NCBI RefSeq assembly: GCF_001570525.1
Contig: NZ_BBXC01000007.1
Span: forward strand, 795,364-859,363
Direction: 5' to 3'
Length of the DNA stretch: 64,000 bases
DNA from: Herbidospora sakaeratensis
Lineage (GTDB): Bacteria > Actinomycetota > Actinomycetes > Streptosporangiales > Streptosporangiaceae
Shown: positions 1 to 64,000 of the stretch, in pieces
Layout: every line of letters begins with the position of its first letter
Position numbering within the stretch: position 1 is the stretch's first letter
The notes under the pieces: model-generated
The model's input: the letters and a program-made list of their open reading frames with translations, nothing else
Told to the model about the DNA's origin: nothing
Databases searched by the model: none
Program-made: the position numbers and the translations under genes

Positions 1-1
1 T

Positions 2-3000
2 GGCTCGGTGTCGGGCGTCGCCAACAACGGCACCGCCACCTGGCGGGTCGCCACCCCGCTCGCCAACACCTCCTACAACTGGCGGGTGCGCACCTACGAC
101 GGCACCGCCTACGGCGCCTGGTCGTCGTGGTTCGCCTTCACCGTCGACGCCGCCGCGCCCGACGCGCCCGAGGTGAGCTCGTCGGACTACCCGGCCGACG
201 CGTGGTCGAAGGGCGCCGGGCAGGCCGGGTCGTTCACCATCACCCCGGCGGGCTCCGACGTCTCGGCCGTGCTCTGGTCGTTCGACGGCGGCGCGCAGCA
301 GTCGGCCGCCAACAGCGGCGCCGCCCACACGGTCACCTGGACGCCCGCCGCCGACGGGCCGCACACGCTGCGGGCCTGGGTGAAGGACAAGGCCGGCAAC
401 CTCTCCGAGCCCGCCGAGCACGCCTTCAACGTCGGCACCTTCGCGGTGACCTCGCCGCAGGACGCGAGCGCCACGGCCCGGCGTGCCGTGCTGGCCGCCG
501 CGGGCAGCTCGGGCGTGAGCGCCGTCAGCTTCTCCTACCGGCGCGGCGAGGCCGACGACTGGCACCAGGTCCCGGCGTCCGACGTGCGCCGCCGCTCCGA
601 CGGCGCGGCGATCACCTGGCCCGTCGCCCTGAGCGGGGGCGTCTCGCCCGAGCTCGTCTGGGACGTCACCCGCACGCTGACCACCGACGGCGCGATCCAG
701 ATCCGCGCCGAGTTCGGCTCGGGCGCCTCCGCGCCGGTGGACCTGACGGTCGACCGCGACGCCGAGGGCGCGACCACCGGCCCGATCGGCCCCGGCACGG
801 TCAACCTGCTCAACGGCGACTTCCGGATGACCGCCACCGACGCCAGCATGTTCGGCGTCGGCCTCATGCGCTCCTTCTCCTCCCGCGACCCGCGCAAGGG
901 CTCCTCCCTGCCGGGCGTGGCCCCGATCTTCGGCGCCGAGTGGACGCCGAACGGGCTGGCCCAGTCGGGCGACGGCACCTTCACCGAGCTGCACGCCACC
1001 TCCGCCACCTCGGTGGAGATCACCGGCGACGGCTCGTCTGTCGCCTTCACGAAGAACGCCGACGGCTCCTGGACGCCCCAGTCGGACGCCGGCAACCTCC
1101 GGCTGACCTACGACGCGACGGCCGACCGCTACACCCTGACCGACTCCACCACCGCCAACAGCACGGTGTTCGCCAAGGTCAACGACGCCTACCTGGTGCG
1201 GGCGGTCTACCCGGCCGGCGGCAAGGGCGGCACCGTCTTCGTCTGGGAGTCGGTCACCGGCGCCGACGGCACGCGGCTGGCCCGGCCCAGCCGGATCATC
1301 GCCCCCGCCTGGTCGGTGGCCTCGCCGAGCGACTGCGACGTCGCCACCCTGGCCGCGCTGCCCGAGGGCTGCCGCCTGATCGTGATCGCGTACGCCGCCA
1401 CGACGACGGCGGGCGCCCAGCTCGGCGACGTCGCCGGGCAGGTCAAGCTGATCAGCCTGTGGGAGGGCGGCGCGGCCGCGCCGCAGCACCTGTCGGAGTA
1501 CCGATACGACGACCTCGGCCGCCTGCGCGAGCGCTGGGACCCGGCCACCCCCACCGTCAAGACCCGCTACGACTACGACCTCGGCGGCCGGGTCAACCGC
1601 TTCACCCCGCCCGGCGAACTGCCGTGGACGCTGACCTACGGCCGCGCCGGCAACGCCGACACCGCCGCCGACGGCATGCTGCTGGCCGCCTCGCGGCCGA
1701 CCCTGCGCCCCGGCACCCTGAACGAGACCAACGGCACCGCCGTCACCTCGGTCGTGTACGACGTGCCGACCAGCGGCAGCGGCGCGCCGTACAACCTCTC
1801 GCCGGCCGCCGCCCTGACGTGGGGCCAGACCGACCCGCCGTCGGACGCCACCGCGGTCTTCCCGCCCGACCAGGTGCCCGCCAACCACACCGGGCGCGGC
1901 GGGCTGGCCGGGTCGGACTACGGCCGGGCCACCGTCACCTACCTGAACGCCAACGGCGCGACCGTCAACCGGGCCGAGCCCGGCGGCGGCCTGTCGGCCA
2001 GCCAGTACGACGCCCAGGGCAACACCGTGCTCAACCTGTCGGCGGGCAACCGGGCGCTGGCCTTCGGCCAGGGGCCGGGCGCGGCCGAGGAGCTGACCCG
2101 CCTGGGCCTGATCAACAGCTCGACCGCCGAACGGGCCCGGCTGCTGTCGGAGGAGACCGTCTACTCGGCCGACGGCCAGCGTATGGTCGGCGAGTTCGGC
2201 CCGCTGCACCTGGTGCGGCTGAACGGCGTGCCGACGCCCGCCCGCAAGCACCAGGTCAACACCTTCGACGAGGGCCGGCCCGGCGACGCCAAGGTCTCCG
2301 GATTGGTCACCACCACCGCCGTCGGCGCCTGGACACCGGGCGGCGGCGCGGACGCGGACGTGCGCCTCAGCCGCACCTCCTACGACTGGGCCACCGGCAA
2401 GGTCGTGAAGTCGGTGACCGACCCGGGCGGCCTGGCCGTCACCCGGAACACCGGCTACGACGCCGACGGCCGGGTCGTCAGCGCCACCATGCCCAAGTCG
2501 TCGGGCGACGACGCCGGCACCACGACCAGCGCCTACTACACCGCCGACGGCTCCGGAGCCTGCGGCGGCAGGCCCGAATGGGCCGGCCTGCTCTGCCGCA
2601 CCCAGGCCAAGCAGGCGGTCTCGGGCGGCGGCTCCAACCCGTCCGAGCTGGTCACCAAGCTCTTCGCCTACGAGGAGGGCGGCCGGGTCACCTCGGTGAC
2701 CGAGACCGCCAACGGCGTCACCCGCACCACCGCCACCACCTACGACACGGCCGGCCAGGTGCTCACCACCACGGTCACCGGCGGCCTCGGCACGGCCGTG
2801 CCCGCCGTCACCAACACCTACGACGCGGCCGGCCGGCTGACGAGGACGACCGCGTCCACGGGCGGGTCGATCACCCGCGAGTACGACGTCCTGGGCCGCC
2901 AGACCTCCTACACCGACGCCGACGGCGGCGTCACCCGGGTCGAGTACGACGCGCTCGACCGGGTCGTCAGGAAGAGCGACGGCGCCCCATCCACGATGAC

Positions 3001-4483
3001 CTACGAGTACGACCTCGACGCCGACCCGCGCGGCCTGCTCACCGCGATGACCGACTCGGTCGCCGGGCGCTTCACCGCGACCTACGACGTCGAGGGCGGC
3101 ATCGTCGCCGAGCAGCTGCCGGGCGGCGTGTCGTACACCGTGAGCAAGGACCCGACCGGCGCGCCGACCCGGCGCGTCTACCAGAACGCCGCCGGCGTGA
3201 AGCTGCTGGACGACGCGGTCACCTGGTCGATCCACGGCCAGCAGGTCACCCGCACCGGCCTGTCGGCGCAGATCGTCGGCTACGACAAGATCGGGCGCAT
3301 CTCCTCCGTCGACGACACCGTCGGCGGCGTCTGCACCCGCCGCGCCTACGGCTACGACGCCAACTCCAACCGCACCTCGCTGACCAGCGGCGGTTGCGAC
3401 GGAAGCGGCGCCACCACCCGCACCCACGCCTACGACACCGGCGACCGGCTGGTCGACCAGGGCTACGTGTACGACGCCTTCGGCCGCACCACCGCCACCC
3501 CCGACGGGCTGGCCGTCGACTACTACGCGACCGACCTGGTCAAGGCGATGACCTCGGGGGACGCGCGGCAGTCGTACACGCTGGACCCCCAGCTGCGGCG
3601 CAGTAGCACCCTGACGGAGGCGCGGACCGGCGGGACCTGGGCCGCCACGGCCCGGCGGGTCGAGCACTTCGACGCCGACGACGACACCCCCGCCTGGGTG
3701 GTGGAGGACGTCGCCACCGGCCGGGTCTCCCGGAACGTGCACTCGGTGTCGGGCGGCCTGGCGGCGATCACCTCCGCCACCGGCGAGGTCCGGCTCCAGC
3801 TGACCAACCTGCACGACGACATCAACGCCGTGCTCGACCTGACGACCGGGGTGCCGCTGGCGCTCGACTTCGACGAGTTCGGCAACCCGCGCCCGGGTCA
3901 GCCGGCCGGCCGCTACGGCTGGCACGGCGCGGCCGAGCGGGTCACCGACACCCCCGACGGCACGATCCTCATGGGCGTGCGGCTCTACCAGCCGAAGCTG
4001 GGCCGGTTCCTGCAGACCGACCCGGTCGAGGGAGGCAGCGCCAACGCCTACGACTACGCCGCCCAGGCGCCGACGTCCAACGCCGACCTCGACGGCCGCA
4101 AGTGGTACTGGTGCCGCACCTTCTCGCACTTCGCCTTCAACCACTGCGGCGTCACCCGCGCCTGGTACCACGGCAGCTGGCGCACGGTCCGCTGGGTGAA
4201 GACCCCGCGCGGCTGGTGGGTGCGCGGCGTGCTGTACGACTACTGCACCAGCAGCCCCGACCGCCCGCTGGGCTTCGACTTCCGGCAGGCCTGCATGATG
4301 CACGACTACGGATACGCCCTGCGGAGGATGGGCTACATCTCCAGCAAGTACCAGGCCGACAGCGTCTTCTACCACGTGCTCTGGAACGGGGTCTGCCCGG
4401 CGTACGCCTGGTGGAAGCGCGGCGCCTGCCGCAACCTCGCCACCAACTACTACCTGGCCGTCTTCTACTTCGGCCGGGTGTGA
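2..4483 (+). CDS. RHS/YD-repeat protein with C-terminal phospholipase A2-like domain (5' end missing)
   Basis: The frame is open at the left edge, so the N-terminus is outside the window. The visible part begins with Ig/Fn3-like beta modules, then a DUF6531-like entry (about residues 265-330), then many YD repeats such as YRYDDLGRLRERWD and ATYDVEGG, and the RHS-core end motif GRFLQTDPVEGG followed by DG. The last ~105 residues are a distinct tip containing DFRQACMMHDYGY, which resembles the Cys-x3-His-Asp active-site helix of secreted bacterial phospholipase A2. The RHS shell is known to encapsulate such variable tips in polymorphic toxins; a membrane-phospholipid-attacking toxin is inferred. 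No small gene that could be an immunity protein follows: a terminator and then a large regulator come next. The RHS assignment is firm, the lipase function likely. Confidence 0.9.
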   Translation, partial: GSVSGVANNGTATWRVATPLANTSYNWRVRTYDGTAYGAWSSWFAFTVDAAAPDAPEVSSSDYPADAWSKGAGQAGSFTITPAGSDVSAVLWSFDGGAQQSAANSGAAHTVTWTPAADGPHTLRAWVKDKAGNLSEPAEHAFNVGTFAVTSPQDASATARRAVLAAAGSSGVSAVSFSYRRGEADDWHQVPASDVRRRSDGAAITWPVALSGGVSPELVWDVTRTLTTDGAIQIRAEFGSGASAPVDLTVDRDAEGATTGPIGPGTVNLLNGDFRMTATDASMFGVGLMRSFSSRDPRKGSSLPGVAPIFGAEWTPNGLAQSGDGTFTELHATSATSVEITGDGSSVAFTKNADGSWTPQSDAGNLRLTYDATADRYTLTDSTTANSTVFAKVNDAYLVRAVYPAGGKGGTVFVWESVTGADGTRLARPSRIIAPAWSVASPSDCDVATLAALPEGCRLIVIAYAATTTAGAQLGDVAGQVKLISLWEGGAAAPQHLSEYRYDDLGRLRERWDPATPTVKTRYDYDLGGRVNRFTPPGELPWTLTYGRAGNADTAADGMLLAASRPTLRPGTLNETNGTAVTSVVYDVPTSGSGAPYNLSPAAALTWGQTDPPSDATAVFPPDQVPANHTGRGGLAGSDYGRATVTYLNANGATVNRAEPGGGLSASQYDAQGNTVLNLSAGNRALAFGQGPGAAEELTRLGLINSSTAERARLLSEETVYSADGQRMVGEFGPLHLVRLNGVPTPARKHQVNTFDEGRPGDAKVSGLVTTTAVGAWTPGGGADADVRLSRTSYDWATGKVVKSVTDPGGLAVTRNTGYDADGRVVSATMPKSSGDDAGTTTSAYYTADGSGACGGRPEWAGLLCRTQAKQAVSGGGSNPSELVTKLFAYEEGGRVTSVTETANGVTRTTATTYDTAGQVLTTTVTGGLGTAVPAVTNTYDAAGRLTRTTASTGGSITREYDVLGRQTSYTDADGGVTRVEYDALDRVVRKSDGAPSTMTYEYDLDADPRGLLTAMTDSVAGRFTATYDVEGGIVAEQLPGGVSYTVSKDPTGAPTRRVYQNAAGVKLLDDAVTWSIHGQQVTRTGLSAQIVGYDKIGRISSVDDTVGGVCTRRAYGYDANSNRTSLTSGGCDGSGATTRTHAYDTGDRLVDQGYVYDAFGRTTATPDGLAVDYYATDLVKAMTSGDARQSYTLDPQLRRSSTLTEARTGGTWAATARRVEHFDADDDTPAWVVEDVATGRVSRNVHSVSGGLAAITSATGEVRLQLTNLHDDINAVLDLTTGVPLALDFDEFGNPRPGQPAGRYGWHGAAERVTDTPDGTILMGVRLYQPKLGRFLQTDPVEGGSANAYDYAAQAPTSNADLDGRKWYWCRTFSHFAFNHCGVTRAWYHGSWRTVRWVKTPRGWWVRGVLYDYCTSSPDRPLGFDFRQACMMHDYGYALRRMGYISSKYQADSVFYHVLWNGVCPAYAWWKRGACRNLATNYYLAVFYFGRV

Positions 4484-4499
4484 TCGCCCGGTGAGGCCG

Positions 4500-4539
4500 C
4501 CGGCGGGGACCGTCCCACGGTCCCCGCCGGTGTCTTTCT
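4500..4539 (+). terminator. Intrinsic-type terminator after the RHS gene
   Basis: A perfect 14-bp stem (CCGGCGGGGACCGT, loop CCC, then its complement at 4517-4530) is followed by the T-rich run TGTCTTTCT. It starts 16 bases after the RHS stop codon and separates that gene from the downstream regulator. Confidence 0.85.
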
Positions 4540-4549
4540 GACCCAAGAG

Positions 4550-4578
4550 TTGACGGTGGTGACTCCATCGTGCACATT
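4550..4578 (+). promoter_or_regulatory. Candidate sigma70-type promoter of the AfsR-like gene
   Basis: TTGACG at 4550-4555 and CACATT at 4573-4578 are separated by 17 bases. They lie about 45 bases upstream of the ATG at 4622 and just after the preceding terminator. The -35 is good and the -10 weak, so this is a plausible but unproven promoter. Confidence 0.4.
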
Positions 4579-4621
4579 TGAGCGGCTTTGATCGTCTTCA
4601 TCGCCGTTCCACTGGAGCCTG

Positions 4622-7600
4622 ATGGAATTCGCCGTCCTGGGGCCGCTCCGCGTGTCGGACGACGCCGGGGTGCTGACGCTGAGCGCCGGCAAACAGTGCG
4701 TCATGCTCGCCGAACTGCTCTGCCGCGCCAATCGCCCGGTGTCCGCCGACACCCTGGTCGAAGCGCTCTGGGGGCACCGTCCGCCCCGCACCGCCAGCGA
4801 CAACCTGCGCCTGTACGCGCACCAGCTGCGCCGCGTGCTCGGCCCCGACCGGGTCACCCGCACGGGCACCGGCTGGATGCTCACCGTCCATCCGGGGGAG
4901 CTCGACGCCGAGGTGTTCGAGACCCTGGCCGGGCAGGGGCGCGCCCTGCTGGCCGCCGGCGACTGCGAAGCGGCGTCCCCGGTGCTCGCGCGGGCGCTGG
5001 AGTTGTGGCGCGGCCCCGCCTACGACGGCCTCAACGTCACTGACGGACTGCGCGACCACGCGCGCCGCCTGGAGGAGGAGCGCCTCGGCGCGCTGGAGAA
5101 CCGCATCGACGCCGACCTCGCGCGCGGCCTGTCGTCGGCGCTGGTGCCGGAGCTGACCGCGCTCGTCGACGAGCAGCCGCTGCGCGAGCACCCGCGCGCC
5201 CAGCTGATGACGGCCCTGGCCCGGTCGGGCCGGCAGGCCGAGGCGCTGGCCGTCTTCCACGACGCCCGCCGGGTGTTCGCCACCGAGCTCGGCCTCGACC
5301 CCGGCGACGAACTGCGCGACCTGCACCAGGCGATCCTCACCGGCACCCTCCCGGACGAGCCGGGCCCGCCGCCCCCGCCGCCGAGGGAGGCCACCCCCGC
5401 GCAGCTCCCGGCCGACATCTCCGACTTCACCGGCCGCGACGAGCAGCTCGGCCGGATCACCACCCTGCTGGGCGGCGCCCCGCCCGCCGGCCCCGGGCAC
5501 GTCCGGGTGTGCGTGATCGCCGGCATGGGCGGGGTCGGCAAGACGACGCTGGCCGTGCACGCCGCCCACCGCCTCGCCGGCGACTACCCCGACGGCCAGC
5601 TCCACGTGAACCTGCACGGCGTCGAGCCGTCGCCCGCCGACCCCGGGCAGGTGCTGGCCTCGTTCCTGACCGCGCTCGGCGTGCCCCGGACCGCGATGCC
5701 GGAGACCACGGAGGAGCGCGCCGCCTACTTCCGCAGCCAGGTCGCCGACCGCCGCATGCTGATCGTGCTCGACAACGCCGCCTCCGAGCGGCAGGTGCGC
5801 CCGCTGCTGCCCGGCTCGTCGGGCTGCGCGGTCGTCGTGACGAGCCGGACCCGGCTGACCGGCCTGTCCGGCGCGACGCTCATCGAGTTGTCGGTGCTGC
5901 TGCCCGCCCAGGCGGTGCAGCTGCTCTCGCGGATCGCCGGGGCCGGGCGGGTGGCCGCCGAACCCGAGGCCGCCGCCGAGATCGCCCGCCTGTCCGACCG
6001 CATCCCGCTGGCCGTCCGGGTCGCCGGGGCGCGGCTCGCGGTGCGCCCCAACTGGCCGCTCAAACGGCTGGCCGGCCAGCTCACCGACGAGCGGCGGCGG
6101 CTCGACCAGTTCGCCACCGGCGACCTGGCGGTGCGGGCCAGCCTGGCGCTCAGCTACCTCGGCCTCGACCCGATCACCCGCCGGGCCTTCCGGCTGCTCG
6201 GCGCCCTCGACGCCCCCGACTTCGCCGCCTGGACCGCCGCCGCCCTGCTCGACCTGCCGCTGTCGGCGGGCGAGGAACTCGTCGAGTCCCTGGTCGACCG
6301 CCAGCTCCTGCTCATCAGCGGCGCCGACGCGGCCGGGCAGTCGCGCTACCGCTTCCACGACCTGGTGCGCCTGTACGCCCGCGAGCGCGGCGCCCTGGAG
6401 GACGACGACGCCGCCGTGCTGGCCGCGCTGGGCCGCGCCTTCGGCGGCTGGCTGGCCTTGGCCGAACGCGCCACCGAGAAGGTGCACGGCACCTCGCTGG
6501 CCATCATCCACGGCGACGCCCCCCGCTGGCGGCCGCCGGAGGAGGAGCCCGCGGAGCCGTGGGAGCCGCTGGCCGACCACGACCCGCTCGCCTGGTTCGA
6601 CGGCGAACGGGCCGCGCTGGTCGCGGCCGTGCGGCAGGCGTGCGGGCTGGGCCTGGTCGGGATCGCCTGGGACACCGCCTGCTCCCTGGAGCGCTACCTC
6701 GACGTGCGCGGCCGGTTCGACGACTGGCGCATCATGCACGAACCGCTGCTGGAGGCGTGCCGGGAGGCCGGCGACCGGCTCGGCGAGGCGACCGTGCTGC
6801 GCGGCCTCATCTCGGCGACGAGCTGGATGGACAACGAGGCCATGGCCGCCCACTACGACGGCGCCGGGCAGCTCATCGCCCTGTTCACCGAGGTCGGCGA
6901 GGACCGGGGGCTGGCCGACGCCTACGTGATGCGGGCCTGGGGCCAGGCCGCCCGGGGGGCGCTGGCCCTGGGCCTCGAATCGGGCCGGACCGCGCTGCGC
7001 CTGGCCGAGGGGGCCGGCCACCTGAGCGGCCAGGCCCGCGCCCACGTCTGCATGGCCGTCACGTACGGCCTGTCGGATCTCGACATGGCGATCGTGCACC
7101 TGCACCAGGGCCTGGAGCTGGCCGAACGGGTCGGCAACGCGCGCTTCGAGGCGACCGCCCTGCAGTTCCTCGGCCTGGCCCACGCCCACCTGCGCCAGTA
7201 CGAACAGGGCATGGCCTACCTGAGCCGCGCCATGGCCGACCGCCGCTTCGGCGACGCCCTCGTGGACGCCACCGGCATGGTCGCCCTGGCCCGCCTCTAC
7301 GCCGTGGCGGGCGACCCGAGGGCACGCGGCGCGGCCGAGGCCGCCGAGGAGTTGTGCCGCAACCACCGGCTGGCCCACCACCGCGCCGACGCGTTGTGGG
7401 TGCTCGGCGAGGTCGACCTGGCCGAGGGCCTGGTCGACGACGCCGTCGCCCATCTGGAGGAGTCGGTGCGCCTGTGGCGGGTGCGCGGCTGGCAGGCGTT
7501 CATCGCCGCCGCCCTGGCCAGCCTCGCCGAGGCGTACGCGGCGGCGGGCCGGACGGAGGAGGAGGAACGCGCCCGCGAGGAGGCCGAGACGCTCAAGGAG

Positions 7601-7633
7601 AAGGGCCGCGAGCAGATCGGCCTCCCGGGCTGA
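4622..7633 (+). CDS. AfsR/SARP-family transcriptional regulator with NB-ARC and TPR domains
   Basis: The 1003-residue protein opens with MEFAVLGPLRV, the usual start of SARP regulators, preceded by GGAG. An OmpR-like winged-helix domain (about 1-95) and a bacterial transcriptional activation domain (about 100-245) are followed by an NB-ARC ATPase with Walker A GMGGVGKTT at residues 301-309, then TPR-like helical repeats from about 690 to the end. Such proteins bind direct repeats near promoters and often activate secondary-metabolite genes in an ATP-sensitive way. No biosynthetic cluster adjoins it here, so its target is unknown. It converges on the phytase gene, the two stops being separated by only 4 bases. 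Confidence 0.93.
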   Translation: MEFAVLGPLRVSDDAGVLTLSAGKQCVMLAELLCRANRPVSADTLVEALWGHRPPRTASDNLRLYAHQLRRVLGPDRVTRTGTGWMLTVHPGELDAEVFETLAGQGRALLAAGDCEAASPVLARALELWRGPAYDGLNVTDGLRDHARRLEEERLGALENRIDADLARGLSSALVPELTALVDEQPLREHPRAQLMTALARSGRQAEALAVFHDARRVFATELGLDPGDELRDLHQAILTGTLPDEPGPPPPPPREATPAQLPADISDFTGRDEQLGRITTLLGGAPPAGPGHVRVCVIAGMGGVGKTTLAVHAAHRLAGDYPDGQLHVNLHGVEPSPADPGQVLASFLTALGVPRTAMPETTEERAAYFRSQVADRRMLIVLDNAASERQVRPLLPGSSGCAVVVTSRTRLTGLSGATLIELSVLLPAQAVQLLSRIAGAGRVAAEPEAAAEIARLSDRIPLAVRVAGARLAVRPNWPLKRLAGQLTDERRRLDQFATGDLAVRASLALSYLGLDPITRRAFRLLGALDAPDFAAWTAAALLDLPLSAGEELVESLVDRQLLLISGADAAGQSRYRFHDLVRLYARERGALEDDDAAVLAALGRAFGGWLALAERATEKVHGTSLAIIHGDAPRWRPPEEEPAEPWEPLADHDPLAWFDGERAALVAAVRQACGLGLVGIAWDTACSLERYLDVRGRFDDWRIMHEPLLEACREAGDRLGEATVLRGLISATSWMDNEAMAAHYDGAGQLIALFTEVGEDRGLADAYVMRAWGQAARGALALGLESGRTALRLAEGAGHLSGQARAHVCMAVTYGLSDLDMAIVHLHQGLELAERVGNARFEATALQFLGLAHAHLRQYEQGMAYLSRAMADRRFGDALVDATGMVALARLYAVAGDPRARGAAEAAEELCRNHRLAHHRADALWVLGEVDLAEGLVDDAVAHLEESVRLWRVRGWQAFIAAALASLAEAYAAAGRTEEEERAREEAETLKEKGREQIGLPG

Positions 7634-7637
7634 ACCG

Positions 7638-8951
7638 TCAGAAGCGCGGGTCGTTGCCCGGCTTCGTGCTGACCTTCAGCTTCAGGGCGCGGGCCACGTC
7701 GCCCCACGACACGTACGAGAAGTTGGTCGCGTCGCGCTCCTCGTCCACGTTCGCGCCCGTGTCGGGCTCGTCGTGGGTGACCAGGAGGCCCTTGGTGTAC
7801 TTCCCGACCGGGCGGTTGGTCACGGTGAGGCCGTCGGAGCCGTTGACGTCGTCCGCGCCCTTGACGCCCTTGACCCGGAAGGTGCCCAGCGCCTTGTTCC
7901 CGCCCTGGCGGTCGTAGACGGTGAAGGTGTCGTCGCCCTGGCTGGAGACGATCACGTAGCCGCTCGCGCCGCCCGCGTAGTAGAGGTCGACGCCCTCCGC
8001 GTCGGCGGTCAGGCGGTCGCCGCCGAAGCCCGAGGCGTTCGGGTCGACCGGCGCGCACTCCTCGGTCTCCTCGTCGTAGACGTCCTCGATGCCGAAGTCC
8101 TTGACCTTGTCGACGAGGGTCGGCTGCTTCGCGCCGAGGGGCAGCGGCACCCGCCACAGGCCGACGTCCTCCTGGGCGGCGTACAACACCCCCGAACGCT
8201 GGTCGACGGCCAGGCCCTCGAAGTGGGGGAGCACGCCCGGCTCCTCACAGGGCTTCCAGGTCTTCCCGTTCGGGAGCGGGAACTCCGACGGCATGGTGAG
8301 CTTCTCGACGGAGGAGTAGCCGAGGCGGCCGTCCTTCTCCACGATCCGGGCGGTCGCCAGGGTCGTCGCGCCCTCCTGGGTGACGACCGCGTAGGCCGTG
8401 CCCGGCGCGGGCTGCCAGACGGCCAGGCCGTAGGCGGTGTGCTCCTCCTCGACCGTCTCCCGGTCGGGGCTGAACAGGAACTCCTGGTCGGGCGCGGTCA
8501 CCTCGCGCAGCGGCTCGGCCGCCGACGGGTCGATGGCGAAGAAGCGGATCTGGTCGTTGTAGCGGTCGGACACCACCGCGACGTCGACCTTCCGGCCGCC
8601 GAGCCGGATGCCGTAGGCGATGTCGACGTTGTTGTAACGGCCCTCGACGCCGTCCTCGCGCGGGGCCTTGGCGGCCTTCAGCGACTGGATCTGGCGCGAC
8701 TTCAGGTCGTAGACGCGCAGGCCGCCCTCCTTGGCGGTCACGATCACGATCGACTTGGCGGAGTCGTGCGGGTGGACCCAGATCGCCGGGTCGTCGCCGG
8801 AGGCGTTGCCGCCCTGCTCGTCGTCGTAGAGGACCGGGGTCTCGTTGTCGGTCGTCACGACCTTGGGGCCCTCCGCCGAGGCGGGGACGGCGGACAGCAG
8901 GACGGTGGCGAGGACGCCGACGGCGAGCGCGGCCTTGGGGGTGCTATTCAC
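7638..8951 (-). CDS. Secreted beta-propeller phytase (3-phytase family)
   Basis: A 437-residue protein from a GTG start; residues 1-25 (STPKAALAVGVLATVLLSAVPASA) form a signal peptide with a good A-x-A cleavage site. The mature part carries DDPAIWVHP near its start and acidic calcium-site motifs typical of the six-bladed beta-propeller phytases, which release phosphate from inositol hexakisphosphate outside the cell. The same frame is open further upstream, but that part is antisense to the DUF305 gene and has no signal-like character, so the GTG just before the signal peptide was chosen. It lies 35 bases after the DUF305 stop on the same strand, so cotranscription is possible. No strong ribosome-binding site is visible. 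Confidence 0.88.
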   Translation of the reverse strand: MNSTPKAALAVGVLATVLLSAVPASAEGPKVVTTDNETPVLYDDEQGGNASGDDPAIWVHPHDSAKSIVIVTAKEGGLRVYDLKSRQIQSLKAAKAPREDGVEGRYNNVDIAYGIRLGGRKVDVAVVSDRYNDQIRFFAIDPSAAEPLREVTAPDQEFLFSPDRETVEEEHTAYGLAVWQPAPGTAYAVVTQEGATTLATARIVEKDGRLGYSSVEKLTMPSEFPLPNGKTWKPCEEPGVLPHFEGLAVDQRSGVLYAAQEDVGLWRVPLPLGAKQPTLVDKVKDFGIEDVYDEETEECAPVDPNASGFGGDRLTADAEGVDLYYAGGASGYVIVSSQGDDTFTVYDRQGGNKALGTFRVKGVKGADDVNGSDGLTVTNRPVGKYTKGLLVTHDEPDTGANVDEERDATNFSYVSWGDVARALKLKVSTKPGNDPRF

Positions 8952-8986
8952 GCGTGCGAGGCTGCCGGACCAATCTGTCGGGCAGG

Positions 8987-9514
8987 TTAACGCTGCGGTG
9001 CGGCCAGGAGCCGGAGCATCTCCTGGATCTGCGCGCCGCGCGACTCCTCGATGCGCTTGGCCAGATCCTTCGTCGAGGCGTCCAGGCCCGTCTTCACCTC
9101 GGTGCGGGCCATGTCGACGGCGTTGTGCTGGTGACCGGCGAGCAGGTTCAGGAAGTTCACGTCGAACTGGTCGGCCGGCGCCTTCTCCAGCGACAGGATG
9201 TCGGAGGGACGGGTCTCGTGCAGGCCGCCGTGGGCGTCGTGGGAGCCCGGGGGCGCCTCCATCGGCTGCTCCCACCGGGTCAGCCGGGTCGTCATGGTCT
9301 TCGCCTCGTCCGACTGGACGGCCCGGATCGCCGACGCCAGGGCCCGCACCTCGGGGCGCGCGGCCCGCTCCTCCGCGATCGTCGCCATCTGGATGCCCTG
9401 CTCGTGGTGCGGGATCATCATCTGCAGGAACATCACGTCGGCGGCGTTGAACGCGGGCTCGGCCGGGGAGGAACATCCGGCCACGAGGGCGAGGACGATT
9501 GCCAGACGCTTCAT
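8987..9514 (-). CDS. DUF305 family lipoprotein
   Basis: A 175-residue protein beginning MKRLAIVLALVAGCSS: a short lipoprotein signal with lipobox LVAGC, preceded by GAGGGAG. The start at 9514 was preferred to one 10 codons upstream because of this signal and ribosome-binding site. The body contains the two DUF305 (ferritin-like four-helix) signatures MIPHHEQGIQMA and LLAGHQHNAVDMA, whose paired histidines suggest metal binding. Family members often occur with copper genes, but none is adjacent. The biochemical role is unknown; a surface-anchored metal-handling protein is a reasonable inference. Confidence 0.85.
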   Translation of the reverse strand: MKRLAIVLALVAGCSSPAEPAFNAADVMFLQMMIPHHEQGIQMATIAEERAARPEVRALASAIRAVQSDEAKTMTTRLTRWEQPMEAPPGSHDAHGGLHETRPSDILSLEKAPADQFDVNFLNLLAGHQHNAVDMARTEVKTGLDASTKDLAKRIEESRGAQIQEMLRLLAAPQR

Positions 9515-9536
9515 GGCTCCCTCATTGTTGGTCGGA

Positions 9537-9569
9537 GCCGGCACGGCGCGCGGACTGCGCCGTGCCGGC
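9537..9569 (-). terminator. Hairpin terminator downstream of the LPMO gene
   Basis: Perfect 13-bp inverted repeat GCCGGCACGGCGC / GCGCCGTGCCGGC with a 7-base loop, lying between the LPMO stop (9595) and the DUF305 start (9514). There is no T-run, as is common in high-GC actinobacteria. It probably ends the LPMO transcript. Confidence 0.7.
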
Positions 9570-9594
9570 GGTCTTCAGGTGAGGTCACGCGTCA

Positions 9595-10344
9595 CTACAC
9601 GCGGGCCCAGAGCGCGGGCACGTTCGGCGGCTCCCAGCCGGCGAGCGAGGTGTGCGCCTGGAGGCAGCGGTAGGTCGCGCCGCCGTAGGTCACGGTCGAC
9701 CCGGTGGCGTAGTAGGTGCCGGTGCGCCACGTGCCGCCCGCCGGGGGCGGGGTGACGGTGGGCGTGGGCGACGGGGGACGGGGGGTCACGGTCGGCGTCG
9801 GGGACGGCTGCGGGTTGGGGTTGCCGCCGCCACCGCCGATCTGGAGGTCGACGCAGCTGTAGAAGGCCATCGGGGTGTCGGCGATGTTCCAGATCGCCAG
9901 CAGGCGCTGACGTCCGGAGAAGCCGCCGAGGTTGACGTTGTGCGAGACCGTCGCACCCGGCTGGCGTCCGCCGTCGTTGAAGACGGCGACCCGGGTGTTG
10001 CCGATGTAGTACTCCCACGTGCTGGTCGCGTGGCGGGCGGTCAGGATCCAGTTGAACGTCACGTTCTGCCCGACCGACGTGGCCGGCCAGGGCTTGCTCT
10101 CGTCGCTCAGCTGGGCGAACTGCGAGAGACCGCCGTGACAGTTGCGCTGGCCCTTGGGGCCCTCGACCGACTGCGGCTCGTAGATGATCGGGCCGCAGTT
10201 GGCGACCCGGCCCTGGGCGCAGTTCGCCTGCCGGCTCGGCGGCGAGGAGATGTAGCCGTGGGCCTGGGCCGGACCGGTGAGCACGACCAGAGTCGACGCC
10301 ACGGCGGCTAGGGCCGTGACGATCGACAAGATCGTTTTCCTCAT
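9595..10344 (-). CDS. Secreted AA10 lytic polysaccharide monooxygenase with C-terminal CBM5/12
   Basis: A 249-residue protein with AAGGAG eight bases before the ATG. The signal peptide ends AQA at residue 28, exposing His29 (HGYISSPPSRQ), the N-terminal ligand of the copper histidine brace; the second ligand is His105 in LTARHATSTW. The motif YEPQSVEGPKG is typical of the chitin-active Streptomyces CHB-like group. A Pro/Thr-rich linker (about 187-206) leads to a ~45-residue CBM5/12 with conserved Trp and Tyr. The enzyme should cleave crystalline chitin oxidatively outside the cell. It stands alone with its own terminator; the palindrome upstream suggests regulated expression. Confidence 0.95.
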   Translation of the reverse strand: MRKTILSIVTALAAVASTLVVLTGPAQAHGYISSPPSRQANCAQGRVANCGPIIYEPQSVEGPKGQRNCHGGLSQFAQLSDESKPWPATSVGQNVTFNWILTARHATSTWEYYIGNTRVAVFNDGGRQPGATVSHNVNLGGFSGRQRLLAIWNIADTPMAFYSCVDLQIGGGGGNPNPQPSPTPTVTPRPPSPTPTVTPPPAGGTWRTGTYYATGSTVTYGGATYRCLQAHTSLAGWEPPNVPALWARV

Positions 10345-10384
10345 GTGAAGCACTCCTTCCTGGGGGGCTTCCGAGCAATGTAAA

Positions 10385-10396
10385 AGAAAGTTTCCT
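10385..10396. promoter_or_regulatory. Near-palindromic element upstream of the LPMO gene
   Basis: AGAAAGTTTCCT (on the minus strand AGGAAACTTTCT) sits 41-52 bases before the LPMO start in a short A/T-rich patch that stands out from its surroundings. It may be an operator for a carbohydrate-responsive repressor or activator; the binding protein is unknown. Confidence 0.4.
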
Positions 10397-10508
10397 AAGA
10401 GTAAATGGTGTAAGGGGCCTCCTGTCAGGGCCGTGGTCAACTACGTCATTTAGTTGTCGGTACACCCAGATACGGTGCCCTGGACGCTCGCGTTCAAGGA
10501 GGTTTCCG

Positions 10509-10856
10509 ATGGTCGGAGTCGACGACGTACGCCGGGTCGCGCTGGCCCTGCCACGCACCACCGAGCACCTGATCCGCGACCGGGTCAAGTTCCGGGTCGG
10601 TCGGATCGTCTACGTCGCCTTCTCGCGCGACGAGACCACGATGGGCTTCGGCTACCCCAAGGAGGAGCGCGCCGCCCTGGTCGCGGCCGAGCCCGGCGTC
10701 TTCTTCCTGCCGGGGCCGGCCGACATGCGCTACCAGTGGGTGGAGTGCCGGCTCGACCGCCTCGACCCCGGGCGCATGCGCGAGCTGGTCGTCGACGCCT
10801 GGCAGATGTGCGTCCCCAAGAAAGTGGCCCGCGAACACCTGGGAGATCCGTCATGA
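10509..10856 (+). CDS. MmcQ/YjbR-family (DUF1801-like CyaY-fold) protein
   Basis: A 115-residue protein with a strong AAGGAGG six bases before ATG. The pattern VRRVALALPRTTEH near the start, a VKFRVGRIVYVAF strand and the C-terminal AWQMCVPKK match the small MmcQ/YjbR double-wing proteins, whose function is unsettled although DNA binding has been proposed. Its stop overlaps the ATG of the following aldo/keto reductase (ATGA), so the two are translationally coupled. Confidence 0.8.
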   Translation: MVGVDDVRRVALALPRTTEHLIRDRVKFRVGRIVYVAFSRDETTMGFGYPKEERAALVAAEPGVFFLPGPADMRYQWVECRLDRLDPGRMRELVVDAWQMCVPKKVAREHLGDPS

Positions 10857-11659
10857 CCGTCCCCACCGGCACGATCGGCTTCGGCGCGATGCGGCTGGCC
10901 GACGCCGGCATCTGGCACGGCCCCGCCGACCGCCCGGCCGCCGTCGCGCTGCTGCGGAAGGCCGCCGAACTGGGCGTGCCGCTGATCGACACCGCCGACG
11001 CCTACGCCCTCGGCGACAACGAGAGCCTCATCGCCGAGGCGCTGCACCCCTACCCCGACGGGCTGATCGTGGCGACCAAGGCGGGGGAGGCGCGGCCCTC
11101 GCCCGGCGAGTGGGTGCCGGTCGGCCACCCCGCCTACCTGCGGCAGCAGGCCGAGCTCAGCCTGCGGCGGCTGCGCACCGACCACATCCCGCTGTTCTAC
11201 CTGCACCGGATCGACCCGCTCGTCGCCCTCGACGACCAGCTCGGGGCCCTCGTCGGGCTGCGGGAAGAAGGCAAGATCGGGGCCATCGGCCTGTCGGAGG
11301 TGAGCGTCAGGGAACTCGAGGCCGCGTTGCGGATCACCGACATCGCGGCGGTGCAGAACGCGTACAACGCGGGAGACCGCACCCACGAGGCGATGGTCGA
11401 GCGCACTGCCGAGCTGGGCATCGCGTTCGTGCCGTTCTACCCGATCGCCTCGTCGCACCCGGGGGTGAAGGAGGTCGCCGCCGAGCTCGGGGCGACGACG
11501 TCGCAGGTGTCGCTGGCGTGGCTGCTCCGGCGGTCGCCGAACATGCTGCCCATCCCGGGCACGACGTCGGAGGTCCACCTCACGGAGAACGTGCGCGCCG
11601 CCGACCTGGTGCTCACCGACGAGCAGTTCGACCGGATTCAGTCGGTCACCGGGGGATAG
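10853..11659 (+). CDS. Aldo/keto reductase
   Basis: A 268-residue NADPH-dependent oxidoreductase with a TIM-barrel pattern. The catalytic tetrad is visible: Asp and Tyr in LIDTADAY, Lys in VATKAGEA and His in PLFYLHRID. The C-terminal PIPGTTSEVHLTENVRA is the usual NADPH-binding loop of the AKR family. It is coupled by a 4-base overlap to the YjbR-like gene. The 3' end overlaps the convergent TetR gene by 22 bases. The substrate is unknown; such enzymes reduce varied aldehydes and ketones in the cytoplasm. Confidence 0.9.
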   Translation: MTVPTGTIGFGAMRLADAGIWHGPADRPAAVALLRKAAELGVPLIDTADAYALGDNESLIAEALHPYPDGLIVATKAGEARPSPGEWVPVGHPAYLRQQAELSLRRLRTDHIPLFYLHRIDPLVALDDQLGALVGLREEGKIGAIGLSEVSVRELEAALRITDIAAVQNAYNAGDRTHEAMVERTAELGIAFVPFYPIASSHPGVKEVAAELGATTSQVSLAWLLRRSPNMLPIPGTTSEVHLTENVRAADLVLTDEQFDRIQSVTGG

Positions 11660-12276
11660 AGCGCGGTCGCGGCCGTCAGGACGAAGTCGATCAGCCGGTC
11701 GGCGTAGGCGGGGGCCTGGGCGCGCATGTCCTCGCGGAGCTCCTCCGGCGTGGCCAGCACGTGCTGGAGCACCGCGCCGAGCAGCGTGTCGAGGATCAGC
11801 GTGGGCGACGCCCCCGGGCCGAGCTCGCCCCGGACGATGGCGCGGCGGATCATCTGCCGCGCCTCCAGCACCCGCGACTTCCTGATCACGCCCGTCACCG
11901 GGGAGAACAACTCGGGGTAGGCCCGCGCCTCGACGTGCAGCCGCAGTCCCGCCAGGCCGTAGGGGCCCAGGTAGTGGGCCAGCATCGCGCCGATGAGTTC
12001 CCGCAGGTCCTGGCGCAGGGTGCCGGTGTCGATGTCGAACGACGGCACCACCAGCGCCGACTCGATGGCGTCGGCGATGAGTTTCTCGCGGCTGGGCCAG
12101 CGCCGGTAGAGCGCCGCCTTGCCGATGCCGGCCCGGCGGGCGACCGCGTCGAGGGTGAACTTCGCCCAGCCCAGCTCGGCGTACAGGGCCAGCGCGGCTC
12201 TGAGGGCCTTCCGGTCGACCTGGGCGTCCCGCGGACGGCCGGGTCCCGGGACGGGCAGGCCGGGGTCGGTGCTCAC
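11638..12276 (-). CDS. TetR/AcrR-family transcriptional regulator
   Basis: A 212-residue protein with an N-terminal helix-turn-helix (about 30-75; FTLDAVARRAGIGKAALYRRW) and an all-helical ligand domain. It is divergent from the thiolase-like gene at 12443, and the 166-base gap between them holds two perfect 11-bp palindromes that are good candidate operators, so it probably represses itself and that gene. The 3' end overlaps the convergent aldo/keto reductase gene. Confidence 0.9.
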   Translation of the reverse strand: MSTDPGLPVPGPGRPRDAQVDRKALRAALALYAELGWAKFTLDAVARRAGIGKAALYRRWPSREKLIADAIESALVVPSFDIDTGTLRQDLRELIGAMLAHYLGPYGLAGLRLHVEARAYPELFSPVTGVIRKSRVLEARQMIRRAIVRGELGPGASPTLILDTLLGAVLQHVLATPEELREDMRAQAPAYADRLIDFVLTAATALYPPVTD

Positions 12277-12370
12277 AAGGTCAGCAGGCTAACCGCGCGG
12301 CTCGCGGCCGAACCCGGTTCGCGGGGGGCTGTCGCCGAGCAGTCGGGCCGGTGAGATGAACGGCGTTTCA

Positions 12371-12399
12371 GTCAAATTGACGATTCCGCTGGTCACCAG
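12371..12399. promoter_or_regulatory. Two adjacent palindromes, candidate TetR operators
   Basis: GTCAAATTGAC (12371-12381) and CTGGTCACCAG (12389-12399) are each perfect 5+1+5 palindromes with centres 18 bases apart. They lie in the intergenic region between the TetR gene and the divergent thiolase-like gene. The two half-sites differ in sequence, so one protein may not bind both. Confidence 0.45.
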
Positions 12400-12442
12400 T
12401 GACGTCAGGGCGTGAGGCCCAGGTTGATACGTTGATGATGAT

Positions 12443-13924
12443 ATGAACGATCACCGCACCCCCGTCCTCGTCGGGGCCGGGCAGGTCTCCGAACGCCTCG
12501 GCGACCCCGGCTACCGGGCCCGCTCACCCGTCGACCTGGCCGCCGGGGCCGCCGCCCTGGCGCTCGCCGGCGTCGACCCCCGCGAGATCGACGTGATCGC
12601 GGCGGTACGGCAGTTCGAGATCTCCACCCCGCGGGCGGTGGCCCTGCTCGGCCGGTCGGACAACTTCCCCCGCTCGGTCGCCCGCCGCGTCGGCGCCGAC
12701 CCGGCCCGCGCGATCCTCGACGTCACCGGCGGTCAGTCGCCGCAGCGCCTCGTGACCGAACTGGCCGCCGCCATCGCGGCGGGGGAGTCGGCGGCCGCCC
12801 TGGTGGTCGGCGCGGAGGCCATCTCCACCGTCGCCCACCTGATCGGGCGTGCCGACCGGCCCGACTTCACCGAGCACACGCCGGGCGGCCTGGAGGACCG
12901 GGGGCACGGCCTCGACGGCCTCGTCGACGCGGAACTCGACCGCCACGGCCTGCGGGGCGCGCCCGCCCAGTACGCCCTCTTCGAGAACGCCCGCCGGGCC
13001 CGCCTGGGCCAGACCCGCGAGGTGTACGCCCACGGCATGGGCGCCCTGTTCGCCCCCTTCACCCGGGTCGCCGCCGCCAACCCGCACGCCGCCGCCCCAA
13101 CGGAACGCACCGCAGAAGAGCTGGTCACGGTGTCGGAACGGAACCGGGTGATCGCCGACCCCTACACCCGCTACGTGGTGGCCAGGGAGAAGGTGAACCA
13201 GGGCGCGGCCGTGCTGCTGACGTCGGTGGCGACCGCGCGCCGCCTGGGCATCCCGTCGGGCCGGTGGGTGTACGTCCACGGCCACGCCGACGTCCGCGAC
13301 CAGGACCTTCTCCACCGCCCCGACCTGAGCCGCGGCCCCGCCGCCGTGCTGGCCGTGACCGACGCCCTCGCCCAGGCGGGCGCGACCCCCGCCGACGTCG
13401 CCGCCGCCGACCTCTACAGCTGCTTCCCGATCGCGGTCACCAACGTCACCGACACGATCCCGCTGACCTGCCCGCTCACCCTGACCGGCGGCCTCCCGTT
13501 CTTCGGCGGCCCCGGCAACGCCTACTCCCTGCACGCCATCGCCGAGGCCGTGGCCTTCTGCCGCGCCCACCCCGGCGACCTGGCCCTGGTCGGCGCGAAC
13601 GGCGGCCTGCTGAGCAAATACTCCGCCGGCCTGTACGCCACCACCCCCGCCCCCTGGCGCGAGCAGTCCGACCTGCAGGGTCAGGTCGACGCCTGGCCGA
13701 AGGTCCCCACCGCCACCGAGGCCGACGGCCCGGCGACGATCGAGACGTACACGATCAGGCACAGCCGGGACGGCCGCCGGACCGGAATCGTCCTGGCCCG
13801 CCTCGACGACGGCCGCCGCTTCGTCGCCACGGCCGACCCGGCCCTGCTGACGACCGGGGAGCCGATCGGCGCCCGCGTCGTCGCCCGCGCGTCGAGCGAG
13901 GGCAACAGGGTGACCGCCGCCTAG
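12443..13924 (+). CDS. Thiolase-like protein type 1 (acetyl-CoA acetyltransferase superfamily)
   Basis: A 493-residue thiolase-fold protein. The early thiolase pattern (TPVLVGAGQV) and the C-terminal GGLPFFGGPGNAYSLH replace the usual GGHPxGxxG loop, and the last ~80 residues match the extra OB-like domain of type 1 thiolase-like proteins. Where biosynthetic and degradative thiolases carry their nucleophilic Cys, this protein reads ILDVTGGQSPQ, without Cys. Ordinary Claisen condensation or thiolysis is therefore doubtful; CoA-ester binding or another acyl transfer is possible. It is divergent from the TetR gene and its stop overlaps the convergent LuxR gene by 4 bases. Confidence 0.82.
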   Translation: MNDHRTPVLVGAGQVSERLGDPGYRARSPVDLAAGAAALALAGVDPREIDVIAAVRQFEISTPRAVALLGRSDNFPRSVARRVGADPARAILDVTGGQSPQRLVTELAAAIAAGESAAALVVGAEAISTVAHLIGRADRPDFTEHTPGGLEDRGHGLDGLVDAELDRHGLRGAPAQYALFENARRARLGQTREVYAHGMGALFAPFTRVAAANPHAAAPTERTAEELVTVSERNRVIADPYTRYVVAREKVNQGAAVLLTSVATARRLGIPSGRWVYVHGHADVRDQDLLHRPDLSRGPAAVLAVTDALAQAGATPADVAAADLYSCFPIAVTNVTDTIPLTCPLTLTGGLPFFGGPGNAYSLHAIAEAVAFCRAHPGDLALVGANGGLLSKYSAGLYATTPAPWREQSDLQGQVDAWPKVPTATEADGPATIETYTIRHSRDGRRTGIVLARLDDGRRFVATADPALLTTGEPIGARVVARASSEGNRVTAA

Positions 13925-16677
13925 CCGAGGGCCGTGGTCAGGTCGGCCCGGTTCGACACGCCCAGTTTCCGGTAGACGTTCGACAGGTGGACCTCGACCG
14001 CCTTCGGGGTGACGAACAGCGTCTGGGCGATCTCGCGGTTGCCCGCCCCTTCTCCGGCGAGCGCCGCGACCCGGCGTTCGCTCGGGGTCAGGCTGGCGGC
14101 GCCCGTCTGGGTCAGCGGGCGGGGCCGCGCGCCCAGGGCGCGCAGCTTCACGGTCGCCTCCTCCACCAGCGGCCCCGCGCCGCAGCGGAACGCGAGTTCG
14201 CGGCCCCGGGACACCATCGGGGCCGAGTCGCCGAGGGCGACCAGCGTCTTGGCGTGCTCCAGCCGGGCCGGCGACAGCGCCAGCACCTCGGACGACTCCT
14301 CCAGCAGCGCCCGCGACCCGGTCACCGTGCCGGCCACCCGCAGCGCCCGGCCGAGCGCCGGGGCCGAGCCCCACGCCCGCGCCAGCGCCAGTTCCTCCCG
14401 GGCGTAGTCGGCGGCCAGGTCGCGCCGGCCCTGGCCGCACAGCGCGAGCGCGGCCTCCGACCGCCACGGCACCACGGCGGGGTTGCGGCCGCCGAAGGCC
14501 GCGTACCCGGCCCCGGCCCTGACGGCGGCGGCGCGGGCCTCGTCGAAGCGGCCGCGCGCCCGGTGGATCCGGGCCCGCGCGAACTCCAGGTGGTGGGGCG
14601 GGCCCGAGCGCGGCGCGGTCGCGACGTCGTGGAAGTGGGCGAGCACGGCCTCGGCCTCCTCGGGCCCGCGCTGCTCCAGGACCGCCTCGGCCAGCCAGCC
14701 GACGCTCTGGCCGACGGTCACCTCGCTGTGGGTGAGCCGGGCGGTCCGCACGGCCTCCCGCAGGTCGTTCTCGGCTTCGGCCAGGTCGCCGCGCAGCAGC
14801 CAGCAGCCGCCCCGGATGTGGGTGTGCAGGCCGAGCAGCGCCAGCGACCCCTGCGCCAGCGACGTCTCGACGGCCGCGCTCGCGCCCGCGAGGCCCTCGT
14901 CGAGGTCGCCGAACGGCAACACGCTGTAGGAGGGCGCGAGCGAGCGGCCCCGGATCTCGGGGGAGTCGTTGGGGTCGGCGGGGTCGACCGGCCGCGCCGC
15001 CAGGCTCGCGACCGCCCGGCGGGCCAGGCCGAGGCCGCGCGGGTCGCCGGTGTGCAGGTCGTAGACGGCCAGGGTGCCGTCGAGGCTGGCCGCCGCGATG
15101 GTGCCGGTGCGGGGGAGGGTGTGCAGGCGGTCGACCTCCTCGGGGGTGAGGGGCGGCGCCGAGCCGGTCGACGGCCCGGCGACGACGATGGTCTGCAGGC
15201 GGCGGCACAGGTCGTCGAGGCCGGGAGGCAGCGCGCCGAGCAGGCCGGTGGCCAGTTCGGTGGCCTGGGCGCCGCGACCGGCGTACACGAGGGCGAGGCC
15301 GGTCAGCACCGTCAGCCTGACCCGGGTCGCGAGGTCGGGCTCCAGCGCCAGCGCGCCCGACAGGTGGCCGACGGCGAGGTCGTGGTCGAAGCGCAGCGCC
15401 GCCAGGCCCGCCTCGATCTCCAGCTCGACGCGTTCGGGGCCGGGCGGCAGGGCGGTCAGGGCGTGCCGGAGGTAGGCGTGCGCGGCCTGCGGCGCGCCCC
15501 GCGACAGGGCGTCGGCCCCGGCCTCGCGGAGCGTCCCGGTCATCGCGGCGTCGACGGGGGTGACCCGCAGCAGGTGGGCGGCCACCTTCTCGGCCCCGGC
15601 CCCGGCCGCGCGCAGGCACGCGGCCGCGCGGGCGTGCGCCTCGGCGGCCCGGCCGTGGTCCATCCGCTCGTGCACGGCCGCGCCCACCAGCGGGTGGACG
15701 AAGTCGTAGCCCCGCAGCCCGGCGCAGACGAGGTCGGCGCGTTCCAGCGCCGCGATCGCGCCCTTGACCTCCAGGACGGGCGCGCCCGTCAGCGTGGCCA
15801 GGTTCGCCGTCGTCGCGTGCGGCCCGAGCACCGCCACCGCCTCGGCCACCCGCGTGTGCCCCTCGGGCAGCGCCGCCAGCTCCAGCCCGACCCGCCGGGT
15901 CAGCGCCCGCGCGCCCAGCTCCCGCAGCCGCCCCGCGTTCGCGGCCGTCGGCGCGGTGCCGGTCGTGACCAGCGCCCGGGACGCCTCGCTGACCAGCAGC
16001 GGGACCCCGCCGGTCGCCTCGGCGCAGGCGCGGGCGAACGCCTCGTCGGGCGACCGGCCGGTGACGCCGCCGAGCACCGCCGCCACCCCGCCGGGGGTCA
16101 GCGGCGGCAGCGGCAGCCGCTCGGCCTCGGTGAGCACGACGTCGAGCAGCCCGCCGTCGGACTCGGGCCGCGACCCGGCGGCCACCAGCAGCGGCAGCCC
16201 GTCGACGCGCGGCAGCAGGTAGGCCAGGAACCGCAACGACGCCTCGTCGGCCCAGTGCAGGTCGTCGACGAGCAGGACGGCGGGACCGCTCTCGCAGACG
16301 TTCGCGACCAGCCAGAACAGCCCGTTCAGCACGGTGTGGTCGCCCGGCGGCTCCCCGGGGGCCCCGAGCACCGCCGACGCGGCGGCGGCCGGCCCGGCCA
16401 GCAGCCGCTCCCGGTCGGCGGCCCGCGCGACGACGGGTTCGAGCAGCTGCCGCACCACGCCGAACGCGTAGGTGCGCTCCAGCCGCGACGCCCGCGCCGA
16501 CAACACCCGGTGCCCGTCGGGCACGGCGGCGCGCACGGCGGCCAGCAGCCGGCTCTTGCCCGCGCCCGGCCCGCCGTCGACGACGACGAACCGCCCGGCC
16601 CCGGAGGCCAGCGCGCGCAGATGGCCGTCGAACGCGGCCAGCTGCCGCTCACGCTCGACGAGAGGTGTGTCGATCAC
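13921..16677 (-). CDS. LuxR-family regulator of the LAL type (AAA ATPase plus LuxR HTH)
   Basis: A 918-residue protein from GTG. Near the N-terminus lies an AAA domain with Walker A GGPGAGKS (residues 35-42) and Walker B VLLVDDLHWAD; the middle is a long TPR-like helical region; the C-terminus is a LuxR/NarL HTH (LTPSERRVAALAGEGAGNREIAQ and NVYRKLGVSNRADL). LAL proteins act as ATP-dependent activators of catabolic or antibiotic genes. The start at 16677 places VERERQ close to the N-terminus as in relatives; a GTG 48 bases upstream is possible. It follows RecD2 on the same strand after 101 bases. Confidence 0.92.
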   Translation of the reverse strand: MIDTPLVERERQLAAFDGHLRALASGAGRFVVVDGGPGAGKSRLLAAVRAAVPDGHRVLSARASRLERTYAFGVVRQLLEPVVARAADRERLLAGPAAAASAVLGAPGEPPGDHTVLNGLFWLVANVCESGPAVLLVDDLHWADEASLRFLAYLLPRVDGLPLLVAAGSRPESDGGLLDVVLTEAERLPLPPLTPGGVAAVLGGVTGRSPDEAFARACAEATGGVPLLVSEASRALVTTGTAPTAANAGRLRELGARALTRRVGLELAALPEGHTRVAEAVAVLGPHATTANLATLTGAPVLEVKGAIAALERADLVCAGLRGYDFVHPLVGAAVHERMDHGRAAEAHARAAACLRAAGAGAEKVAAHLLRVTPVDAAMTGTLREAGADALSRGAPQAAHAYLRHALTALPPGPERVELEIEAGLAALRFDHDLAVGHLSGALALEPDLATRVRLTVLTGLALVYAGRGAQATELATGLLGALPPGLDDLCRRLQTIVVAGPSTGSAPPLTPEEVDRLHTLPRTGTIAAASLDGTLAVYDLHTGDPRGLGLARRAVASLAARPVDPADPNDSPEIRGRSLAPSYSVLPFGDLDEGLAGASAAVETSLAQGSLALLGLHTHIRGGCWLLRGDLAEAENDLREAVRTARLTHSEVTVGQSVGWLAEAVLEQRGPEEAEAVLAHFHDVATAPRSGPPHHLEFARARIHRARGRFDEARAAAVRAGAGYAAFGGRNPAVVPWRSEAALALCGQGRRDLAADYAREELALARAWGSAPALGRALRVAGTVTGSRALLEESSEVLALSPARLEHAKTLVALGDSAPMVSRGRELAFRCGAGPLVEEATVKLRALGARPRPLTQTGAASLTPSERRVAALAGEGAGNREIAQTLFVTPKAVEVHLSNVYRKLGVSNRADLTTALG

Positions 16678-16778
16678 GCGGGCATGGTCTCCGAATCGGG
16701 AGCCGCCGTCTATGCCGGATGTCACGTTCGGGCCGCCGCGTTCTTTCTCCGGGGTCCGCGCCGGCCGGCCACCCCCGG

Positions 16779-18899
16779 TCAGGCGTTCAGTCTTCGGGCC
16801 AGCCCGGTGTTCCTGGCGGTGCCCAGCTGGTGGACGGCCTGTTCGAGGGCGTCGCGGTGGCCCACCAGCACCACCCACGACTTCGCCCGGGTCACCAGCG
16901 TGTAGAGCAGCCGCCGCCGCAACATGACGCCGCCCGACTCGGCCACCAGCGGCGCGACCACGAACGGGTATTCGCTGCCCTGCGCCCGGTGGACGCTGAT
17001 CGCGTAGGCGTGGGTGAGGTCGTCGAGCTCGTCGAAGCCGTAGCCGACCTCGCGTCCGTCGTCGACCCGCAGCGCGGCGACGCGGCCGGGCAGGTCGATC
17101 GCGGTGATCGTGGCCGTCTCGCCGTTGAAGACGCCCTTGTCGTAGTTGTTGCGCACCGGCATGACCCGGTCGCCCACCCGGAACACCTCGGGACCCGACC
17201 AGAACTCGGCCACCCCGTCGCGGGCCGGGTTGCGCCGCTCCTGCAGCAACCGCCCGATCTCGACCGTGCCGGTCACCCCGCGCCGCATCGGGCAGAGCAC
17301 CTGCACCTGGTCGGGCGGCACCCCCTGCTTGCGCGGGATGCCCTCGGTCGCCAGCTCGACCACCCGGTCGGCGACCAGCTCGGGATCGCCCGCCTCCTCG
17401 AACCAGAACCCGCCCCGCCCCGGCAGCTCGGGCAGGTTCCCCGACCGGATCAGGTGGGCCGCCCGCACGATCCCGCTGCCCTCGGCCTGCCGGAACACGT
17501 GGGTCAGCCGCACCCTGGGGACGCCGGGCACCTTCAGCACGTCGGCCAGCACGTTGCCCGGGCCGATGCTGGGCAGCTGGTCGGTGTCGCCCACCAGCAG
17601 CAGGTGGCCGCCGTCGGGGATCGCCGCCGTCAGCCGCACCGCCAGGTGGAGGTCGAGCATCGACGCCTCGTCGACCACGACCAGGTCGGCCCTGGCCGGG
17701 GCCTCGGCGAACAGGGTGGTGCCGTCGTCGTCGGGGGCCATCAGCATGCGGTGGACGGTCATCGCCGGCAGGCCGGTCAGCTCCGACAGCCGCTTGGCCG
17801 CCTTCCCGGTGGGCGCGGCCAGCGTCACCGTGCCGCCCATGGCCCGGACCGCCCGTGCGATCGACCGCACGGTGTGGCTCTTGCCGCAGCCCGGACCGCC
17901 GGTCAGCACGGTCACCTGGCAGGTCAGCGCCAGCGTCACGGCCGCCCGCTGGTCGTCGTGGAGGGAGGAGTCTTCGTCGTAGTGGCGCATCGGCATGCCC
18001 GATTTGGCCGACATGAGGCGCTGGAGGTGCCCGGCCAGCGCGACCTCGCGGCTGTGCAGCTCCTTTTCGTACACGACGACCCTGCCGGGTTGTTCCCCCG
18101 CCTCGACCACCACGCGGCGTTCGGCGGTCAGCGCGTCGACCATGGTGCGGACCAGCTCGGGATCCTGCTCGACCAGCTCGGCCGTCTGGGCCAGCAGCGC
18201 GGGCATCGCCAGGTGACAGTGGCCACCCCGGGCGGCGGCCGATTCGAGGCGGTCGAGGATCGCCGCCTTGATCCGCTGCGGGCTGCGTTCCGGTACGCCC
18301 GACCGCAGGGCGATGCGGTCGGCGACGTGGAACCCGACCCCGCGCACCCGCCCTATCAGGCGGTAGGGGTCGGTCGTGACGAGCTCCTGGCTGTCGGAGC
18401 CGAACGCCTGGTAGATCTTGGCCGCCAGCAGCGGGGAGACCCCGAACCCCTGGAGGGTCACCATGAGGGCGGCGACCGCCTTCTGGTCGAGCCACGCCTC
18501 GACGATCTGGGCCCGCCGCTGCGGGCCGATGTTGATCACCTCGGTCAGCCGGTCGGGCTCGGCGTCGATCACGGTCAGGGTGTCCGCGCCGAAGTGCCCG
18601 ACGATCGCCGCCGCCAGCCGCGGGCCGATGCCCCGGATCAGCCCCGACCCCAGGTAGGCCTGGATGGCCGGGATCGTCGCCGGGGTCACCCGCTCGCACG
18701 ACTCCGCCGCGAACCTGCGCCCGTGGCGGGGATGGTCGGACCACGCCCCGGTGAGCCTGAGGGTCTCGCCGGGCTGCACGCCCGCCAGCACACGACCGGC
18801 GGCGACGAAACCGCCGCCGCCGTCGCTCATCCGCGCGACCGTGTATTCGTCGTCGCGGACGAACACCAGCCGCTCGACCGTCGCCTCCACGGGCGCCAC
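16779..18899 (-). CDS. recD2: RecD2-type ATP-dependent DNA helicase
   Basis: A 706-residue SF1B helicase. An N-terminal OB-like part (1-75) is followed by HhH motifs (GIGPRLAAAIV, VINIGPQRRAQIV, VRGVGFHVADRIAL), Walker A TGGPGCGKS at 333-341, Walker B VVVDEASML, motif III GDTDQLPSIGPGNVL and C-terminal motifs HRAQGSEYP and LYTLVTRAK. This is the RecD-like protein that works without RecBC, a 5'-3' helicase in DNA repair. The GTG start matches the family N-terminus; no clear ribosome-binding site is seen. It begins 27 bases after the upstream glycosidase gene on the same strand; cotranscription is possible but functionally unexplained. Confidence 0.93.
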   Translation of the reverse strand: MAPVEATVERLVFVRDDEYTVARMSDGGGGFVAAGRVLAGVQPGETLRLTGAWSDHPRHGRRFAAESCERVTPATIPAIQAYLGSGLIRGIGPRLAAAIVGHFGADTLTVIDAEPDRLTEVINIGPQRRAQIVEAWLDQKAVAALMVTLQGFGVSPLLAAKIYQAFGSDSQELVTTDPYRLIGRVRGVGFHVADRIALRSGVPERSPQRIKAAILDRLESAAARGGHCHLAMPALLAQTAELVEQDPELVRTMVDALTAERRVVVEAGEQPGRVVVYEKELHSREVALAGHLQRLMSAKSGMPMRHYDEDSSLHDDQRAAVTLALTCQVTVLTGGPGCGKSHTVRSIARAVRAMGGTVTLAAPTGKAAKRLSELTGLPAMTVHRMLMAPDDDGTTLFAEAPARADLVVVDEASMLDLHLAVRLTAAIPDGGHLLLVGDTDQLPSIGPGNVLADVLKVPGVPRVRLTHVFRQAEGSGIVRAAHLIRSGNLPELPGRGGFWFEEAGDPELVADRVVELATEGIPRKQGVPPDQVQVLCPMRRGVTGTVEIGRLLQERRNPARDGVAEFWSGPEVFRVGDRVMPVRNNYDKGVFNGETATITAIDLPGRVAALRVDDGREVGYGFDELDDLTHAYAISVHRAQGSEYPFVVAPLVAESGGVMLRRRLLYTLVTRAKSWVVLVGHRDALEQAVHQLGTARNTGLARRLNA

Positions 18900-18926
18900 T
18901 TTAGGAGCACCCGGCGACAGTTCTCG

Positions 18927-20861
18927 TTACGCGGTCACGATGTCGAACTGCTCCCAGCCGCCGATGGCCGCCCGGTTGGCGATCAGCGCGGCCGCGCCGT
19001 TGTTCTCGGCGCAGACGTACTGGTTGTTGGCCTGCGCGCGGAGGCTGACGGAGCCGTTCGGGTTCTGCACCACCGTGAACGTCTCCCAGGGGCCGACGGC
19101 CGCCCGGTTGGCGATCAGTGGCGCGGCGCCCGCGTTCTCGGCGCAGACGTACTGGTTGTTCGAGCGGGCCCGCAGCGCGATCTGGCCGCCCGCCAGGGTG
19201 ACACGCTCGAACTGCTGGGCGGCGCCGATGGTGGTGGCGTTGGCGATGAGGTTCTGCCCGGCGTTGGCGGTGACGTACCTGCTGTTGACGCGGGCCCGCA
19301 GGGCGACGTAGGCGGTGGTCTGCGGCAGCGTTGTGGCCGACACCCCGCCCGAGGGCGCCGAGGCGTTCCCGGCCGCGTCGCGGGCGACGACGGTGAAGGT
19401 GTAGGCGGTGTTCGGGGTCAGGCCGGTCACCGTGAACGTCGTGGCCGAGGTCGTGCCGGCCGCCGTGCCGCCCCGGTTGACCTGGTAGGACGCCACCCCG
19501 ACGTTGTCGGTCGAGGCCGCCCACGACAGGGTGACCGAGGTCGCCGTCCGGTTGGTCACCACCAGGTTGGCGGGCACCGAGGGGGCCTGGGTGTCGCCGC
19601 CCGACGACGCCACCGGCGGGGTCGGCCGGGTCGCGGTGAGCGCGATCTGGCCCTTCAGCATGCGGCCGCCGTCGCCGGTCAGGCGCAGGTAGTAGTCGCT
19701 GGAACAGAAGGTGCCGTCTTCGTCGAGCGACAGGATGCCCGACCCGGCGGGCACGGTGGCCTGCGTCTCGGTGGTCTTGGCGATCTGGTTGCCCTCGTTG
19801 TACTCGTCGAACATCGAGATGTAGATGCCGTGGGAGCCCGCGCGGATGGTGTTGTAGAACATGCGCCACATGAAGTCGCCGTGGGCGCGGGCCCGCGACT
19901 GCAGGTCGCCGGGCATGACGCACGGCTGGTAGTCGATGCCGTTGGCGTTGCAGTCGGCCACGTCGGGCACGACGTTGTTGGCGTAGAAGTTGTCGAGGCC
20001 CGAGATGGTGTGGGTGCGGCCGACCATCCACGGCGAGATCATGTTGAACGCCCGGTAGACCTCGCCGAAGCCGCTGCGGGAGTCGTTGACGCCCTGCCGC
20101 CAGTAGGTCGGCACGCCGCCGATGACGTAGCAGCCCTGGGCCTTGAACCAGTTGATCACTTCGAGGCAGGGCGCCGGGGGGAAGGGGCGGCCGGGGTCGT
20201 TGAAGCCGAAGCCCCAGATGCAGACGACGGGCTTGCCGTTCTGCTTGGCGTACATCGGGCTCTGCGTGTAGGCCGACATCTTGGTGGTCCAGTCGGTCTT
20301 GATCTCCGACTGGAAGTTCGTCCAGCTGGTGACGTCGTACATGATGTAGAACTTGCGGCCGAAGGCCTCGGCGGCCTGCCGGACCTTGGCGGTGATGCCG
20401 TCGCGGATCGGCCCTTCGGCCCCGAACGGGTTGAAGCGCTGCAGCGCCGCGGTGTCGCAGTTGTAGTCGCGCATCCAGCGGAAGTGGGTGTCGATCGTCT
20501 GCTGGTCCCACGACGAGAACAGGTTGGCGGTCTGGCCGTTGTTCAGGTTCTGGTAGAGCGTCGGGTAGGTGCGCGTGTAGTCGCGGATGTCCGGCCACGA
20601 CACGATCGTGTTGTTCGAGGGCGAGGGCGGCACGGTGTTGTCGGCACCGCTCCAGTGCCACCACCGGTCGATGGGCGACCCGTCGCCACGGCAGGCGAAC
20701 CAGCCCTGGTATCCGACGGTGATCTTCCCCACCACGTCACCGGGCGGGCTCGCCGCGTGCGCCGGGCTGGAGAGCGCGGACAGCACACCGGTCGAGGACA
20801 CCGCGGCGAGGGCGGAGCCGGTCATGGCGGAGGTCATGAACCCCCGGCGGGAGACGGCCAC
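18927..20861 (-). CDS. Secreted GH71/99-like glycosidase with Fn3 and fascin-like repeats
   Basis: A 644-residue protein from GTG with AAGGAG six bases upstream. The N-terminus SRRGFMTSA with a hydrophobic stretch ending AHA is a Tat-type signal. Residues ~45-420 form a TIM-barrel-like domain (VGYQGWFAC, WSGADNT, FDEYNEGNQIAK near the C-terminal side) matching GH71/99-like proteins. One Fn3 domain (~430-515, DNVGVASYQVNRGG) and three tandem fascin-like beta-trefoil repeats follow, two of them with QYVCAEN and LIANRAA motifs. It probably hydrolyses an alpha-linked polysaccharide outside the cell, the trefoil acting as a sugar-binding module. The exact substrate is not predictable. Confidence 0.87.
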   Translation of the reverse strand: MAVSRRGFMTSAMTGSALAAVSSTGVLSALSSPAHAASPPGDVVGKITVGYQGWFACRGDGSPIDRWWHWSGADNTVPPSPSNNTIVSWPDIRDYTRTYPTLYQNLNNGQTANLFSSWDQQTIDTHFRWMRDYNCDTAALQRFNPFGAEGPIRDGITAKVRQAAEAFGRKFYIMYDVTSWTNFQSEIKTDWTTKMSAYTQSPMYAKQNGKPVVCIWGFGFNDPGRPFPPAPCLEVINWFKAQGCYVIGGVPTYWRQGVNDSRSGFGEVYRAFNMISPWMVGRTHTISGLDNFYANNVVPDVADCNANGIDYQPCVMPGDLQSRARAHGDFMWRMFYNTIRAGSHGIYISMFDEYNEGNQIAKTTETQATVPAGSGILSLDEDGTFCSSDYYLRLTGDGGRMLKGQIALTATRPTPPVASSGGDTQAPSVPANLVVTNRTATSVTLSWAASTDNVGVASYQVNRGGTAAGTTSATTFTVTGLTPNTAYTFTVVARDAAGNASAPSGGVSATTLPQTTAYVALRARVNSRYVTANAGQNLIANATTIGAAQQFERVTLAGGQIALRARSNNQYVCAENAGAAPLIANRAAVGPWETFTVVQNPNGSVSLRAQANNQYVCAENNGAAALIANRAAIGGWEQFDIVTA

Positions 20862-21167
20862 GTGGGACTCCTTCGGTCTGGCGGAGGGAAGGGCGCGTCG
20901 CGGTGTTATCGCCGCGTAACATCGGACGGCTCGGCGTCATCTTGACAGCCGTCGACACACGAACGCAACATTCGGCAGCCTTTTGGAAACTTCTGGATGA
21001 AAGCTCGGTAAGACTCCGCAGGTCAGGGTGCCATGGTGGACCGATCCAGGTTGTCGAGTTCTGTAAAGAACCCTTCGACTGACTCGAAAAGATCGGATCT
21101 CTAGCTACTCACTTGAATGGGAGTTGAGTACTTGGTAGCGTTTGAGTACCGGAACGGAGGAGGAGTT
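20862..21167. other. 306-base divergent intergenic region
   Basis: No convincing gene lies here. On the glycosidase side there is a palindrome GTCATCTTGAC (20936-20946) about 75 bases before the GTG. On the other side the octamer TTGAGTAC occurs twice in direct orientation (21124-21131 and 21142-21149), 18 bases apart, directly before the GGAGGAGGAG ribosome-binding site at 21157-21165. The centre is more A/T-rich than the flanks. Both elements may be regulator sites, but neither matches a site I know. Confidence 0.4.
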
Positions 21168-21587
21168 GTGGAACTGTCCGCTGGCGCCGCTCTCGACGAG
21201 GTGCGCAGGGTCGGGGAAGAGGTGCGCAAGACGCGCCGGGCCTACGGCGCGGTCCTGCTGGCCCTGGGCCTGGCGTCCGGCCCCTACTGGTGGGCCATGC
21301 TGCTCGGCCCCGACTGGGCCGGCTACGTCGCGGGCGCGGTCTGGATCGCCCTGGTGATCTGGATGCTGGTCCTGCCGCGGCGGTCCGGCCAGCGCGGGCG
21401 GATCAACACGCCCTGGGTCTCCCGCCTCACGCTGCTGGGCGGGGTGACGTTCCTCGCGCCGATGCTGGTCGCGACCGGTCTCAAGATCGCCGGTGTGGAG
21501 AGCGCGACCTGGCTGGTGGCGGCGTTGTGCCTGATCTCGGGCCTGCCGATGATCTACGCCGGCTGGCGGCTGCGGAGCAGCCGGTGA
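21168..21587 (+). CDS. Small membrane protein of unknown function
   Basis: A 139-residue protein. The GTG at 21168 was chosen because GGAGGAGGAG ends two bases before it, although the frame stays open 17 codons further. A charged N-terminal helix (ALDEVRRVGEEVRKTRR) is followed by four hydrophobic segments at about 25-43, 49-66, 80-100 and 108-130. It is translationally coupled (GTGA overlap) to a winged-helix regulator, an arrangement common for small actinobacterial membrane protein/regulator pairs. No function can be assigned. Confidence 0.8.
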   Translation: MELSAGAALDEVRRVGEEVRKTRRAYGAVLLALGLASGPYWWAMLLGPDWAGYVAGAVWIALVIWMLVLPRRSGQRGRINTPWVSRLTLLGGVTFLAPMLVATGLKIAGVESATWLVAALCLISGLPMIYAGWRLRSSR

Positions 21588-21910
21588 ACGCGGCCCGGCC
21601 GCCGCAGGAGCACACCCACCCGCGCCACGACCTCGACGACCTCATCCACGCCCCCGTGCGCCTGTCGATCATGGCCGCGCTGGCGGCGGCCGACCAGGCC
21701 GACTTCCGCTTCCTCAAGGAGACCATCGAGGTCAGCGACTCGTTGTTGTCCAAACACCTGCTGGCGCTCGAAGAGGCGGGCTACGTCAACGCGACCAAGG
21801 CGTTCGAGGGCAAACGCCCCCGCACCTGGTTGTCGCTGACCGACCAGGGCCGCGCGGCGTTCGGCAGATACATGGACGTGCTCCGTCAGATCATCGGGGA
21901 ACCCTCCTGA
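21584..21910 (+). CDS. Winged-helix transcriptional regulator (HTH_34/ArsR-like)
   Basis: A 108-residue protein starting at the GTG overlapping the previous stop. The sequence LDDLIHAPVRLSIMAAL, then the recognition-helix region VSDSLLSKHLLALEEAGYVNATKAF and the wing RTWLSLTDQGRAAF, is the standard single winged-helix regulator of the HTH_34 type. It likely controls the coupled membrane-protein gene and itself. The 3' end overlaps the convergent histidine kinase gene by 25 bases. Confidence 0.88.
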   Translation: MNAARPPQEHTHPRHDLDDLIHAPVRLSIMAALAAADQADFRFLKETIEVSDSLLSKHLLALEEAGYVNATKAFEGKRPRTWLSLTDQGRAAFGRYMDVLRQIIGEPS

Positions 21911-23265
21911 GCCGACGGCGGGATGTGCAGGGGCAGACGCAGAACCATGCACGCGCCCCGATCCGCTTCCTCGACGGCGAGCGAACCCTGGTGGGCCTGG
22001 GCGATCTCACGGCAGATGGCTAGGCCGAGGCCGGTGCCGCCGGGATCCAGCTCGCGCGATTCCGGCAACCGCGCGAACCGTTCGAAGACCAGCTCACGAT
22101 ATTCCGGGGGGATGCCGGCGCCGTCGTCCGCGACCGCCAGCACCCCGGTGCCCTCCTCGCCCCTGACCGCGACGGTGACGCGGGTGGCGGCGTGCCGCTG
22201 GGCGTTGTCCAGCAGGTTCGCCAGCAGCCGGGCGATCAGCAGCCGGTCGCAGAAGACGATCACGTCCGGCGCCAGGCCGGTCTCGATCGGCACCCGGCCG
22301 GGCAGGCGGCGCTCGATCTCGCGTCTGGCCAGCAGGCCCAGATCGGCGGGCGCCTGCGGAGGCAGCCGGTCGCCGCCCAGGCGGGCCAGGGTGAGGATGT
22401 CCTCGGCCAGCGCGTGCTGGCGTTCGATGTCGTTCAGCAGTTCCCGGGCCGTGCGCGGCCAGTCCACGCCGGGATCCGTCAGCGCCTCCTCCAGCCGCAG
22501 CCGGGCCGCGGTGATGGGGGCGCGCAGGTCGTGGGAGACGTCGGAGGTGAACCGGCGCTCCCGCTCGATGGCCTCCTCCAGGTGGTGCAGGGTGCGGTTC
22601 GCGGTCGTCGCCAGATAGCGGATCTCATCGTGGTGGGCCGGTACGGGCACCCGGCGACCGGGGCGTCTCTCGGTGATCTCGGCGAGTTCGGAGGTGATGG
22701 CCACCACGGGACGCAGCGCGCGGCCGACGAGGAAGTCGGTGCCCACCGCCACCAGGATCAGCCAGATCAGCGCCCCGGCGATGAGGATGGCCGCGAACGC
22801 GCCGCCGCCGTACCACGGGTGGACCGGCTCACCTCCGTAGACGATCAGCGGGCCGCCCGGGGCGGTGATCCACATCGCCGCCACGATCAGGCACTGATCG
22901 GGGAAGACGGGCACGTCGCAGACCACCCGGTCCATCGCCCCCGGCCGCCGCGGCGGGGCGAAGCCGGCCATCCGCGGCTGACCTTCCATCTGGGCGTTGG
23001 CCGACAGGATCGTGCCGGCCGCGTCCACCACCTGCATCGCGGCCGGCCCCTGGTCGGGCAGTGTGGGCGGCACCACCGCGGCGTCGGCCAGCTGGTGCAA
23101 CACCCGCAGGTCGGCCGAGTACACCTCGCGGAGCTGGTCGGACATCCTCGACTGGTGGTTGCTGTCGAGGACGAACCCCACGGTCACGGCACAGGCCAGC
23201 GTGGCCGCCGCCGTCGCCCAGATCGTCAGCCGCAACCGCACCGACCACTGCCGGGGAGGCTTCAT
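21886..23265 (-). CDS. Sensor histidine kinase (orphan)
   Basis: A 459-residue membrane kinase. TM1 (about 12-33) and TM2 (about 155-178) flank a ~120-residue extracytoplasmic sensor; a HAMP linker follows, then the H-box SDVSHDLRAP with His245, an N-box region and G-boxes DDGAGIP and GGTGLGLAI. It should autophosphorylate and pass phosphate to a response regulator. None is adjacent: ABC exporter genes lie upstream and a winged-helix regulator converges downstream, so the partner must be elsewhere. The short C-terminal tail overlaps the convergent regulator gene. Confidence 0.92.
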   Translation of the reverse strand: MKPPRQWSVRLRLTIWATAAATLACAVTVGFVLDSNHQSRMSDQLREVYSADLRVLHQLADAAVVPPTLPDQGPAAMQVVDAAGTILSANAQMEGQPRMAGFAPPRRPGAMDRVVCDVPVFPDQCLIVAAMWITAPGGPLIVYGGEPVHPWYGGGAFAAILIAGALIWLILVAVGTDFLVGRALRPVVAITSELAEITERRPGRRVPVPAHHDEIRYLATTANRTLHHLEEAIERERRFTSDVSHDLRAPITAARLRLEEALTDPGVDWPRTARELLNDIERQHALAEDILTLARLGGDRLPPQAPADLGLLARREIERRLPGRVPIETGLAPDVIVFCDRLLIARLLANLLDNAQRHAATRVTVAVRGEEGTGVLAVADDGAGIPPEYRELVFERFARLPESRELDPGGTGLGLAICREIAQAHQGSLAVEEADRGACMVLRLPLHIPPSAQEGSPMI

Positions 23266-23319
23266 CCCGGCCGGTCCGTGAGGCGCTCATCCCGTTCCAT
23301 CACTAAACGTTATCAATTG

Positions 23320-25143
23320 CTACTCTTCGTGCATGAGGGCGGGATCGGCCCGGTCGTGCCGGTTCGGGATGACCGTGCCGAAATAGATCATCACGGCCCC
23401 CAGGGTGACGAACGCGACGGCGACCGGAACCCGCCACGGGTCCTGCAGGTGCAGCGCCAGGAACCAGAGCCGCGCATCGCTGCCGGTCCAGATCGTCCAC
23501 AGCGGCACCAGCCCCTGCGGGAACAGCGGGATCCAGCAGAAGATCCACAGGAACGTGACCAGCGCCTGCTTGCCCGCCGGGAGCTTCACCTTCGGCCGCC
23601 CGAGGGCCGTCTCGCCGGAGCCCGGCGTCACGGTCCCGCCCGAGCGCATCAGGCCCAGCAGCTCCGGCCCCTTCGCCGCCAGCCGCCGGTGGGCCAGCCG
23701 CCCGAACCACCACGTCAGCCCGGCCCCCGTGGCCGCCCCGACCACCACGGCCAGCCAGGAGACGACCGGCAGGCCGAGCGCGCCGCCCAGGTAGGCGACG
23801 CCGCCCGCCGGGAGCGCCGTCACGGTCACCAGCAGCAGCATCAGCACGACCTGGCCGAAGATGGCGCCCGCCTCCAGCGGGTTGCCGCTGCGCTTGTTCG
23901 GCTCGGTCACCGGCACCAGCATGGCGACCGACACCAGGGCGATGAGTCCCGCTCCGCCGCCGAGCACCGCCGCCAAAATCGACAGGGTCCACGGCCAGGT
24001 CCAGCCTTCGCCGCCGAGGACGGTCCCGGCGACGGTGAGGACGGCCGCGATCGGGGCCACCCGCAGCAACCAGGCGACCTGGCGGCCCCGCACCTCGGCC
24101 CGCTCGGTGCCGGGGTTGACCAGGGTCAGCCACAGGGAGGTGCCGTCGAGGCCGAACAGGTTGGCCGAGGTCGCGGCGGCCATCACGACCACCAGGACGC
24201 CGGCCCACGGCAGCATGCCCCACCAGCCGATGATCAGGGGGACGAGGGTGTAGAGCACGCCGAAGAAGACGGCGAACCACAACAGGTGGGTGCGCATCAG
24301 GTCGCGCGACCACGTCCGCAGCTCCTTGGCCGCCACCGCGCCCACCGGGCCGCGGGCGGCCAGATCGCGCCCGGTGCCCTGGGGCACCCAGTGCAGGGGC
24401 TTGGTCGTGGTGCGCCTGACCAGCAGCTGCGACCAGACGAGCAGCGCGAGCGCGATGAGCGCGCAGATCCCGAGGAGGGCCGCCGCCACCACGAGCCAGT
24501 CGCCCCGCCCGGCCGCCTCCACGGCCGCCAGGCCCCAGCCCGACGGCAACCAGCGCACCACGGACGAGAAGGCCGGCGGGAAACCCGACGTCAGCAGGTC
24601 GAACTGGATCGCCGCCCAGATCAGCACCCACGACTGGTTCAGCACGACGTTCATCGACGCGTTGACGAACGCCGCCAGGATCGCGCCGGTCCGCGACCTG
24701 ACCGCCACCCCCAGCACGCCGATCATCAGCCGCGACAGCGCCACGACGAGCGCCACCATCAGCGGGATCGCGACCAGTGCGACGGTGAACCCGGCCAGGC
24801 CGAACGACCCGGCGTAGACCGCCAGGGCGCTGAAGGCGACCAGGCTGACCAGCGGCGGGACGCCGACGAAGGCGGTGCCGAGAAGACCGAGGGCCAGCCT
24901 GCGGGGGTCGATCGGCAGCAGCGAGAAGTGCTCGGGGCGCACGCTCTCGTCGCCGCCGCCCGTGTAGACGGGGCCGAGCATCCAGCCGAACAACCAGACC
25001 GCGAAGACGGCCGCCAGCAGGTCGCCGTCGAGGCCCGCCACCACGATCGTGCCGATCGCCAGGGCCAGGCCGGCCAGGCCGCCCATGACCATGCCGGCCG
25101 CGCGGGAGCCGCCGATCGAGTGCCGCAGCACCCGTATCTTCAT
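23320..25143 (-). CDS. ABC transporter membrane protein (multi-span exporter-type)
   Basis: About 607 residues with roughly twelve hydrophobic segments and a repeated layout, including KELRTWSRDLMRTHLLW in the middle, as in large ABC-2-like permeases of actinobacteria. The ATG at 25143 follows the ATPase stop by 5 bases; a GTG at 25164, overlapping the ATPase gene, is an alternative. It pairs with the ATPase at 25149-25907 to form an exporter whose substrate is unknown. The histidine kinase follows 54 bases downstream on the same strand and might sense the same compound, which is inference only. Confidence 0.85.
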   Translation of the reverse strand: MKIRVLRHSIGGSRAAGMVMGGLAGLALAIGTIVVAGLDGDLLAAVFAVWLFGWMLGPVYTGGGDESVRPEHFSLLPIDPRRLALGLLGTAFVGVPPLVSLVAFSALAVYAGSFGLAGFTVALVAIPLMVALVVALSRLMIGVLGVAVRSRTGAILAAFVNASMNVVLNQSWVLIWAAIQFDLLTSGFPPAFSSVVRWLPSGWGLAAVEAAGRGDWLVVAAALLGICALIALALLVWSQLLVRRTTTKPLHWVPQGTGRDLAARGPVGAVAAKELRTWSRDLMRTHLLWFAVFFGVLYTLVPLIIGWWGMLPWAGVLVVVMAAATSANLFGLDGTSLWLTLVNPGTERAEVRGRQVAWLLRVAPIAAVLTVAGTVLGGEGWTWPWTLSILAAVLGGGAGLIALVSVAMLVPVTEPNKRSGNPLEAGAIFGQVVLMLLLVTVTALPAGGVAYLGGALGLPVVSWLAVVVGAATGAGLTWWFGRLAHRRLAAKGPELLGLMRSGGTVTPGSGETALGRPKVKLPAGKQALVTFLWIFCWIPLFPQGLVPLWTIWTGSDARLWFLALHLQDPWRVPVAVAFVTLGAVMIYFGTVIPNRHDRADPALMHEE

Positions 25144-25148
25144 GGCGA

Positions 25149-25907
25149 TCAGGACGCCAACCACGACGGCCCCTTCACGTCGTCGACGTCGGCCCCGACC
25201 AGCTCGACGAACCGGTCTTCGAGGGAACGCCCGTCCCGCACCTCGTCGAGGGGCCCGGCGGCGGCGACGCGGCCCCGGTCGATCACCGCGACGTGGTCGC
25301 ACAACTGCTCGACCAAGGCCATGACGTGGCTCGACAACACGACCGAGCCGCCCCCGGCGACGAAGCCCTTCAGCATGGCCCGGATGGTCAGCGCGGAGAC
25401 GGGGTCGACCGCCTCGAACGGCTCGTCGAGCACCAGCAGGCGGGGGCCGTGCAGCATCGCGGTGGCCAGGCCGATCTTCTTGCGCATGCCCGTCGAGTAG
25501 TCGATCACCAGGGTGCGTTCGGCCTGGTCGAGCTCCAGGATCTCCAGCAGCTCGCCGGCCCGCGCGCCCGCCGTCTCGCGGTCGAGCCCGCGCAGGCGGC
25601 CCAGGTAGCCGAGCAGTTCGCGGCCGGTCAGCCGTTCGGGCAGGGCCAGCCCGTCGGGGAGCACGCCGACCCGGGCCCGCGCGGCGACGGGGTCGGCCCA
25701 CACGTCCACCCCGAAGACGCGGGCGTGGCCGGTGTCGGGGCGCAGCAGGCCCACCGCCATCGACAATGACGTCGTCTTGCCGGCGCCGTTGGGGCCGACC
25801 AGGCCGTAGAAGGATCCGGGCGGGACGGAAAGGCTCACGTGGTCGACCGCGATTTTCGGGCCGAAGCGTTTGCCGAGTGCGTCGAGTTCCAAAGCCGCAG
25901 CCACCAC
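25149..25907 (-). CDS. ABC transporter ATP-binding protein
   Basis: A 252-residue ATPase with Walker A GPNGAGKT (38-45), signature region DYSTGMRKKIGLA in place of LSGGQ, and Walker B RLLVLDEPFEAVDP followed by the switch His in VLSSHVMALVEQ. The STGMR signature is typical of ABC-2 exporter ATPases. Two tandem GTG codons give alternative starts three bases apart. It is the first gene of a pair with the permease and is divergent from the gene at 26049 across a 141-base A/T-rich gap containing the small palindrome GCAACAATTGC (25943-25953). Confidence 0.93.
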   Translation of the reverse strand: MVAAALELDALGKRFGPKIAVDHVSLSVPPGSFYGLVGPNGAGKTTSLSMAVGLLRPDTGHARVFGVDVWADPVAARARVGVLPDGLALPERLTGRELLGYLGRLRGLDRETAGARAGELLEILELDQAERTLVIDYSTGMRKKIGLATAMLHGPRLLVLDEPFEAVDPVSALTIRAMLKGFVAGGGSVVLSSHVMALVEQLCDHVAVIDRGRVAAAGPLDEVRDGRSLEDRFVELVGADVDDVKGPSWLAS

Positions 25908-26048
25908 GGCACCCTATCGGGCCGAAAGCCAAAATTTAATACGCAACAATTGCCCAATAATGTCCCGCTTGCGCCATCTTCGCCCGGAGCCCGAACTTCT
26001 CTGGTCGAACACGCGTAACGAACGGAGAAATCCCGGCAATATGCTCAT

Positions 26049-27104
26049 ATGACTTCACCGGACGAGGACGTCGAACGAGCCCTCCGCGCGTTGAAGCACG
26101 ACCCCACGCCCGCCGTCGCGATCGAGGCGGCCCGCGTCGTCGACGAGCGGCTGCGGACCGCGGGGCCCACTCCCGCCCTCGTCCAGGCCGCCGCGACCGC
26201 GCACTCCCGCGCCGGGGAACTCCTGCTGGAGCACGCCATTCCGGGGCTGGGCATCTCGTTCCTCGACGCCGCCCTCATGGCGCGGCGGACCTCCCCGGAC
26301 CTCACCGAGGCGGCGCGGCACCTGCTCGCGGCGGTCGGCCACGACCCGCACGACGCCCACGCCCTCCTGCTGCTCGGCTCGGTCGCGCTGGCCACCGGCG
26401 ACCACGCGGCCGCGCTCACGGCGGTCGGGGAGGGACGCCCGGCCGACCCCGACCACGCGGCGATGCTCGGCACCCTGTACGCCTGCCTCGCGGCCTACGA
26501 CCCCGGCACCCCGGACGGCCGCCGGCTCTCGATCCTGCGCGCCGCCCTGGAGGCCCCGCCCAGCCTGATGCGCCTGCCCGCGTTGCTCGCCCTGGGCAAC
26601 CTGCAGACCACCAGGTCGGAGGCGCCGCACGACCTGGCCGAGGGCGTCGACGCCCTGGTCGAGCTGATGGAGCAGGCCAAGCCCGGCGACCCCGAGTTCG
26701 ACCACGCCATGATCCTGGTGCTGGCGGCGATGTGCCGCCACCTGACCGTCGAGTTCCCCGCCGACTTCGGCCGCCTCGCCGCGGCGCTTCCGTGGGGCAC
26801 CCGCGACGACCTCACCCTGGCCTGCGCGGCGGCCTGCCGGTCGCGGGTCGAGCGCGACCCCGACTACCTCACCGAGACCGCCCGCCACCTGCGCAGGGTG
26901 GTCGAGAACCCCCGGCCGGACGACCGGGAGACGTTCCTGTTGGCGGGGGCGGGGCTGGTGCTCTTCTACGACCGGTTCGTGGCCGAGTTCACGCTCGAAT
27001 GGCTGAACGCGGCCGACCGGTGCTGCGACATCCTGGAGGCGCTGCCGTACCGCACGGACGTGTCGGCCATGCGGCGGCGCATTGCGGAGCAACGGTCTGC
27101 CTAG
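26049..27104 (+). CDS. Hypothetical TPR-like helical protein
   Basis: A 351-residue, Ala/Leu-rich cytoplasmic protein without signal peptide or membrane span. Regular helix pairs (for instance LTEAARHLLAAVGHDPHDAHALLLLGSVALATGD and the region around 260-340) look like degenerate tetratricopeptide repeats. No catalytic motif is visible. Similar proteins in actinobacteria are often paired with CHAT peptidases, but none is here; a GNAT gene follows after 6 bases. Function is unknown. Confidence 0.75.
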   Translation: MTSPDEDVERALRALKHDPTPAVAIEAARVVDERLRTAGPTPALVQAAATAHSRAGELLLEHAIPGLGISFLDAALMARRTSPDLTEAARHLLAAVGHDPHDAHALLLLGSVALATGDHAAALTAVGEGRPADPDHAAMLGTLYACLAAYDPGTPDGRRLSILRAALEAPPSLMRLPALLALGNLQTTRSEAPHDLAEGVDALVELMEQAKPGDPEFDHAMILVLAAMCRHLTVEFPADFGRLAAALPWGTRDDLTLACAAACRSRVERDPDYLTETARHLRRVVENPRPDDRETFLLAGAGLVLFYDRFVAEFTLEWLNAADRCCDILEALPYRTDVSAMRRRIAEQRSA

Positions 27105-27110
27105 AGCAAA

Positions 27111-27848
27111 ATGTCCCTTATGACCGACATGCTCACCCGGTACGCCCGCCTGCTCGCCGCCTCCGCCGACGCCCACGTCGCCCTCCAGGGCGGCAAGGTG
27201 GCGCGGAGCGACGACATGTGGCTGGCCGACTTCGGGGGAGCGGCCGGCTTCGCCAACGGGGCGACGCTGCTGCGGGAGCCGGAGCACCTCGACCGGCTGG
27301 CCGGCGAGGCGATCGAGTTCGCCGGGCTGCACGAGGGTCCCGGCCTGTTCTACTTCTGGGGCGGCTGGCCGCTGCCCGAGCCGGTCGCGCCCTGGCGGAC
27401 CGACGGACAGCCGCCGCTGATGATCCGCGAGCCCGGCGAGCCGCCGGCGTCGCCCCACCACGTCGAGGAGGTCACCGGCGACGCCGCCGAGTTCGAGGCG
27501 ACGGTGGCGCGGGCCTACCCGCTCGACCGGGCGGGCTGGCGGCCCGGCCGCCTGTTCGGGCCCGACGTCCACCGCACCGGCTGGCGGTTGTTCCTCGGCC
27601 GGCTCGACGGGCTGCCGGTGGCGACGGCGGCGGCGTACACCCACGACGGGCTGACCGAGGTCAACTACGTCTCGGTGGCGCCCGAGGCGCGCGGCCGGGG
27701 GTTCGCCGCGGCGGTCACCTTCGCCGCCGCGTGCGCCGACCCGGCCGCCTCGGCGATGCTGCTGGCCAGCGACCTCGGCCTGCCGGTCTACCGGAAGATG
27801 GGGTTCCGGGAGCTGACCCGGTTCCACATGTGGGCCTACGAGCGCTGA
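27111..27848 (+). CDS. GNAT-family N-acetyltransferase
   Basis: A 245-residue protein. The N-terminal half (to about 120) is a degenerate GNAT-like part, and the C-terminal half has the acetyl-CoA loop VAPEARGRGFAAAVTF and the final strand-helix LPVYRKMGFRELTRFHMW. The acceptor is unknown. ATG codons at 27111 and 27120 are both possible starts. It follows the TPR-like gene by 6 bases, suggesting an operon, and overlaps the convergent DUF1295 gene by 13 bases. Confidence 0.85.
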   Translation: MSLMTDMLTRYARLLAASADAHVALQGGKVARSDDMWLADFGGAAGFANGATLLREPEHLDRLAGEAIEFAGLHEGPGLFYFWGGWPLPEPVAPWRTDGQPPLMIREPGEPPASPHHVEEVTGDAAEFEATVARAYPLDRAGWRPGRLFGPDVHRTGWRLFLGRLDGLPVATAAAYTHDGLTEVNYVSVAPEARGRGFAAAVTFAAACADPAASAMLLASDLGLPVYRKMGFRELTRFHMWAYER

Positions 27849-28630
27849 CGCGGCGGCAGGGGGAAGAACCCGCTGGTCCGGTTGACGTAGTCGACGTACT
27901 CCTGGCCCTTGCTCTTGGCCATGCGCTTCTCGGTGAGGGCCTTGCCGCTCTTGGAGATCAGCAGGTACGTCATCAGCCACGGGCACACGATGGTGACGAG
28001 CGCCCACGGGGTGCCCAGGGCGATGAGGAACAGGCCCCACCAGACGGCGGCGTCGCCGAAGTAGTTGGGATGCCGCGTCCACGCCCACAGGCCCCGGTCC
28101 ATGACCCGGCCCTCGTTGGCGGGGTCGGCCTTGAACCGGGCCAGCTGCGCGTCGCCGATCGCCTCGAACGCGAAGCCGACGATCCAGAGCGCCACGCCCA
28201 GCCAGGTGAAGACGTTGAGCGGCTGGGGCTGGAACATGGCGATCTGCACCGGCAGCGACACGAACCACATGACCGCGCCCTGCGGCAGGTAGATCTTCTT
28301 CAGCACGAAGGGCGCCACCGGGCCGTTGTTCTGGCGCAGCATGGCGGCGTACCGGGGATCCTCGCCCTTGCCCCGGTTGCGGTGGTGGATGTACGCGCCC
28401 AGCCGCACCCCCCAGACGGCGGTGAGCACCAGCGCGAGCAGCGACCGCGTGAAATTGCCCTCGCCGGCGGCCAGCGAGAGCACGAACGAGACGACCGCGA
28501 CGACGGCGAAGCCGAGGCCCCAGACCGAGTCGACGATCGACTGGTTGTCCGTGCGCAACGCGTAGGCCATGGTCAGGGCCATGGTCAGCGCGACGGCCAC
28601 GAGGGTGGCCGCCAGATTTATCCAGATCAC
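27836..28630 (-). CDS. DUF1295 membrane protein (steroid 5-alpha-reductase/ICMT-like)
   Basis: A 264-residue integral membrane protein with about seven hydrophobic spans and the family signature GLWAWTRHPNYFGDAAVWWGLF near residue 180, used for NADPH or SAM cofactor binding in this superfamily. The C-terminus ends with the usual YVDYVNRTSGFFPLPP. GTG start, one base after the stop of the upstream thiolase, so the two genes are translationally coupled. With two thiolases and a carotenoid oxygenase nearby, a lipid or isoprenoid reduction step is a reasonable inference; the substrate is unknown. Confidence 0.88.
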   Translation of the reverse strand: MIWINLAATLVAVALTMALTMAYALRTDNQSIVDSVWGLGFAVVAVVSFVLSLAAGEGNFTRSLLALVLTAVWGVRLGAYIHHRNRGKGEDPRYAAMLRQNNGPVAPFVLKKIYLPQGAVMWFVSLPVQIAMFQPQPLNVFTWLGVALWIVGFAFEAIGDAQLARFKADPANEGRVMDRGLWAWTRHPNYFGDAAVWWGLFLIALGTPWALVTIVCPWLMTYLLISKSGKALTEKRMAKSKGQEYVDYVNRTSGFFPLPPRQRS

Positions 28631-28631
28631 G

Positions 28632-29804
28632 TCAACCGTCTACCCGTTCGATGAGGACTGCCACCCCGAGCCCGGCCGCGCCGCTGACGGCCGCCACCCC
28701 GTAACGGCCGCCGAGGCGGGTGAGGTTCTCGGCGCACTGCCCGACCATGATCGCGCCGGTCGCGCCGAACGCGTGCCCCATCGCGATCGTGCCGCCGCCG
28801 GGGTTGAGCCGGTCGGGGCCCGGCCCGAGGTCGCGCCGCAGCCGCAGGCACAACGCGGAGAACGCCTCGGCGAACTCGTAGACGTCGACGTCGGCGGGGG
28901 TGAGCCCGGCCCTGGCGATCACCTTCTCGACGGCGGCCTGCCCGGCGGTCAGCATGATCACCGGGTCGACGGCGGCGGTCGCCGCGCCCACGACCCTGAT
29001 CGGGCTCTCGGTGGTGCCGAGGACGAGCAGGGCCGCGCCGTCGGCCAGCGCGGGCGAGGAGCCGACCGTGTGGTGGTGGACGATCTCGCCCACCTCGGGG
29101 TGGGCCTTCAGCACGATGGCGTCCTGCGCCGGGTCGGCGAAGGCGGGGGCCAGCGTGGCCAGCGACGCCATCGAGGTGCCCGGCCGGATCAGCTCGTCGC
29201 GGTCGAAGACCGTCCCGTCGGCGCGGGCCTGCGGGATCACCGAACCGGCGAAGTCGCCCCGGTCCCAGGCCGCCGCGGCCTTCGTGTGGGTCTCGACGGC
29301 GTAGGCGTCGAGCTGCTCGCGGGTCCAGCCGTCGAGGGTGGCGTTGAGGTCGGCGGCCACGCCCATGTGGACGGAGCCGACCCGCTCGATCGTCGCCGGG
29401 TCGGTCCAGAGGGGCGCGCGGTCGCTGAACATGGCCACCCGGGACACGCTCTCGACGCCCCCGGCGACCGCCAGGTCCATCTCTCCGGTACGGATGCGCG
29501 CCGCCACCTGGGCCACCGCGTCGATCCCGCTGGCGCAGAAGCGGTTGACCGTGCCGCCGGGGACCTCCTCGCCCCATCCGGCCAGCAGCGTGGCCACCCG
29601 GGCGAGGTTGCCGCCCTGCTCGCCCACCTGCGAGGCCGACCCGACGATCACGTCGCCGACGGCGGCCGGGTCGAGCCCCCGGTCGACCAGCGCCCGCTGC
29701 AGCCCGGACACCAGGTCGACCGGGCTCCGGTGGTGCAGCGAGCCCTTCGCGGAGCCCTTGGCCCGGGGGGTGCGCACGTAGTCGAGGACGTAGACGTCAG
29801 ACAC
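28632..29804 (-). CDS. Thiolase-family acyltransferase with altered active site
   Basis: A 390-residue thiolase. The nucleophile Cys90 is present in VNRFCASG and His344 in AMGHAFGATG. Two other conserved positions are changed: the NEAF (or HEAF) motif reads AEAF around residues 312-315, and the usual C-terminal Cys of the C-x-G motif is Ser374 in AVSGAAGLG. The base that activates the nucleophile or substrate is therefore weakened, and reaction direction or substrate may differ from normal beta-oxidation thiolases. It is coupled to the DUF1295 gene and divergent, over only 38 bases, from a second thiolase gene. Confidence 0.9.
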   Translation of the reverse strand: MSDVYVLDYVRTPRAKGSAKGSLHHRSPVDLVSGLQRALVDRGLDPAAVGDVIVGSASQVGEQGGNLARVATLLAGWGEEVPGGTVNRFCASGIDAVAQVAARIRTGEMDLAVAGGVESVSRVAMFSDRAPLWTDPATIERVGSVHMGVAADLNATLDGWTREQLDAYAVETHTKAAAAWDRGDFAGSVIPQARADGTVFDRDELIRPGTSMASLATLAPAFADPAQDAIVLKAHPEVGEIVHHHTVGSSPALADGAALLVLGTTESPIRVVGAATAAVDPVIMLTAGQAAVEKVIARAGLTPADVDVYEFAEAFSALCLRLRRDLGPGPDRLNPGGGTIAMGHAFGATGAIMVGQCAENLTRLGGRYGVAAVSGAAGLGVAVLIERVDG

Positions 29805-29842
29805 GTTTGCACTGTAACTCTGTTTGTTGTAGTACGGGAAGT

Positions 29843-31057
29843 ATGCCGGATGCCGTATGGGTCCTGGGTGGCCACCAGACCGACTTCGCCCGCAACTGGT
29901 CCCGCGAGGGCCTCGACTTCGCCGACCTGACCGCCGAGACGGTCCGCGGCACCCTCGACGACGCGGGCGTCTCCGCCGCCGACGTCGACGTCATCCACGT
30001 CGGCAACGCCTTCGGCCAGCTCTTCACCGGCCAGGGCCAGCTCGGCGGCATGCCCGCCACGGTCGTGCCCGAGCTCTGGGACGTGCCCGCCACCCGGCAC
30101 GAGGCCGCCTGCGCCTCCGGCGGCACGGCCCTGCTCGCGGCGATGGCCGACATCGAGTCGGGCCGCTACGACTGCGCCCTCGTCCTGGGCCTGGAGCTCG
30201 AACGCACCGTCCCGGGCGACGACGCGGCCGGCCACCTGGGCGCCGCCGCCTGGGTCGGCCACGAGGGGCGGGACGCGAGATTCATGTGGCCCCACATGTT
30301 CAGCGCCCTCACCGACGAGTACGACCGCCGCTACGGGATCGACGAGGCCCACCTGCGCGCCATCGCCCGGCTGAACTTCTCCAACGCCGCGGCCAACCCC
30401 AACGCCCAGACCCGCAAGTGGACCTTCACCGACGCGAGCTTCGCCGCCGACGACGCGGCCAACCCGGTCGTGGAGGGCCGGGTCAGGCGCACCGACTGCT
30501 CCCAGATCACCGACGGCGGCGCGGGCCTGGTCGTGGTCGGCCGCCGGTTCCTGGAACGCACGCGGGCCCGCCCGATGGCGCGGATCCTCGGCTGGGGCCA
30601 CCGCACGGTCGGCCTGCCGCTGGCCCAGAAGCTCGCCCGCAGCGCCGATGAGCCCTACGTCCTGCCGCACGTCCGCCGGGCGATCACCGACGCGTTCACC
30701 CGCGCGGGCGTCTCTTTGCCGGAAATCGACGGCATAGAGACACACGATTGCTTCACCATGTCGGAGTACGCCGCGATCGACCACTTCGGCATCACCGGCC
30801 CCGGGGAGAGCTGGAAGGCCGTCGAGAACGGCGACCTGGAAATCGGCGGGCGGATCCCGGTCAACCCCAGCGGGGGCCTGATCGGCGGGGGCCATCCGGT
30901 CGGCGCGACCGGCGTGCGGATGGTGCTCGACGCGTGCCGGCAGGTGGCGGGACGGGCGGGGGCCTACCAGGTCGAGGGGGCCCGGCGCTTCGCCACGCTC
31001 AACATCGGCGGCAGCACCACCACGACCGTCGGTTTCGTGATCGGGACAGGGGAGTAG
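29843..31057 (+). CDS. SCP2-type thiolase
   Basis: A 404-residue lipid-transfer-type thiolase: Cys90 in EAACASGG, the SCP2-thiolase signature HDCF at 301-304 (ETHDCFTMSE) and His351 in GGGHPVGATG are all present. Such enzymes cleave or form 3-ketoacyl-CoA of branched or sterol-like chains. The ATG at 29843, after GGGAAG, was preferred to an ATG 36 bases upstream that encodes an atypical Cys-rich leader. It overlaps no gene and is followed after 2 bases by the carotenoid oxygenase gene, so the two form an operon. Confidence 0.9.
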   Translation: MPDAVWVLGGHQTDFARNWSREGLDFADLTAETVRGTLDDAGVSAADVDVIHVGNAFGQLFTGQGQLGGMPATVVPELWDVPATRHEAACASGGTALLAAMADIESGRYDCALVLGLELERTVPGDDAAGHLGAAAWVGHEGRDARFMWPHMFSALTDEYDRRYGIDEAHLRAIARLNFSNAAANPNAQTRKWTFTDASFAADDAANPVVEGRVRRTDCSQITDGGAGLVVVGRRFLERTRARPMARILGWGHRTVGLPLAQKLARSADEPYVLPHVRRAITDAFTRAGVSLPEIDGIETHDCFTMSEYAAIDHFGITGPGESWKAVENGDLEIGGRIPVNPSGGLIGGGHPVGATGVRMVLDACRQVAGRAGAYQVEGARRFATLNIGGSTTTTVGFVIGTGE

Positions 31058-31059
31058 CC

Positions 31060-32568
31060 ATGGACGTCGACGTCGTCGCACGGGTTCTGTCGACCCTTCC
31101 GGAGGATGACGACCACCCCTACCGGACCGGCCCGTGGCGGCCGCAGACCACCGAGTGGCGGGCCGACGACCTCGACGTGGTCGGCGAGATCCCCGCCGAC
31201 CTCGACGGCGTCTACCTGCGCAACACCGAGAACCCCGTCCACCCGGCGTTCGAGCGCTACCACCCGTTCGACGGCGACGGCATGGTCCACGTGATCGGCT
31301 TCCGCGACGGCGCGGCCTTCTACCGCAACCGCTTCATCCGGACCGACGGCTTCCTCGCCGAGGCCGAGGCGGGCGCCCCGCTCTGGGCCGGTCTGGCCGA
31401 ACGCCCCTCGCTCTCGCTGCGGGAGGGCTGGGGCGCGCGCGGCGGCCTGAAGGACTCCTCGTCGACCGACGTCATCGTGCACGCCGGGGTGGCGCTGACC
31501 AGCTTCTACCAGTGCGGCGACCTCTACCGGCTCGACCCGCTGACCCTGGAGACCCTCGGCAAGGCCGACTGGCACGGCGACTTCCCCTCCGCCTGCGGCG
31601 TCTCCGCGCACACCAAGGTCGACCCGCGCACCGGCGAGCTGCTGTTCTTCAACTACGGCACCGACGAGCCCTACATGCACTACGGCGTCGTCTCCGCCGA
31701 CGACCGGCTGACCCACTATGTCGACGTGCCGCTGCCCGGCCCCCGGCTGCCCCACGACATGGCGTTCACCGAGAACTACGCGATCCTCAACGACTGCCCG
31801 ATGTTCTGGGACCCGGCGCTGCTGAGACAGGGCAGGCACGCCGCCCGCTTCCACCCCGACCTTCCGCTGCGCATCGGCGTCATCCCCCGCACGGGTTCGA
31901 AGGTCCAGTGGTTCGAGGCGGCCTCGACCTACGTCCTGCACTGGGTGAACGCCTACGAGGAGGGCGACGAGATCGTGCTCGACGGCTTCTTCCAGGAGGA
32001 CCCGGAGCCCAAGGACATCGGCGACGGCAGCTACTACCAGCGCATGTTCCGCTTCCTGGCGCTCGACCGGATGAAGACCAAGCTGCACCGCTGGCGGCTG
32101 AACCTGAAGACGGGTCAGTGCCGGGAGGAGCGCCTCACCGACTCCATCACCGAGTTCGGGGTGCTCAACTCCCGGTACGGCGGCGTCGGCTACCGCTACG
32201 CCTACGCGGCCACCGGCGTCGAGGGCTGGTTCCTGTTCGACGGGGTGACCAGGCACGACCTGCTGACCGGCAAGGAGGAGACGTACACGCTGCCCGCGAA
32301 CGTCTACGGCAGCGAGCCCGCCATGGCCCCCCGGGCCGGGGCGGTCGCGGAGGACGACGGCTACCTGATCACCCTGACGACCGACATGAACCACGACCGG
32401 TCGGAATGCCTGATCTTCGACGCGGCCCGGGTCGCCGACGGCCCGCTGGCCCGCATCCGGCTGCCCGAACGCGTCTCCAGCGGCACCCACGCCACCTGGG
32501 CCCCCGGGGACTCGATCCCCGGCTGGCGGACCGCGGAGTCACCCGAACGGGCCGTCGGGCTTGCCTGA
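31060..32568 (+). CDS. Carotenoid cleavage dioxygenase-family enzyme
   Basis: A 502-residue protein of the RPE65/CCD/lignostilbene dioxygenase family. The four iron-binding histidines are identifiable: His184 (SAHTKVD), His232 (LPHDMAF), His294 (VLHWVNAYEEGD) and His477 (GTHATWAPG), and the GDGM and FNYG family motifs are present. It should cleave a conjugated double bond of an apocarotenoid or stilbene-type compound with O2. It lies in an operon between an SCP2-type thiolase and an HxlR regulator, suggesting that the aldehyde or acid product enters CoA-dependent degradation. Confidence 0.92.
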   Translation: MDVDVVARVLSTLPEDDDHPYRTGPWRPQTTEWRADDLDVVGEIPADLDGVYLRNTENPVHPAFERYHPFDGDGMVHVIGFRDGAAFYRNRFIRTDGFLAEAEAGAPLWAGLAERPSLSLREGWGARGGLKDSSSTDVIVHAGVALTSFYQCGDLYRLDPLTLETLGKADWHGDFPSACGVSAHTKVDPRTGELLFFNYGTDEPYMHYGVVSADDRLTHYVDVPLPGPRLPHDMAFTENYAILNDCPMFWDPALLRQGRHAARFHPDLPLRIGVIPRTGSKVQWFEAASTYVLHWVNAYEEGDEIVLDGFFQEDPEPKDIGDGSYYQRMFRFLALDRMKTKLHRWRLNLKTGQCREERLTDSITEFGVLNSRYGGVGYRYAYAATGVEGWFLFDGVTRHDLLTGKEETYTLPANVYGSEPAMAPRAGAVAEDDGYLITLTTDMNHDRSECLIFDAARVADGPLARIRLPERVSSGTHATWAPGDSIPGWRTAESPERAVGLA

Positions 32569-33511
32569 CCCCGGATCCCGCCCCACCGCGCTGGCCCCGG
32601 GGGGAACCAACGCGGTCGGCATGACCCTCGGCCTGGTCGGCGACGAGTGGAACCTGCTCATCCTCCGGCACGCCATGATGGGCGTCCGGCGCTACGGCGA
32701 GTGGCGCACGGCCCTCCCCATCTCGCACGCCGTGCTGACCGGCCGCCTGGCCCACCTGACGGAGATGGGCGTCTTGGACAAGACGTCCATCGGGTCGAAG
32801 CGGCCGGAGTACCGGCTGACCAAACGCGGCCGTGACCTGTGGCCGGTCCTGCTGACCGTGTGGGCGTGGGAGTCGGCCTGGGTGCCCGAGCACGCGGAGT
32901 CGCTCCCGGTGATGGTGCACCGCGCCTGCGGCTCGCCGTTCGTGCCCGTCCTGGCCTGCCAGGGCTGCGGCAAGGCGGTCGTGCCCCGCGACGTCTCCGG
33001 CGCCTTCGGCCCCTCGGGGACGTGGGAACGCTCGGTGCCATCCGGCACCACCCGGCGACGTGTCGCCTCGTCTTCGGCCGGCCTCTTCCCGCAGACGATG
33101 ACGCTGATCGGGAACCGGTGGTCGGCGGCGATCCTGGGCGGCGCGTTCCAGGGCCTGCACCGCTTCCGCGACTTCGAACAGCGCCTCGGCGCACCCCCGG
33201 CGATCGTGGCCGACCGCCTGAGGGTCTTCTGCGACCTGGGCATCTTCGAGCAGGTCCCGTCGGCCGACCGGGCCGACTGGACGACCTATCACCTGACCGA
33301 CAAGGGCCGGGCCTTCTTCCCCGTGGTGGTGACCGCCATCGCGTGGGGCCAGCGCTGGTTCCGCGCCCCGGAGGGTCCGGCGCTCGTCTACCGGCACCAG
33401 GGATGCGGAGAGGGCTTCCTGCCCCGGCTGCTCTGCGGGGGATGCGGCGTGGCGCTGCGCGGGCAGGACGTCGTGGTCGCCGATCAGAGGAACTCGCAGA
33501 AGTATTCATAG
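32561..33511 (+). CDS. Tandem HxlR-family regulator with two Cys/His metal-site motifs
   Basis: A 316-residue protein made of two HxlR winged-helix units (about 15-105 and 172-270), each followed by a short knuckle: HRACGSPFVPVLACQGCG and HQGCGEGFLPRLLCGGCG, giving a His-Cys-Cys-Cys pattern that could bind zinc. Single HxlR proteins are ~110 residues and work as dimers; here the dimer seems fused. The TTG start overlaps the oxygenase stop by 8 bases; a later ATG (MTLGLVGDEW) is possible. It probably regulates the thiolase/oxygenase genes. The 3' end overlaps the convergent peptidase gene by 28 bases. Confidence 0.85.
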   Translation: MPDPGSRPTALAPGGTNAVGMTLGLVGDEWNLLILRHAMMGVRRYGEWRTALPISHAVLTGRLAHLTEMGVLDKTSIGSKRPEYRLTKRGRDLWPVLLTVWAWESAWVPEHAESLPVMVHRACGSPFVPVLACQGCGKAVVPRDVSGAFGPSGTWERSVPSGTTRRRVASSSAGLFPQTMTLIGNRWSAAILGGAFQGLHRFRDFEQRLGAPPAIVADRLRVFCDLGIFEQVPSADRADWTTYHLTDKGRAFFPVVVTAIAWGQRWFRAPEGPALVYRHQGCGEGFLPRLLCGGCGVALRGQDVVVADQRNSQKYS

Positions 33512-34572
33512 TTGCATGCGTTCACCACGGCTACCGCCGGATTCGCGGCTGCCGCCTGCAAACACTTCTCCGGGCCGCTGAAGAAGTCGGACGTGGACGC
33601 GACCGCATGGCTCCATTCGTGGATGAGCGTGCCGGACTTGCCGTCGGGAATCCCGGACAGGGGAACACCCCAGAACGGTCCGCACAGCCAGACGGTATGA
33701 GAACCCGCATAGGTATAGCCCAACGTGCTTTCGTCGCAATCCCGCCCTCCGCTGAGCACGTAAGTCTGGACGGGGAACGTGGGGAAGTTCATGATCGATC
33801 TGATGGAATTGATGCCCATGGCGGCCACGGTGTAGGTCGTCAGGCCACCGAAAGGCAGATTGTATTTGGCGTTCACGCCGAACCAGCGCCGGTAGTGCCA
33901 ATTGCCGGGGCCGGAGTTGATCACGTCGAGTGCTTTTCCCACCTTGAAAACCGCCTGGGCGTGAGCGGAGCGAACGTCCGCCTGCTGGGCGGGGGTGCCG
34001 CCGATGAGCCATGGCATGAAGGGCTCCCGCGCAGAGGGCTCCTGTCCCGGCCCACCCGGCAGCCTGGTCATCGATTCCAGCCGTGCAGCCTGACCGAGAG
34101 TCATTCTCGGCGGATCGCCGGCCTCCACAGTGAGCGTCGCACTCACGTGTTCGAGGGCATATCGTTCGTGGTTTCTGCGGACTCTCGGGGCGAGGGAGGA
34201 GCGGCCCGAAAGAGAATAGACATCGGCCAGTTCGGTGTTCAACGTGACCGTGTACTCACCCGGCAGCTGAATGGCGTAGAGCCTGGAGATGTCGACTTCG
34301 GCGGAGCGGGACTCGCCCGGCGCGAGACTGATGTACTCCTTCTCCGTGGGGTCAACCCGCCTGACCATGGGTCCGTCGTAGAGGAGCTCACTCCCCTCAT
34401 GGCTGACCGACAGGAAGTTGAGCGGTGAGTCGAGCAGCGGTATATCCCAGGTCAGGATCCGATAGGGCTCCTCGCTCGTGTTACGGATCTCAAAGGAGAC
34501 CAATATCTGGTCTCCCAGCCGATAGCGAGGCTGGGTCCGGAGCGCGCATTCGAACAGCTGAGTGTTCTGCAT
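33484..34572 (-). CDS. M35-like (aspzincin) zinc metallopeptidase
   Basis: A 362-residue protein preceded by GGTGGAG. The C-terminal third contains His318-Glu319-x2-His322 (LIHEWSHAVA) followed by STSDFFSG with Asp329, the HExxH plus Asp arrangement of deuterolysin/peptidyl-Lys endopeptidases. The N-terminal part (about 1-150) is a beta-rich module like the prodomain of fungal M35 relatives. No signal peptide is visible, unlike secreted M35 enzymes. A/T at third positions is clearly more frequent than in its neighbours, suggesting recent acquisition. It overlaps the convergent HxlR gene; the 194 bases upstream hold no evident gene. Confidence 0.82.
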   Translation of the reverse strand: MQNTQLFECALRTQPRYRLGDQILVSFEIRNTSEEPYRILTWDIPLLDSPLNFLSVSHEGSELLYDGPMVRRVDPTEKEYISLAPGESRSAEVDISRLYAIQLPGEYTVTLNTELADVYSLSGRSSLAPRVRRNHERYALEHVSATLTVEAGDPPRMTLGQAARLESMTRLPGGPGQEPSAREPFMPWLIGGTPAQQADVRSAHAQAVFKVGKALDVINSGPGNWHYRRWFGVNAKYNLPFGGLTTYTVAAMGINSIRSIMNFPTFPVQTYVLSGGRDCDESTLGYTYAGSHTVWLCGPFWGVPLSGIPDGKSGTLIHEWSHAVASTSDFFSGPEKCLQAAAANPAVAVVNACNYEYFCEFL

Positions 34573-34766
34573 TGAAACTCCACCAAGAGTCGGTTTCACA
34601 TGCGAACGCGTCGGCTGGTGCGTTGGCATTCAAGCGTGGTGATCTCCGATACGGCCGCCACCCAAACGCCCCCATCTGCTCACTATCCGGACATTTGCCC
34701 ATTCGTTGGCCGGCTGGGATGGCATTGCGGGTCCACGGCCGGATCGAAATGATCGTGACCGGCGTC

Positions 34767-35738
34767 TCAGGCGATGAGCGGGGTGGCCACCTTCAGCTCG
34801 CCCTCGTCGACCAGCCGGCGGACCGACTCCAGGATCGCGTCCTCCGGGGAGTGATCCGGCGCGTAGCCCAGGAGGGTCGCCGCCTTCGCGATCGAGCAGT
34901 AGTGGTCGCGGTGGAGGTGCTCCCAGCTCGCCTGCGCGTGCTCGGCGGGCGTCTGCTCGCGGAACTCCTCCCAGGTCACCGTCTCCAGCGTCGCGGTCTG
35001 CCCGAACCAGGCCGCCGCCCGGTGGGCGTAGCCGCGCACGTTCAGGGCGGTGGCGGCGACGACGTTGAAGTCCTGGCCCGCCGCCGCGTCGCGCTGCCCG
35101 ACCGCCAGTTCGAAGGCCTGGGCGACGTCGTCGGCGTGGACGTGGTGCATGAGCTCGCCGCCGATGCCCGGGATCCGGAGCGGGCGGCCGGCCGAGAGCG
35201 TGGTCCACACGCCGGGGTCGAGGTTGCCCAGGGGGCCGATCGGGTGCCAGCCGGGGCCGACGATGTGGCCGGGGTGGAGTGAGGTGGTGACCAGGCCGCC
35301 GCCGGCCGTCTCCTCCTTCAGCATGCGGGCGATCCGGTCCTTCTGGACGCCGTACTCGCCGACCGGGGCCGTGCCGGTGGCCTCGGTGATCGGCAGCGAG
35401 TGGCTGGGGCCGTAGCGCCAGATGGAGCCGCAGTGCAGCAGGTGGCCGGTCGCGCCGCGCAGGCGTTCCACCAGGGCGGTGGCCGATTCGAGGGTGAAGC
35501 AGACGAGGTCGACGACCGCGTCGGGGTCCAGGGCGGCCACCGTGTCGCCGAAGACGCCCTCGCGGTCCTGCTGTTCCCGGTCGGCGGCGACCTGCCGCAC
35601 CTCGCGCCACTCGGGGGCGTCGGTGTAGGCGGCGCGGGTGCCCCGGCTGATGGTGACGACCTCGTGGCCGGCCCGCACCAGCCGGGGGACCAGGTAGGTG
35701 CCGATGTGGCCGCTGCCACCGATGACGACGACGCGCAT
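34767..35738 (-). CDS. NAD-dependent epimerase/dehydratase-family protein
   Basis: A 323-residue extended SDR. The Rossmann loop GGSGHIGTYL is at the N-terminus and a YxxxK pair appears in GEYGVQKDRI; the later HHVHADDVAQAFELAV is typical of the family. The start at 35738 puts MRVVVIGGSG at the front, as expected. The substrate is probably a nucleotide sugar or other NAD(P)-linked compound, which cannot be told from sequence. It is divergent from the hydrolase gene at 35787 across 48 bases. Confidence 0.88.
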   Translation of the reverse strand: MRVVVIGGSGHIGTYLVPRLVRAGHEVVTISRGTRAAYTDAPEWREVRQVAADREQQDREGVFGDTVAALDPDAVVDLVCFTLESATALVERLRGATGHLLHCGSIWRYGPSHSLPITEATGTAPVGEYGVQKDRIARMLKEETAGGGLVTTSLHPGHIVGPGWHPIGPLGNLDPGVWTTLSAGRPLRIPGIGGELMHHVHADDVAQAFELAVGQRDAAAGQDFNVVAATALNVRGYAHRAAAWFGQTATLETVTWEEFREQTPAEHAQASWEHLHRDHYCSIAKAATLLGYAPDHSPEDAILESVRRLVDEGELKVATPLIA

Positions 35739-35786
35739 GTTCGTTCCAATCCGTGCCGGATGTCCGCTGCGTCCTATCATCGCGCC

Positions 35787-36533
35787 ATGGAGATCTGGCA
35801 CGACCGCCACGGGACCGGCGACCCCCTGTTCCTGCTGCATCCGGGCGGCGTCGACTCCCGCGCCTTCGACGTGAACGTCGCCGGGTTGCGCGACCGGTTC
35901 ACCGTCTGGCGGGCCGATCGCCGAGGGCACGGCCGGACGGCCGACGCCGACGGGCCGTTCACGTTCGCGGCGATGGCCGACGACATGATCGCGGTCCAGG
36001 AGCGGCACGTCGGGCCCGCCCACCTGCTGGGGTGCAGCGACGGGGCGGCGGTCGCGCTGACGATGGCGCTGCGGCGGCCCGACCTGGTCCGGCGGCTCGT
36101 GCTGGTCGCGGGGGTCTTCCACCACGACGGGTGGTTGCCCGGGGTGCTCGACGCCGACGAGGAGACGCTCGACTGGCTCGGGCGTGGCCACGCCGAGGTG
36201 TCGCCCGACGGCGAGGGCCACTACCGGGTCGTCGCGGCCAAGCTCGACGACCTGCACGCGCGCGAGCCGGCGTACACGGAGGAGGACCTGAAGGGGGTGA
36301 CGGCCCGCACGCTGGTCATGGTCGGCGACGACGACGAGGTGCGGCTGGAGCACACGCTGGCCCTCTATCGGGCGCTGCCCGACGGGGAGCTCGCGGTGGT
36401 GCCGGGCGCCTCGCACGGGCTGCTGGTGGAGAAGCCCGAGCTCTGTCACCAGCTGATCAGCGAATTCCTGCTGCGTGATCCGGTGCCGACCTTCGCGCCG
36501 ATACGCCGGCGGCCGGCGGGCGCTTCCGGGTGA
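35787..36533 (+). CDS. Alpha/beta hydrolase
   Basis: A 248-residue cytoplasmic hydrolase with nucleophile Ser84 in LLGCSDGAA (G-x-S-x-G), an acidic residue in VGDDDEVRLEH and the catalytic His in PGASHGLLVEK; the oxyanion motif LHPGG is near residue 17. It is a general esterase/hydrolase of unknown substrate. No ribosome-binding site is seen before the ATG. Its 3' end overlaps the convergent transporter gene by 77 bases, the longest such overlap in the window; the family core is complete before the overlap, so the tail is Arg/Pro-rich and probably disposable. Confidence 0.87.
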   Translation: MEIWHDRHGTGDPLFLLHPGGVDSRAFDVNVAGLRDRFTVWRADRRGHGRTADADGPFTFAAMADDMIAVQERHVGPAHLLGCSDGAAVALTMALRRPDLVRRLVLVAGVFHHDGWLPGVLDADEETLDWLGRGHAEVSPDGEGHYRVVAAKLDDLHAREPAYTEEDLKGVTARTLVMVGDDDEVRLEHTLALYRALPDGELAVVPGASHGLLVEKPELCHQLISEFLLRDPVPTFAPIRRRPAGASG

Positions 36534-37371
36534 CGGGGCGGCCCAGCAGGATGCCCGCGAAGGTCAGCGCGAGGCCGCCCACCTGCACCGGGGTCAGGGT
36601 CTCGGCGGCGACCAGGGTGCCGACCACCACGCCGGTCACCGGGTTGAGCAGGCCGATGAGCCCGACCGTGCCGGCCGGGAGGCGGCGCAGGCCGGCGAAC
36701 CACGCGGTGAAGGCCAGGGCGGTGGCGACCACCGAGACGTAGGCGTACGCGCCGATCGCCGGGGCGTCCACGGCCGGGGGCGCCCCCTCGGCCAGGATCG
36801 CGACCGGGAGCAGCACCAGGCCGCCCGCCGTGAGCTGCCAGGCCGTCGACGGCAGCACGTCGGCCCCCTTGCCCCACCGTTTGGCCAGGATGAAGCCCAC
36901 GGACGACAACACCATCGCCGAGACCGAGGCCAGCACGCCCCAGCCGTTCACCGCCTCGGCGCCGGTCAGCACGGTCAGCGCGACGCCGGCCACGCCGACG
37001 CCCGCCCCGATCAGGTGGGTGACGGCCGGGCGTTCGGCGACCAGGCCCCAGGCGAGCAGCATCATCACCATCGGCGAGGTCGCCATGATCGTGGATGCGA
37101 CGCTCGACGGCAGGAGCTGGGCGGCCAGGTAGATCAGGGCGAAGAAGACGCTCATGTTCAGCGTGCCGAGCACGAGTGAGCGCCACCACCACGATCCGCG
37201 GGGGAGCTTCCTGGTCAGCAGCAGCAGAAGCAGACCGGCGGGCAGGGCGCGGAACACGGCGCCGTAGAGGGGGTGGGAGGCGGGGAGGTATTCGTGGGTG
37301 ACGTAGTAGGTCGTGCCCCACGCGATGGGGGCGATCGCCGTGACCGGGGCCCACCGCCAAGTAGCTTCCAT
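36457..37371 (-). CDS. EamA/DMT-family transporter
   Basis: A 304-residue membrane protein with ten hydrophobic segments in two EamA halves (APIAWGTTYYVTHEYLP at the start of the first; FILAKRWGKG in the second). These drug/metabolite exporters move small molecules by proton antiport. The start codon lies inside a palindrome that is repeated before the divergent MarR gene, and a TATATT box ends 7 bases before the ATG, so the mRNA is probably leaderless and MarR-repressed. It is probably the efflux target of the MarR regulator. Confidence 0.9.
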   Translation of the reverse strand: MEATWRWAPVTAIAPIAWGTTYYVTHEYLPASHPLYGAVFRALPAGLLLLLLTRKLPRGSWWWRSLVLGTLNMSVFFALIYLAAQLLPSSVASTIMATSPMVMMLLAWGLVAERPAVTHLIGAGVGVAGVALTVLTGAEAVNGWGVLASVSAMVLSSVGFILAKRWGKGADVLPSTAWQLTAGGLVLLPVAILAEGAPPAVDAPAIGAYAYVSVVATALAFTAWFAGLRRLPAGTVGLIGLLNPVTGVVVGTLVAAETLTPVQVGGLALTFAGILLGRPVTRKRPPAAGVSARRSAPDHAAGIR

Positions 37372-37400
37372 GGAAGATAATATAGCTTCCAAGGAAGATA
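37362..37400. promoter_or_regulatory. Two near-identical MarR-type operators with overlapping leaderless promoters
   Basis: The 18-mers TAGCTTCCATGGAAGATA (37362-37379) and TAGCTTCCAAGGAAGATA (37383-37400) differ at one base and have a 21-base repeat period, i.e. two helical turns. The first contains the ATG of the transporter gene. A minus-strand TATATT (37379-37384) lies 7 bases before that ATG, and plus-strand TATATC follows the second operator about 9 bases before the MarR start. Binding of the MarR protein would block both promoters. Confidence 0.75.
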
Positions 37401-37413
37401 TATCCTGACCCGC

Positions 37414-37923
37414 GTGATGGATCACGTCGCGCGCATCCAGCAGGAGTGGGCCCGGGAGCGGCCCGACGTCGACGTCGCGCCGGCCGGGGTGATCGGCCGC
37501 CTCCACCGCGTCGCCGGGCACCTGACCGAACGGCTCTGCCTCGTCTACCGGCGGTTCGGGCTGGCCGAGGGCGAGTTCGACGTGCTGGCCACGCTGCGCC
37601 GGGCCGGGGCCCCCTACGAACGGGCCCCCGGCGAGCTGGCCGCCCACACCATGGTGACCACTGGGGCGATGAGCAAGCGTATCGACCGGCTGGAGCAGGC
37701 CGGGCTGGTCACCCGCCGCCCCAGCGAGTCGGACGGCCGGGGCCGCGTGGTCGCCCTGACGACGGCCGGGCTGGAGCTGATCGACGCGGCGTTCACCGAG
37801 CACATGGCCAACGAACGCCGCCTCCTCGACGCGCTGGCCCCGGAGGACGCCGAGCGCCTGGAAGCGATCCTGACCACGTGGCTGGCCGTCTTCGAGCTGC
37901 CCGTCGGCGAACCTCCCACCTGA
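37414..37923 (+). CDS. MarR-family transcriptional regulator
   Basis: A 169-residue winged-helix protein: helix AGVIGRLHRVAGHL, recognition region GELAAHTMVTTGAMSKRIDRLEQAGLVTRR, wing SESDGRGRVVALT and a C-terminal dimer helix. The start is GTG (37414) or the following ATG; there is no ribosome-binding site and a -10 box lies a few bases upstream, so translation may be leaderless. It is divergent from the EamA transporter with twin operators between them, so it should repress both until a ligand, perhaps the exported compound, releases it. Confidence 0.93.
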   Translation: MMDHVARIQQEWARERPDVDVAPAGVIGRLHRVAGHLTERLCLVYRRFGLAEGEFDVLATLRRAGAPYERAPGELAAHTMVTTGAMSKRIDRLEQAGLVTRRPSESDGRGRVVALTTAGLELIDAAFTEHMANERRLLDALAPEDAERLEAILTTWLAVFELPVGEPPT

Positions 37924-37970
37924 GACGCGTGAATCGTCGCGGCGTCCGGCCGGGCGGGTGCGGAGCGCCG

Positions 37971-38009
37971 GCCACGGCGCCGCCCGGGTGCGGCGGGCGG
38001 TGCCGTGGC
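37971..38009. terminator. Bidirectional hairpin between MarR and PhoX genes
   Basis: GCCACGGCGCCGCCCG and CGGGCGGTGCCGTGGC form a 16-bp stem with one G-U pair and a 7-base loop. It lies between two convergent genes (stops at 37923 and 38097) and can serve both. No T-run follows on either side. Confidence 0.7.
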
Positions 38010-38096
38010 AGGCGGAGCCGTAACGGAAAGGAGCCGTGACGGACCTGGGCCGGAGCGGACCCGAGCAGCGCCGGAAGTGCCCGACCCCTGGTCGGC

Positions 38097-39254
38097 TCAG
38101 CGGCGGAAGGGGCCCGTCACGCAGTAGGTGATGCCGCCCGAGGACGAACCCGACGTGCCGCGCTGCGAGGAGAAGTAGAGGCGGTCGCCCGCCGGGTTGA
38201 ACGCCGGGCCGGTGATCTCGGAGGAGCCCTGGTTGTTGATGCGCAGGAACGTCGAGATCCTGTCGTCGGGGGTGATCATGCAGATCTCCATGTTCCCGCC
38301 GTCCTCGGCGACGTAGAGGTCGCCCGCGGTCGAGCCCGTCACGTTGTCGACGCCGGTCAGCGGGGGCGTGCCCGAGGTGACCAGGCTGTCGTCGTAGGCG
38401 AGTTCGTAGGTGTTGTTCGTCAGGTTGACCTGCCACACCCGGTTGTCGCCCTTGGTGGTGAACCAGACGGTGTCGTTGGCGTAGTAGCAGCCCTCGCCGC
38501 CGTTGAACGACTTCGAGCCGGACACCTGGTTGCGGGTCAGCGTCGGGCTGCCGTCGGGGTCGGGGACGGTGGCCCAGGTGAACGAGCCGCTGGTGGCCGA
38601 ACCCGCCACCATGACCTGCAGCGTGCCCGACGACAGGTTGCCCCAGGTGGTCGGGACGAACCGGTAGAAGCGGCCGTTCGTCTCGTCTTCGGTCAGGTAG
38701 ATCACGCGGCGGACCGGGTCGGCTGCGGCGGCCTCGTGGGTGAACCGGCCCATCGCGGGCCGCTGCACCGCCGCGCCGCCGAACGGGTAGGTCTCGTAGA
38801 CGAAGCCCCGGCTGACCTCCTCGCAGGACAACCAGGTGTTCCACGGGGTCTTGCCGCCCGCGCAGTTCTGCCGGGTGTCCGACAGGATGCGGTTGGCCGA
38901 AACGACGTTGCCCGCCGAGTTGAAGCGGATCGCCGACGCGCCGCCGCCGGGGTTGATCTCGGAGTTGGAGACGTAGATCCAGCCGGACCCGTCGGCGAAG
39001 CAGGCCCCGCCGTCGGGGGCGTCGTGCCAGGTGTACGAGGTGCCCGGGACCGCCTGCCGCGACCGGGCGACCACCTGGCTGGTGAAGCCCGCGGGCAGCC
39101 GGATGCCGTTGGCGTCGGCCGCCTGGAGCGCGCCGTAGGGGCTGGTCGCCGGCTGGGCGGGGGCCGCCAGCGCGGCGCCCTGCCAGAGTGATCCGGAGAA
39201 GGCCACCGTGCTCGCACCCAGGACGGAAGCGCGAAGGAAATTGCGTCTTTCCAT
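38097..39254 (-). CDS. phoX: PhoX-family alkaline phosphatase (DUF839)
   Basis: A 385-residue protein with AAGGAGG nine bases before the ATG. The N-terminus ERRNFLRASVLGAS is a twin-arginine signal, cleaved near residue 31. The mature part contains NTWLSCEEVSRGFVYE and GRFTHEAAAADPV, iron/calcium-site motifs of PhoX phosphatases, and a beta-propeller pattern with ANDTVWFTTKGDN. It should release phosphate from organic phosphomonoesters outside the cell. At ~385 residues it is shorter than the classical ~650-residue PhoX, matching the short DUF839 type. A PHO-box-like direct repeat lies upstream, consistent with phosphate-starvation control. Confidence 0.87.
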   Translation of the reverse strand: MERRNFLRASVLGASTVAFSGSLWQGAALAAPAQPATSPYGALQAADANGIRLPAGFTSQVVARSRQAVPGTSYTWHDAPDGGACFADGSGWIYVSNSEINPGGGASAIRFNSAGNVVSANRILSDTRQNCAGGKTPWNTWLSCEEVSRGFVYETYPFGGAAVQRPAMGRFTHEAAAADPVRRVIYLTEDETNGRFYRFVPTTWGNLSSGTLQVMVAGSATSGSFTWATVPDPDGSPTLTRNQVSGSKSFNGGEGCYYANDTVWFTTKGDNRVWQVNLTNNTYELAYDDSLVTSGTPPLTGVDNVTGSTAGDLYVAEDGGNMEICMITPDDRISTFLRINNQGSSEITGPAFNPAGDRLYFSSQRGTSGSSSGGITYCVTGPFRR

Positions 39255-39289
39255 GATTTCTTACCTCCTTGACTGGGACTGTAAGCCTC

Positions 39290-39311
39290 GTAATGTTTAC
39301 ACACGGTGAAC
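39290..39311 (-). promoter_or_regulatory. Possible PHO box upstream of phoX
   Basis: On the minus strand GTTCACCGTGT is followed directly by GTAAACATTAC, two 11-base units resembling the Streptomyces PhoP direct repeat (GTTCACC-type). The first unit fits well, the second poorly. It lies 36-57 bases before the phoX start. Confidence 0.4.
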
Positions 39312-39369
39312 GCAGTGCGGGCGCTGAGTGACGGGTTTGGTATGTCCGAGTTTCCGGCATCATCCCGGA

Positions 39370-41718
39370 ATGAGCACGTACACCCTGCCCTTGACCAGCG
39401 ACTCCGCCGACGCCGGCACCGCCGGGGGGAAAGGCGCGTCGCTCGCCCGGCTCGCGTCGGCGGGGCTGCCGGTGCCGGGAGGGTTCCACGTCACCACCGC
39501 CGCCCGCGAGGCCGGGATGAACCGCGAGGTGACCGCCGAGATCACGGCGGCCTACCGGGCGATGGGCGACGACGTGCCGGTCGCGGTGCGGTCGTCGGCC
39601 ACCGCCGAAGACCGGCCCGACGTGTCGTTCGCGGGGCAGCACGACACCTACCTCGGGGTCCGGGGGGCCGCGGCGGTGATCGACGCGGTGGAGCGGTGCT
39701 GGGGCTCGCTCGACAACGACCGCGCGCGGGCCTACCGCGAACGGGCGGGCATCCAGCGGCCGGGCATGGCGGTGGTCGTCCAGGAGCTCGTGGACGCCTC
39801 GGTGTCCGGGGTGCTGTTCACCGAGCTCGACGGGAAGCTGGTGATCAACGCGGCCTGGGGGCTGGGGGAGACCGTCGTGGGCGGCACGGTCACGCCCGAC
39901 GTCTACGCCGTCGACCGCGACGGCCACATCGAGGAGACGATCTCCGACAAGACCGTCATGGCGGGCACGTCGGGGCTCGTGCCGGTGCCCGGCGACCTGC
40001 GGTCGGTGCCCACGCTGACGCGCGAGCAGGTGATGGCGCTGACCGGGCTCGGGCGGCGCATCGAGATCCTGTACGGGATGCCGATGGACGTCGAATGGGG
40101 CATCGCCGAGGCGAAGCCGTACATCCTGCAGGCCCGGCCGATCACCGGGCGGCGGGAGGTGTGGAACGACTCCCTGCGCGGCGACTACCTGTGGAGCAAC
40201 GGCAACCTCGGGGAGGCCATCCCGAGCGTGATGACCCCGGTGACCTGGTCGGTCATCCAGCGGTTCATGGCCGACGCGATGATCGCCGGGTCGTTCGCCG
40301 GGCACCCGATGTGCGGCAACATCGGCGGGCGCTTCTACCTGAACCTGTCGGTCCTGCTCACGATCGGCGACTCGCTCGGCCTCAACCGGGTGATCAGGGA
40401 CGGCCTGCGGCCGGTCTTCGGCCGGCTGCCCGACGACGCCGAGGTGCCGCTGCTCCGGCTGACGAAGCGGCAGCTGGCGCGGGCGGTGGTCCCGCTGCTG
40501 CGCGGCCGGCTGGCCCTCGTCCCCTACGCCCGGCGGCTCGACCGCATGTTGCCGAGGGTCCGGCGCCGGGCCGACGACCTGCGCACCCTGATCGCGGTCA
40601 GCAACGACCTGACCGGCCTGTGGCGGGGCGCGGTCGAGCCCTACTTCCGCGAGTGCAACCGCCTGCTGGCCGCCGCCGGACGGCAGGACGCCGGCAGCCT
40701 GGTCTTCCTGCGCAACCGCCTGGAGGACCTCGTCGGCGCGGCCGACGCCAACGCGCTGACCAGCGGCTTCGGCGCCCACCTGGAGAGCATGGGGCCCCTG
40801 CTCGGCCTCGGCGAGGTGAAACGCGGGCGGTTGTCGAGGGAGGAGTACGCCCACCGCTGGGGGCACCGCTGCCCCGACGAGCTGGAGCTGTCGGCCGCCC
40901 GGCCGGGCGAGGACCCCGAGTGGCTCGACCGCGAGCTCGACGGCCTCTCGGCGGACCCGATCGACCTGCTGAACCGGCAGGAGGGGGCGTCGCGGGCGGC
41001 GTGGCGGCGGTTCAAGGAGCACGACCCGCGCAACGCCTACCGCTACTGGGGCCGGATCCGGCGGTGGAGCGAGATCGTCCAGGCCCGCGAGGAGGCGCGG
41101 TCGGAGGCGGTCCGGGCCTTCTGGGTGCTGCGCGACTGGGTGCGCCGGGCCGGGTCGGTCACCGGGATCGGCGAGGACGTCTTCTTCCTGCGCGTCGGCG
41201 AGATCCTGCGGCTGCTCCGGGGCGACCGGGGCGTGCTCGGCCTGATCGACGCGCGGCGCGCGGCCTACCACCACTACCGGGCGCTGCCGCCCTACCCGGG
41301 GGTGATCCGGGGCGCGTTCGACCCCGAACGGTGGGCGGCCGACCCCGACCGGCGGTCCGACTACGCCGGCGAGACGACGGAGGCCGCCCCCCGGAGTGGG
41401 GCGATCAGCGGTTTCCCCGGCGCGGCCGGGGTGGTCGAGGGCATCGCCCGCGTGATCCCGTCGATGACCGAGGCGGAGCACCTGGCCGCCGGGGAGATCC
41501 TGGTGACGAACGTGACCAACGTCGGCTGGACCCCGCTGTTCCCCCGCGCCGCCGCCGTGGTCACCGACGTCGGCGCGCCCCTGTCGCACGCCGCGATCGT
41601 CGCCCGCGAGCTGGGCATCCCCGCCGTGGTCGGCACCGGCGACGCGACCAGCCGCATCCGCGACGGGGCCCGCGTCCGGGTCGACGGGTCGGCCGGGACG
41701 GTCGAGGTGCTGGACTAG
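39370..41718 (+). CDS. PEP synthase/rifampin-phosphotransferase-like enzyme
   Basis: A 782-residue protein with an N-terminal ATP-grasp domain (GGKGASLARL, then VRSSATAED and QARPITG near residue 255), a central helical domain beginning WNDSLRGDYLWSNGN, and a C-terminal swivelling phosphohistidine domain with TDVGAPLSHAAIVARELGIPAVVG, the His carrying phosphate. This order and length fit rifampin phosphotransferase-like enzymes, which use ATP to phosphorylate a small substrate while releasing AMP and phosphate; canonical PEP synthase has a C-terminal PEP-binding barrel that is missing here. The acceptor is unknown, so antibiotic inactivation is only a possibility. It is divergent from phoX. 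Confidence 0.85.
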   Translation: MSTYTLPLTSDSADAGTAGGKGASLARLASAGLPVPGGFHVTTAAREAGMNREVTAEITAAYRAMGDDVPVAVRSSATAEDRPDVSFAGQHDTYLGVRGAAAVIDAVERCWGSLDNDRARAYRERAGIQRPGMAVVVQELVDASVSGVLFTELDGKLVINAAWGLGETVVGGTVTPDVYAVDRDGHIEETISDKTVMAGTSGLVPVPGDLRSVPTLTREQVMALTGLGRRIEILYGMPMDVEWGIAEAKPYILQARPITGRREVWNDSLRGDYLWSNGNLGEAIPSVMTPVTWSVIQRFMADAMIAGSFAGHPMCGNIGGRFYLNLSVLLTIGDSLGLNRVIRDGLRPVFGRLPDDAEVPLLRLTKRQLARAVVPLLRGRLALVPYARRLDRMLPRVRRRADDLRTLIAVSNDLTGLWRGAVEPYFRECNRLLAAAGRQDAGSLVFLRNRLEDLVGAADANALTSGFGAHLESMGPLLGLGEVKRGRLSREEYAHRWGHRCPDELELSAARPGEDPEWLDRELDGLSADPIDLLNRQEGASRAAWRRFKEHDPRNAYRYWGRIRRWSEIVQAREEARSEAVRAFWVLRDWVRRAGSVTGIGEDVFFLRVGEILRLLRGDRGVLGLIDARRAAYHHYRALPPYPGVIRGAFDPERWAADPDRRSDYAGETTEAAPRSGAISGFPGAAGVVEGIARVIPSMTEAEHLAAGEILVTNVTNVGWTPLFPRAAAVVTDVGAPLSHAAIVARELGIPAVVGTGDATSRIRDGARVRVDGSAGTVEVLD

Positions 41719-41732
41719 GGAAGAATGGCCGG

Positions 41733-42110
41733 GTGGTCGAGACGGGTTGTCCTTGCGGTTCGGGCAAGGGATATCGGGAGTGTTGCGGGCGGTTCCACGC
41801 CGGTGCGGCGGCGGCGCCGACCGCCGAGGCGCTGATGCGGTCGCGGTTCTCCGCCTACGCCAAGGGCGACGCCTCCTACCTGCTGGTCACCTGGGCGGCC
41901 GCCACCCGGCCGATCAGGCTCGACCTCGACCGGAAGACCCGCTGGACCGGTCTGGAGATCCTCGAGACGACGGGCGGCTCGCCGGTCCACACCGAGGGCA
42001 CCGTCCGGTTCCGCGCCCACTACACCGAGCGCGGGCGCCCCGGTGTGCTGGAGGAGCACAGCACGTTCGCCCGGGAAGACGGCCGCTGGGTCTATGTCGC
42101 CGCTCTCTGA
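41733..42110 (+). CDS. YchJ-family SEC-C zinc-binding protein
   Basis: A 125-residue protein from GTG, with GGGAAG nine bases upstream. The N-terminal CPCGSGKGYRECCGRFH is the SEC-C zinc knuckle, followed by the NTF2-like YchJ domain (LMRSRFSAYAKGDASYLLVTW, WTGLEILET, EEHSTFAREDGRWVYV). Function is unknown. It follows the preceding enzyme gene by 14 bases and overlaps the methyltransferase gene by 17 bases, so all three may be cotranscribed. Confidence 0.9.
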   Translation: MVETGCPCGSGKGYRECCGRFHAGAAAAPTAEALMRSRFSAYAKGDASYLLVTWAAATRPIRLDLDRKTRWTGLEILETTGGSPVHTEGTVRFRAHYTERGRPGVLEEHSTFAREDGRWVYVAAL

Positions 42111-43173
42111 CCTCGGCCTGCGCCGGTTCCCCGACGACCCGCGCGACCCGTTCCGGGCCTGGGACGCCGCCGACGAGTACCTCCTCGGCGAGCTCGGCGA
42201 ACCCCACGGCACGGTCGTCGTGTTCGGCGACCGCTGGGGCGCGCTGGTCACCGCGCTCGCGGCGCACCGGCCCGTCCAGATCACCGACTCCTACCTGACC
42301 CAGCAGGCCACCCGGGCCAACCTGGCCCGGCTCGGCCTGCCCGAGGCCACGCTGCTGTCGACCCACGACGCCCCGCCGCCCCGCGTCGACACGCTGCTGG
42401 TGCGCATCCCCAAGAGCCTCGCCCTGCTCGAAGACCAGCTGATCCGGCTCGCGCCGGCGGTCCACGAGGGCACCCGCATCCTCGGCGCGGGCATGGTCAA
42501 GGAGATCCACACCTCCACGCTGGCCCTGTTCGAGAAGATCCTCGGCCCCACCCGCACCTCCCTCGCGGTGAAGAAGGCCCGGCTGATCTTCACCGAGCCG
42601 CGCCCGACGCCGGTCGCGAGCCGGTTCCCGGTGACGTACCGTCACGAGGGCCTCGACCTGGTCAACCACGCCGGGGTGTTCTGCGCCGACCGGCTCGACG
42701 TCGGCACCCGGTTCTTCCTGAAGCACCTGCCCGCGACCGTCAAGGGGGAGCGGGTCGTCGACCTCGGCTGCGGCAACGGGATCGTCGGGGCGTTCGTGCT
42801 GCGCGACAACCCCGACGCCGAGGTGCTGTTCGTCGACGAGTCCTACGCGGCCGTCGCCTCGGCCCGCGCCAACGTGCCGGGCCCGGCGGAGTTCCGGGTC
42901 GCCGACGGGCTGGCCGGCGCCGAGCCCGGGTCGGCCGACCTGGTGTTGTGCAACCCGCCGTTCCACGCGCACCAGGCCGTCACCGACGCGACGGCGTGGC
43001 GCATGTTCACCCAGGCCAAGCAGGCCCTGCGGCCCGGCGGCGAGTTGCGGATCGTCGGCAACCGGCACCTCGGCTACCACGTCAAGCTGAAGCGCCTGTT
43101 CGGCAACGCCGCTCTGGTCGCCGGCGATCCGAAGTTCGTCGTGCTGAGCGCGGTCAGGCGCGGGCCTCGATGA
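42094..43173 (+). CDS. RlmG/RsmC-like rRNA guanine-N2 methyltransferase
   Basis: A 359-residue protein with a duplicated methyltransferase fold: a degenerate N-terminal domain (about 1-190) and a C-terminal MTS domain with SAM motif VVDLGCGNGIVG and catalytic NPPFHAHQAVTDATAWRMF. This matches RlmG and RsmC, which methylate guanine N2 in 23S or 16S rRNA; the length (~375 for RlmG) and NPPFHxxH motif favour RlmG. The target base cannot be told. It overlaps the YchJ gene upstream and, by 20 bases, the convergent methyltransferase gene. Confidence 0.87.
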   Translation: MSPLSDLGLRRFPDDPRDPFRAWDAADEYLLGELGEPHGTVVVFGDRWGALVTALAAHRPVQITDSYLTQQATRANLARLGLPEATLLSTHDAPPPRVDTLLVRIPKSLALLEDQLIRLAPAVHEGTRILGAGMVKEIHTSTLALFEKILGPTRTSLAVKKARLIFTEPRPTPVASRFPVTYRHEGLDLVNHAGVFCADRLDVGTRFFLKHLPATVKGERVVDLGCGNGIVGAFVLRDNPDAEVLFVDESYAAVASARANVPGPAEFRVADGLAGAEPGSADLVLCNPPFHAHQAVTDATAWRMFTQAKQALRPGGELRIVGNRHLGYHVKLKRLFGNAALVAGDPKFVVLSAVRRGPR

Positions 43174-44209
43174 CCAGGTTGAAGTCGGTCGTCAGGGCGG
43201 TGCGCACCCGGCCGAAGCCGGCCTCGCGCAGCAGCGCCTCGATGCGCGCGGGGCCCGACTGGTTGCCCAGCCCCAGCCTGGCGCCCTCCGACAGGCCGTG
43301 CGGCAGGCAGAGCATGACCGACGACCCCGCGTAGATCGCCGCGATCGGGTTGCCGATCGTGTCCTCCAGGCGGTCGGCCGAGAAGGGCTCGACGACCAGG
43401 ACGGTGCCGCCCTCGGCCAGCGCCGCGCGGGCCCGGGACGCCGCCGTCACCGGGTCGCCCATGTCGTGGAGGGCGTCGAAGAAGCAGATCAGGTCCCATT
43501 CGCCGTACTGCTCCTCGCCCGAGTCGGCGACGTGGAAGTGCACCCGGGCGTCGACCCCGGCGTCCTTGGCGGCCAGGCGGGCCGCCTCGATCGACGGCTC
43601 GTGGGTGTCGACGCCCTCGAAACGGGAGTTCGGGTAGGCCTCGGCCATCAGGATCGACGACGTGCCCATGCCGCAGCCGACGTCGAGCACGCGCGCCCCG
43701 GCGGCCAGCCGCTCGGTGACGCCGTCGAGGGCGGGCAGCCAGTGGTCGATCAGGCTGAACCGGTAGAGCGGGGCGAAGAACCGCGAGACGCCGTCGAAGA
43801 GGTTGTCGTCGTGGCGGTCCCAGGCGAATCCCTCGCCGGTGCGGAACGCCTCGGCCAGATGGTCGGCGGCCTTCCACGAGGCGGCCTGAATTTGCGAGGC
43901 CGAGGCGCGGGCGGCGATCGTGAGATCGTCGGCCAGCACCAGGGCGTGCTCGTCGGGCAGGGTGAACGTGCCCGCCTCGGGGTCGTAGCCGACGTGCTCG
44001 GCGACGGCCTGCACCCGCAGCCACTCGCGCACGTACCGCTCGGACAGGCCCGTGCGGGCGGCCAGGTCGGCGCTGGTGAGCGGGCCGGCGCCGGCCATGG
44101 CGCGGAAGAGGCCGAGCCGGTCGCCGAGGTGCGTCTGGAGGGTGAGGCCGGAGCCGAGGGCCTCCAGGGTGATCTTCATCGCGAAGTCTTCGATTTTCTT
44201 GGTGTCCAT
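43154..44209 (-). CDS. Class I SAM-dependent methyltransferase with N-terminal winged helix
   Basis: A 351-residue protein. The N-terminal ~100 residues form a winged-helix dimerisation domain (LTSADLAARTGLSERYVREWLRVQAV), as in plant-type O-methyltransferases, and the C-terminal part has SAM motif VLDVGCGMGTSS, acidic VDTHEPS and a C-terminal motif SADRLEDTIGNP. Small-molecule O- or C-methylation is expected. The ATG at 44209 has AGGG at proper distance; an ATG at 44227 is an alternative. It is divergent from a chloroperoxidase-type hydrolase across an inverted repeat. Confidence 0.87.
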   Translation of the reverse strand: MDTKKIEDFAMKITLEALGSGLTLQTHLGDRLGLFRAMAGAGPLTSADLAARTGLSERYVREWLRVQAVAEHVGYDPEAGTFTLPDEHALVLADDLTIAARASASQIQAASWKAADHLAEAFRTGEGFAWDRHDDNLFDGVSRFFAPLYRFSLIDHWLPALDGVTERLAAGARVLDVGCGMGTSSILMAEAYPNSRFEGVDTHEPSIEAARLAAKDAGVDARVHFHVADSGEEQYGEWDLICFFDALHDMGDPVTAASRARAALAEGGTVLVVEPFSADRLEDTIGNPIAAIYAGSSVMLCLPHGLSEGARLGLGNQSGPARIEALLREAGFGRVRTALTTDFNLVIEARA

Positions 44210-44232
44210 GTCGTACACCCTGCCCATTTCGC

Positions 44233-44281
44233 ATTTCACCGCCCTTTCACCGTTCTGTCGCGGGTCATGAAAGGGTGAAAT
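44233..44281. promoter_or_regulatory. Inverted repeat in divergent promoter region
   Basis: ATTTCACC-GC-CCTTTCA (44233-44249) is mirrored by TGAAAGGGTGAAAT (44268-44281), an inverted repeat with 18 bases between the arms and two extra bases in the left arm. It lies between the methyltransferase and hydrolase genes; TTGACG at 44296 could be a -35 for the hydrolase. It is a candidate two-sided operator, binding protein unknown. Confidence 0.45.
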
Positions 44282-44347
44282 CTCGGACATTAGTATTGAC
44301 GCCATTTCGGTGGGTAATGTGCATATTCCGGAACGGGGGATTTCGAC

Positions 44348-45151
44348 ATGCCGTACATCACCGCGAACGACGGGGTCAGGATCTTCTACAAGGACTGGGG
44401 GACCGGGCAGCCCGTCGTCTTCAGCCACGGCTGGCCGCTCACCGCCGACGTCTGGGACGGCCAGCTGCGCCTCGTCGCCGAGCACGGCTTCCGGGGGCTG
44501 GCCCACGACCGGCGCGGCGGCGGGCGGTCCGACCAGCCGTGGAACGGCAACGACATGGACACCTACGCCGACGACCTGGCCGCCCTGCTCGACACGCTCG
44601 ACCTGCGCGACGTCGTCCTCGTCGGCCACTCGACCGGCGGCGGCGAGGTCACCCGCTACATCGGCCGCCACGGCACCGCCCGGGTCGACAAGGTGGTGCT
44701 GGTGAGCGCGGTCCCGCCGCACATGGCCGCCTCGATGCCGATCGAGGTCTTCGACGAGATCCGCGACGGCGTGGCGGGCGACCGGTCCCAGTACTACAGG
44801 GAGCTCGCGCTGCCCTTCTACGGCTTCAACCGGCCCGACGCCGAGATCAGCCAGGGCGCGATCGACGCGTTCTGGATGTGGAGCATGCAGGTCGGGGTCA
44901 AGAGCGCCTTCGAGTGCGTACGGGCGTTCTCGGAGACCGACTTCACCGAGGACCTGGGCCGGATCGACGTGCCGGTCCTGGTCGCCCACGGCGACGACGA
45001 CCAGATCGTGCCGTTCGAGGCCTCAGCCCCGAAGACGGCCCGGCTGATCCCCGACGCCACCCTGCAGATCTACCCGGGGGCGCCCCACGGGATCAGGGGC
45101 GCGTACGAGAAGGCGTTCGACGCCGATCTGCTGACGTTCATCTCGAAGTAG
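44348..45151 (+). CDS. Alpha/beta hydrolase of the non-heme chloroperoxidase/arylesterase type
   Basis: A 267-residue protein with the typical start [18 protein letters not shown], oxyanion region FSHGWPL, nucleophile Ser95 in [10 protein letters not shown], Asp in [10 protein letters not shown] and His in APHGIRG. Members hydrolyse esters and can show perhydrolase (chloroperoxidase) activity. The length is normal for the family. It is divergent from the methyltransferase gene and overlaps the convergent deaminase gene by 14 bases. Confidence 0.92.
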
Positions 45152-45620
45152 CGACGCGGTGGTGCAGGGCCTTCATCTCGGCCTCCAGCGCGGGGATCGG
45201 GCCCTCGACGATCACGCCGGGCGCGACCTCCTGGATCGGGAGGGGGCGCACCGGCGCCGACGGCGCGCCCCACCCGTCGCGCCACTCGGACAGCTGAGCG
45301 GCCGAGACGACGTACACGATGCGGCCCAGGCCCACCCACGCGTGGGCGGCCGAGCACATCGGGCAGTGTTCGCCGGAGGTGTAGACGGTCGCGCCCGCCC
45401 GCTGCTCCGGCGTCAGGTTGTTCGCGGCCCAGCGGGCCAGGTCGAACTCGGGGTGGCGGGTCTGGTCGCCGGCGGCGGTCCGGTTGTGGTCTTCGGCCAG
45501 GACGGTCCCGTCGGCCGAGGCCAGCACCGAGCCGAACGGCTCCTCGCCCGCCTCGAACGCCTCGTGGGCCAGCTCGACGCAGCGCCGCAGATGCCGCAGG
45601 TCCGTCTCGGAAACCGCCAT
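45138..45620 (-). CDS. Nucleoside/nucleobase deaminase of the CDA fold
   Basis: A 160-residue protein. The zinc site is visible: His56-Pro-Glu58 ([10 protein letters not shown]) and Cys86-x2-Cys89 ([13 protein letters not shown]), with PFGSVLA before it, as in guanine- and tRNA-type deaminases. The usual HAE is HPE here, as in several actinobacterial relatives. The ATG lies 2 bases after the stop of the upstream sugar permease gene, so translation is coupled to the ABC transporter. That suggests the imported compound or its product contains an amino group, or a nucleobase part, which is inference. Confidence 0.87.
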
Positions 45621-45622
45621 CG

Positions 45623-46447
45623 TCACCCTTTCACCGCACCGACCAGCCCGTTGACGAAGTAGCGCTGCAGGAACGCGAACAGCGCGATCACCGGCAGCAC
45701 CATGATCAATGATGCCGCCAGCACCTCGTTGTAGCGGACGACGGTACCGGAAATCAGGGACTCCAGCCCGAGGGGCAACGTGTAGAGCGACTTGTCGTTC
45801 AGGGAGACCCGGCTCAGCACGTACTCGTTCCACGTCGGGACCGCCGTCAGCACCGCGATCGTGATGTGCGCGGGCCGGGTCAGCGGCAGGTAGACGCGCA
45901 GGTAGATGCGCGCCTCGCCGGCGCCGTCGGCCCGCGCGGCCTCGCGCAGCTCCTTCGGCACGCTCCGGTACGCCGCCGTCAGCAGCAGCACCGTCAGGGG
46001 GGCCGTGCCGTTGACGAAGGGCAGCACCAGCCCCATGTGGGTGCCGAGCAGGCCCAGCCGGTTCTCCAGGATCACCACCGGCAGCAGCACCGTGATCCCC
46101 GGCACGAACAGCAGCGCCACGAACAACCAGTAGAGCGTCTTGGCGCCCGGGAACCGGAGCACCGCGAACGCGTAGGACGCCAGGCTGTAGACCACCAGGA
46201 CGCCCAGCACCGTCAGGCCGGTCACGATCAGGCTGTTGCGGAAGTAGTCGACGAACGCCAGCTGGTTCCACGTGGTCACGAGCGTGTCGAAGGTCGGCTC
46301 GCGCGGGATCAGGTGGCCGCCGTCGAGGATCTCCTCCCGGGTCTTGAACGCCCCCGACACCATCCACAGGAACGGATAGAGGCTCAGCGCGGCGTAGCCG
46401 ATCAGCGCCGCGTAGGCGGCGGTCTTCGCGATGCGGGCGGCGGTCAC
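45623..46447 (-). CDS. Sugar ABC transporter permease (MalG-like)
   Basis: A 274-residue inner-membrane permease with six hydrophobic spans and the EAA loop EAARADGAGEARIYLRVYLP, the ATPase contact site. The GTG start overlaps the stop of the preceding permease by 4 bases and is preceded by GGAGGG. It forms a heterodimer with the MalF-like protein. No cognate ATPase gene lies in the cluster, so a shared MsiK-type ATPase is likely, as is usual for CUT1 importers in actinobacteria. Confidence 0.93.
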   Translation of the reverse strand: MTAARIAKTAAYAALIGYAALSLYPFLWMVSGAFKTREEILDGGHLIPREPTFDTLVTTWNQLAFVDYFRNSLIVTGLTVLGVLVVYSLASYAFAVLRFPGAKTLYWLFVALLFVPGITVLLPVVILENRLGLLGTHMGLVLPFVNGTAPLTVLLLTAAYRSVPKELREAARADGAGEARIYLRVYLPLTRPAHITIAVLTAVPTWNEYVLSRVSLNDKSLYTLPLGLESLISGTVVRYNEVLAASLIMVLPVIALFAFLQRYFVNGLVGAVKG

Positions 46448-47367
46448 CGCACCCTCCTCAGCAGCCGGGCGTTGGCCAGCGTCAGCAGCACGGCCGCCAC
46501 GAACAACAACCAGCCGAGCGCGCTCGACAGGCCGAGCGTCGGCGCCAGCCCCTTGAAGAAGGCCAGCTCGTAGGTCTCCAGGGCGAGCACGTTGGTGTGC
46601 CCGCCGGGCCCGCCGTTGGTCATGATCAGGAAGATCTGGAACCCGTGCAGCGAGTCGCGCACGCCCAGCAGCACGATCCCGGCCGTCATCGGCGTCAGCA
46701 GCGGCACGATGATGCGCCGCAGCACCTGGCGCGGGGCCGCGCCGTCGATGCGGGCGGCCTCGACCATGCTCGGGTCGATCGCCTGGAGCCCGGTCAGGTA
46801 GAGCAGCGTCGCGGTCGGCACCGACGACCAGACCAGGATCAGGATCAGCGTCCAGAGCGCCGTCGACGGGTTGGCCAGCCAGCCCTGGGGTTGCGCCAGC
46901 GAGCCGAGGCCGACCGAGCGCAGCATCAGGTTGATCGAGCCCTCGGGTTCGAGCAGGTAGCGCCAGGCGTAGTAGGTGGCGATGCCGGTGGTGACGTACG
47001 GGAGGAAGTAGACCGAGCGCAGCAGCCCCCGCAGGCGGCGCACGGAGTTGAGCATGACCGCCAGCGGCAGCGAGATCAGCACGGTCAGCAGCGGCACCGC
47101 CAGGCACACCTGGAGGGTGTTCCAGGCGGCCCGGCGCACCCCCGGGGCCAGCGACGGGTCGGCCCACAGCAGGTCGGCGTAGTTCTCCAGGCCCACCCAG
47201 ATCCACTCGGGGGTGAAGCCGTTCCACGACGCGAAGCTGAGCGCCAGGCCGCTGCCGATCGTGTAGACGCCCATCAGGGCGAAGAGGGCCACGGCCGGGA
47301 ACACGAACGCCCAGCCGGTGACCCACTCCCTCCACCGGGTCGGCCTGGTTATTCGGCGGACTTCCAC
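46444..47367 (-). CDS. Sugar ABC transporter permease (MalF-like)
   Basis: A 307-residue inner-membrane permease of the CUT1 family with six spans (first at about 19-40) and EAA loop EAARIDGAAPRQVLRRIIVP. The GTG start overlaps the 3' end of the binding-protein gene by 19 bases; its stop overlaps the MalG-like gene by 4 bases. Tight coupling shows the three genes act as one importer. Confidence 0.93.
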   Translation of the reverse strand: MEVRRITRPTRWREWVTGWAFVFPAVALFALMGVYTIGSGLALSFASWNGFTPEWIWVGLENYADLLWADPSLAPGVRRAAWNTLQVCLAVPLLTVLISLPLAVMLNSVRRLRGLLRSVYFLPYVTTGIATYYAWRYLLEPEGSINLMLRSVGLGSLAQPQGWLANPSTALWTLILILVWSSVPTATLLYLTGLQAIDPSMVEAARIDGAAPRQVLRRIIVPLLTPMTAGIVLLGVRDSLHGFQIFLIMTNGGPGGHTNVLALETYELAFFKGLAPTLGLSSALGWLLFVAAVLLTLANARLLRRVR

Positions 47368-48743
47368 ATTGCTCCGAAGATCGCGTCGAGCTCCTTGCCG
47401 GCCTGCGCCGGGCCGAGCTCCTTCAGCGGCGTCAGGCGGACGAACGCGTCACCCGGTTTGACCTGGTCGTAGCCGCCGGGGAAGAACGTCGTGTCGCCCG
47501 CGTCGTAGGTGCTCGCCGGGTCGCCGGTGAAGTACTTCTGCAGCGCGGCCAGCTCGGGCCCCATCAGCGTGGTGGCCTCGGCGCCCAGGTCGGTGGCCGG
47601 GAGGTCGAGCGACTCCTTGGCCACGATGCCCGCCCCGGCCGGCGAGGTGACGTAGTCGATCCACTTCAGCGCCGCGGCCCGGTTCTTGGACGTCGAGGTC
47701 ACACCGAGGGAGGTCAGGGCCAACGGGGCCATCACGATGTCCTTGTGCGCCCCGGACGCCGACGGCGGGATCGGGAAGGTGAGCACCTTGTCGGGCGACA
47801 TGCCGTTCTGGGCCAGGAACGCGAGGGTGAAGGTGCCGCCGACGTTGTAGGCCGACTTGCCCTGGGCGAACGCGATGTCGGCCTCGTCGATCCCGAGGGT
47901 CGTCGCGCCGGGCATCCAGTAGGGGGTGAGCTGCGCGAAGAGGTCGAGGGTCTTGACCCCGTCGGGCGAGCCGAACCCGGCCGTCGTGTCCTTGGCGAAC
48001 AGCCCCTGGAACTTCTCCTTGCCCAGGTAGGCGTGGGCGAGCGGCTGGTAGATCCAGTTGAAGCCGACCTGGCTGACCTTCAGGCCGAGCGACAGGCCGC
48101 CCGCCTGCGGGTCCTTCTCCGTGGACGTCTTCAGCGCCGCCACGAACTCCTCCCAGCTGGCCGGGGGAGTGTCGGGGCTGAGCCCGGCCGCCTGGAGCTT
48201 CTCCTTGTTGGCGTAGACGATGCCGAACGCGCCGGCCGTGAACGGGACGGCGTACATCGACCCGGCCTTGGCCTGCTTGAACGGCGAGTCGGCCGCCGCG
48301 CGGTCGATCCGGCCCTGGTCGAGCACGCCCGCGTTCTGCGTGGACGGCAGGAACCGGCCCTTCCAGGCGTCGTTCACGTCGCCGCTGATGTCGGCGAGCA
48401 GGCCGGACGCGCCGAGCTCCAGGTCCTCGCCCGCGGCGTGGGCCTCCAGCACGTCGGGCAGGTCGCCCGTCTGGGCGGCGCTCTGGATCTTGCTCTTGAA
48501 GACGTCGTCGGGCGTGACGGCCTCGACCTGCACGCCGATGCCGGTCTGCGCGGTGAACTGCTCGGCGGCCTTCTGGAGTGCGGCCGCGTGGGACTGCTTG
48601 AAGGTCCACATCGTTATCGACTGTCCGGACGCGGCCGGTTCGCCGGTCTGCCCGCCGGTCTGCCCGCCGCCTGACGAACAACCGGCGGCCACCAAGGTGG
48701 CGACGGCGGCCAGGGACAGGATTCGCGCTTTCATAGATGCCAT
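47349..48743 (-). CDS. Sugar ABC transporter substrate-binding lipoprotein
   Basis: A 464-residue extracytoplasmic protein with a lipoprotein signal ending VAAGC at about residue 22, then a CUT1-type binding fold (SITMWTFKQS, VEAVTPDDVFKSKIQSA, GSMYAVPFTAGAFGIVYANKEKL). The ligand is not readable, but the neighbouring mannonate-dehydratase-like and dehydrogenase genes suggest an oligosaccharide or sugar acid. A TTGACA/TAAATT promoter and a LacI-like palindrome lie in the 77-base gap upstream, so it can be transcribed separately from the regulator gene. Confidence 0.92.
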   Translation of the reverse strand: MASMKARILSLAAVATLVAAGCSSGGGQTGGQTGEPAASGQSITMWTFKQSHAAALQKAAEQFTAQTGIGVQVEAVTPDDVFKSKIQSAAQTGDLPDVLEAHAAGEDLELGASGLLADISGDVNDAWKGRFLPSTQNAGVLDQGRIDRAAADSPFKQAKAGSMYAVPFTAGAFGIVYANKEKLQAAGLSPDTPPASWEEFVAALKTSTEKDPQAGGLSLGLKVSQVGFNWIYQPLAHAYLGKEKFQGLFAKDTTAGFGSPDGVKTLDLFAQLTPYWMPGATTLGIDEADIAFAQGKSAYNVGGTFTLAFLAQNGMSPDKVLTFPIPPSASGAHKDIVMAPLALTSLGVTSTSKNRAAALKWIDYVTSPAGAGIVAKESLDLPATDLGAEATTLMGPELAALQKYFTGDPASTYDAGDTTFFPGGYDQVKPGDAFVRLTPLKELGPAQAGKELDAIFGAMWKSAE

Positions 48744-48765
48744 GTCGGCCCCCTGGGGGTGGGAC

Positions 48766-48817
48766 GCAAATCGTTAAGACTGTCCCTGGAATTTACACGC
48801 GGGAAATCCTCTGTCAA
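48766..48817 (-). promoter_or_regulatory. Promoter and degenerate LacI-type operator of the transporter genes
   Basis: On the minus strand TTGACA (48812-48817) and TAAATT (48790-48795) are 16 bases apart. Just downstream of the expected start lies GCAAATCGTTAAGA (48766-48779, plus-strand reading), which matches 10 of 14 bases of the perfect palindrome before the enzyme genes and keeps the central CG. The same regulator could control both. Confidence 0.55.
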
Positions 48818-48820
48818 GGG

Positions 48821-50362
48821 TCAGGCCGACTGGCGGCGGACCAGCCGGGCCGGGATGATCGTCTCGGTCGAGCTCTCGGCGACCGTGCCCGACAGGCGGG
48901 CGAGCAGGCGTTCGCCGCAGGCCCGGCCGATCTCGCGGGCCGGGTTGGCCATCGTGGTCAGCCGGGGCGAGACCAGGCTCGCGGCCTCGATGTCGTCGAA
49001 GCCCATCACCGCCAGGTCGCCGGGGATGCGCAGGCCGCGGGCCAGCGCGGCGTCGATCGCGCCCAGCGCCATGATGTCGTTGGCGCACAACACGGCGTCG
49101 GGCGGGTCGGGCAGGCCGAGCAGCCACGACGTGCCGCCCGCGCCGCCCGAGCGGCTGAAGCTGGTGTGCACGACCAGCCGGGGGTCGGCCTCGATCCCGG
49201 CCGAGGCCAGGGCCAGCCGGTAGCCGGAGACACGCTCGGCGGCGGGGCCCTCGGCGCGCGGGCCGCAGACGAAGCCGATACGCCGGTAGCCGGTCTCCAG
49301 CAGGTAGCGGGTCGCCTCGGCCGCGCCGCCCTCGTCGTCGCTGTGCACCAGGTCGACCCCGTCCTGCACCTGCACGCCGCCCAGCCGGACCACCGGCAGC
49401 CCGGCCTCGATCACCGGCAGCAGGTCTTCGGCGTGGGTGTGGAAGACGGCGAACGCCAGGCCGTCGACCTGCCGGGCGATCATCTGCTCGATCGCGGCAC
49501 GTTCCATGTCGCGGTCGCCGTCGGTGTTGCTGATGATCTCGTCGTAGCCGGCCGGGCGCAGCACGTCCTGCAGCCCCCGGGCCAGCGCCGGGTAGAACGG
49601 GTTGGTGATGTCGGGGATGACCAGCCCGATCGTCTGGCTGCGGTTGGTGCGCAGCCCCCGGGCCAGCACGTTGGGCCGGTAGCCGAGCCGGTCGATCGCC
49701 TCGAGCACCCGCCGCCGGGTCTCGGCCGCGACCGGGCGGCGGCCGTTGAGCGTGTGGGACACCGTGGTCGCGCTGACCCCGGCCGCCTGCGCGACCAGCA
49801 GGATGCTCGGCCGCCGGGCGTCGGCGCGCGGAGCGGGGGCGCGGCGCACCGGCGGCGCGGCGAAGGAGGCCAGCGCCTCTTTCAGCTCGTCGCGGGCCTG
49901 CTCGGCGGCGGTGGGCGCGGGCGTGCCGTCGGCCACCCGCAGGATCGCCGACTCCCACACCCGCCGGGCCGCCGCCGCGACCAGCGCGCCGGTCACCCCG
50001 GCGCCGAGCTCCTCCTCACGCGCCGCGAACGCTTCGCGGGCGTGCGCCCGCAGGCCGGCGTCGTCGCGGTAGACCCGCGCCCGCTCCGGGTCGAGCACGC
50101 CGGTCGCGGCCACCCACCCGGCCACGACCTGCGGCACCGGCTCGGAGGGCAGCGGCCCGCGCGGCAGCAGCGGCGGGTCGGCGTCGAAGAACAGCTGCTC
50201 CTTGGCCGGGAAGTAGTTGAACACCGTCTTGACCGCGACGTCGGCCTCGGCGGCGACGTCGGCGACCGTGACGGCCGCGAACCCGCGTTCGGCGAACAGC
50301 CGCAGGGCGGCCCCGGTGATCGCCCGGCGCGTCTCGGCCTTCTTCCGCTCCCGCCGATCCAT
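48821..50362 (-). CDS. TetR-LacI fusion transcriptional regulator
   Basis: One uninterrupted 513-residue frame holds two complete regulators. Residues 1-170 are TetR-like: HTH at 14-56 ([20 protein letters not shown], then [12 protein letters not shown]) and a helical C-terminal domain ending [10 protein letters not shown]. After a Pro/Arg/Ala linker, residues 187-233 are a LacI HTH ([21 protein letters not shown], then [10 protein letters not shown]) and 243-510 the periplasmic-binding-type sensor ([48 protein letters not shown]). The lengths equal a usual TetR plus a usual LacI. A GTG at 49849 could start a separate LacI protein but has no ribosome-binding site. It sits between the enzyme and transporter genes, whose promoters carry LacI-type palindromes. 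Start ATG 50362 may be leaderless. Confidence 0.88.
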
Positions 50363-50408
50363 GGAGGGATCGTATATCCACACGCACCTTGCACCCGATG
50401 TAACTTCG

Positions 50409-51704
50409 TCACGGGGGTTCAACACCCCCGTCGGGGCGGCGGACGCGGGCCGACCAGCGCTCGTGGAGGTGCGTCACCGGCGGGTGCTTGGCGGCGGCGC
50501 GTTCGTCGAGGTCGACGCCCCAGCCCGGGGCGTCGTGGGGGAACAGGTAGCCGCCGACAGGGTTGATCGTGCCCGGGAAGACCTCGACGACCGGATCGGG
50601 GTAGACGTGGCCCTCCTGGATCTGGAACGCGTGGGTGGTGACGTCGAGCGCGATGTTGGCCGCCGAGCCGACGGGCGAGACGTCGGCGGGGGAGTGCCAG
50701 GCCGTGCCGACCCCGTTCAGCTCGCACAGCGCGACCAGTTTCCTGACCGGGGTGAGCCCGCCGACGGCCGAGACGTGCAGCCGGAGCAGGTCGACCCCGC
50801 CGTTCATGACCAGCCGGGCCGCGTCGGCGACCGAACCGAGTTGCTCCCCGGCCGCGATCGGCATCGGCGCGGCTACCCTGACCTCCGGGAGGCGGTCGTA
50901 GTACTCGGGCGCGATGGGGTCTTCGAGGAAGAACAGCCGGTACGGTTCGAGCGCCCGCGCCAGCTGCACCGCCTGCTTCACGGTGAGCCGCGAGTGGACG
51001 TCGTGCAGCAGCCCCGGCTCGTCGCCCAGCTCGTGGCGGGCCCGCTCGAAGAGTCTCGGGGTCTCCCGGAGGTAGCGCTGGACGTCCCAGCCGTCGGGGT
51101 AGGGCGCGTCCGGGTAGCCGTTGGGGGAGCCCGGCGCGCCGTAGTGGCCGAGGCCGGGCGCGCCGGTCTGCAGCCGGACGTTGCGGTAACCCGCGTCGAG
51201 GAGCCGGCGGGCGTGGTCGAGGGTGGCCTCGACGGTCGCGCCCTCGGCGTGGAGATAGGTGTCGGCGGCGGCCCTGACCCGCCCCCCGAGGAGCTCGTAG
51301 ACGGGCATGCCGGCGCGTTTGCCCATGATGTCCCACAGGGCCTGGTCGACGCCCGAGAGCGCGCTGTTCAGCACCGGCCCGCCCCGCCAGTACGACGAGT
51401 AGTGCACCATCCGGACGATGTCCTCGATGTCGGCCGGATGGCGGCCGACCAGCATGGGGCCCACGTGCTCGTCGACGGCGGCGGCCACGGCGTGGAAGCG
51501 CTGGGTGAAGGTGGCGCAGCCCAGGCCGTACAGGCCCGGATCGGAGGTGTCGACCCGCACCACCACCAGCGGCGGCCCGCCGGGCGCGGTCACGATCGAC
51601 CGGACCCCGGTGATCTTCAGGTTGTCGCGCGGCGGCCAGGGCGCCTGCGTCTCGGGGATCACGCGGCGGGACCGGGCGGAGCGGCGGCCGGCATGGGTCT
51701 CCAT
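50409..51704 (-). CDS. Enolase-superfamily D-mannonate dehydratase/RspA-like enzyme
   Basis: A 431-residue protein with GGAGG before the ATG. Active-site features of the mannonate dehydratase subgroup are visible: Arg177 and Tyr188 in [15 protein letters not shown], metal ligands Asp235, Glu261 and Glu287 ([26 protein letters not shown]), His237 two residues after the first ligand, and His337 in TAWHSP. Family members dehydrate D-mannonate or D-gluconate to 2-keto-3-deoxy acids; many have low activity and other roles, so specificity is uncertain. The start overlaps the dehydrogenase stop by one base. Confidence 0.9.
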
Positions 51705-52555
51705 CAGACCTCCATCGGGAAGAGGTGCCGGGCGCGAAAGCCGAGCAGGGTCTCGGCGACCGTCAGATCGATGGGCGCCTCGCGGCCCTCGAACGGCCTG
51801 CGCCGTTCGACGCCGGGGTGGAAACGGTCGAGCAGCTCCTCGGTCGGCTGCGGGGCGAGGGTGTTCGGGGCCGTCACGAACACCGCGTGGTAGCCGGTGA
51901 GCGGGGCCGTCACGGCCAGCCAGGCCGCGCGGGCGGCGTCGCGGTCGTCGAGGTAGGTCCACAACTCGGCGGCCCCGGAGCCGGGGTCGTCCGCGTAGCG
52001 GGCGGCGGTGGTGTCGAACTTGTCGCCCGGCCCGCCGAGCAGCGGATAGCGCAGCGCCACCACGCCCATGCCGAAGCGCCGGGCCATCATCGCGCCGGTG
52101 GCCTCGTCGGCCTGCTTCGACAGCCCGTAGGGGTCCTCGTTCTGGAGCGGGAGCCGCTCGTCGATCGGCAGGTAGGCGGGGTGCAGCGGCTTGGCCGCCC
52201 ACGGCATCCCGGTCACCGACAGGCTGCTGGCCAGCGCCACCCGGGACACCCCGGCCTGCCCGGCCTCCTCCAGGACCACGAAGGTCGAGCGGGTGTTGCC
52301 CGCGTAGACCGCCACCGGCGTGCCGAGCGTCGGCGCGGGGATCGCCGCGAAGTGCAGCACCGCGTCGACCCCGGCCAGCGCCCGCCGGACCGTCGCCGGA
52401 TCGCCCGCGTCGCCCGCTACGGCCCCCGGCGCGTCGAGGGGTTCCCGATCGAGCGCGGTCGCCTCGACCCCCAGCTCGGCCAGCAGCGCGAGCGTGGCTT
52501 TCCCCAACCTGCCGGCGGCCCCCGTGACCAGCACCCGGCGGGGTGTGTCGGCCAT
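51704..52555 (-). CDS. NAD(P)-dependent extended SDR (uronate dehydrogenase/epimerase-like)
   Basis: A 283-residue Rossmann protein with GAAGRLG (12-18), Ser110/111 and the Tyr143-x3-Lys147 pair in YGLSK. Length and the neighbouring mannonate-dehydratase-like gene fit a uronate or sugar dehydrogenase, though epimerase is possible. GAGAGG lies eight bases before the ATG. It is first in the enzyme operon, and a perfect LacI-type palindrome starts 15 bases before its start codon. Confidence 0.88.
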   Translation of the reverse strand: MADTPRRVLVTGAAGRLGKATLALLAELGVEATALDREPLDAPGAVAGDAGDPATVRRALAGVDAVLHFAAIPAPTLGTPVAVYAGNTRSTFVVLEEAGQAGVSRVALASSLSVTGMPWAAKPLHPAYLPIDERLPLQNEDPYGLSKQADEATGAMMARRFGMGVVALRYPLLGGPGDKFDTTAARYADDPGSGAAELWTYLDDRDAARAAWLAVTAPLTGYHAVFVTAPNTLAPQPTEELLDRFHPGVERRRPFEGREAPIDLTVAETLLGFRARHLFPMEV

Positions 52556-52569
52556 TCGATCATCCTCTC

Positions 52570-52618
52570 GCAAAACGTTTTGCTTTCGAGCAAAACCCAG
52601 GGTGTGGGGGATTGTCAA
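52570..52618 (-). promoter_or_regulatory. TTGACA promoter element with perfect LacI-type operator
   Basis: GCAAAACGTTTTGC at 52570-52583 is a perfect 14-base palindrome with the central CG typical of LacI-family sites; a second half GCAAAAC starts at 52590. A consensus -35 TTGACA lies at 52613-52618 (minus strand), putting the palindrome near or just after the transcription start of the dehydrogenase/dehydratase operon. It is the likely site of the adjacent TetR-LacI regulator. Confidence 0.75.
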
Positions 52619-52690
52619 CGTACTTCGCCTGGGGATCTTGTAGTCGGTATATCAACCGGGCCCGCAGGCCTACGCTGGTCGCATGGTCGC

Positions 52691-53032
52691 ATGGTCGACT
52701 GGGTGAACGCGCTCTGCGACATTCCCCTGGCCGTGGGCGAGGTCCCGGTCGCCGTCCAGATGGCTCCCGCCCGGCCGCACCTGTCCGATCGCGATGCGTT
52801 CCTCGCCGCCGTCAGGAGGCGCCTCGACGCCCGGCCGGAGCTGGTCGGGGCCTGGCAGGGCTACTCGTTCGACAAGCGCACCGGGGCCGGCCCCTATCTG
52901 GATCTCCGGCCCGGCTCCTGCCGGGTGGGCTTCTACGACGACGGTTTCCACGACGTGACCGTCCACGCCGACGCGGCCGGAGCCTGTGCCGACTTCATCC
53001 ACCGTGAGGCGGTCTGGGTCTTGGGCAGGTGA
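52691..53032 (+). CDS. Small hypothetical protein
   Basis: A 113-residue soluble protein (MVDWVNALCDIPLAVGEVP..., with YLDLRPGSCRVGFYDDGFHDVTVHADAAGACADF). No signal, membrane span or known motif; the C-terminal beta pattern could be a small alpha/beta sandwich. It is divergent from the sugar-acid operon, 135 bases away, so it might share control. The ATG at 52691 was taken because it is the first in the well-behaved codon-bias region; no ribosome-binding site is clear. Confidence 0.65.
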   Translation: MVDWVNALCDIPLAVGEVPVAVQMAPARPHLSDRDAFLAAVRRRLDARPELVGAWQGYSFDKRTGAGPYLDLRPGSCRVGFYDDGFHDVTVHADAAGACADFIHREAVWVLGR

Positions 53033-53132
53033 AGCCGCACCGGTTTACGCCGACCGCCACCAGAACCGCCTGTGCGAGGCCGGCGGACGTATTCTCGATC
53101 TTCGCCGTGGTCGCAGGCCACCGGTTCCGGTG

Positions 53133-53702
53133 TCAGCAGCCGAGGGAGGCCGTGTTCCGGGGCCGGCCCGAGGCGGGGTCCAGGGTGATGGGGAAGGTGC
53201 GGCCGTCGTACACCCGGATCTCGATCGTGTGCGGGCCCGTCCACCTGACCGACTCGAAGCCCTCACCGAGGACGTCGTCGTTGAAGCAGCCGAGGTGCCA
53301 TTCCCTGGTGAGCAGCCCGTCCTCCCTGCGGAGGCTGAGCCACATCACCTGGTCCGGCCCGAGTCCCGCCATCGACGACTGGAGCCGGATCTGGTAGGGG
53401 CCCGGCCCGTCGACGTGACCGGCCTCCTCGGCGGAGGAGAACATGACGGCGATCATCCCCTCGAACAGCGCGGTGACCAGGCCCAGCGCGGCGAGGACGA
53501 CGACCGCGACTCGCATCCACGGCCGCCGCAGCCGGAAGGCGGCCACCGCCGCCAGGACGCAGGCCAGCGCGCCGAAGGCGTACGGGTGGTTCAGGTACGT
53601 CCGCAGGACCACCAGCTCGAAGGTGTGGACGTAGGCCAGCACCGCGAGGCCGCCCATGAGGAGCGCGAGGGCCGGCAGCAGGAGCGAGCGCTTCGATCTC
53701 AT
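53133..53702 (-). CDS. Membrane protein of unknown function
   Basis: A 189-residue protein with three hydrophobic segments (about 7-27, 38-57, 63-88) and a C-terminal domain of ~95 residues (GPGPYQIRLQSSMAGLGPDQVMWLSLRRE, EIRVYDGRTFPITLD) that is beta-rich and probably outside the membrane. GGGG precedes the ATG. It starts 8 bases after the kptA stop, so the two genes likely share a transcript. No function can be inferred from sequence. Confidence 0.75.
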   Translation of the reverse strand: MRSKRSLLLPALALLMGGLAVLAYVHTFELVVLRTYLNHPYAFGALACVLAAVAAFRLRRPWMRVAVVVLAALGLVTALFEGMIAVMFSSAEEAGHVDGPGPYQIRLQSSMAGLGPDQVMWLSLRREDGLLTREWHLGCFNDDVLGEGFESVRWTGPHTIEIRVYDGRTFPITLDPASGRPRNTASLGC

Positions 53703-53710
53703 GACGGCCC

Positions 53711-54250
53711 CTACGGGAAGCGGATGAAATTCGGGGGCACGTGGGGGACCAGCCACACGCCGTTCGCGCTGACCCGGAACTCGTGGCCCTCGGCGTGCAT
53801 GCGGCCCGACTCGACGGTCAGCACGATCGGGCGGCCGCGCCGCGCGCCCACCCGGGTGGCCGTCTCGACGTCGGGAGACAGGTGCACGTGGTGCCGCGCC
53901 ATCTTCACCAGCCCCTCGGCCCTGATCGCGGCCAGCGCCGCCGGGGCGGTCCCGTGGTAGAGCACGGCGGGCGGCTCGACCACGGGCAGGTCGAGGTCGA
54001 CCTCGATCGAGTGGCCCTGGCTGGCCCGGATGAGGCCGTCGTGGATGACGTACCGCTTCTTGTCGTTGGCCTCGACCACGTGGTCGAGCTCGGCCCGGTC
54101 GAAGGGGAAGCCGTGCGCGGCGGCGGCCGCGATCAGGGCCTCGACGGGGGTCCAGCCCTGCTCGTCGAGGACGAGGCCGATACGGCCGGGCTCGTGCCGC
54201 AGGTGCTTGGCCAGGTATTTCGAGATGCGCACCATGCGCCGTTCGTCCAT
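53711..54250 (-). CDS. kptA: RNA 2'-phosphotransferase (Tpt1/KptA)
   Basis: A 179-residue protein with the full family pattern: RISKYLAKHLRHEP at the N-terminus, ANDKKRYVI, RASQGHSIEVDL, LYHGTAPAAL, HVHLSPDVETATRVGARRG and RRGRPIVLTV, containing the conserved Arg-His-Arg-Arg set. It removes a 2'-phosphate from RNA using NAD+, or may act in ADP-ribosylation of nucleic-acid ends; the bacterial role is unsettled. The internal ATG at 54250 was chosen because MDERRMVRISKYL matches the family start. Confidence 0.92.
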   Translation of the reverse strand: MDERRMVRISKYLAKHLRHEPGRIGLVLDEQGWTPVEALIAAAAAHGFPFDRAELDHVVEANDKKRYVIHDGLIRASQGHSIEVDLDLPVVEPPAVLYHGTAPAALAAIRAEGLVKMARHHVHLSPDVETATRVGARRGRPIVLTVESGRMHAEGHEFRVSANGVWLVPHVPPNFIRFP

Positions 54251-54263
54251 GGTCGTCGAGTGT

Positions 54264-54280
54264 GGCCGGAAAAACCGGCC
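54264..54280. promoter_or_regulatory. Small palindrome between kptA and the GH128 gene
   Basis: GGCCGG-AAAAA-CCGGCC forms a perfect 6-bp inverted repeat around five A residues, 14 bases before the kptA start and about 76 bases before the GH128 start. Could be an operator or a hairpin; nothing decides between them. Confidence 0.35.
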
Positions 54281-54355
54281 GCCGTCTTCCCGATTTCTGT
54301 TATCCGCAGGTCGTGGCGGGGTCTCCGGTTCAGACATCCCCTACGAAGGACAACC

Positions 54356-55678
54356 ATGACTCAGACGACAGTTCCCCGCCGGCGCGCCGCGCTCGGGGGC
54401 GCCCTCGCGGTTGCCCTGAGCGCGTCCCTGATCACCGGCGTCGGGCCCGCGCAGGCCGCCGACACGCTGGTCTCGCAGGGTCGGCCCGCGGTGGCCTCGT
54501 CGGTCGAGCGGGGCGACCTGTCCGCGGCCGCGGCCTTCGACGGCAAGACGAGCACCCGCTGGTCCAGCAAGTTCGCCGACCCGCAGTGGATCCGCCTCGA
54601 CCTGGGCAAGGTCACGCCGATCAGCCGGATCGTGCTCAACTGGGAGCGCGCCTACGCGACCGCCTTCCAGATCCAGACCTCGAACGACGCCGCGACGTGG
54701 CGGACCATCCACACCACCACCGCCGGCCGGGGCGGCGTCCAGACGATCGACGCGTCGGCCAGCGCCCGCTACGTGCGCCTGCACGCCACCAAGCGCTCCA
54801 GCCAGTACGGCGTCTCCCTCTGGGAGTTCCAGGTCTTCGGCACCGGCGGGACCACCCCCACCACCACGCCGGGCACGACCCCCAAGCCGACCCCCTCGTC
54901 GAGCCCCTCGACGACCCCCAGCACGCCCCCGGCCACCGCCAAGGGCAAGAAGGGCATCGCGGTCTGGCAGATCCCCGGCGTCAACGCCGCCGTGGCCAAC
55001 GCCAAGGCCAGTTGGTACTACACCTGGGCCGTCGACCACGCCAACATCACCACCCCGGCCGACAGCCAGTTCGTCCCGATGATCTGGGGCGCCAACAGCG
55101 TCACCGACGCCAACCTGGCCAAGGCCAAGGCGGCCGGCCCCTACCTGCTCGGCTTCAACGAGCCCGACTTCGCCGACCAGGCCAACATGACGGTCGAGAA
55201 GGCCCTCGAACTCTGGCCCAGGCTCCAGGACGCCGGCAAGATCCTCGGCGCCCCCGCCGTGGCGTGGGGCGGCGACCGCGCGGGCGGCTGGCTCGACCGC
55301 TTCATGACCGGCGCCAAGCAGCGCGGCTACCGCGTCGACTTCATCCCGCTGCACTGGTACGGCGGCGACTTCGTCACCGAGCGCGCCGTCCAGCAGCTCA
55401 AGGGCTACCTCCAGGCCGTGTACGACCGCTACAAGAAGCCCATCTGGCTGACCGAGTTCGCCCTGATCGACTTCAGCAACGGCGTGCGCTACCCGACCGA
55501 GGCCCAGCAGGCGGCCTTCGTCACGGAGTCGGCCAAGATGCTCCAGTCCCTCCCGTTCGTCGAGCGCTACGCGTGGTTCGGCATCGGCGCGGGCGCGAGC
55601 GGCGTCAACAGCGGCCTCTTCCGCGACAACGGCACCCCGACCGCGGTCGGCCGCGCCTTCCAGGCGCTGCCCCGCTAG
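54356..55678 (+). CDS. Secreted GH128 beta-glucanase with F5/8-type (CBM32-like) module
   Basis: A 440-residue protein with GAAGGA before the ATG. Signal peptide 1-37 ends AQA. Residues ~40-165 form a discoidin/CBM32-like beta-sandwich (AAAFDGKTSTRWSSKFADPQWIRLDLG, RYVRLHATKRSSQYGVSLWEFQVFG). A Pro/Thr linker (~167-195) leads to the GH128 TIM barrel with GFNEPDF (acid/base Glu), PLHWYGG and LTEFALID (nucleophile Glu). GH128 enzymes cleave beta-1,3-glucans such as fungal cell-wall polymers. Stands alone, ending in a strong terminator. Confidence 0.93.
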   Translation: MTQTTVPRRRAALGGALAVALSASLITGVGPAQAADTLVSQGRPAVASSVERGDLSAAAAFDGKTSTRWSSKFADPQWIRLDLGKVTPISRIVLNWERAYATAFQIQTSNDAATWRTIHTTTAGRGGVQTIDASASARYVRLHATKRSSQYGVSLWEFQVFGTGGTTPTTTPGTTPKPTPSSSPSTTPSTPPATAKGKKGIAVWQIPGVNAAVANAKASWYYTWAVDHANITTPADSQFVPMIWGANSVTDANLAKAKAAGPYLLGFNEPDFADQANMTVEKALELWPRLQDAGKILGAPAVAWGGDRAGGWLDRFMTGAKQRGYRVDFIPLHWYGGDFVTERAVQQLKGYLQAVYDRYKKPIWLTEFALIDFSNGVRYPTEAQQAAFVTESAKMLQSLPFVERYAWFGIGAGASGVNSGLFRDNGTPTAVGRAFQALPR

Positions 55679-55697
55679 TCACCGAAACGGCAGGACC

Positions 55698-55756
55698 GCC
55701 ATCCCGGGACCCGCACCCCCGGCTTTTCGCCCGGGTCCCGGGATGGCCCTTTTCTT
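55698..55756 (+). terminator. Strong terminator after the GH128 gene
   Basis: A perfect 16-bp stem (GCCATCCCGGGACCCG at 55698-55713 with its complement at 55732-55747), an 18-base loop, then CCTTTTCTT. It starts 20 bases after the GH128 stop and insulates the next operon. Confidence 0.9.
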
Positions 55757-55759
55757 CGG

Positions 55760-55771
55760 CATAATCCGACG
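55760..55771 (+). promoter_or_regulatory. Leaderless-type -10 box of first FtsX-ectodomain gene
   Basis: CATAAT ends 6 bases before the ATG at 55772. The same bases, from CATAAT through the first 8 coding bases, recur before the next gene. With no ribosome-binding site, a leaderless transcript is likely. Confidence 0.6.
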
Positions 55772-56551
55772 ATGCTCCGCTTGTTGATCTCCGTGGCTCT
55801 GGTGGCGGCGGCCGTGTCGGCGGACGGGGGCGCGGCGGCCAGGGACCCGTGGCCGCACATGTGGGACGTGTCGGTGTTCCTGTGCGGCGGTCTCGGCGCC
55901 GACCACTGGGGGTGCCCGGAAGAGGACCCGACGCCGGCTCAGCTGGCGTCCGCCACCGCCGCGGTCGCCGCCGATCCGAGGGTCACGGAGGCCCGTCTCG
56001 CCGACCGGCAGGAGGCGGCCGACGGCTTCAACCGCTCCGACCTGTCGAACGCCCCCGGCGAGAAGGGCTTCTCGACCCTCCTTACCGCCGACGACCTGGC
56101 CTTCCAGGTCGAGGCCACAGCGGTCGGCACGGCCGACCCCGACGAACTGACCGAGGATCTCGGCGAGATCCCCGGCGTCACGGTCGTCTACGTCTTCCCG
56201 GTCATGTACTGGACCGGCCGGGCCGACGTGCGCGTGCAGATGTGCGGACCCGCGAACGAAGAGGACCTCAGCTGCGCGGGGCGCGGCGCCGCCACGGGCG
56301 CCGAGATCGCCGCGGTCGCCGCTCACCTGCGCGCCCTGCCCGGCGAGCCGATCGTCTACGAGGAGACCCCCGCGCACTCCCTGTGGAACTACCTCACCTA
56401 CCTGCACCGCCTGGGCCCGCGGTGGAAGCTGCCCACCGACGTCGACTTCAGCACCATGTTCTGGGTGGACCTGGACGACACGACGGGGCGGACCGCGCTC
56501 CTCTATCGCCTCGTCAAGCTGCCCGGAGTTCGCGAGGTCAGCCCGAACTGA
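55772..56551 (+). CDS. Secreted FtsX-extracellular-domain-like protein (copy 1)
   Basis: A 259-residue protein with a short signal peptide (MLRLLISVALVAAAVSADGGAAA) and two units resembling the FtsX extracellular domain: WDVSVFLCGG followed by AVAADPRVTEARLADRQEAADGF, and ADVRVQMCGP followed by VAAHLRALPGEPIVYEET. Each has paired cysteines. FtsX itself is a membrane permease that activates murein hydrolases; here only the ectodomain is present, without membrane spans, so this may be a free or interacting partner. It is the first gene of a six-gene operon leading to a sigma factor. Probably paralogous to the following gene. Confidence 0.8.
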   Translation: MLRLLISVALVAAAVSADGGAAARDPWPHMWDVSVFLCGGLGADHWGCPEEDPTPAQLASATAAVAADPRVTEARLADRQEAADGFNRSDLSNAPGEKGFSTLLTADDLAFQVEATAVGTADPDELTEDLGEIPGVTVVYVFPVMYWTGRADVRVQMCGPANEEDLSCAGRGAATGAEIAAVAAHLRALPGEPIVYEETPAHSLWNYLTYLHRLGPRWKLPTDVDFSTMFWVDLDDTTGRTALLYRLVKLPGVREVSPN

Positions 56552-56560
56552 CACATGCGC

Positions 56561-56572
56561 CATAATCCGACG
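56561..56572 (+). promoter_or_regulatory. Leaderless-type -10 box of second FtsX-ectodomain gene
   Basis: CATAAT ends 6 bases before the ATG at 56573 and is part of a 20-base stretch identical to the one at 55760-55779. It shows the two genes arose by tandem duplication that included the promoter, and supports 56573 rather than 56555 as the start. Confidence 0.6.
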
Positions 56573-57424
56573 ATGCTCCGGTTACTGATCACCCTGGCGC
56601 TCGTCTACGCCGGTTCTTCGGCCGCCGGAGGAGCGGTCGCGAAGGACCCGTGGCCGGAGGGCGGCCGCCTCGGCGTCTACATGTGCGCAGAGGAGTCCCT
56701 GGTCGACGGTTGTGACGCGGGTGCGGCGACACCCGAGATGGTGCGGGCGGTCCGCAAAGTGCTGGAGGCCGACCCCCGCCTCTCCGATCTGACCTACACC
56801 AGTCCCGAGGCGGCGCTGGAGGACTGGAAGCGGATCGGGGAGAACAACCGGCAGAACGGCACGCCGCTCCTCGACGCGGCGGAGATGGCGGAGATGGACC
56901 TGACCGAGGAGGATCTGGAGCTCGATCTCGCCGACTTCGGCGGCATGTTCAACGCCACGATCGCCCGCACGACGGACCTGGTGGCGGTGGACGCGGACTA
57001 TCCCGGCTATCCGAACACACCCGGCCTTCCCGGGTCGTGGGGCGCTTCGGTGACTCCGAAGGGGTACTGGGAGGACAAGGGCGGTGAGCTCTTCGTGACG
57101 ATGTGCGGCGAGCGCGCGAAGTACTCGTCGTACACCTGCGCGGGGGGACGGGGCGCGGCCACCCCGGCCGAGCTCCGGGCCGTCGAGGACGTGCTCAGAG
57201 CGCTCGAAGGAGGGGCCGTGTATCCGGTGAGCCGGGCTTTCACCCTGTGGGAACAGACCGAAGGCGATGTTCGCGAGTCGCTGGGGAAGCCGCTCGACCC
57301 GCCGGACTTCGAGATCACCGAGGCCTATTACGGCGAGGCGTTCGTGGTCGACCTCCCCGGCATGCCGGACTCCGCCCTGCTCGACCGGCTGATCCGCATG
57401 CCCGGGGTGCTGAGGGTCCAGTGA
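56573..57424 (+). CDS. Secreted FtsX-extracellular-domain-like protein (copy 2)
   Basis: A 283-residue paralogue of the previous protein: signal MLRLLITLALVYAGSSAAGGAVA followed by KDPWPEGG, then a first unit (RLGVYMCAEE, RKVLEADPRLSDLTYTSPEAAL) and a second (GGELFVTMCGER, VEDVLRALEGGAVYPVSRA). Cys pairs are kept, but between the units this copy has an extra ~25-residue stretch. ATG 56573 is chosen over 56555 because the preceding 12 bases repeat those before copy 1. Its stop overlaps the GTG of the acetyltransferase (GTGA). Function unknown. Confidence 0.8.
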   Translation: MLRLLITLALVYAGSSAAGGAVAKDPWPEGGRLGVYMCAEESLVDGCDAGAATPEMVRAVRKVLEADPRLSDLTYTSPEAALEDWKRIGENNRQNGTPLLDAAEMAEMDLTEEDLELDLADFGGMFNATIARTTDLVAVDADYPGYPNTPGLPGSWGASVTPKGYWEDKGGELFVTMCGERAKYSSYTCAGGRGAATPAELRAVEDVLRALEGGAVYPVSRAFTLWEQTEGDVRESLGKPLDPPDFEITEAYYGEAFVVDLPGMPDSALLDRLIRMPGVLRVQ

Positions 57425-58227
57425 GCCTCCGCGAGATGCAGGAGCTGACCTCCCGCCTGTGGTTCCCCGGCGCCCGCTGGCACGTGGGCGACCTCGCCTG
57501 GGGCCTGCGCCAGCACACCGGCCGCGACCACGAGTGGCCCACCAAGATCTGGCGCGAGAACGGCGAGGTCGTCGCGTGGGGCTGGGCCGAGTTGCCCGGC
57601 CACCTCAACCTCCAGGCCGTCGACGAGCACTGGGCCGGTCAGGTCCTCGACTGGTTCGCGGAGATCACCGAGCCGGAGAGCGTCGTCGTGTCCAGCGCCG
57701 AGCCGCACCTGATCGGCGCCGTCGAGGCGCGCGGGTTCGTCCAGGAAGAAGGGCCGTTCTTCCTGCAGCTGGTACGGAACCTCGACGACCTGCCCGAGCC
57801 CGCGGCCGCCTGTCATCCCGTCACCGACGTCGCGGGCCGCGTCAGGGCCCACCGGGAGGCCTTCTACCCGTCCAGAGTCACGGAGGAGAGTTACCGGAAC
57901 GTCCAGGCCACTGCGCCGTACCGGACCGAGCTCGACGTCGTCGCCGACGTGGACGGCCAGACCGCCGCCTACTGCCTCGCCTGGCTCGACGACGCCCGGA
58001 GGGCCGTGCTGATCGAGCCCGTCGGCACCGTCCCCGACCACCGGGGCCGGGGCCTGGCGCGGGACGTCTGTCTCGCCGCCCTGCGCACCGCGAGAGACCT
58101 CGGGGCCGAGGTCGCCACGGTCAGCCCCCGGGGTGACGACGCCTGGCCTATTCCGGCTCGTCTGTACCGTTCGATGGGGTTCACCCCTATCGCCCGGACC
58201 GTGCATTATGGTGTGGCCCGAGGATAA
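57421..58227 (+). CDS. GNAT-family N-acetyltransferase
   Basis: A 268-residue protein with two GNAT-like halves; the C-terminal half has the acetyl-CoA loop VPDHRGRGLARDVCLAAL and the final YRSMGFTPIARTVHY. The N-terminal half (SLREMQELTSRLWFPGARWHVGDLAW) fits the actinobacterial duplicated type. The GTG start overlaps the stop of the second FtsX-ectodomain gene. The acceptor is unknown, and its link to the secreted proteins and sigma factor is unexplained. Confidence 0.88.
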   Translation: MSLREMQELTSRLWFPGARWHVGDLAWGLRQHTGRDHEWPTKIWRENGEVVAWGWAELPGHLNLQAVDEHWAGQVLDWFAEITEPESVVVSSAEPHLIGAVEARGFVQEEGPFFLQLVRNLDDLPEPAAACHPVTDVAGRVRAHREAFYPSRVTEESYRNVQATAPYRTELDVVADVDGQTAAYCLAWLDDARRAVLIEPVGTVPDHRGRGLARDVCLAALRTARDLGAEVATVSPRGDDAWPIPARLYRSMGFTPIARTVHYGVARG

Positions 58228-58236
58228 GGAGACCAG

Positions 58237-58419
58237 GTGGACCTCAAGGCTGCGTTCGACGCCATCGACGCCGACAGCGACGGATACGTCACCGAGGCGG
58301 AGATCGTCGCCCACTTCCCCCAGCTGCCCGCCGAGGCCCTGGGGGCCTACGCGACCGGTCTCGACGCCGACGGCGACGGCCGCTACTCCTTCGAGGAATT
58401 CTCCCGCCTCCTCGGGTAA
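58237..58419 (+). CDS. Small EF-hand calcium-binding protein
   Basis: A 60-residue protein from GTG with AAGGAG six bases upstream. It consists almost entirely of two EF-hands, with loops DADSDGYVTEAE (about 11-22) and DADGDGRYSFEE (about 44-55), each with the D-x-D-x-D/N-G spacing and a closing Glu. It lies 9 bases after the acetyltransferase gene and 30 before the sigma-factor gene. A calcium sensor or buffer acting with one of these products is a reasonable inference. Confidence 0.9.
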   Translation: MDLKAAFDAIDADSDGYVTEAEIVAHFPQLPAEALGAYATGLDADGDGRYSFEEFSRLLG

Positions 58420-58449
58420 TGCCGGGGCCCGGAACGCCATAAGGGGGAC

Positions 58450-58965
58450 GTGACCCCCGAAACCTTCGAGGCCGTCTTCCGCGACACCTACGAACGGCTC
58501 ACCCGCTACGCGGTGCGCCGTTGCGCGTCCCCGCAGGACGCCGCCGACGTCGTCGCCGACACCTACGCCGTGGCCTGGCGAAAACGAGCGAAGATCCCGC
58601 CCGGCGACGAGGCGGTGCTCTGGCTGTACGCCGTCGCCCGCCGCGTTTTGTCGCAGCACCGCAGGAGCGGCCGCCGCGACGTGCTGCTCGACGCCGAGAT
58701 GGCCGACCTCTACGCCGAGACGCCCGGCGTCGAGATGAACGTGATCGGGCAGACCTTCCGCGCGCTGCCCGACGGCGACCGCGAGCTGCTCGCCCTGGTC
58801 GCCTGGGAAGGGCTGAGCCACGACGAGATCGCCGTGACGCTCGGCATCACCCGCAACAACGTCCGCGTCCGCCTCCACCGCGCCCGCCGCCGGTTCGCGA
58901 AGGCGCTGGCCGCCAACGGCGTGCCCACCTCGTTCGCCCTGGCACCCCTGGGAGACATGCGATGA
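58450..58965 (+). CDS. ECF-type RNA polymerase sigma factor
   Basis: A 171-residue sigma-70 family protein with region 2 (FRDTYERLTRYAVRRCASPQDAADVVADTYAVAWRK) and region 4 (LPDGDRELLALVAWEGLSHDEIAVTLGITRNNVRVRLHRARRRF). GTG start with AAGGGGG close upstream. The stop overlaps the ATG of the following membrane protein (ATGA), the common sigma/anti-sigma arrangement. It may direct transcription of the operon, although the leaderless promoters of the first two genes look like the housekeeping type. Confidence 0.93.
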   Translation: MTPETFEAVFRDTYERLTRYAVRRCASPQDAADVVADTYAVAWRKRAKIPPGDEAVLWLYAVARRVLSQHRRSGRRDVLLDAEMADLYAETPGVEMNVIGQTFRALPDGDRELLALVAWEGLSHDEIAVTLGITRNNVRVRLHRARRRFAKALAANGVPTSFALAPLGDMR

Positions 58966-59825
58966 TCGACCTTCTCACCGACCCGTCCAGGAAGGGCGGC
59001 GATCCGGACGCCCCGGGCGCCCGCGCGCTGCTGGCCCACGTGATGAGCGAGTCTGCGAAGGTCCGGCGGCGCCGCGTCCTGCGGCCCGCGTTGGTGGCCG
59101 TGGCCGCCGGGCTCGTCGTGACGCTGATGCCGCCCCAGCCGGTCACCTCCTACGCCAACGCGGCCGTCGAGATCCGCCTGGAGGGCAGGCAGTACGTCGC
59201 CCGGATCCTCGACCCCTTCGCCGACCACGAACGGTTCACCGAGGCGTTCCGGGCCGTCGGGCTGGACGTGCGGATCCGGCCGCTGCCGGTCTCGCCGCTG
59301 TCGGCGGGGCGGTCGCTCGGCCTGATGATCGCCGGCACGTTCGACCGGCCGGAGGAGATCGGCGGCGAGTTCGCCTACGACGGGGTCGTGCTGAGCGCCA
59401 ACCCCGAGCCGGAGGGCTGCGCGCCCGCCCGGCCGGGGTGCTCGATGATCGTGCGGGTGCCCGCCGGGTTCCCCGGTTCGGTCGACGTCCGGCTCGGGCG
59501 GCCGGCCCGGCCGGGGGAGGACTACGCCGACTTCGACAAGGCCCTCGGGCCCGGCGGGCCGCTCCACGGGGTGCGGCTGCGCGACGGCGCGCCCGTGCGG
59601 GAGGTGCGGGCCGAGGCGGAGCGGCGGGGCCTGCGGGTGACGTACCGGCGCGTCGACATCGCGGCCGACGGAGGGCTCTCCTTCACCGACGTCACCCCCG
59701 GCGACCAGTGGACCGTCTGGAACGCCTGGCAGGTCCGCGAGGGGGTGGTGCGGCTGCTGGTGACCGAGCGGCGGCTCAGTCAGAACCCGTTTTACAACGG
59801 GTCCGCGCCCCCGCCGAACCTGTAG
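58962..59825 (+). CDS. Putative membrane-anchored anti-sigma factor
   Basis: A 287-residue protein with a short cytoplasmic N-terminus (about 1-40), one membrane span (LVAVAAGLVVTLM, about 46-60) and a large extracytoplasmic part of ~220 residues (VEIRLEGRQYVARILDPFADHERF, GCAPARPGCSMIVRVPAGFPG). The N-terminal part is short and lacks a zinc motif, so anti-sigma assignment rests on topology and the ATGA overlap with the sigma-factor gene. The outer domain may sense a cell-envelope signal. Confidence 0.75.
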   Translation: MIDLLTDPSRKGGDPDAPGARALLAHVMSESAKVRRRRVLRPALVAVAAGLVVTLMPPQPVTSYANAAVEIRLEGRQYVARILDPFADHERFTEAFRAVGLDVRIRPLPVSPLSAGRSLGLMIAGTFDRPEEIGGEFAYDGVVLSANPEPEGCAPARPGCSMIVRVPAGFPGSVDVRLGRPARPGEDYADFDKALGPGGPLHGVRLRDGAPVREVRAEAERRGLRVTYRRVDIAADGGLSFTDVTPGDQWTVWNAWQVREGVVRLLVTERRLSQNPFYNGSAPPPNL

Positions 59826-59831
59826 CCGGCA

Positions 59832-59860
59832 TTGACCCGAGATGTACCGCACCGTAACAA
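59832..59860 (+). promoter_or_regulatory. Weak sigma70-type promoter candidate upstream of the ebo-type cluster
   Basis: TTGACC at 59832-59837 and TAACAA at 59855-59860 are 17 bases apart, 176 bases before the first gene. The 210-base gap also holds GGTTTTTTGAACC and an A/T patch at 60010-60022 close to the start. The -10 is poor and the true start could be nearer the gene. Confidence 0.3.
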
Positions 59861-60035
59861 TATGGACGTCTCGGGCTTGGCGGCGGTGGCACGTCATAGG
59901 TCAAGCAGGGTTTTTTGAACCGTAGACGCGTTCGGCGTGCGCGTCCTCCGACCGGGGACTCAGCGTGCCATAGGCCGGCTCCATCCGACCTCACCAAGCC
60001 GTCCCTTCGGAGATATATCGAAAGGGAAGCCGGTG

Positions 60036-61184
60036 ATGGTGAAGCAGAGTCGGACGGGCGTCTGGTTCGTCGGTGTTCGTGGGTCGGTGGCGACCACCGC
60101 GATGGCGGGCGCCACCGCGGTGCGGTTAGGGCTCGCGGCCCCGGTCGGCCTGGTCTCGGAACTGCCGGATTTCGCACCGCTTCCGTTGGCCGGATTCGGG
60201 GAGCTCGTGTTCGGCGGTCACGACATCGTGGCCACGCCCCTGGCCAAGCGCGTGGAGCAGTTGACCACCTCGGGGGTGGTCCCGCGGGACATCGCCGCGG
60301 CGGTGCTGCCGGAGGTGACGGCGGTCGAGGCGGAGATCCGCGACGGCGTGCACGTCGAGGACGCGGTGCCGCAGCTCCAGGTCGTGGCGCGGCTGGCGGC
60401 CGACATCACGGCCTTCCGCGAGCGGCACGGGCTCGACCGGGTCGTGGTGATCAACGTGTCGTCGACGGAGCCGCCCAGCGCCTACCGTCCCGAGCACGAC
60501 GACCTCGCGGCCCTCACGAAGGCCATGGAGACCGACGCCTACGTGCTGCCGCCCAGTTCCGTGTACGCCTACGCCGCCTTCGAGGCCGGCTGCGCCTTCG
60601 TCGACTTCACCCCGTCGACCGGCGCCCGCCTGCCCGCGCTCGACGAGCTGGCCAAGTCGCGCGGCGTCCCGTACGCCGGCAGCGACGGCAAGACCGGCGA
60701 GACGCTCATGCGGTCGGCGCTCGCGCCGATGTTCACCACGCGGGCGCTGCGGGTCCTGTCGTGGTCGGGCACCAACCTGCTGGGCGGCGGCGACGGGGCG
60801 ACCCTGGCCGACCCGGCCGCCGCGGCCAGCAAGACGGCCTCCAAGCAGCGGGGCATGGCGAAGATGCTCGGGTACTCCGCCGGGGGCGAGGTCCACATTG
60901 ACTACGTTCCTGACCTGGGCGACTGGAAGACCGCGTGGGACCACATCCTGTTCGAGGGCTTCCTCGGCGTCCGGATGACCATGCAGTTCACCTGGCAGGG
61001 CTGCGACTCGGCGCTGGCCGCGCCGCTCGTCCTCGACCTGGCCCGGTTCACGTCGTGGGCGCACGAGCAGGGCGAGTCGGGCGCGCTGACCTCGCTCGGC
61101 TTCTTCTTCAAGGACCCCGTCGGCACCGACGAGCACCGGCTGCTCGCCCAGTTCGACGCGCTGCGAGAGTGGGCGCTGCGATGA
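60036..61184 (+). CDS. Inositol-3-phosphate synthase-family protein (ebo-linked type)
   Basis: A 382-residue protein with N-terminal NAD-binding GVWFVGVRGSVATTAMAG, VVVINVSSTEPP, the central YAGSDGKTGETLMRSALAP and SWSGTNLLGGGDGATL, and C-terminal EGFLGVRMTMQFTWQGCDSALAAPLVLDLARF. These match inositol-1-phosphate synthase-like enzymes, which convert a hexose phosphate to a cyclitol phosphate with bound NAD; it differs from the Ino1 type of mycobacteria. ATG 60036 follows AAGGGAAG; GTG 60033 is an alternative. The stop overlaps the EboA start by 4 bases, making it the first gene of the cluster. Confidence 0.85.
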   Translation: MVKQSRTGVWFVGVRGSVATTAMAGATAVRLGLAAPVGLVSELPDFAPLPLAGFGELVFGGHDIVATPLAKRVEQLTTSGVVPRDIAAAVLPEVTAVEAEIRDGVHVEDAVPQLQVVARLAADITAFRERHGLDRVVVINVSSTEPPSAYRPEHDDLAALTKAMETDAYVLPPSSVYAYAAFEAGCAFVDFTPSTGARLPALDELAKSRGVPYAGSDGKTGETLMRSALAPMFTTRALRVLSWSGTNLLGGGDGATLADPAAAASKTASKQRGMAKMLGYSAGGEVHIDYVPDLGDWKTAWDHILFEGFLGVRMTMQFTWQGCDSALAAPLVLDLARFTSWAHEQGESGALTSLGFFFKDPVGTDEHRLLAQFDALREWALR

Positions 61185-61783
61185 CGCCCGACGACCTGCG
61201 CGCCGCGCTCGACCTCGGCCCGCAGGCCGAGGAATGGTTGTCGTCCGCGCGGGCCCAGGTCGCGGACGACCCCGCCCGGCTGGCCGTGTTGTTCCCCGCC
61301 GCCGGCCGCAAGGTCGGCCGGGGCGCCCTGGACGGCCTGACCGGGTGGACGGCCGACGACGCCGCCCGCGCCCTGCTGCTCGACGCGCTGCCGCGCCCCA
61401 GGGCGGCGGCGGTGTCGCGGGCGTACACCGAAGGGGACAACGCCGAGAAGCGGGCGGTGCTGCGCGCGCTGCCGATCCTCGGCCTCGGTGACGAAGGGCT
61501 GCCGCTGGTCCGCGACGCCCTGCGCACCAACGACACCCGGCTCGTGGCCGCCGCCATGGGCCCCTACGCCGCCGCCCACCTCGACGACGAGGGCTGGCGG
61601 CACGGCGTGCTCAAATGCGTTTTCGTCGGCGTCCCCCTGGCCGCGGTCGCGAGTCTCGCCGACCGCGCGGACGCCGAACTCGCGCGCATGCTGGCCGACT
61701 TCGCCAAGGAGCGCGAAGCGGCCGGCCGCGTGGTGCCCGACGACGTGCACCTCGTGCTCAACCTCGTCGACCAGGAGGCCTAG
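61181..61783 (+). CDS. eboA: EboA-domain protein
   Basis: A 200-residue helical protein with the EboA pattern: AEEWLSSARAQVADDPARLAVLFPAAGRKVGR, ALLLDALP, EKRAVLRALPILGLGDEGLPLVRDALRTNDTRLVAAAMGPYAA, LKCVFVGVPL. Translationally coupled to the upstream synthase gene; 3 bases to the TatD-like gene. The ebo cluster is associated with metabolite transport or processing in several bacteria (in Nostoc with scytonemin precursor transport); the biochemical role of EboA is unknown. Confidence 0.85.
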   Translation: MTPDDLRAALDLGPQAEEWLSSARAQVADDPARLAVLFPAAGRKVGRGALDGLTGWTADDAARALLLDALPRPRAAAVSRAYTEGDNAEKRAVLRALPILGLGDEGLPLVRDALRTNDTRLVAAAMGPYAAAHLDDEGWRHGVLKCVFVGVPLAAVASLADRADAELARMLADFAKEREAAGRVVPDDVHLVLNLVDQEA

Positions 61784-61786
61784 CCC

Positions 61787-62644
61787 GTGCGCATCTTCGA
61801 CCCGCACATCCACATGACGTCGCGGACCACCGACGACTACGAGGCCATGTACGCGGCCGGCGTCCGCGCCCTGGTCGAGCCCGCCTTCTGGCTGGGCCAG
61901 CCGCGCACCGGGGTGCGTTCGTTCCTCGACTACTTCGACTCCCTCGTGGGCTGGGAGCCCTTCCGGGCCGCGCAGTTCGGCATCCGCCACCACTGCACGA
62001 TCGCGCTGAACCCGAAGGAGGCCAACGACCCGCGCTGCGTGGACGTCCTCGACGAGCTGCCGCGCTACCTCGAGAAGGACGGCGTGGTCGCGGTCGGCGA
62101 GGTCGGCTACGACTCGATGACGAAGGAGGAGGACGAGGCCTTCACGCGTCAGCTCGACTTGGCGAAGGAGCACGAGCTGCCGATCATGGTCCACACCCCG
62201 CACCGCGACAAGGCCGCCGGCACGAAGCGGACCCTCGACGTCGTGCGCGAGTCGGGCATCGCGCCCGGCATGGTCGTGGTCGACCACCTCAACGAGATGA
62301 CCGTGCGGATGGTCGTCGAGTCGGGCAGCTGGGCCGCGTTCTCGATCTACCCCGACACCAAGATGGACGAGGACCGCATGGTCCGCATCCTCCAGGAGTT
62401 CGGCACCGACCGGATGCTGGTCAACTCGGCCGCCGACTGGGGCCGCAGCGACCCGCTGAAGACCCGCAAGACCGGCGACGCGATGCTGGCCGCCGGGTTC
62501 ACCGCCGACGACGTCGACAAGGTGCTGTGGCGCAACCCGGTCGAGTTCTACGGCCAGTCGGGCCGCCTCGACCTGGACGACCTGAAGACCGACGAGACCT
62601 TCGAGGGCAACTCGGTGCTGCGCGGCGTGCGCAAGGACGCCTGA
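61787..62644 (+). CDS. TatD-family metal-dependent hydrolase (EboB type)
   Basis: A 285-residue TIM-barrel amidohydrolase: His-x-His at DPHIHMT, VVAVGEVGYDSMTKEEDEAF, HTPHRDKAAG, VVDHLNEMT and VNSAADWG are metal-site motifs of the TatD group. GTG start 3 bases after the EboA stop. It corresponds in position and type to the TatD-like hydrolase of ebo clusters. Its substrate is unknown. Confidence 0.85.
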   Translation: MRIFDPHIHMTSRTTDDYEAMYAAGVRALVEPAFWLGQPRTGVRSFLDYFDSLVGWEPFRAAQFGIRHHCTIALNPKEANDPRCVDVLDELPRYLEKDGVVAVGEVGYDSMTKEEDEAFTRQLDLAKEHELPIMVHTPHRDKAAGTKRTLDVVRESGIAPGMVVVDHLNEMTVRMVVESGSWAAFSIYPDTKMDEDRMVRILQEFGTDRMLVNSAADWGRSDPLKTRKTGDAMLAAGFTADDVDKVLWRNPVEFYGQSGRLDLDDLKTDETFEGNSVLRGVRKDA

Positions 62645-62645
62645 C

Positions 62646-63797
62646 ATGCGGCTCCGGCATCCCGACGGGTCGACGGTGCACGTCGCCTACTGCACCAACG
62701 TCCACCCCGCCGAAAGCCTGGAGGGTGTCCTGGGCCAGCTCGCCCGCTTCGGCGAGCCGGTCCGGGAGGCCCTCGGCGTCGACCGCCTGGGCCTCGGCCT
62801 GTGGCTGGCGCGCGACGTCGCCACCGCCCTGGTCGAGGACCCGGTCCAGGTGGTGCGGCTGCGCCGCGAGCTGGCCGCGCGGGGCCTGGAGGTGGTGACG
62901 CTGAACGCGTTCCCCTACCGGGGCTTCCACGACCCGGTGGTCAAGCGCAAGGTGTACGTCCCCGACTGGACCACCCACGACCGGCTGCGCTACACCCTCG
63001 ACTGCGCCTCGGTGCTGGCCGGGCTGCTGCCCGACGACGCCGCGCGGGGCAGCGTCTCGACGCTGCCGCTGGCCTGGCGGACCGACTGGGACCCGTCCCG
63101 GGCGGCCGAGGCGCGCGGCAGGCTGGGCGAACTGGCCGAGGGGCTCTCGAAGCTGGCCGCCTCCAGCGGCCGGACCATCCGGGTGGCCCTCGAACCCGAG
63201 CCCGGCTGCGTGGTGGAGACGATCGAGCAGGCGTGCGCGGAGTTCGCCGGCCTCGACCACGACTGGCTCGGGGTCTGTCTGGACGTCTGCCACCTGGCCG
63301 TGCAGTTCGAGGACCCGGTGGAGGCGCTGGCCTCCCTCGGCCGGGCGGGCCTGCCGGTCGTGAAGACCCAGGCGTCGTGCGCCCTGCACGTCGAGGACCC
63401 CGCGTCCGCCAAGGCCGAGCTGGCCGCCTTCCACGAGGAGCGGTTCCTGCACCAGACGCGGGAACGCGGCGGCGGGTCGTGCGACGACCTCGACGAGGCC
63501 CTCGCCGGCCTGCCCGGGGACGACGCGTGGCGGGTGCACTTCCACCTGCCGCTGCACGCCGACCCCGAGCCGCCGCTGTCGAGCACGAGCGGCGTGCTGA
63601 CCAGCACTCTGGAGGCCCTCTTCGGCGGCCCGGCGGCGCTGACCGACCACGTCGAGGTGGAGACCTACACCTGGCAGGTCCTCCCCGAGGACCGCCGCCC
63701 GCAGGGAGACGCGGGCCTGGTGGCGGGCCTCGCCGCCGAGCTCGCCTGGACGCGCGACCGCCTGGTCGCGCTCGGACTGGAGGACGTGGCCCGATGA
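62646..63797 (+). CDS. eboE: EboE, sugar-phosphate isomerase/epimerase-like protein
   Basis: A 383-residue TIM-barrel protein with the EboE opening (VHVAYCTNVHPAESLEGVL), VVTLNAFPYRGFHDPVVKRKVYVPDWTTHDRL, ALEPEPGCVVETIEQACAEF, VCLDVCHLAVQFEDP and VETYTWQVLP. Probably acts on a sugar-like metabolite in the cytoplasm; the reaction is not known. It starts 1 base after the TatD-like gene and overlaps the CopC-like gene by 4 bases. Confidence 0.88.
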   Translation: MRLRHPDGSTVHVAYCTNVHPAESLEGVLGQLARFGEPVREALGVDRLGLGLWLARDVATALVEDPVQVVRLRRELAARGLEVVTLNAFPYRGFHDPVVKRKVYVPDWTTHDRLRYTLDCASVLAGLLPDDAARGSVSTLPLAWRTDWDPSRAAEARGRLGELAEGLSKLAASSGRTIRVALEPEPGCVVETIEQACAEFAGLDHDWLGVCLDVCHLAVQFEDPVEALASLGRAGLPVVKTQASCALHVEDPASAKAELAAFHEERFLHQTRERGGGSCDDLDEALAGLPGDDAWRVHFHLPLHADPEPPLSSTSGVLTSTLEALFGGPAALTDHVEVETYTWQVLPEDRRPQGDAGLVAGLAAELAWTRDRLVALGLEDVAR

Positions 63798-64000
63798 CGA
63801 GACTGCTGGCCCGGTTGCTGATCGCGGTGCTCTGCCTGGGCACGACGACGGTCCTCCTGGAGGGCCCGGCGTTCGCCCACGGCCAGCTCGTCGAGTCGAC
63901 CCCCGAGAAGGGCGGCACCCTCGCCGAGGCGCGCCAGACCCTGACGTTCTGGTTCACCGAGGCGCCGCCGCGCAACGCCCACTTCACCCTGACCGGCCCC
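63794..64000 (+). CDS. CopC-domain protein (3' end missing)
   Basis: The visible 69 residues are a signal peptide (MTRLLARLLIAVLCLGTTTVLLEGPAFA) followed by HGQLVESTPEKGG and LTFWFTEAPPRNAHFTL. Mature proteins of the CopC/YobA type begin with His at this point, used to bind copper. The gene is cut by the right edge, so a fused CopD or YcnJ domain cannot be excluded. The ATG overlaps the EboE stop, indicating that it belongs to the ebo operon. Confidence 0.85.
   Translation, partial: MTRLLARLLIAVLCLGTTTVLLEGPAFAHGQLVESTPEKGGTLAEARQTLTFWFTEAPPRNAHFTLTGP

What the first reader, a model, noticed from the sequence alone, without database searches (positions are those of the whole stretch)
48821..50362. 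Continuous TetR-LacI double regulator
A complete TetR-type protein (HTH 14-56 plus helical ligand domain) is joined in frame by a ~15-residue linker to a complete LacI protein (HTH 187-233, sensor 243-510). Two DNA-binding heads and two ligand domains in one chain would allow two-input control or DNA bridging between sites. The LacI part has a possible internal GTG at 49849 without ribosome-binding site.
Basis: partly seen in the sequence, partly recalled or inferred. Interest (0 to 1): 0.8.

Follow-up and report, generated by a model that had tools for sequence, protein, structure and literature searches.

The report
Natural TetR-LacI two-headed gene regulator
Some soil actinobacteria carry a regulator in which two ordinary kinds of DNA-binding repressor, TetR and LacI, are joined in one protein, and the promoter it probably controls often carries a predicted binding site for each half.

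Summary
Window 48821-50362 (-) is one open frame of 513 aa: TetR HTH, nine-helix TetR body, a disordered linker of about 14 aa, then a full LacI repressor. It is no sequencing error: 7 of 7 genomes of the genus (Herbidospora, inferred) and 29 of 36 ortholog-bearing genomes among 341 of the family have the same in-frame fusion. Sister lineages have the LacI gene alone, in Microbispora at the same place in the same sugar-acid operon, with no TetR gene nearby. The two halves share one history.

New here: the LacI operators (O1, O2) are alike with and without the TetR head. A 17-bp palindrome sits 42-43 bp before the start codon of the fused gene in 25 of 29 fused loci, and no such site is found in 14 close standalone ones. 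It recurs 55-78 bp upstream of O1 in 15 of 24 fused loci. I read it as the operator of the TetR head, used for autoregulation and as a second grip on the LacI-controlled promoter. Bridging by one dimer is inferred. 'Two inputs' is doubtful: the TetR ligand region is poorly conserved and has long indels; the LacI sensor is conserved. Binding was not tested.

The parts
48821..50362 (-). TetR-LacI fusion regulator, 513 aa
   Evidence: open frame; Pfam; full-length orthologs in 7 of 7 genus genomes, own one included
49859..50362 (-). TetR module (aa 1-168): HTH 15-59 and C-terminal helices
   Evidence: Pfam TetR_N; AF2 nine helices; Foldseek matches to TetR structures such as MftR and SCO0337
49811..49858 (-). 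disordered inter-module linker (about aa 169-184)
   Evidence: pLDDT below 50 at 169-182; dN/dS 0.15 for aa 167-184
48824..49810 (-). LacI module (aa 185-513): HTH, hinge, sugar-binding-type sensor
   Evidence: Pfam LacI and Peripla_BP; RbsR, PurR and CcpA lead the structural matches
50388..50404 (-). candidate TetR operator at the fused gene's own promoter (GTTACATCGGGTGCAAG)
   Evidence: same place (-42/-43) in 25 of 29 fused loci at leave-genus-out score 12 or more, 0 of 14 close standalone loci; one exact copy in the genome
50369..50374 (-). putative -10 element (TACGAT; TAAGAT in many relatives), 6 bases before the ATG, so a leaderless transcript is likely
   Evidence: aligned upstream regions of the fused loci; function inferred
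52637..52653 (-). candidate TetR operator upstream of the Udh promoter (GATATACCGACTACAAG)
   Evidence: best-scoring site of the 20-kb stretch scanned, under a motif made without Herbidospora; one exact copy in the genome
52613..52618 (-). TTGACA, putative -35 element between TetR box and O1
   Evidence: sequence; TTGAC stands upstream of O1 in 21 of 21 aligned loci, Microbispora included
52570..52583 (.). LacI operator O1, perfect palindrome GCAAAACGTTTTGC
   Evidence: only place in the genome within 1 mismatch; same or close variants in fused loci and in standalone Microbispora
48766..48779 (-). LacI-type operator O2 (TCTTAACGATTTGC) between the regulator and the SBP gene
   Evidence: CTTAACG(A/T)TTTG found within 600 bases after the regulator in 26 of 29 fused and 11 of 14 close standalone loci
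51707..52555 (-). NAD-dependent epimerase/dehydrogenase, uronate-dehydrogenase-like ('Udh')
   Evidence: Pfam Epimerase; weak matches to several sugar-nucleotide epimerases and to uronate dehydrogenase 3rft
50412..51704 (-). ManD-like enolase-superfamily sugar-acid dehydratase ('MR')
   Evidence: Pfam MR_MLE; best PDB match is a putative ManD-family dehydratase; NCBIfam ManD below its cut-off
47352..48743 (-). ABC sugar-type solute-binding protein (SBP)
   Evidence: Pfam SBP_bac_1
46447..47367 (-). ABC permease 1
   Evidence: Pfam BPD_transp_1
45626..46465 (-). ABC permease 2
   Evidence: Pfam BPD_transp_1

Best explanation
It is one polypeptide with two working DNA-binding heads, formed when a MftR-like TetR coding sequence was joined in frame to the 5' end of a LacI-family sugar-acid regulator in the Streptosporangiaceae. 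The LacI half keeps its ancestral job: it binds O1 (Udh-MR promoter, P1) and O2 (ABC transporter promoter, P3) and is released by a sugar-acid effector. The TetR half adds a second DNA specificity: it binds a 17-bp palindrome overlapping the -35 region of the fused gene's own promoter (P2, autorepression) and, in most lineages, a second copy just upstream of the P1 -35. At P1 the TetR box and the LacI box bracket the promoter, so one dimer could hold both at once and make repression cooperative, with the LacI sensor deciding release. Shown: single frame, conservation, shared history of the halves, conserved sites in fused loci. Inferred: that the TetR head binds the palindrome, simultaneous binding, autorepression, the effector.
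For: Of 55 distinct loci 29 are fused, 25 standalone, 1 cut by a contig end; the 29 are 29 of the 36 ortholog-bearing genomes among 341 in the family. TetR_N matches 29 of the 46 members of an alignment of 29 fused and 17 standalone proteins (which gives the number and not the names). No conserved internal start: 5 of 29 have no ATG/GTG/TTG within 65 codons upstream of the LacI head, while the 14 close standalone genes have a candidate start 4-7 codons before it. Linker coding constraint. TetR and LacI identities correlate, r 0.82, 0 of 2000 permutations as high, 23 sequences. Same operon order with LacI alone in Microbispora. O1 and O2 shared by fused and standalone. Palindrome at -42/-43 with score 12 or more in 25 of 29 fused, 0 of 14 close standalone loci, Mann-Whitney p 3.5e-7; symmetry 5.0 of 8 pairs against 1.3-3.0 at 10 slid registers. 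Second copy 55-78 bp upstream of O1 in 15 of 24 fused loci, scored with the own genus left out; for the 12 of them, no other 101-bp window of the locus (own promoter and O1 surroundings excepted) scored as high.
Against: No binding or expression data. The P1 TetR box is missing in 6 of 24 fused loci (5 Planotetraspora, L125) and weak and further away (112-113 bp) in 3 Acrocarpospora, where in 2 of the 3 a few other windows score as high. Four of 29 fused loci fall under score 12 at P2: L018 and L019 have a weak box, L021 and L023 none recognisable. Only one standalone locus (Microbispora) has the same P1, so the P1 contrast rests on n = 1. Four of 11 distant standalone loci (2 Kribbella, 2 Catenulispora) reach 13.1-14.5 upstream of LacI. 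The fused label is not one clade on the LacI tree (3 changes, open backbone). Helical phasing of the spacings is only suggestive (Rayleigh p 0.026 at 10.5 bp, 8 values; 0.02-0.13 at the four other periods tried).
Confidence: 0.68

Rival explanations
1. The palindromes belong to another regulator; the TetR part is only a tether or dimerisation module on an otherwise ordinary LacI repressor.
For: The site-to-protein link is by association only. TetR relatives are common in the family (97 of 120 genomes have a match at E 1e-12). The TetR C-terminal part drifts fast. Four distant standalone loci also have fair matches.
Against: The TetR HTH is conserved (0.76-0.88 in blocks 1-60; dN/dS 0.23), which a mere tether would not need; the palindrome goes with the fusion (25 of 29 against 0 of 14 close standalone); it sits at the gene's own promoter, as is usual for TetR regulators (recalled).
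Confidence: 0.16
2. A true two-input switch: the TetR half also senses its own ligand, so that two different signals must agree.
For: The model has the nine helices of a TetR fold and matches TetR structures including SCO3201 with a putative ligand and KstR.
Against: The ligand-domain part is poorly conserved and interrupted by insertions of up to 67 and 47 aa in relatives; its dN/dS is the highest of the five regions, 0.37.
Confidence: 0.2
3. Two proteins are made: the fused chain and a separate LacI from an internal start.
For: GTG at 49849 in the window; a GTG at codon -61 with an SD-like GGAG in 7 of 7 Herbidospora; GGAGG before GTG at -34 in 3 Nonomuraea.
Against: The 49849 GTG is GTC in the 6 other Herbidospora sequences; the -61 GTG lies inside the TetR body; I see no start shared between genera, and 5 of 29 loci have none within 65 codons.
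Confidence: 0.08
4. Sequencing or assembly artefact joining two genes.
For: None found.
Against: Same reading frame in 29 distinct loci of several genera with TetR-to-LacI distances of many different lengths.
Confidence: 0.005

Closest known systems
LacI/GalR family (RbsR, CcpA, PurR)
   Same: LacI HTH, hinge and periplasmic-binding-protein-like sensor; CG-centred palindromic operator at a local sugar operon
   Different: carries a TetR module at its N terminus; a survey of the family speaks of a rigid domain structure (PMC4052901, passages seen)
MftR-type TetR regulators
   Same: TetR_N and nine-helix fold; 3 of 46 members match Pfam TetR_C_14 (MftR C-terminal domain); MftR 8x0a among the best folds
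   Different: not a free protein; C-terminal part interrupted in relatives; fused to LacI
Mce3R, double TetR repressor (PMC11667970, abstract and outline seen)
   Same: two DNA-binding heads of repressor type in one natural chain
   Different: both heads are TetR and together bind one asymmetric site; here the heads come from two families and seem to have separate palindromes
Engineered TetR-LacI tether in Drosophila (PMC7619058, passages seen)
   Same: same two families in one chain, built to hold tet and lac operator arrays together
   Different: man-made; the present one is natural and sits at an operon
AraR (GntR-type HTH with LacI-type sensor; mentioned in PMC4052901, passages)
   Same: a LacI-type sensor joined to a foreign HTH
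   Different: AraR has the foreign head in place of the LacI head; here both heads are present

Membership tests
LacI/GalR family | LacI HTH plus periplasmic-binding-like sensor | tested here: met
   PF00356, PF00532 and PF13377 above cut-off
LacI/GalR family | CG-centred palindromic operators at regulated genes | tested here: met
   O1 GCAAAACGTTTTGC and variants conserved; in silico only; O2 is palindromic on one side only
LacI/GalR family | two-domain architecture with no other DNA-binding domain | tested here: not met
   TetR_N at 15-59
TetR family | TetR_N HTH | tested here: met
   PF00440, 58.9 bits against cut-off 24
TetR family | all-helical C-terminal ligand and dimerisation domain | tested here: inconclusive
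   nine helices predicted, Foldseek TM up to 0.63 with TetR structures; sensing unproven
TetR family | palindromic operator at its own promoter | tested here: met
   25 of 29 fused loci at score 12 or more; in silico only
Mce3R-like double TetR repressor | two TetR domains in one chain | tested here: not met
   one TetR_N stretch; second head is LacI
Either family | ligand-released DNA binding | not testable with these tools
   needs protein and effectors

The most novel reading that the evidence does not exclude
A natural two-headed repressor in which one homodimer grips a TetR box and a LacI box 55-78 bp apart on either side of a promoter, closing a very small DNA loop, while the TetR head alone also autorepresses its gene and the LacI sensor gives the only signal: a natural counterpart of the engineered TetR-LacI bridge.
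Probability: 0.4. Interest if true: 0.75.

Novelty: new variant of a known kind. Interest (0 to 1): 0.62.

Why it matters
LacI and TetR are model repressor families and standard parts of synthetic circuits, and a TetR-LacI fusion has been built to bridge DNA. A natural, conserved fusion with paired sites would show how evolution adds a second DNA specificity to a local repressor without a second gene. The standalone relative in Microbispora, with the same operon order and the same LacI operator, offers a with-and-without comparison. Seven searches of the held open-access library listed no natural TetR-LacI fusion; I saw titles and abstract beginnings, and only the top 20, 10 and 10 of 134, 14 and 1,401 papers.

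Tried and rejected
Separate TetR gene beside the standalone LacI as source of the fusion: a TetR-head HMM found none in the flanks held (mostly 8 kb a side) of the 25 standalone loci. A TetR box beside O2: none among the five top hits per locus except weak ones in Herbidospora (score 6). Widespread use of the boxes: with 2 mismatches the own genome gave 4 hits for the P2 box against 10 for the reversed control and 3 for the P1 box against 1, in each case one exact hit at this operon, so the regulator looks local. Single origin on the tree: not shown; the backbone is open. Helical phasing: suggestive only. PMC5882156 (passages) counts companion domains per family; the passages seen do not name this pair. 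(uronate dehydrogenase with LacI) led nowhere useful.

Full report
What is there. Window 48821-50362 (-) encodes one 513-aa frame with TetR_N at 15-59 and LacI plus sugar-binding sensor at 190-512, all above Pfam's cut-offs. The genome is G000; its nearest named relatives, 95-97% identical over the whole protein, are Herbidospora galbida and H. cretacea, and their LacI parts are identical to those of two same-genus genomes, so the window is taken as Herbidospora (inference). AlphaFold2 gives two compact modules (1-168, all helical, nine helices; 187-513) and low confidence at 169-182 and at the LacI hinge 232-240. The LacI module matches RbsR, PurR and CcpA; the TetR module alone matches MftR, SCO0337 and other TetR structures at TM up to about 0.6.

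It is not an artefact. The own genome and the 6 other genomes of the genus searched carry the full fused frame. In the family, 36 of 341 genomes have an ortholog at E 1e-100 or better. Taking together, these are 29 fused, 6 standalone (4 Sphaerisporangium, 1 Microbispora, and the 53%-identical G028) and 1 cut by a contig end (G189, match beginning at base 47 of its contig). With the genome-contig scan (best 80 of 357 relatives kept) there are 55 distinct loci: 29 fused, 25 standalone LacI, 1 cut (L035). The 21 fused proteins listed are 513-674 aa, with TetR-to-LacI distances of many lengths. The fused genera named in the scan are Herbidospora, Acrocarpospora, Nonomuraea, Planotetraspora, Microtetraspora and Streptosporangium; the close standalone ones (LacI identity over 65%, 14 loci) are Sphaerisporangium, Microbispora, Phytohabitans, Asanoa, Virgisporangium and Rhizocola.

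One chain or two. The 14 close standalone LacI genes have a candidate start 4-7 codons before the LacI head, 12 of them with an SD-like motif. In fused loci I see no start near that place shared between genera; 5 of 29 have none within 65 codons. Against this, 7 of 7 Herbidospora have a GTG with GGAG at codon -61, inside the TetR body, and 3 Nonomuraea a GTG with GGAGG at -34. The window's GTG at 49849 is GTC in the 6 other Herbidospora sequences, and the linker shows coding constraint (dN/dS 0.15). The identities of TetR and LacI parts correlate (r 0.82, 0 of 2000 permutations, 23 sequences), so the halves have travelled together. On the LacI tree the fused rows need 3 changes of state with an open backbone, for example one gain and two losses; a single origin is neither shown nor excluded.

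Where it sits. In the window the gene lies in Udh - MR - [regulator] - SBP - permease - permease, all on one strand. MR is closest to ManD-family dehydratases but below the NCBIfam ManD cut-off; Udh is a weak match to sugar-nucleotide epimerases and uronate dehydrogenase. So a sugar-acid operon is likely and the substrate unknown. The order varies among fused loci: Planotetraspora and L131 lack MR, and six Nonomuraea loci (L019, L023, L026, L055, L130, L133) gave no Udh or MR match. Microbispora has the window's order with LacI alone. No standalone locus has a TetR-head HMM hit in its flanks, so the TetR head was probably brought in rather than fused from a neighbour.

LacI sites. O1 (GCAAAACGTTTTGC, 52570-52583) is unique in the genome within one mismatch; it or a close variant occurs at the Udh promoter of fused loci and of Microbispora. 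O2 (TCTTAACGATTTGC, 48766-48779 on the minus strand) follows the regulator in 26 of 29 fused and 11 of 14 close standalone loci. So the LacI half kept its sites after fusion.

Candidate TetR sites. Upstream of the fused gene a 17-bp palindrome stands at a fixed place, 42-43 bp before the ATG. Scored with a motif built without the own genus, 25 of 29 fused loci reach 12 or more, each at that place; the four that do not are L018 (10.7, at that place), L019, L021 and L023. None of 14 close standalone loci reaches 12 within 300 bp (best 10.9; Mann-Whitney p 3.5e-7); 4 of 11 distant standalone loci do (2 Kribbella, 2 Catenulispora, 13.1-14.5). Symmetry is 5.0 of 8 pairs at this register and 1.3-3.0 at ten shifted ones. 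A -10-like TAAGAT or TACGAT follows, ending 6 bases before the ATG in the window, so the transcript may be leaderless (inference), which would explain the missing ribosome-binding site.

Pairing at P1. Of the 29 fused loci, 24 have an O1 upstream (20, 4 more; in L133 only what looks like the beginning of a Udh gene follows it); L019, L023, L026, L055 and L130 have none. In 15 of 24 the same palindrome lies 55-78 bp upstream of O1: Herbidospora 7 of 7 (70 bp), Microtetraspora 1 of 1 (65), Streptosporangium 3 of 4 (67, 68, 78; the last is a separate genus in GTDB terms), Nonomuraea 4 of 4 (55, 57, 57, 58). For the 12 of these, no other 101-bp window of the locus, outside the surroundings of the own promoter and O1, scored as high, and the reversed-sequence control in the same place scored -2.8 to 7.2 against 14.8-21.7. 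The palindrome is weak and 112-113 bp away in 3 Acrocarpospora and absent in 5 Planotetraspora and one Streptosporangium (L125), and in Microbispora, the only standalone locus with this P1. A TTGAC -35 lies between the box and O1. The eight distinct spacings lean to one helical face (Rayleigh p 0.026 at 10.5 bp; 0.02-0.13 at 9.5, 10, 11 and 11.5 bp), which is only suggestive.

Mechanism. I propose a LacI-type local repressor with an added TetR head: the LacI head on O1 and O2 as before, the TetR head on its own promoter and beside O1. One dimer carrying both heads could hold both sites of P1. Sensing most likely stays with LacI: the TetR HTH is conserved (0.76-0.88 in blocks 1-60), its C-terminal part less so (0.50-0.72, insertions up to 67 aa; dN/dS 0.37). 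All binding steps are inferred.

Known or new. Two-headed natural repressors exist (Mce3R, two TetR heads; abstract seen), LacI-type sensors with a foreign head exist (AraR, mentioned in PMC4052901), and a man-made TetR-LacI fusion has been used to hold DNA sites together (PMC7619058, passages). Searches of the open-access library listed no natural TetR-LacI fusion, but some listings were capped and papers outside that library were not searched. I therefore rate it a new variant of a known kind.

Noticed in passing
window 53711-54337 (-): RNA 2'-phosphotransferase (KptA/Tpt1 type; that name is recalled), above the NCBIfam cut-off, near this operon.
   Followed up: no
window 45141-45641 (-): A cytidine/deoxycytidylate-type deaminase follows the permeases in the window and in the four other Herbidospora loci with long flanks (L015, L016, L134, L135); no match at E 1e-15 in the other fused loci there.
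   Followed up: partly
window 48766-48779 and flanks: O2 (TCAGTCTTAACGATTTGC in many loci) is better conserved on its non-palindromic side than a LacI operator would need, in fused and standalone loci alike; reason unknown.
   Followed up: no
L019, L023, L026, L055, L130, L133: These Nonomuraea-group loci keep the fused regulator without a Udh or MR match; L130 still has a second candidate TetR box 96 bp upstream of the first, and L133 keeps the TetR box and O1 pair.
   Followed up: partly
L034, L022, L028, L106 upstream of the fused gene: In four of five Planotetraspora loci a second candidate TetR box (score 13.2) lies 17 bp downstream of the first, near the -10, while P1 lacks one.
   Followed up: no
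window 43157-44233 (-): Methyltransferase with an Rv2258c-like winged HTH domain.
   Followed up: no
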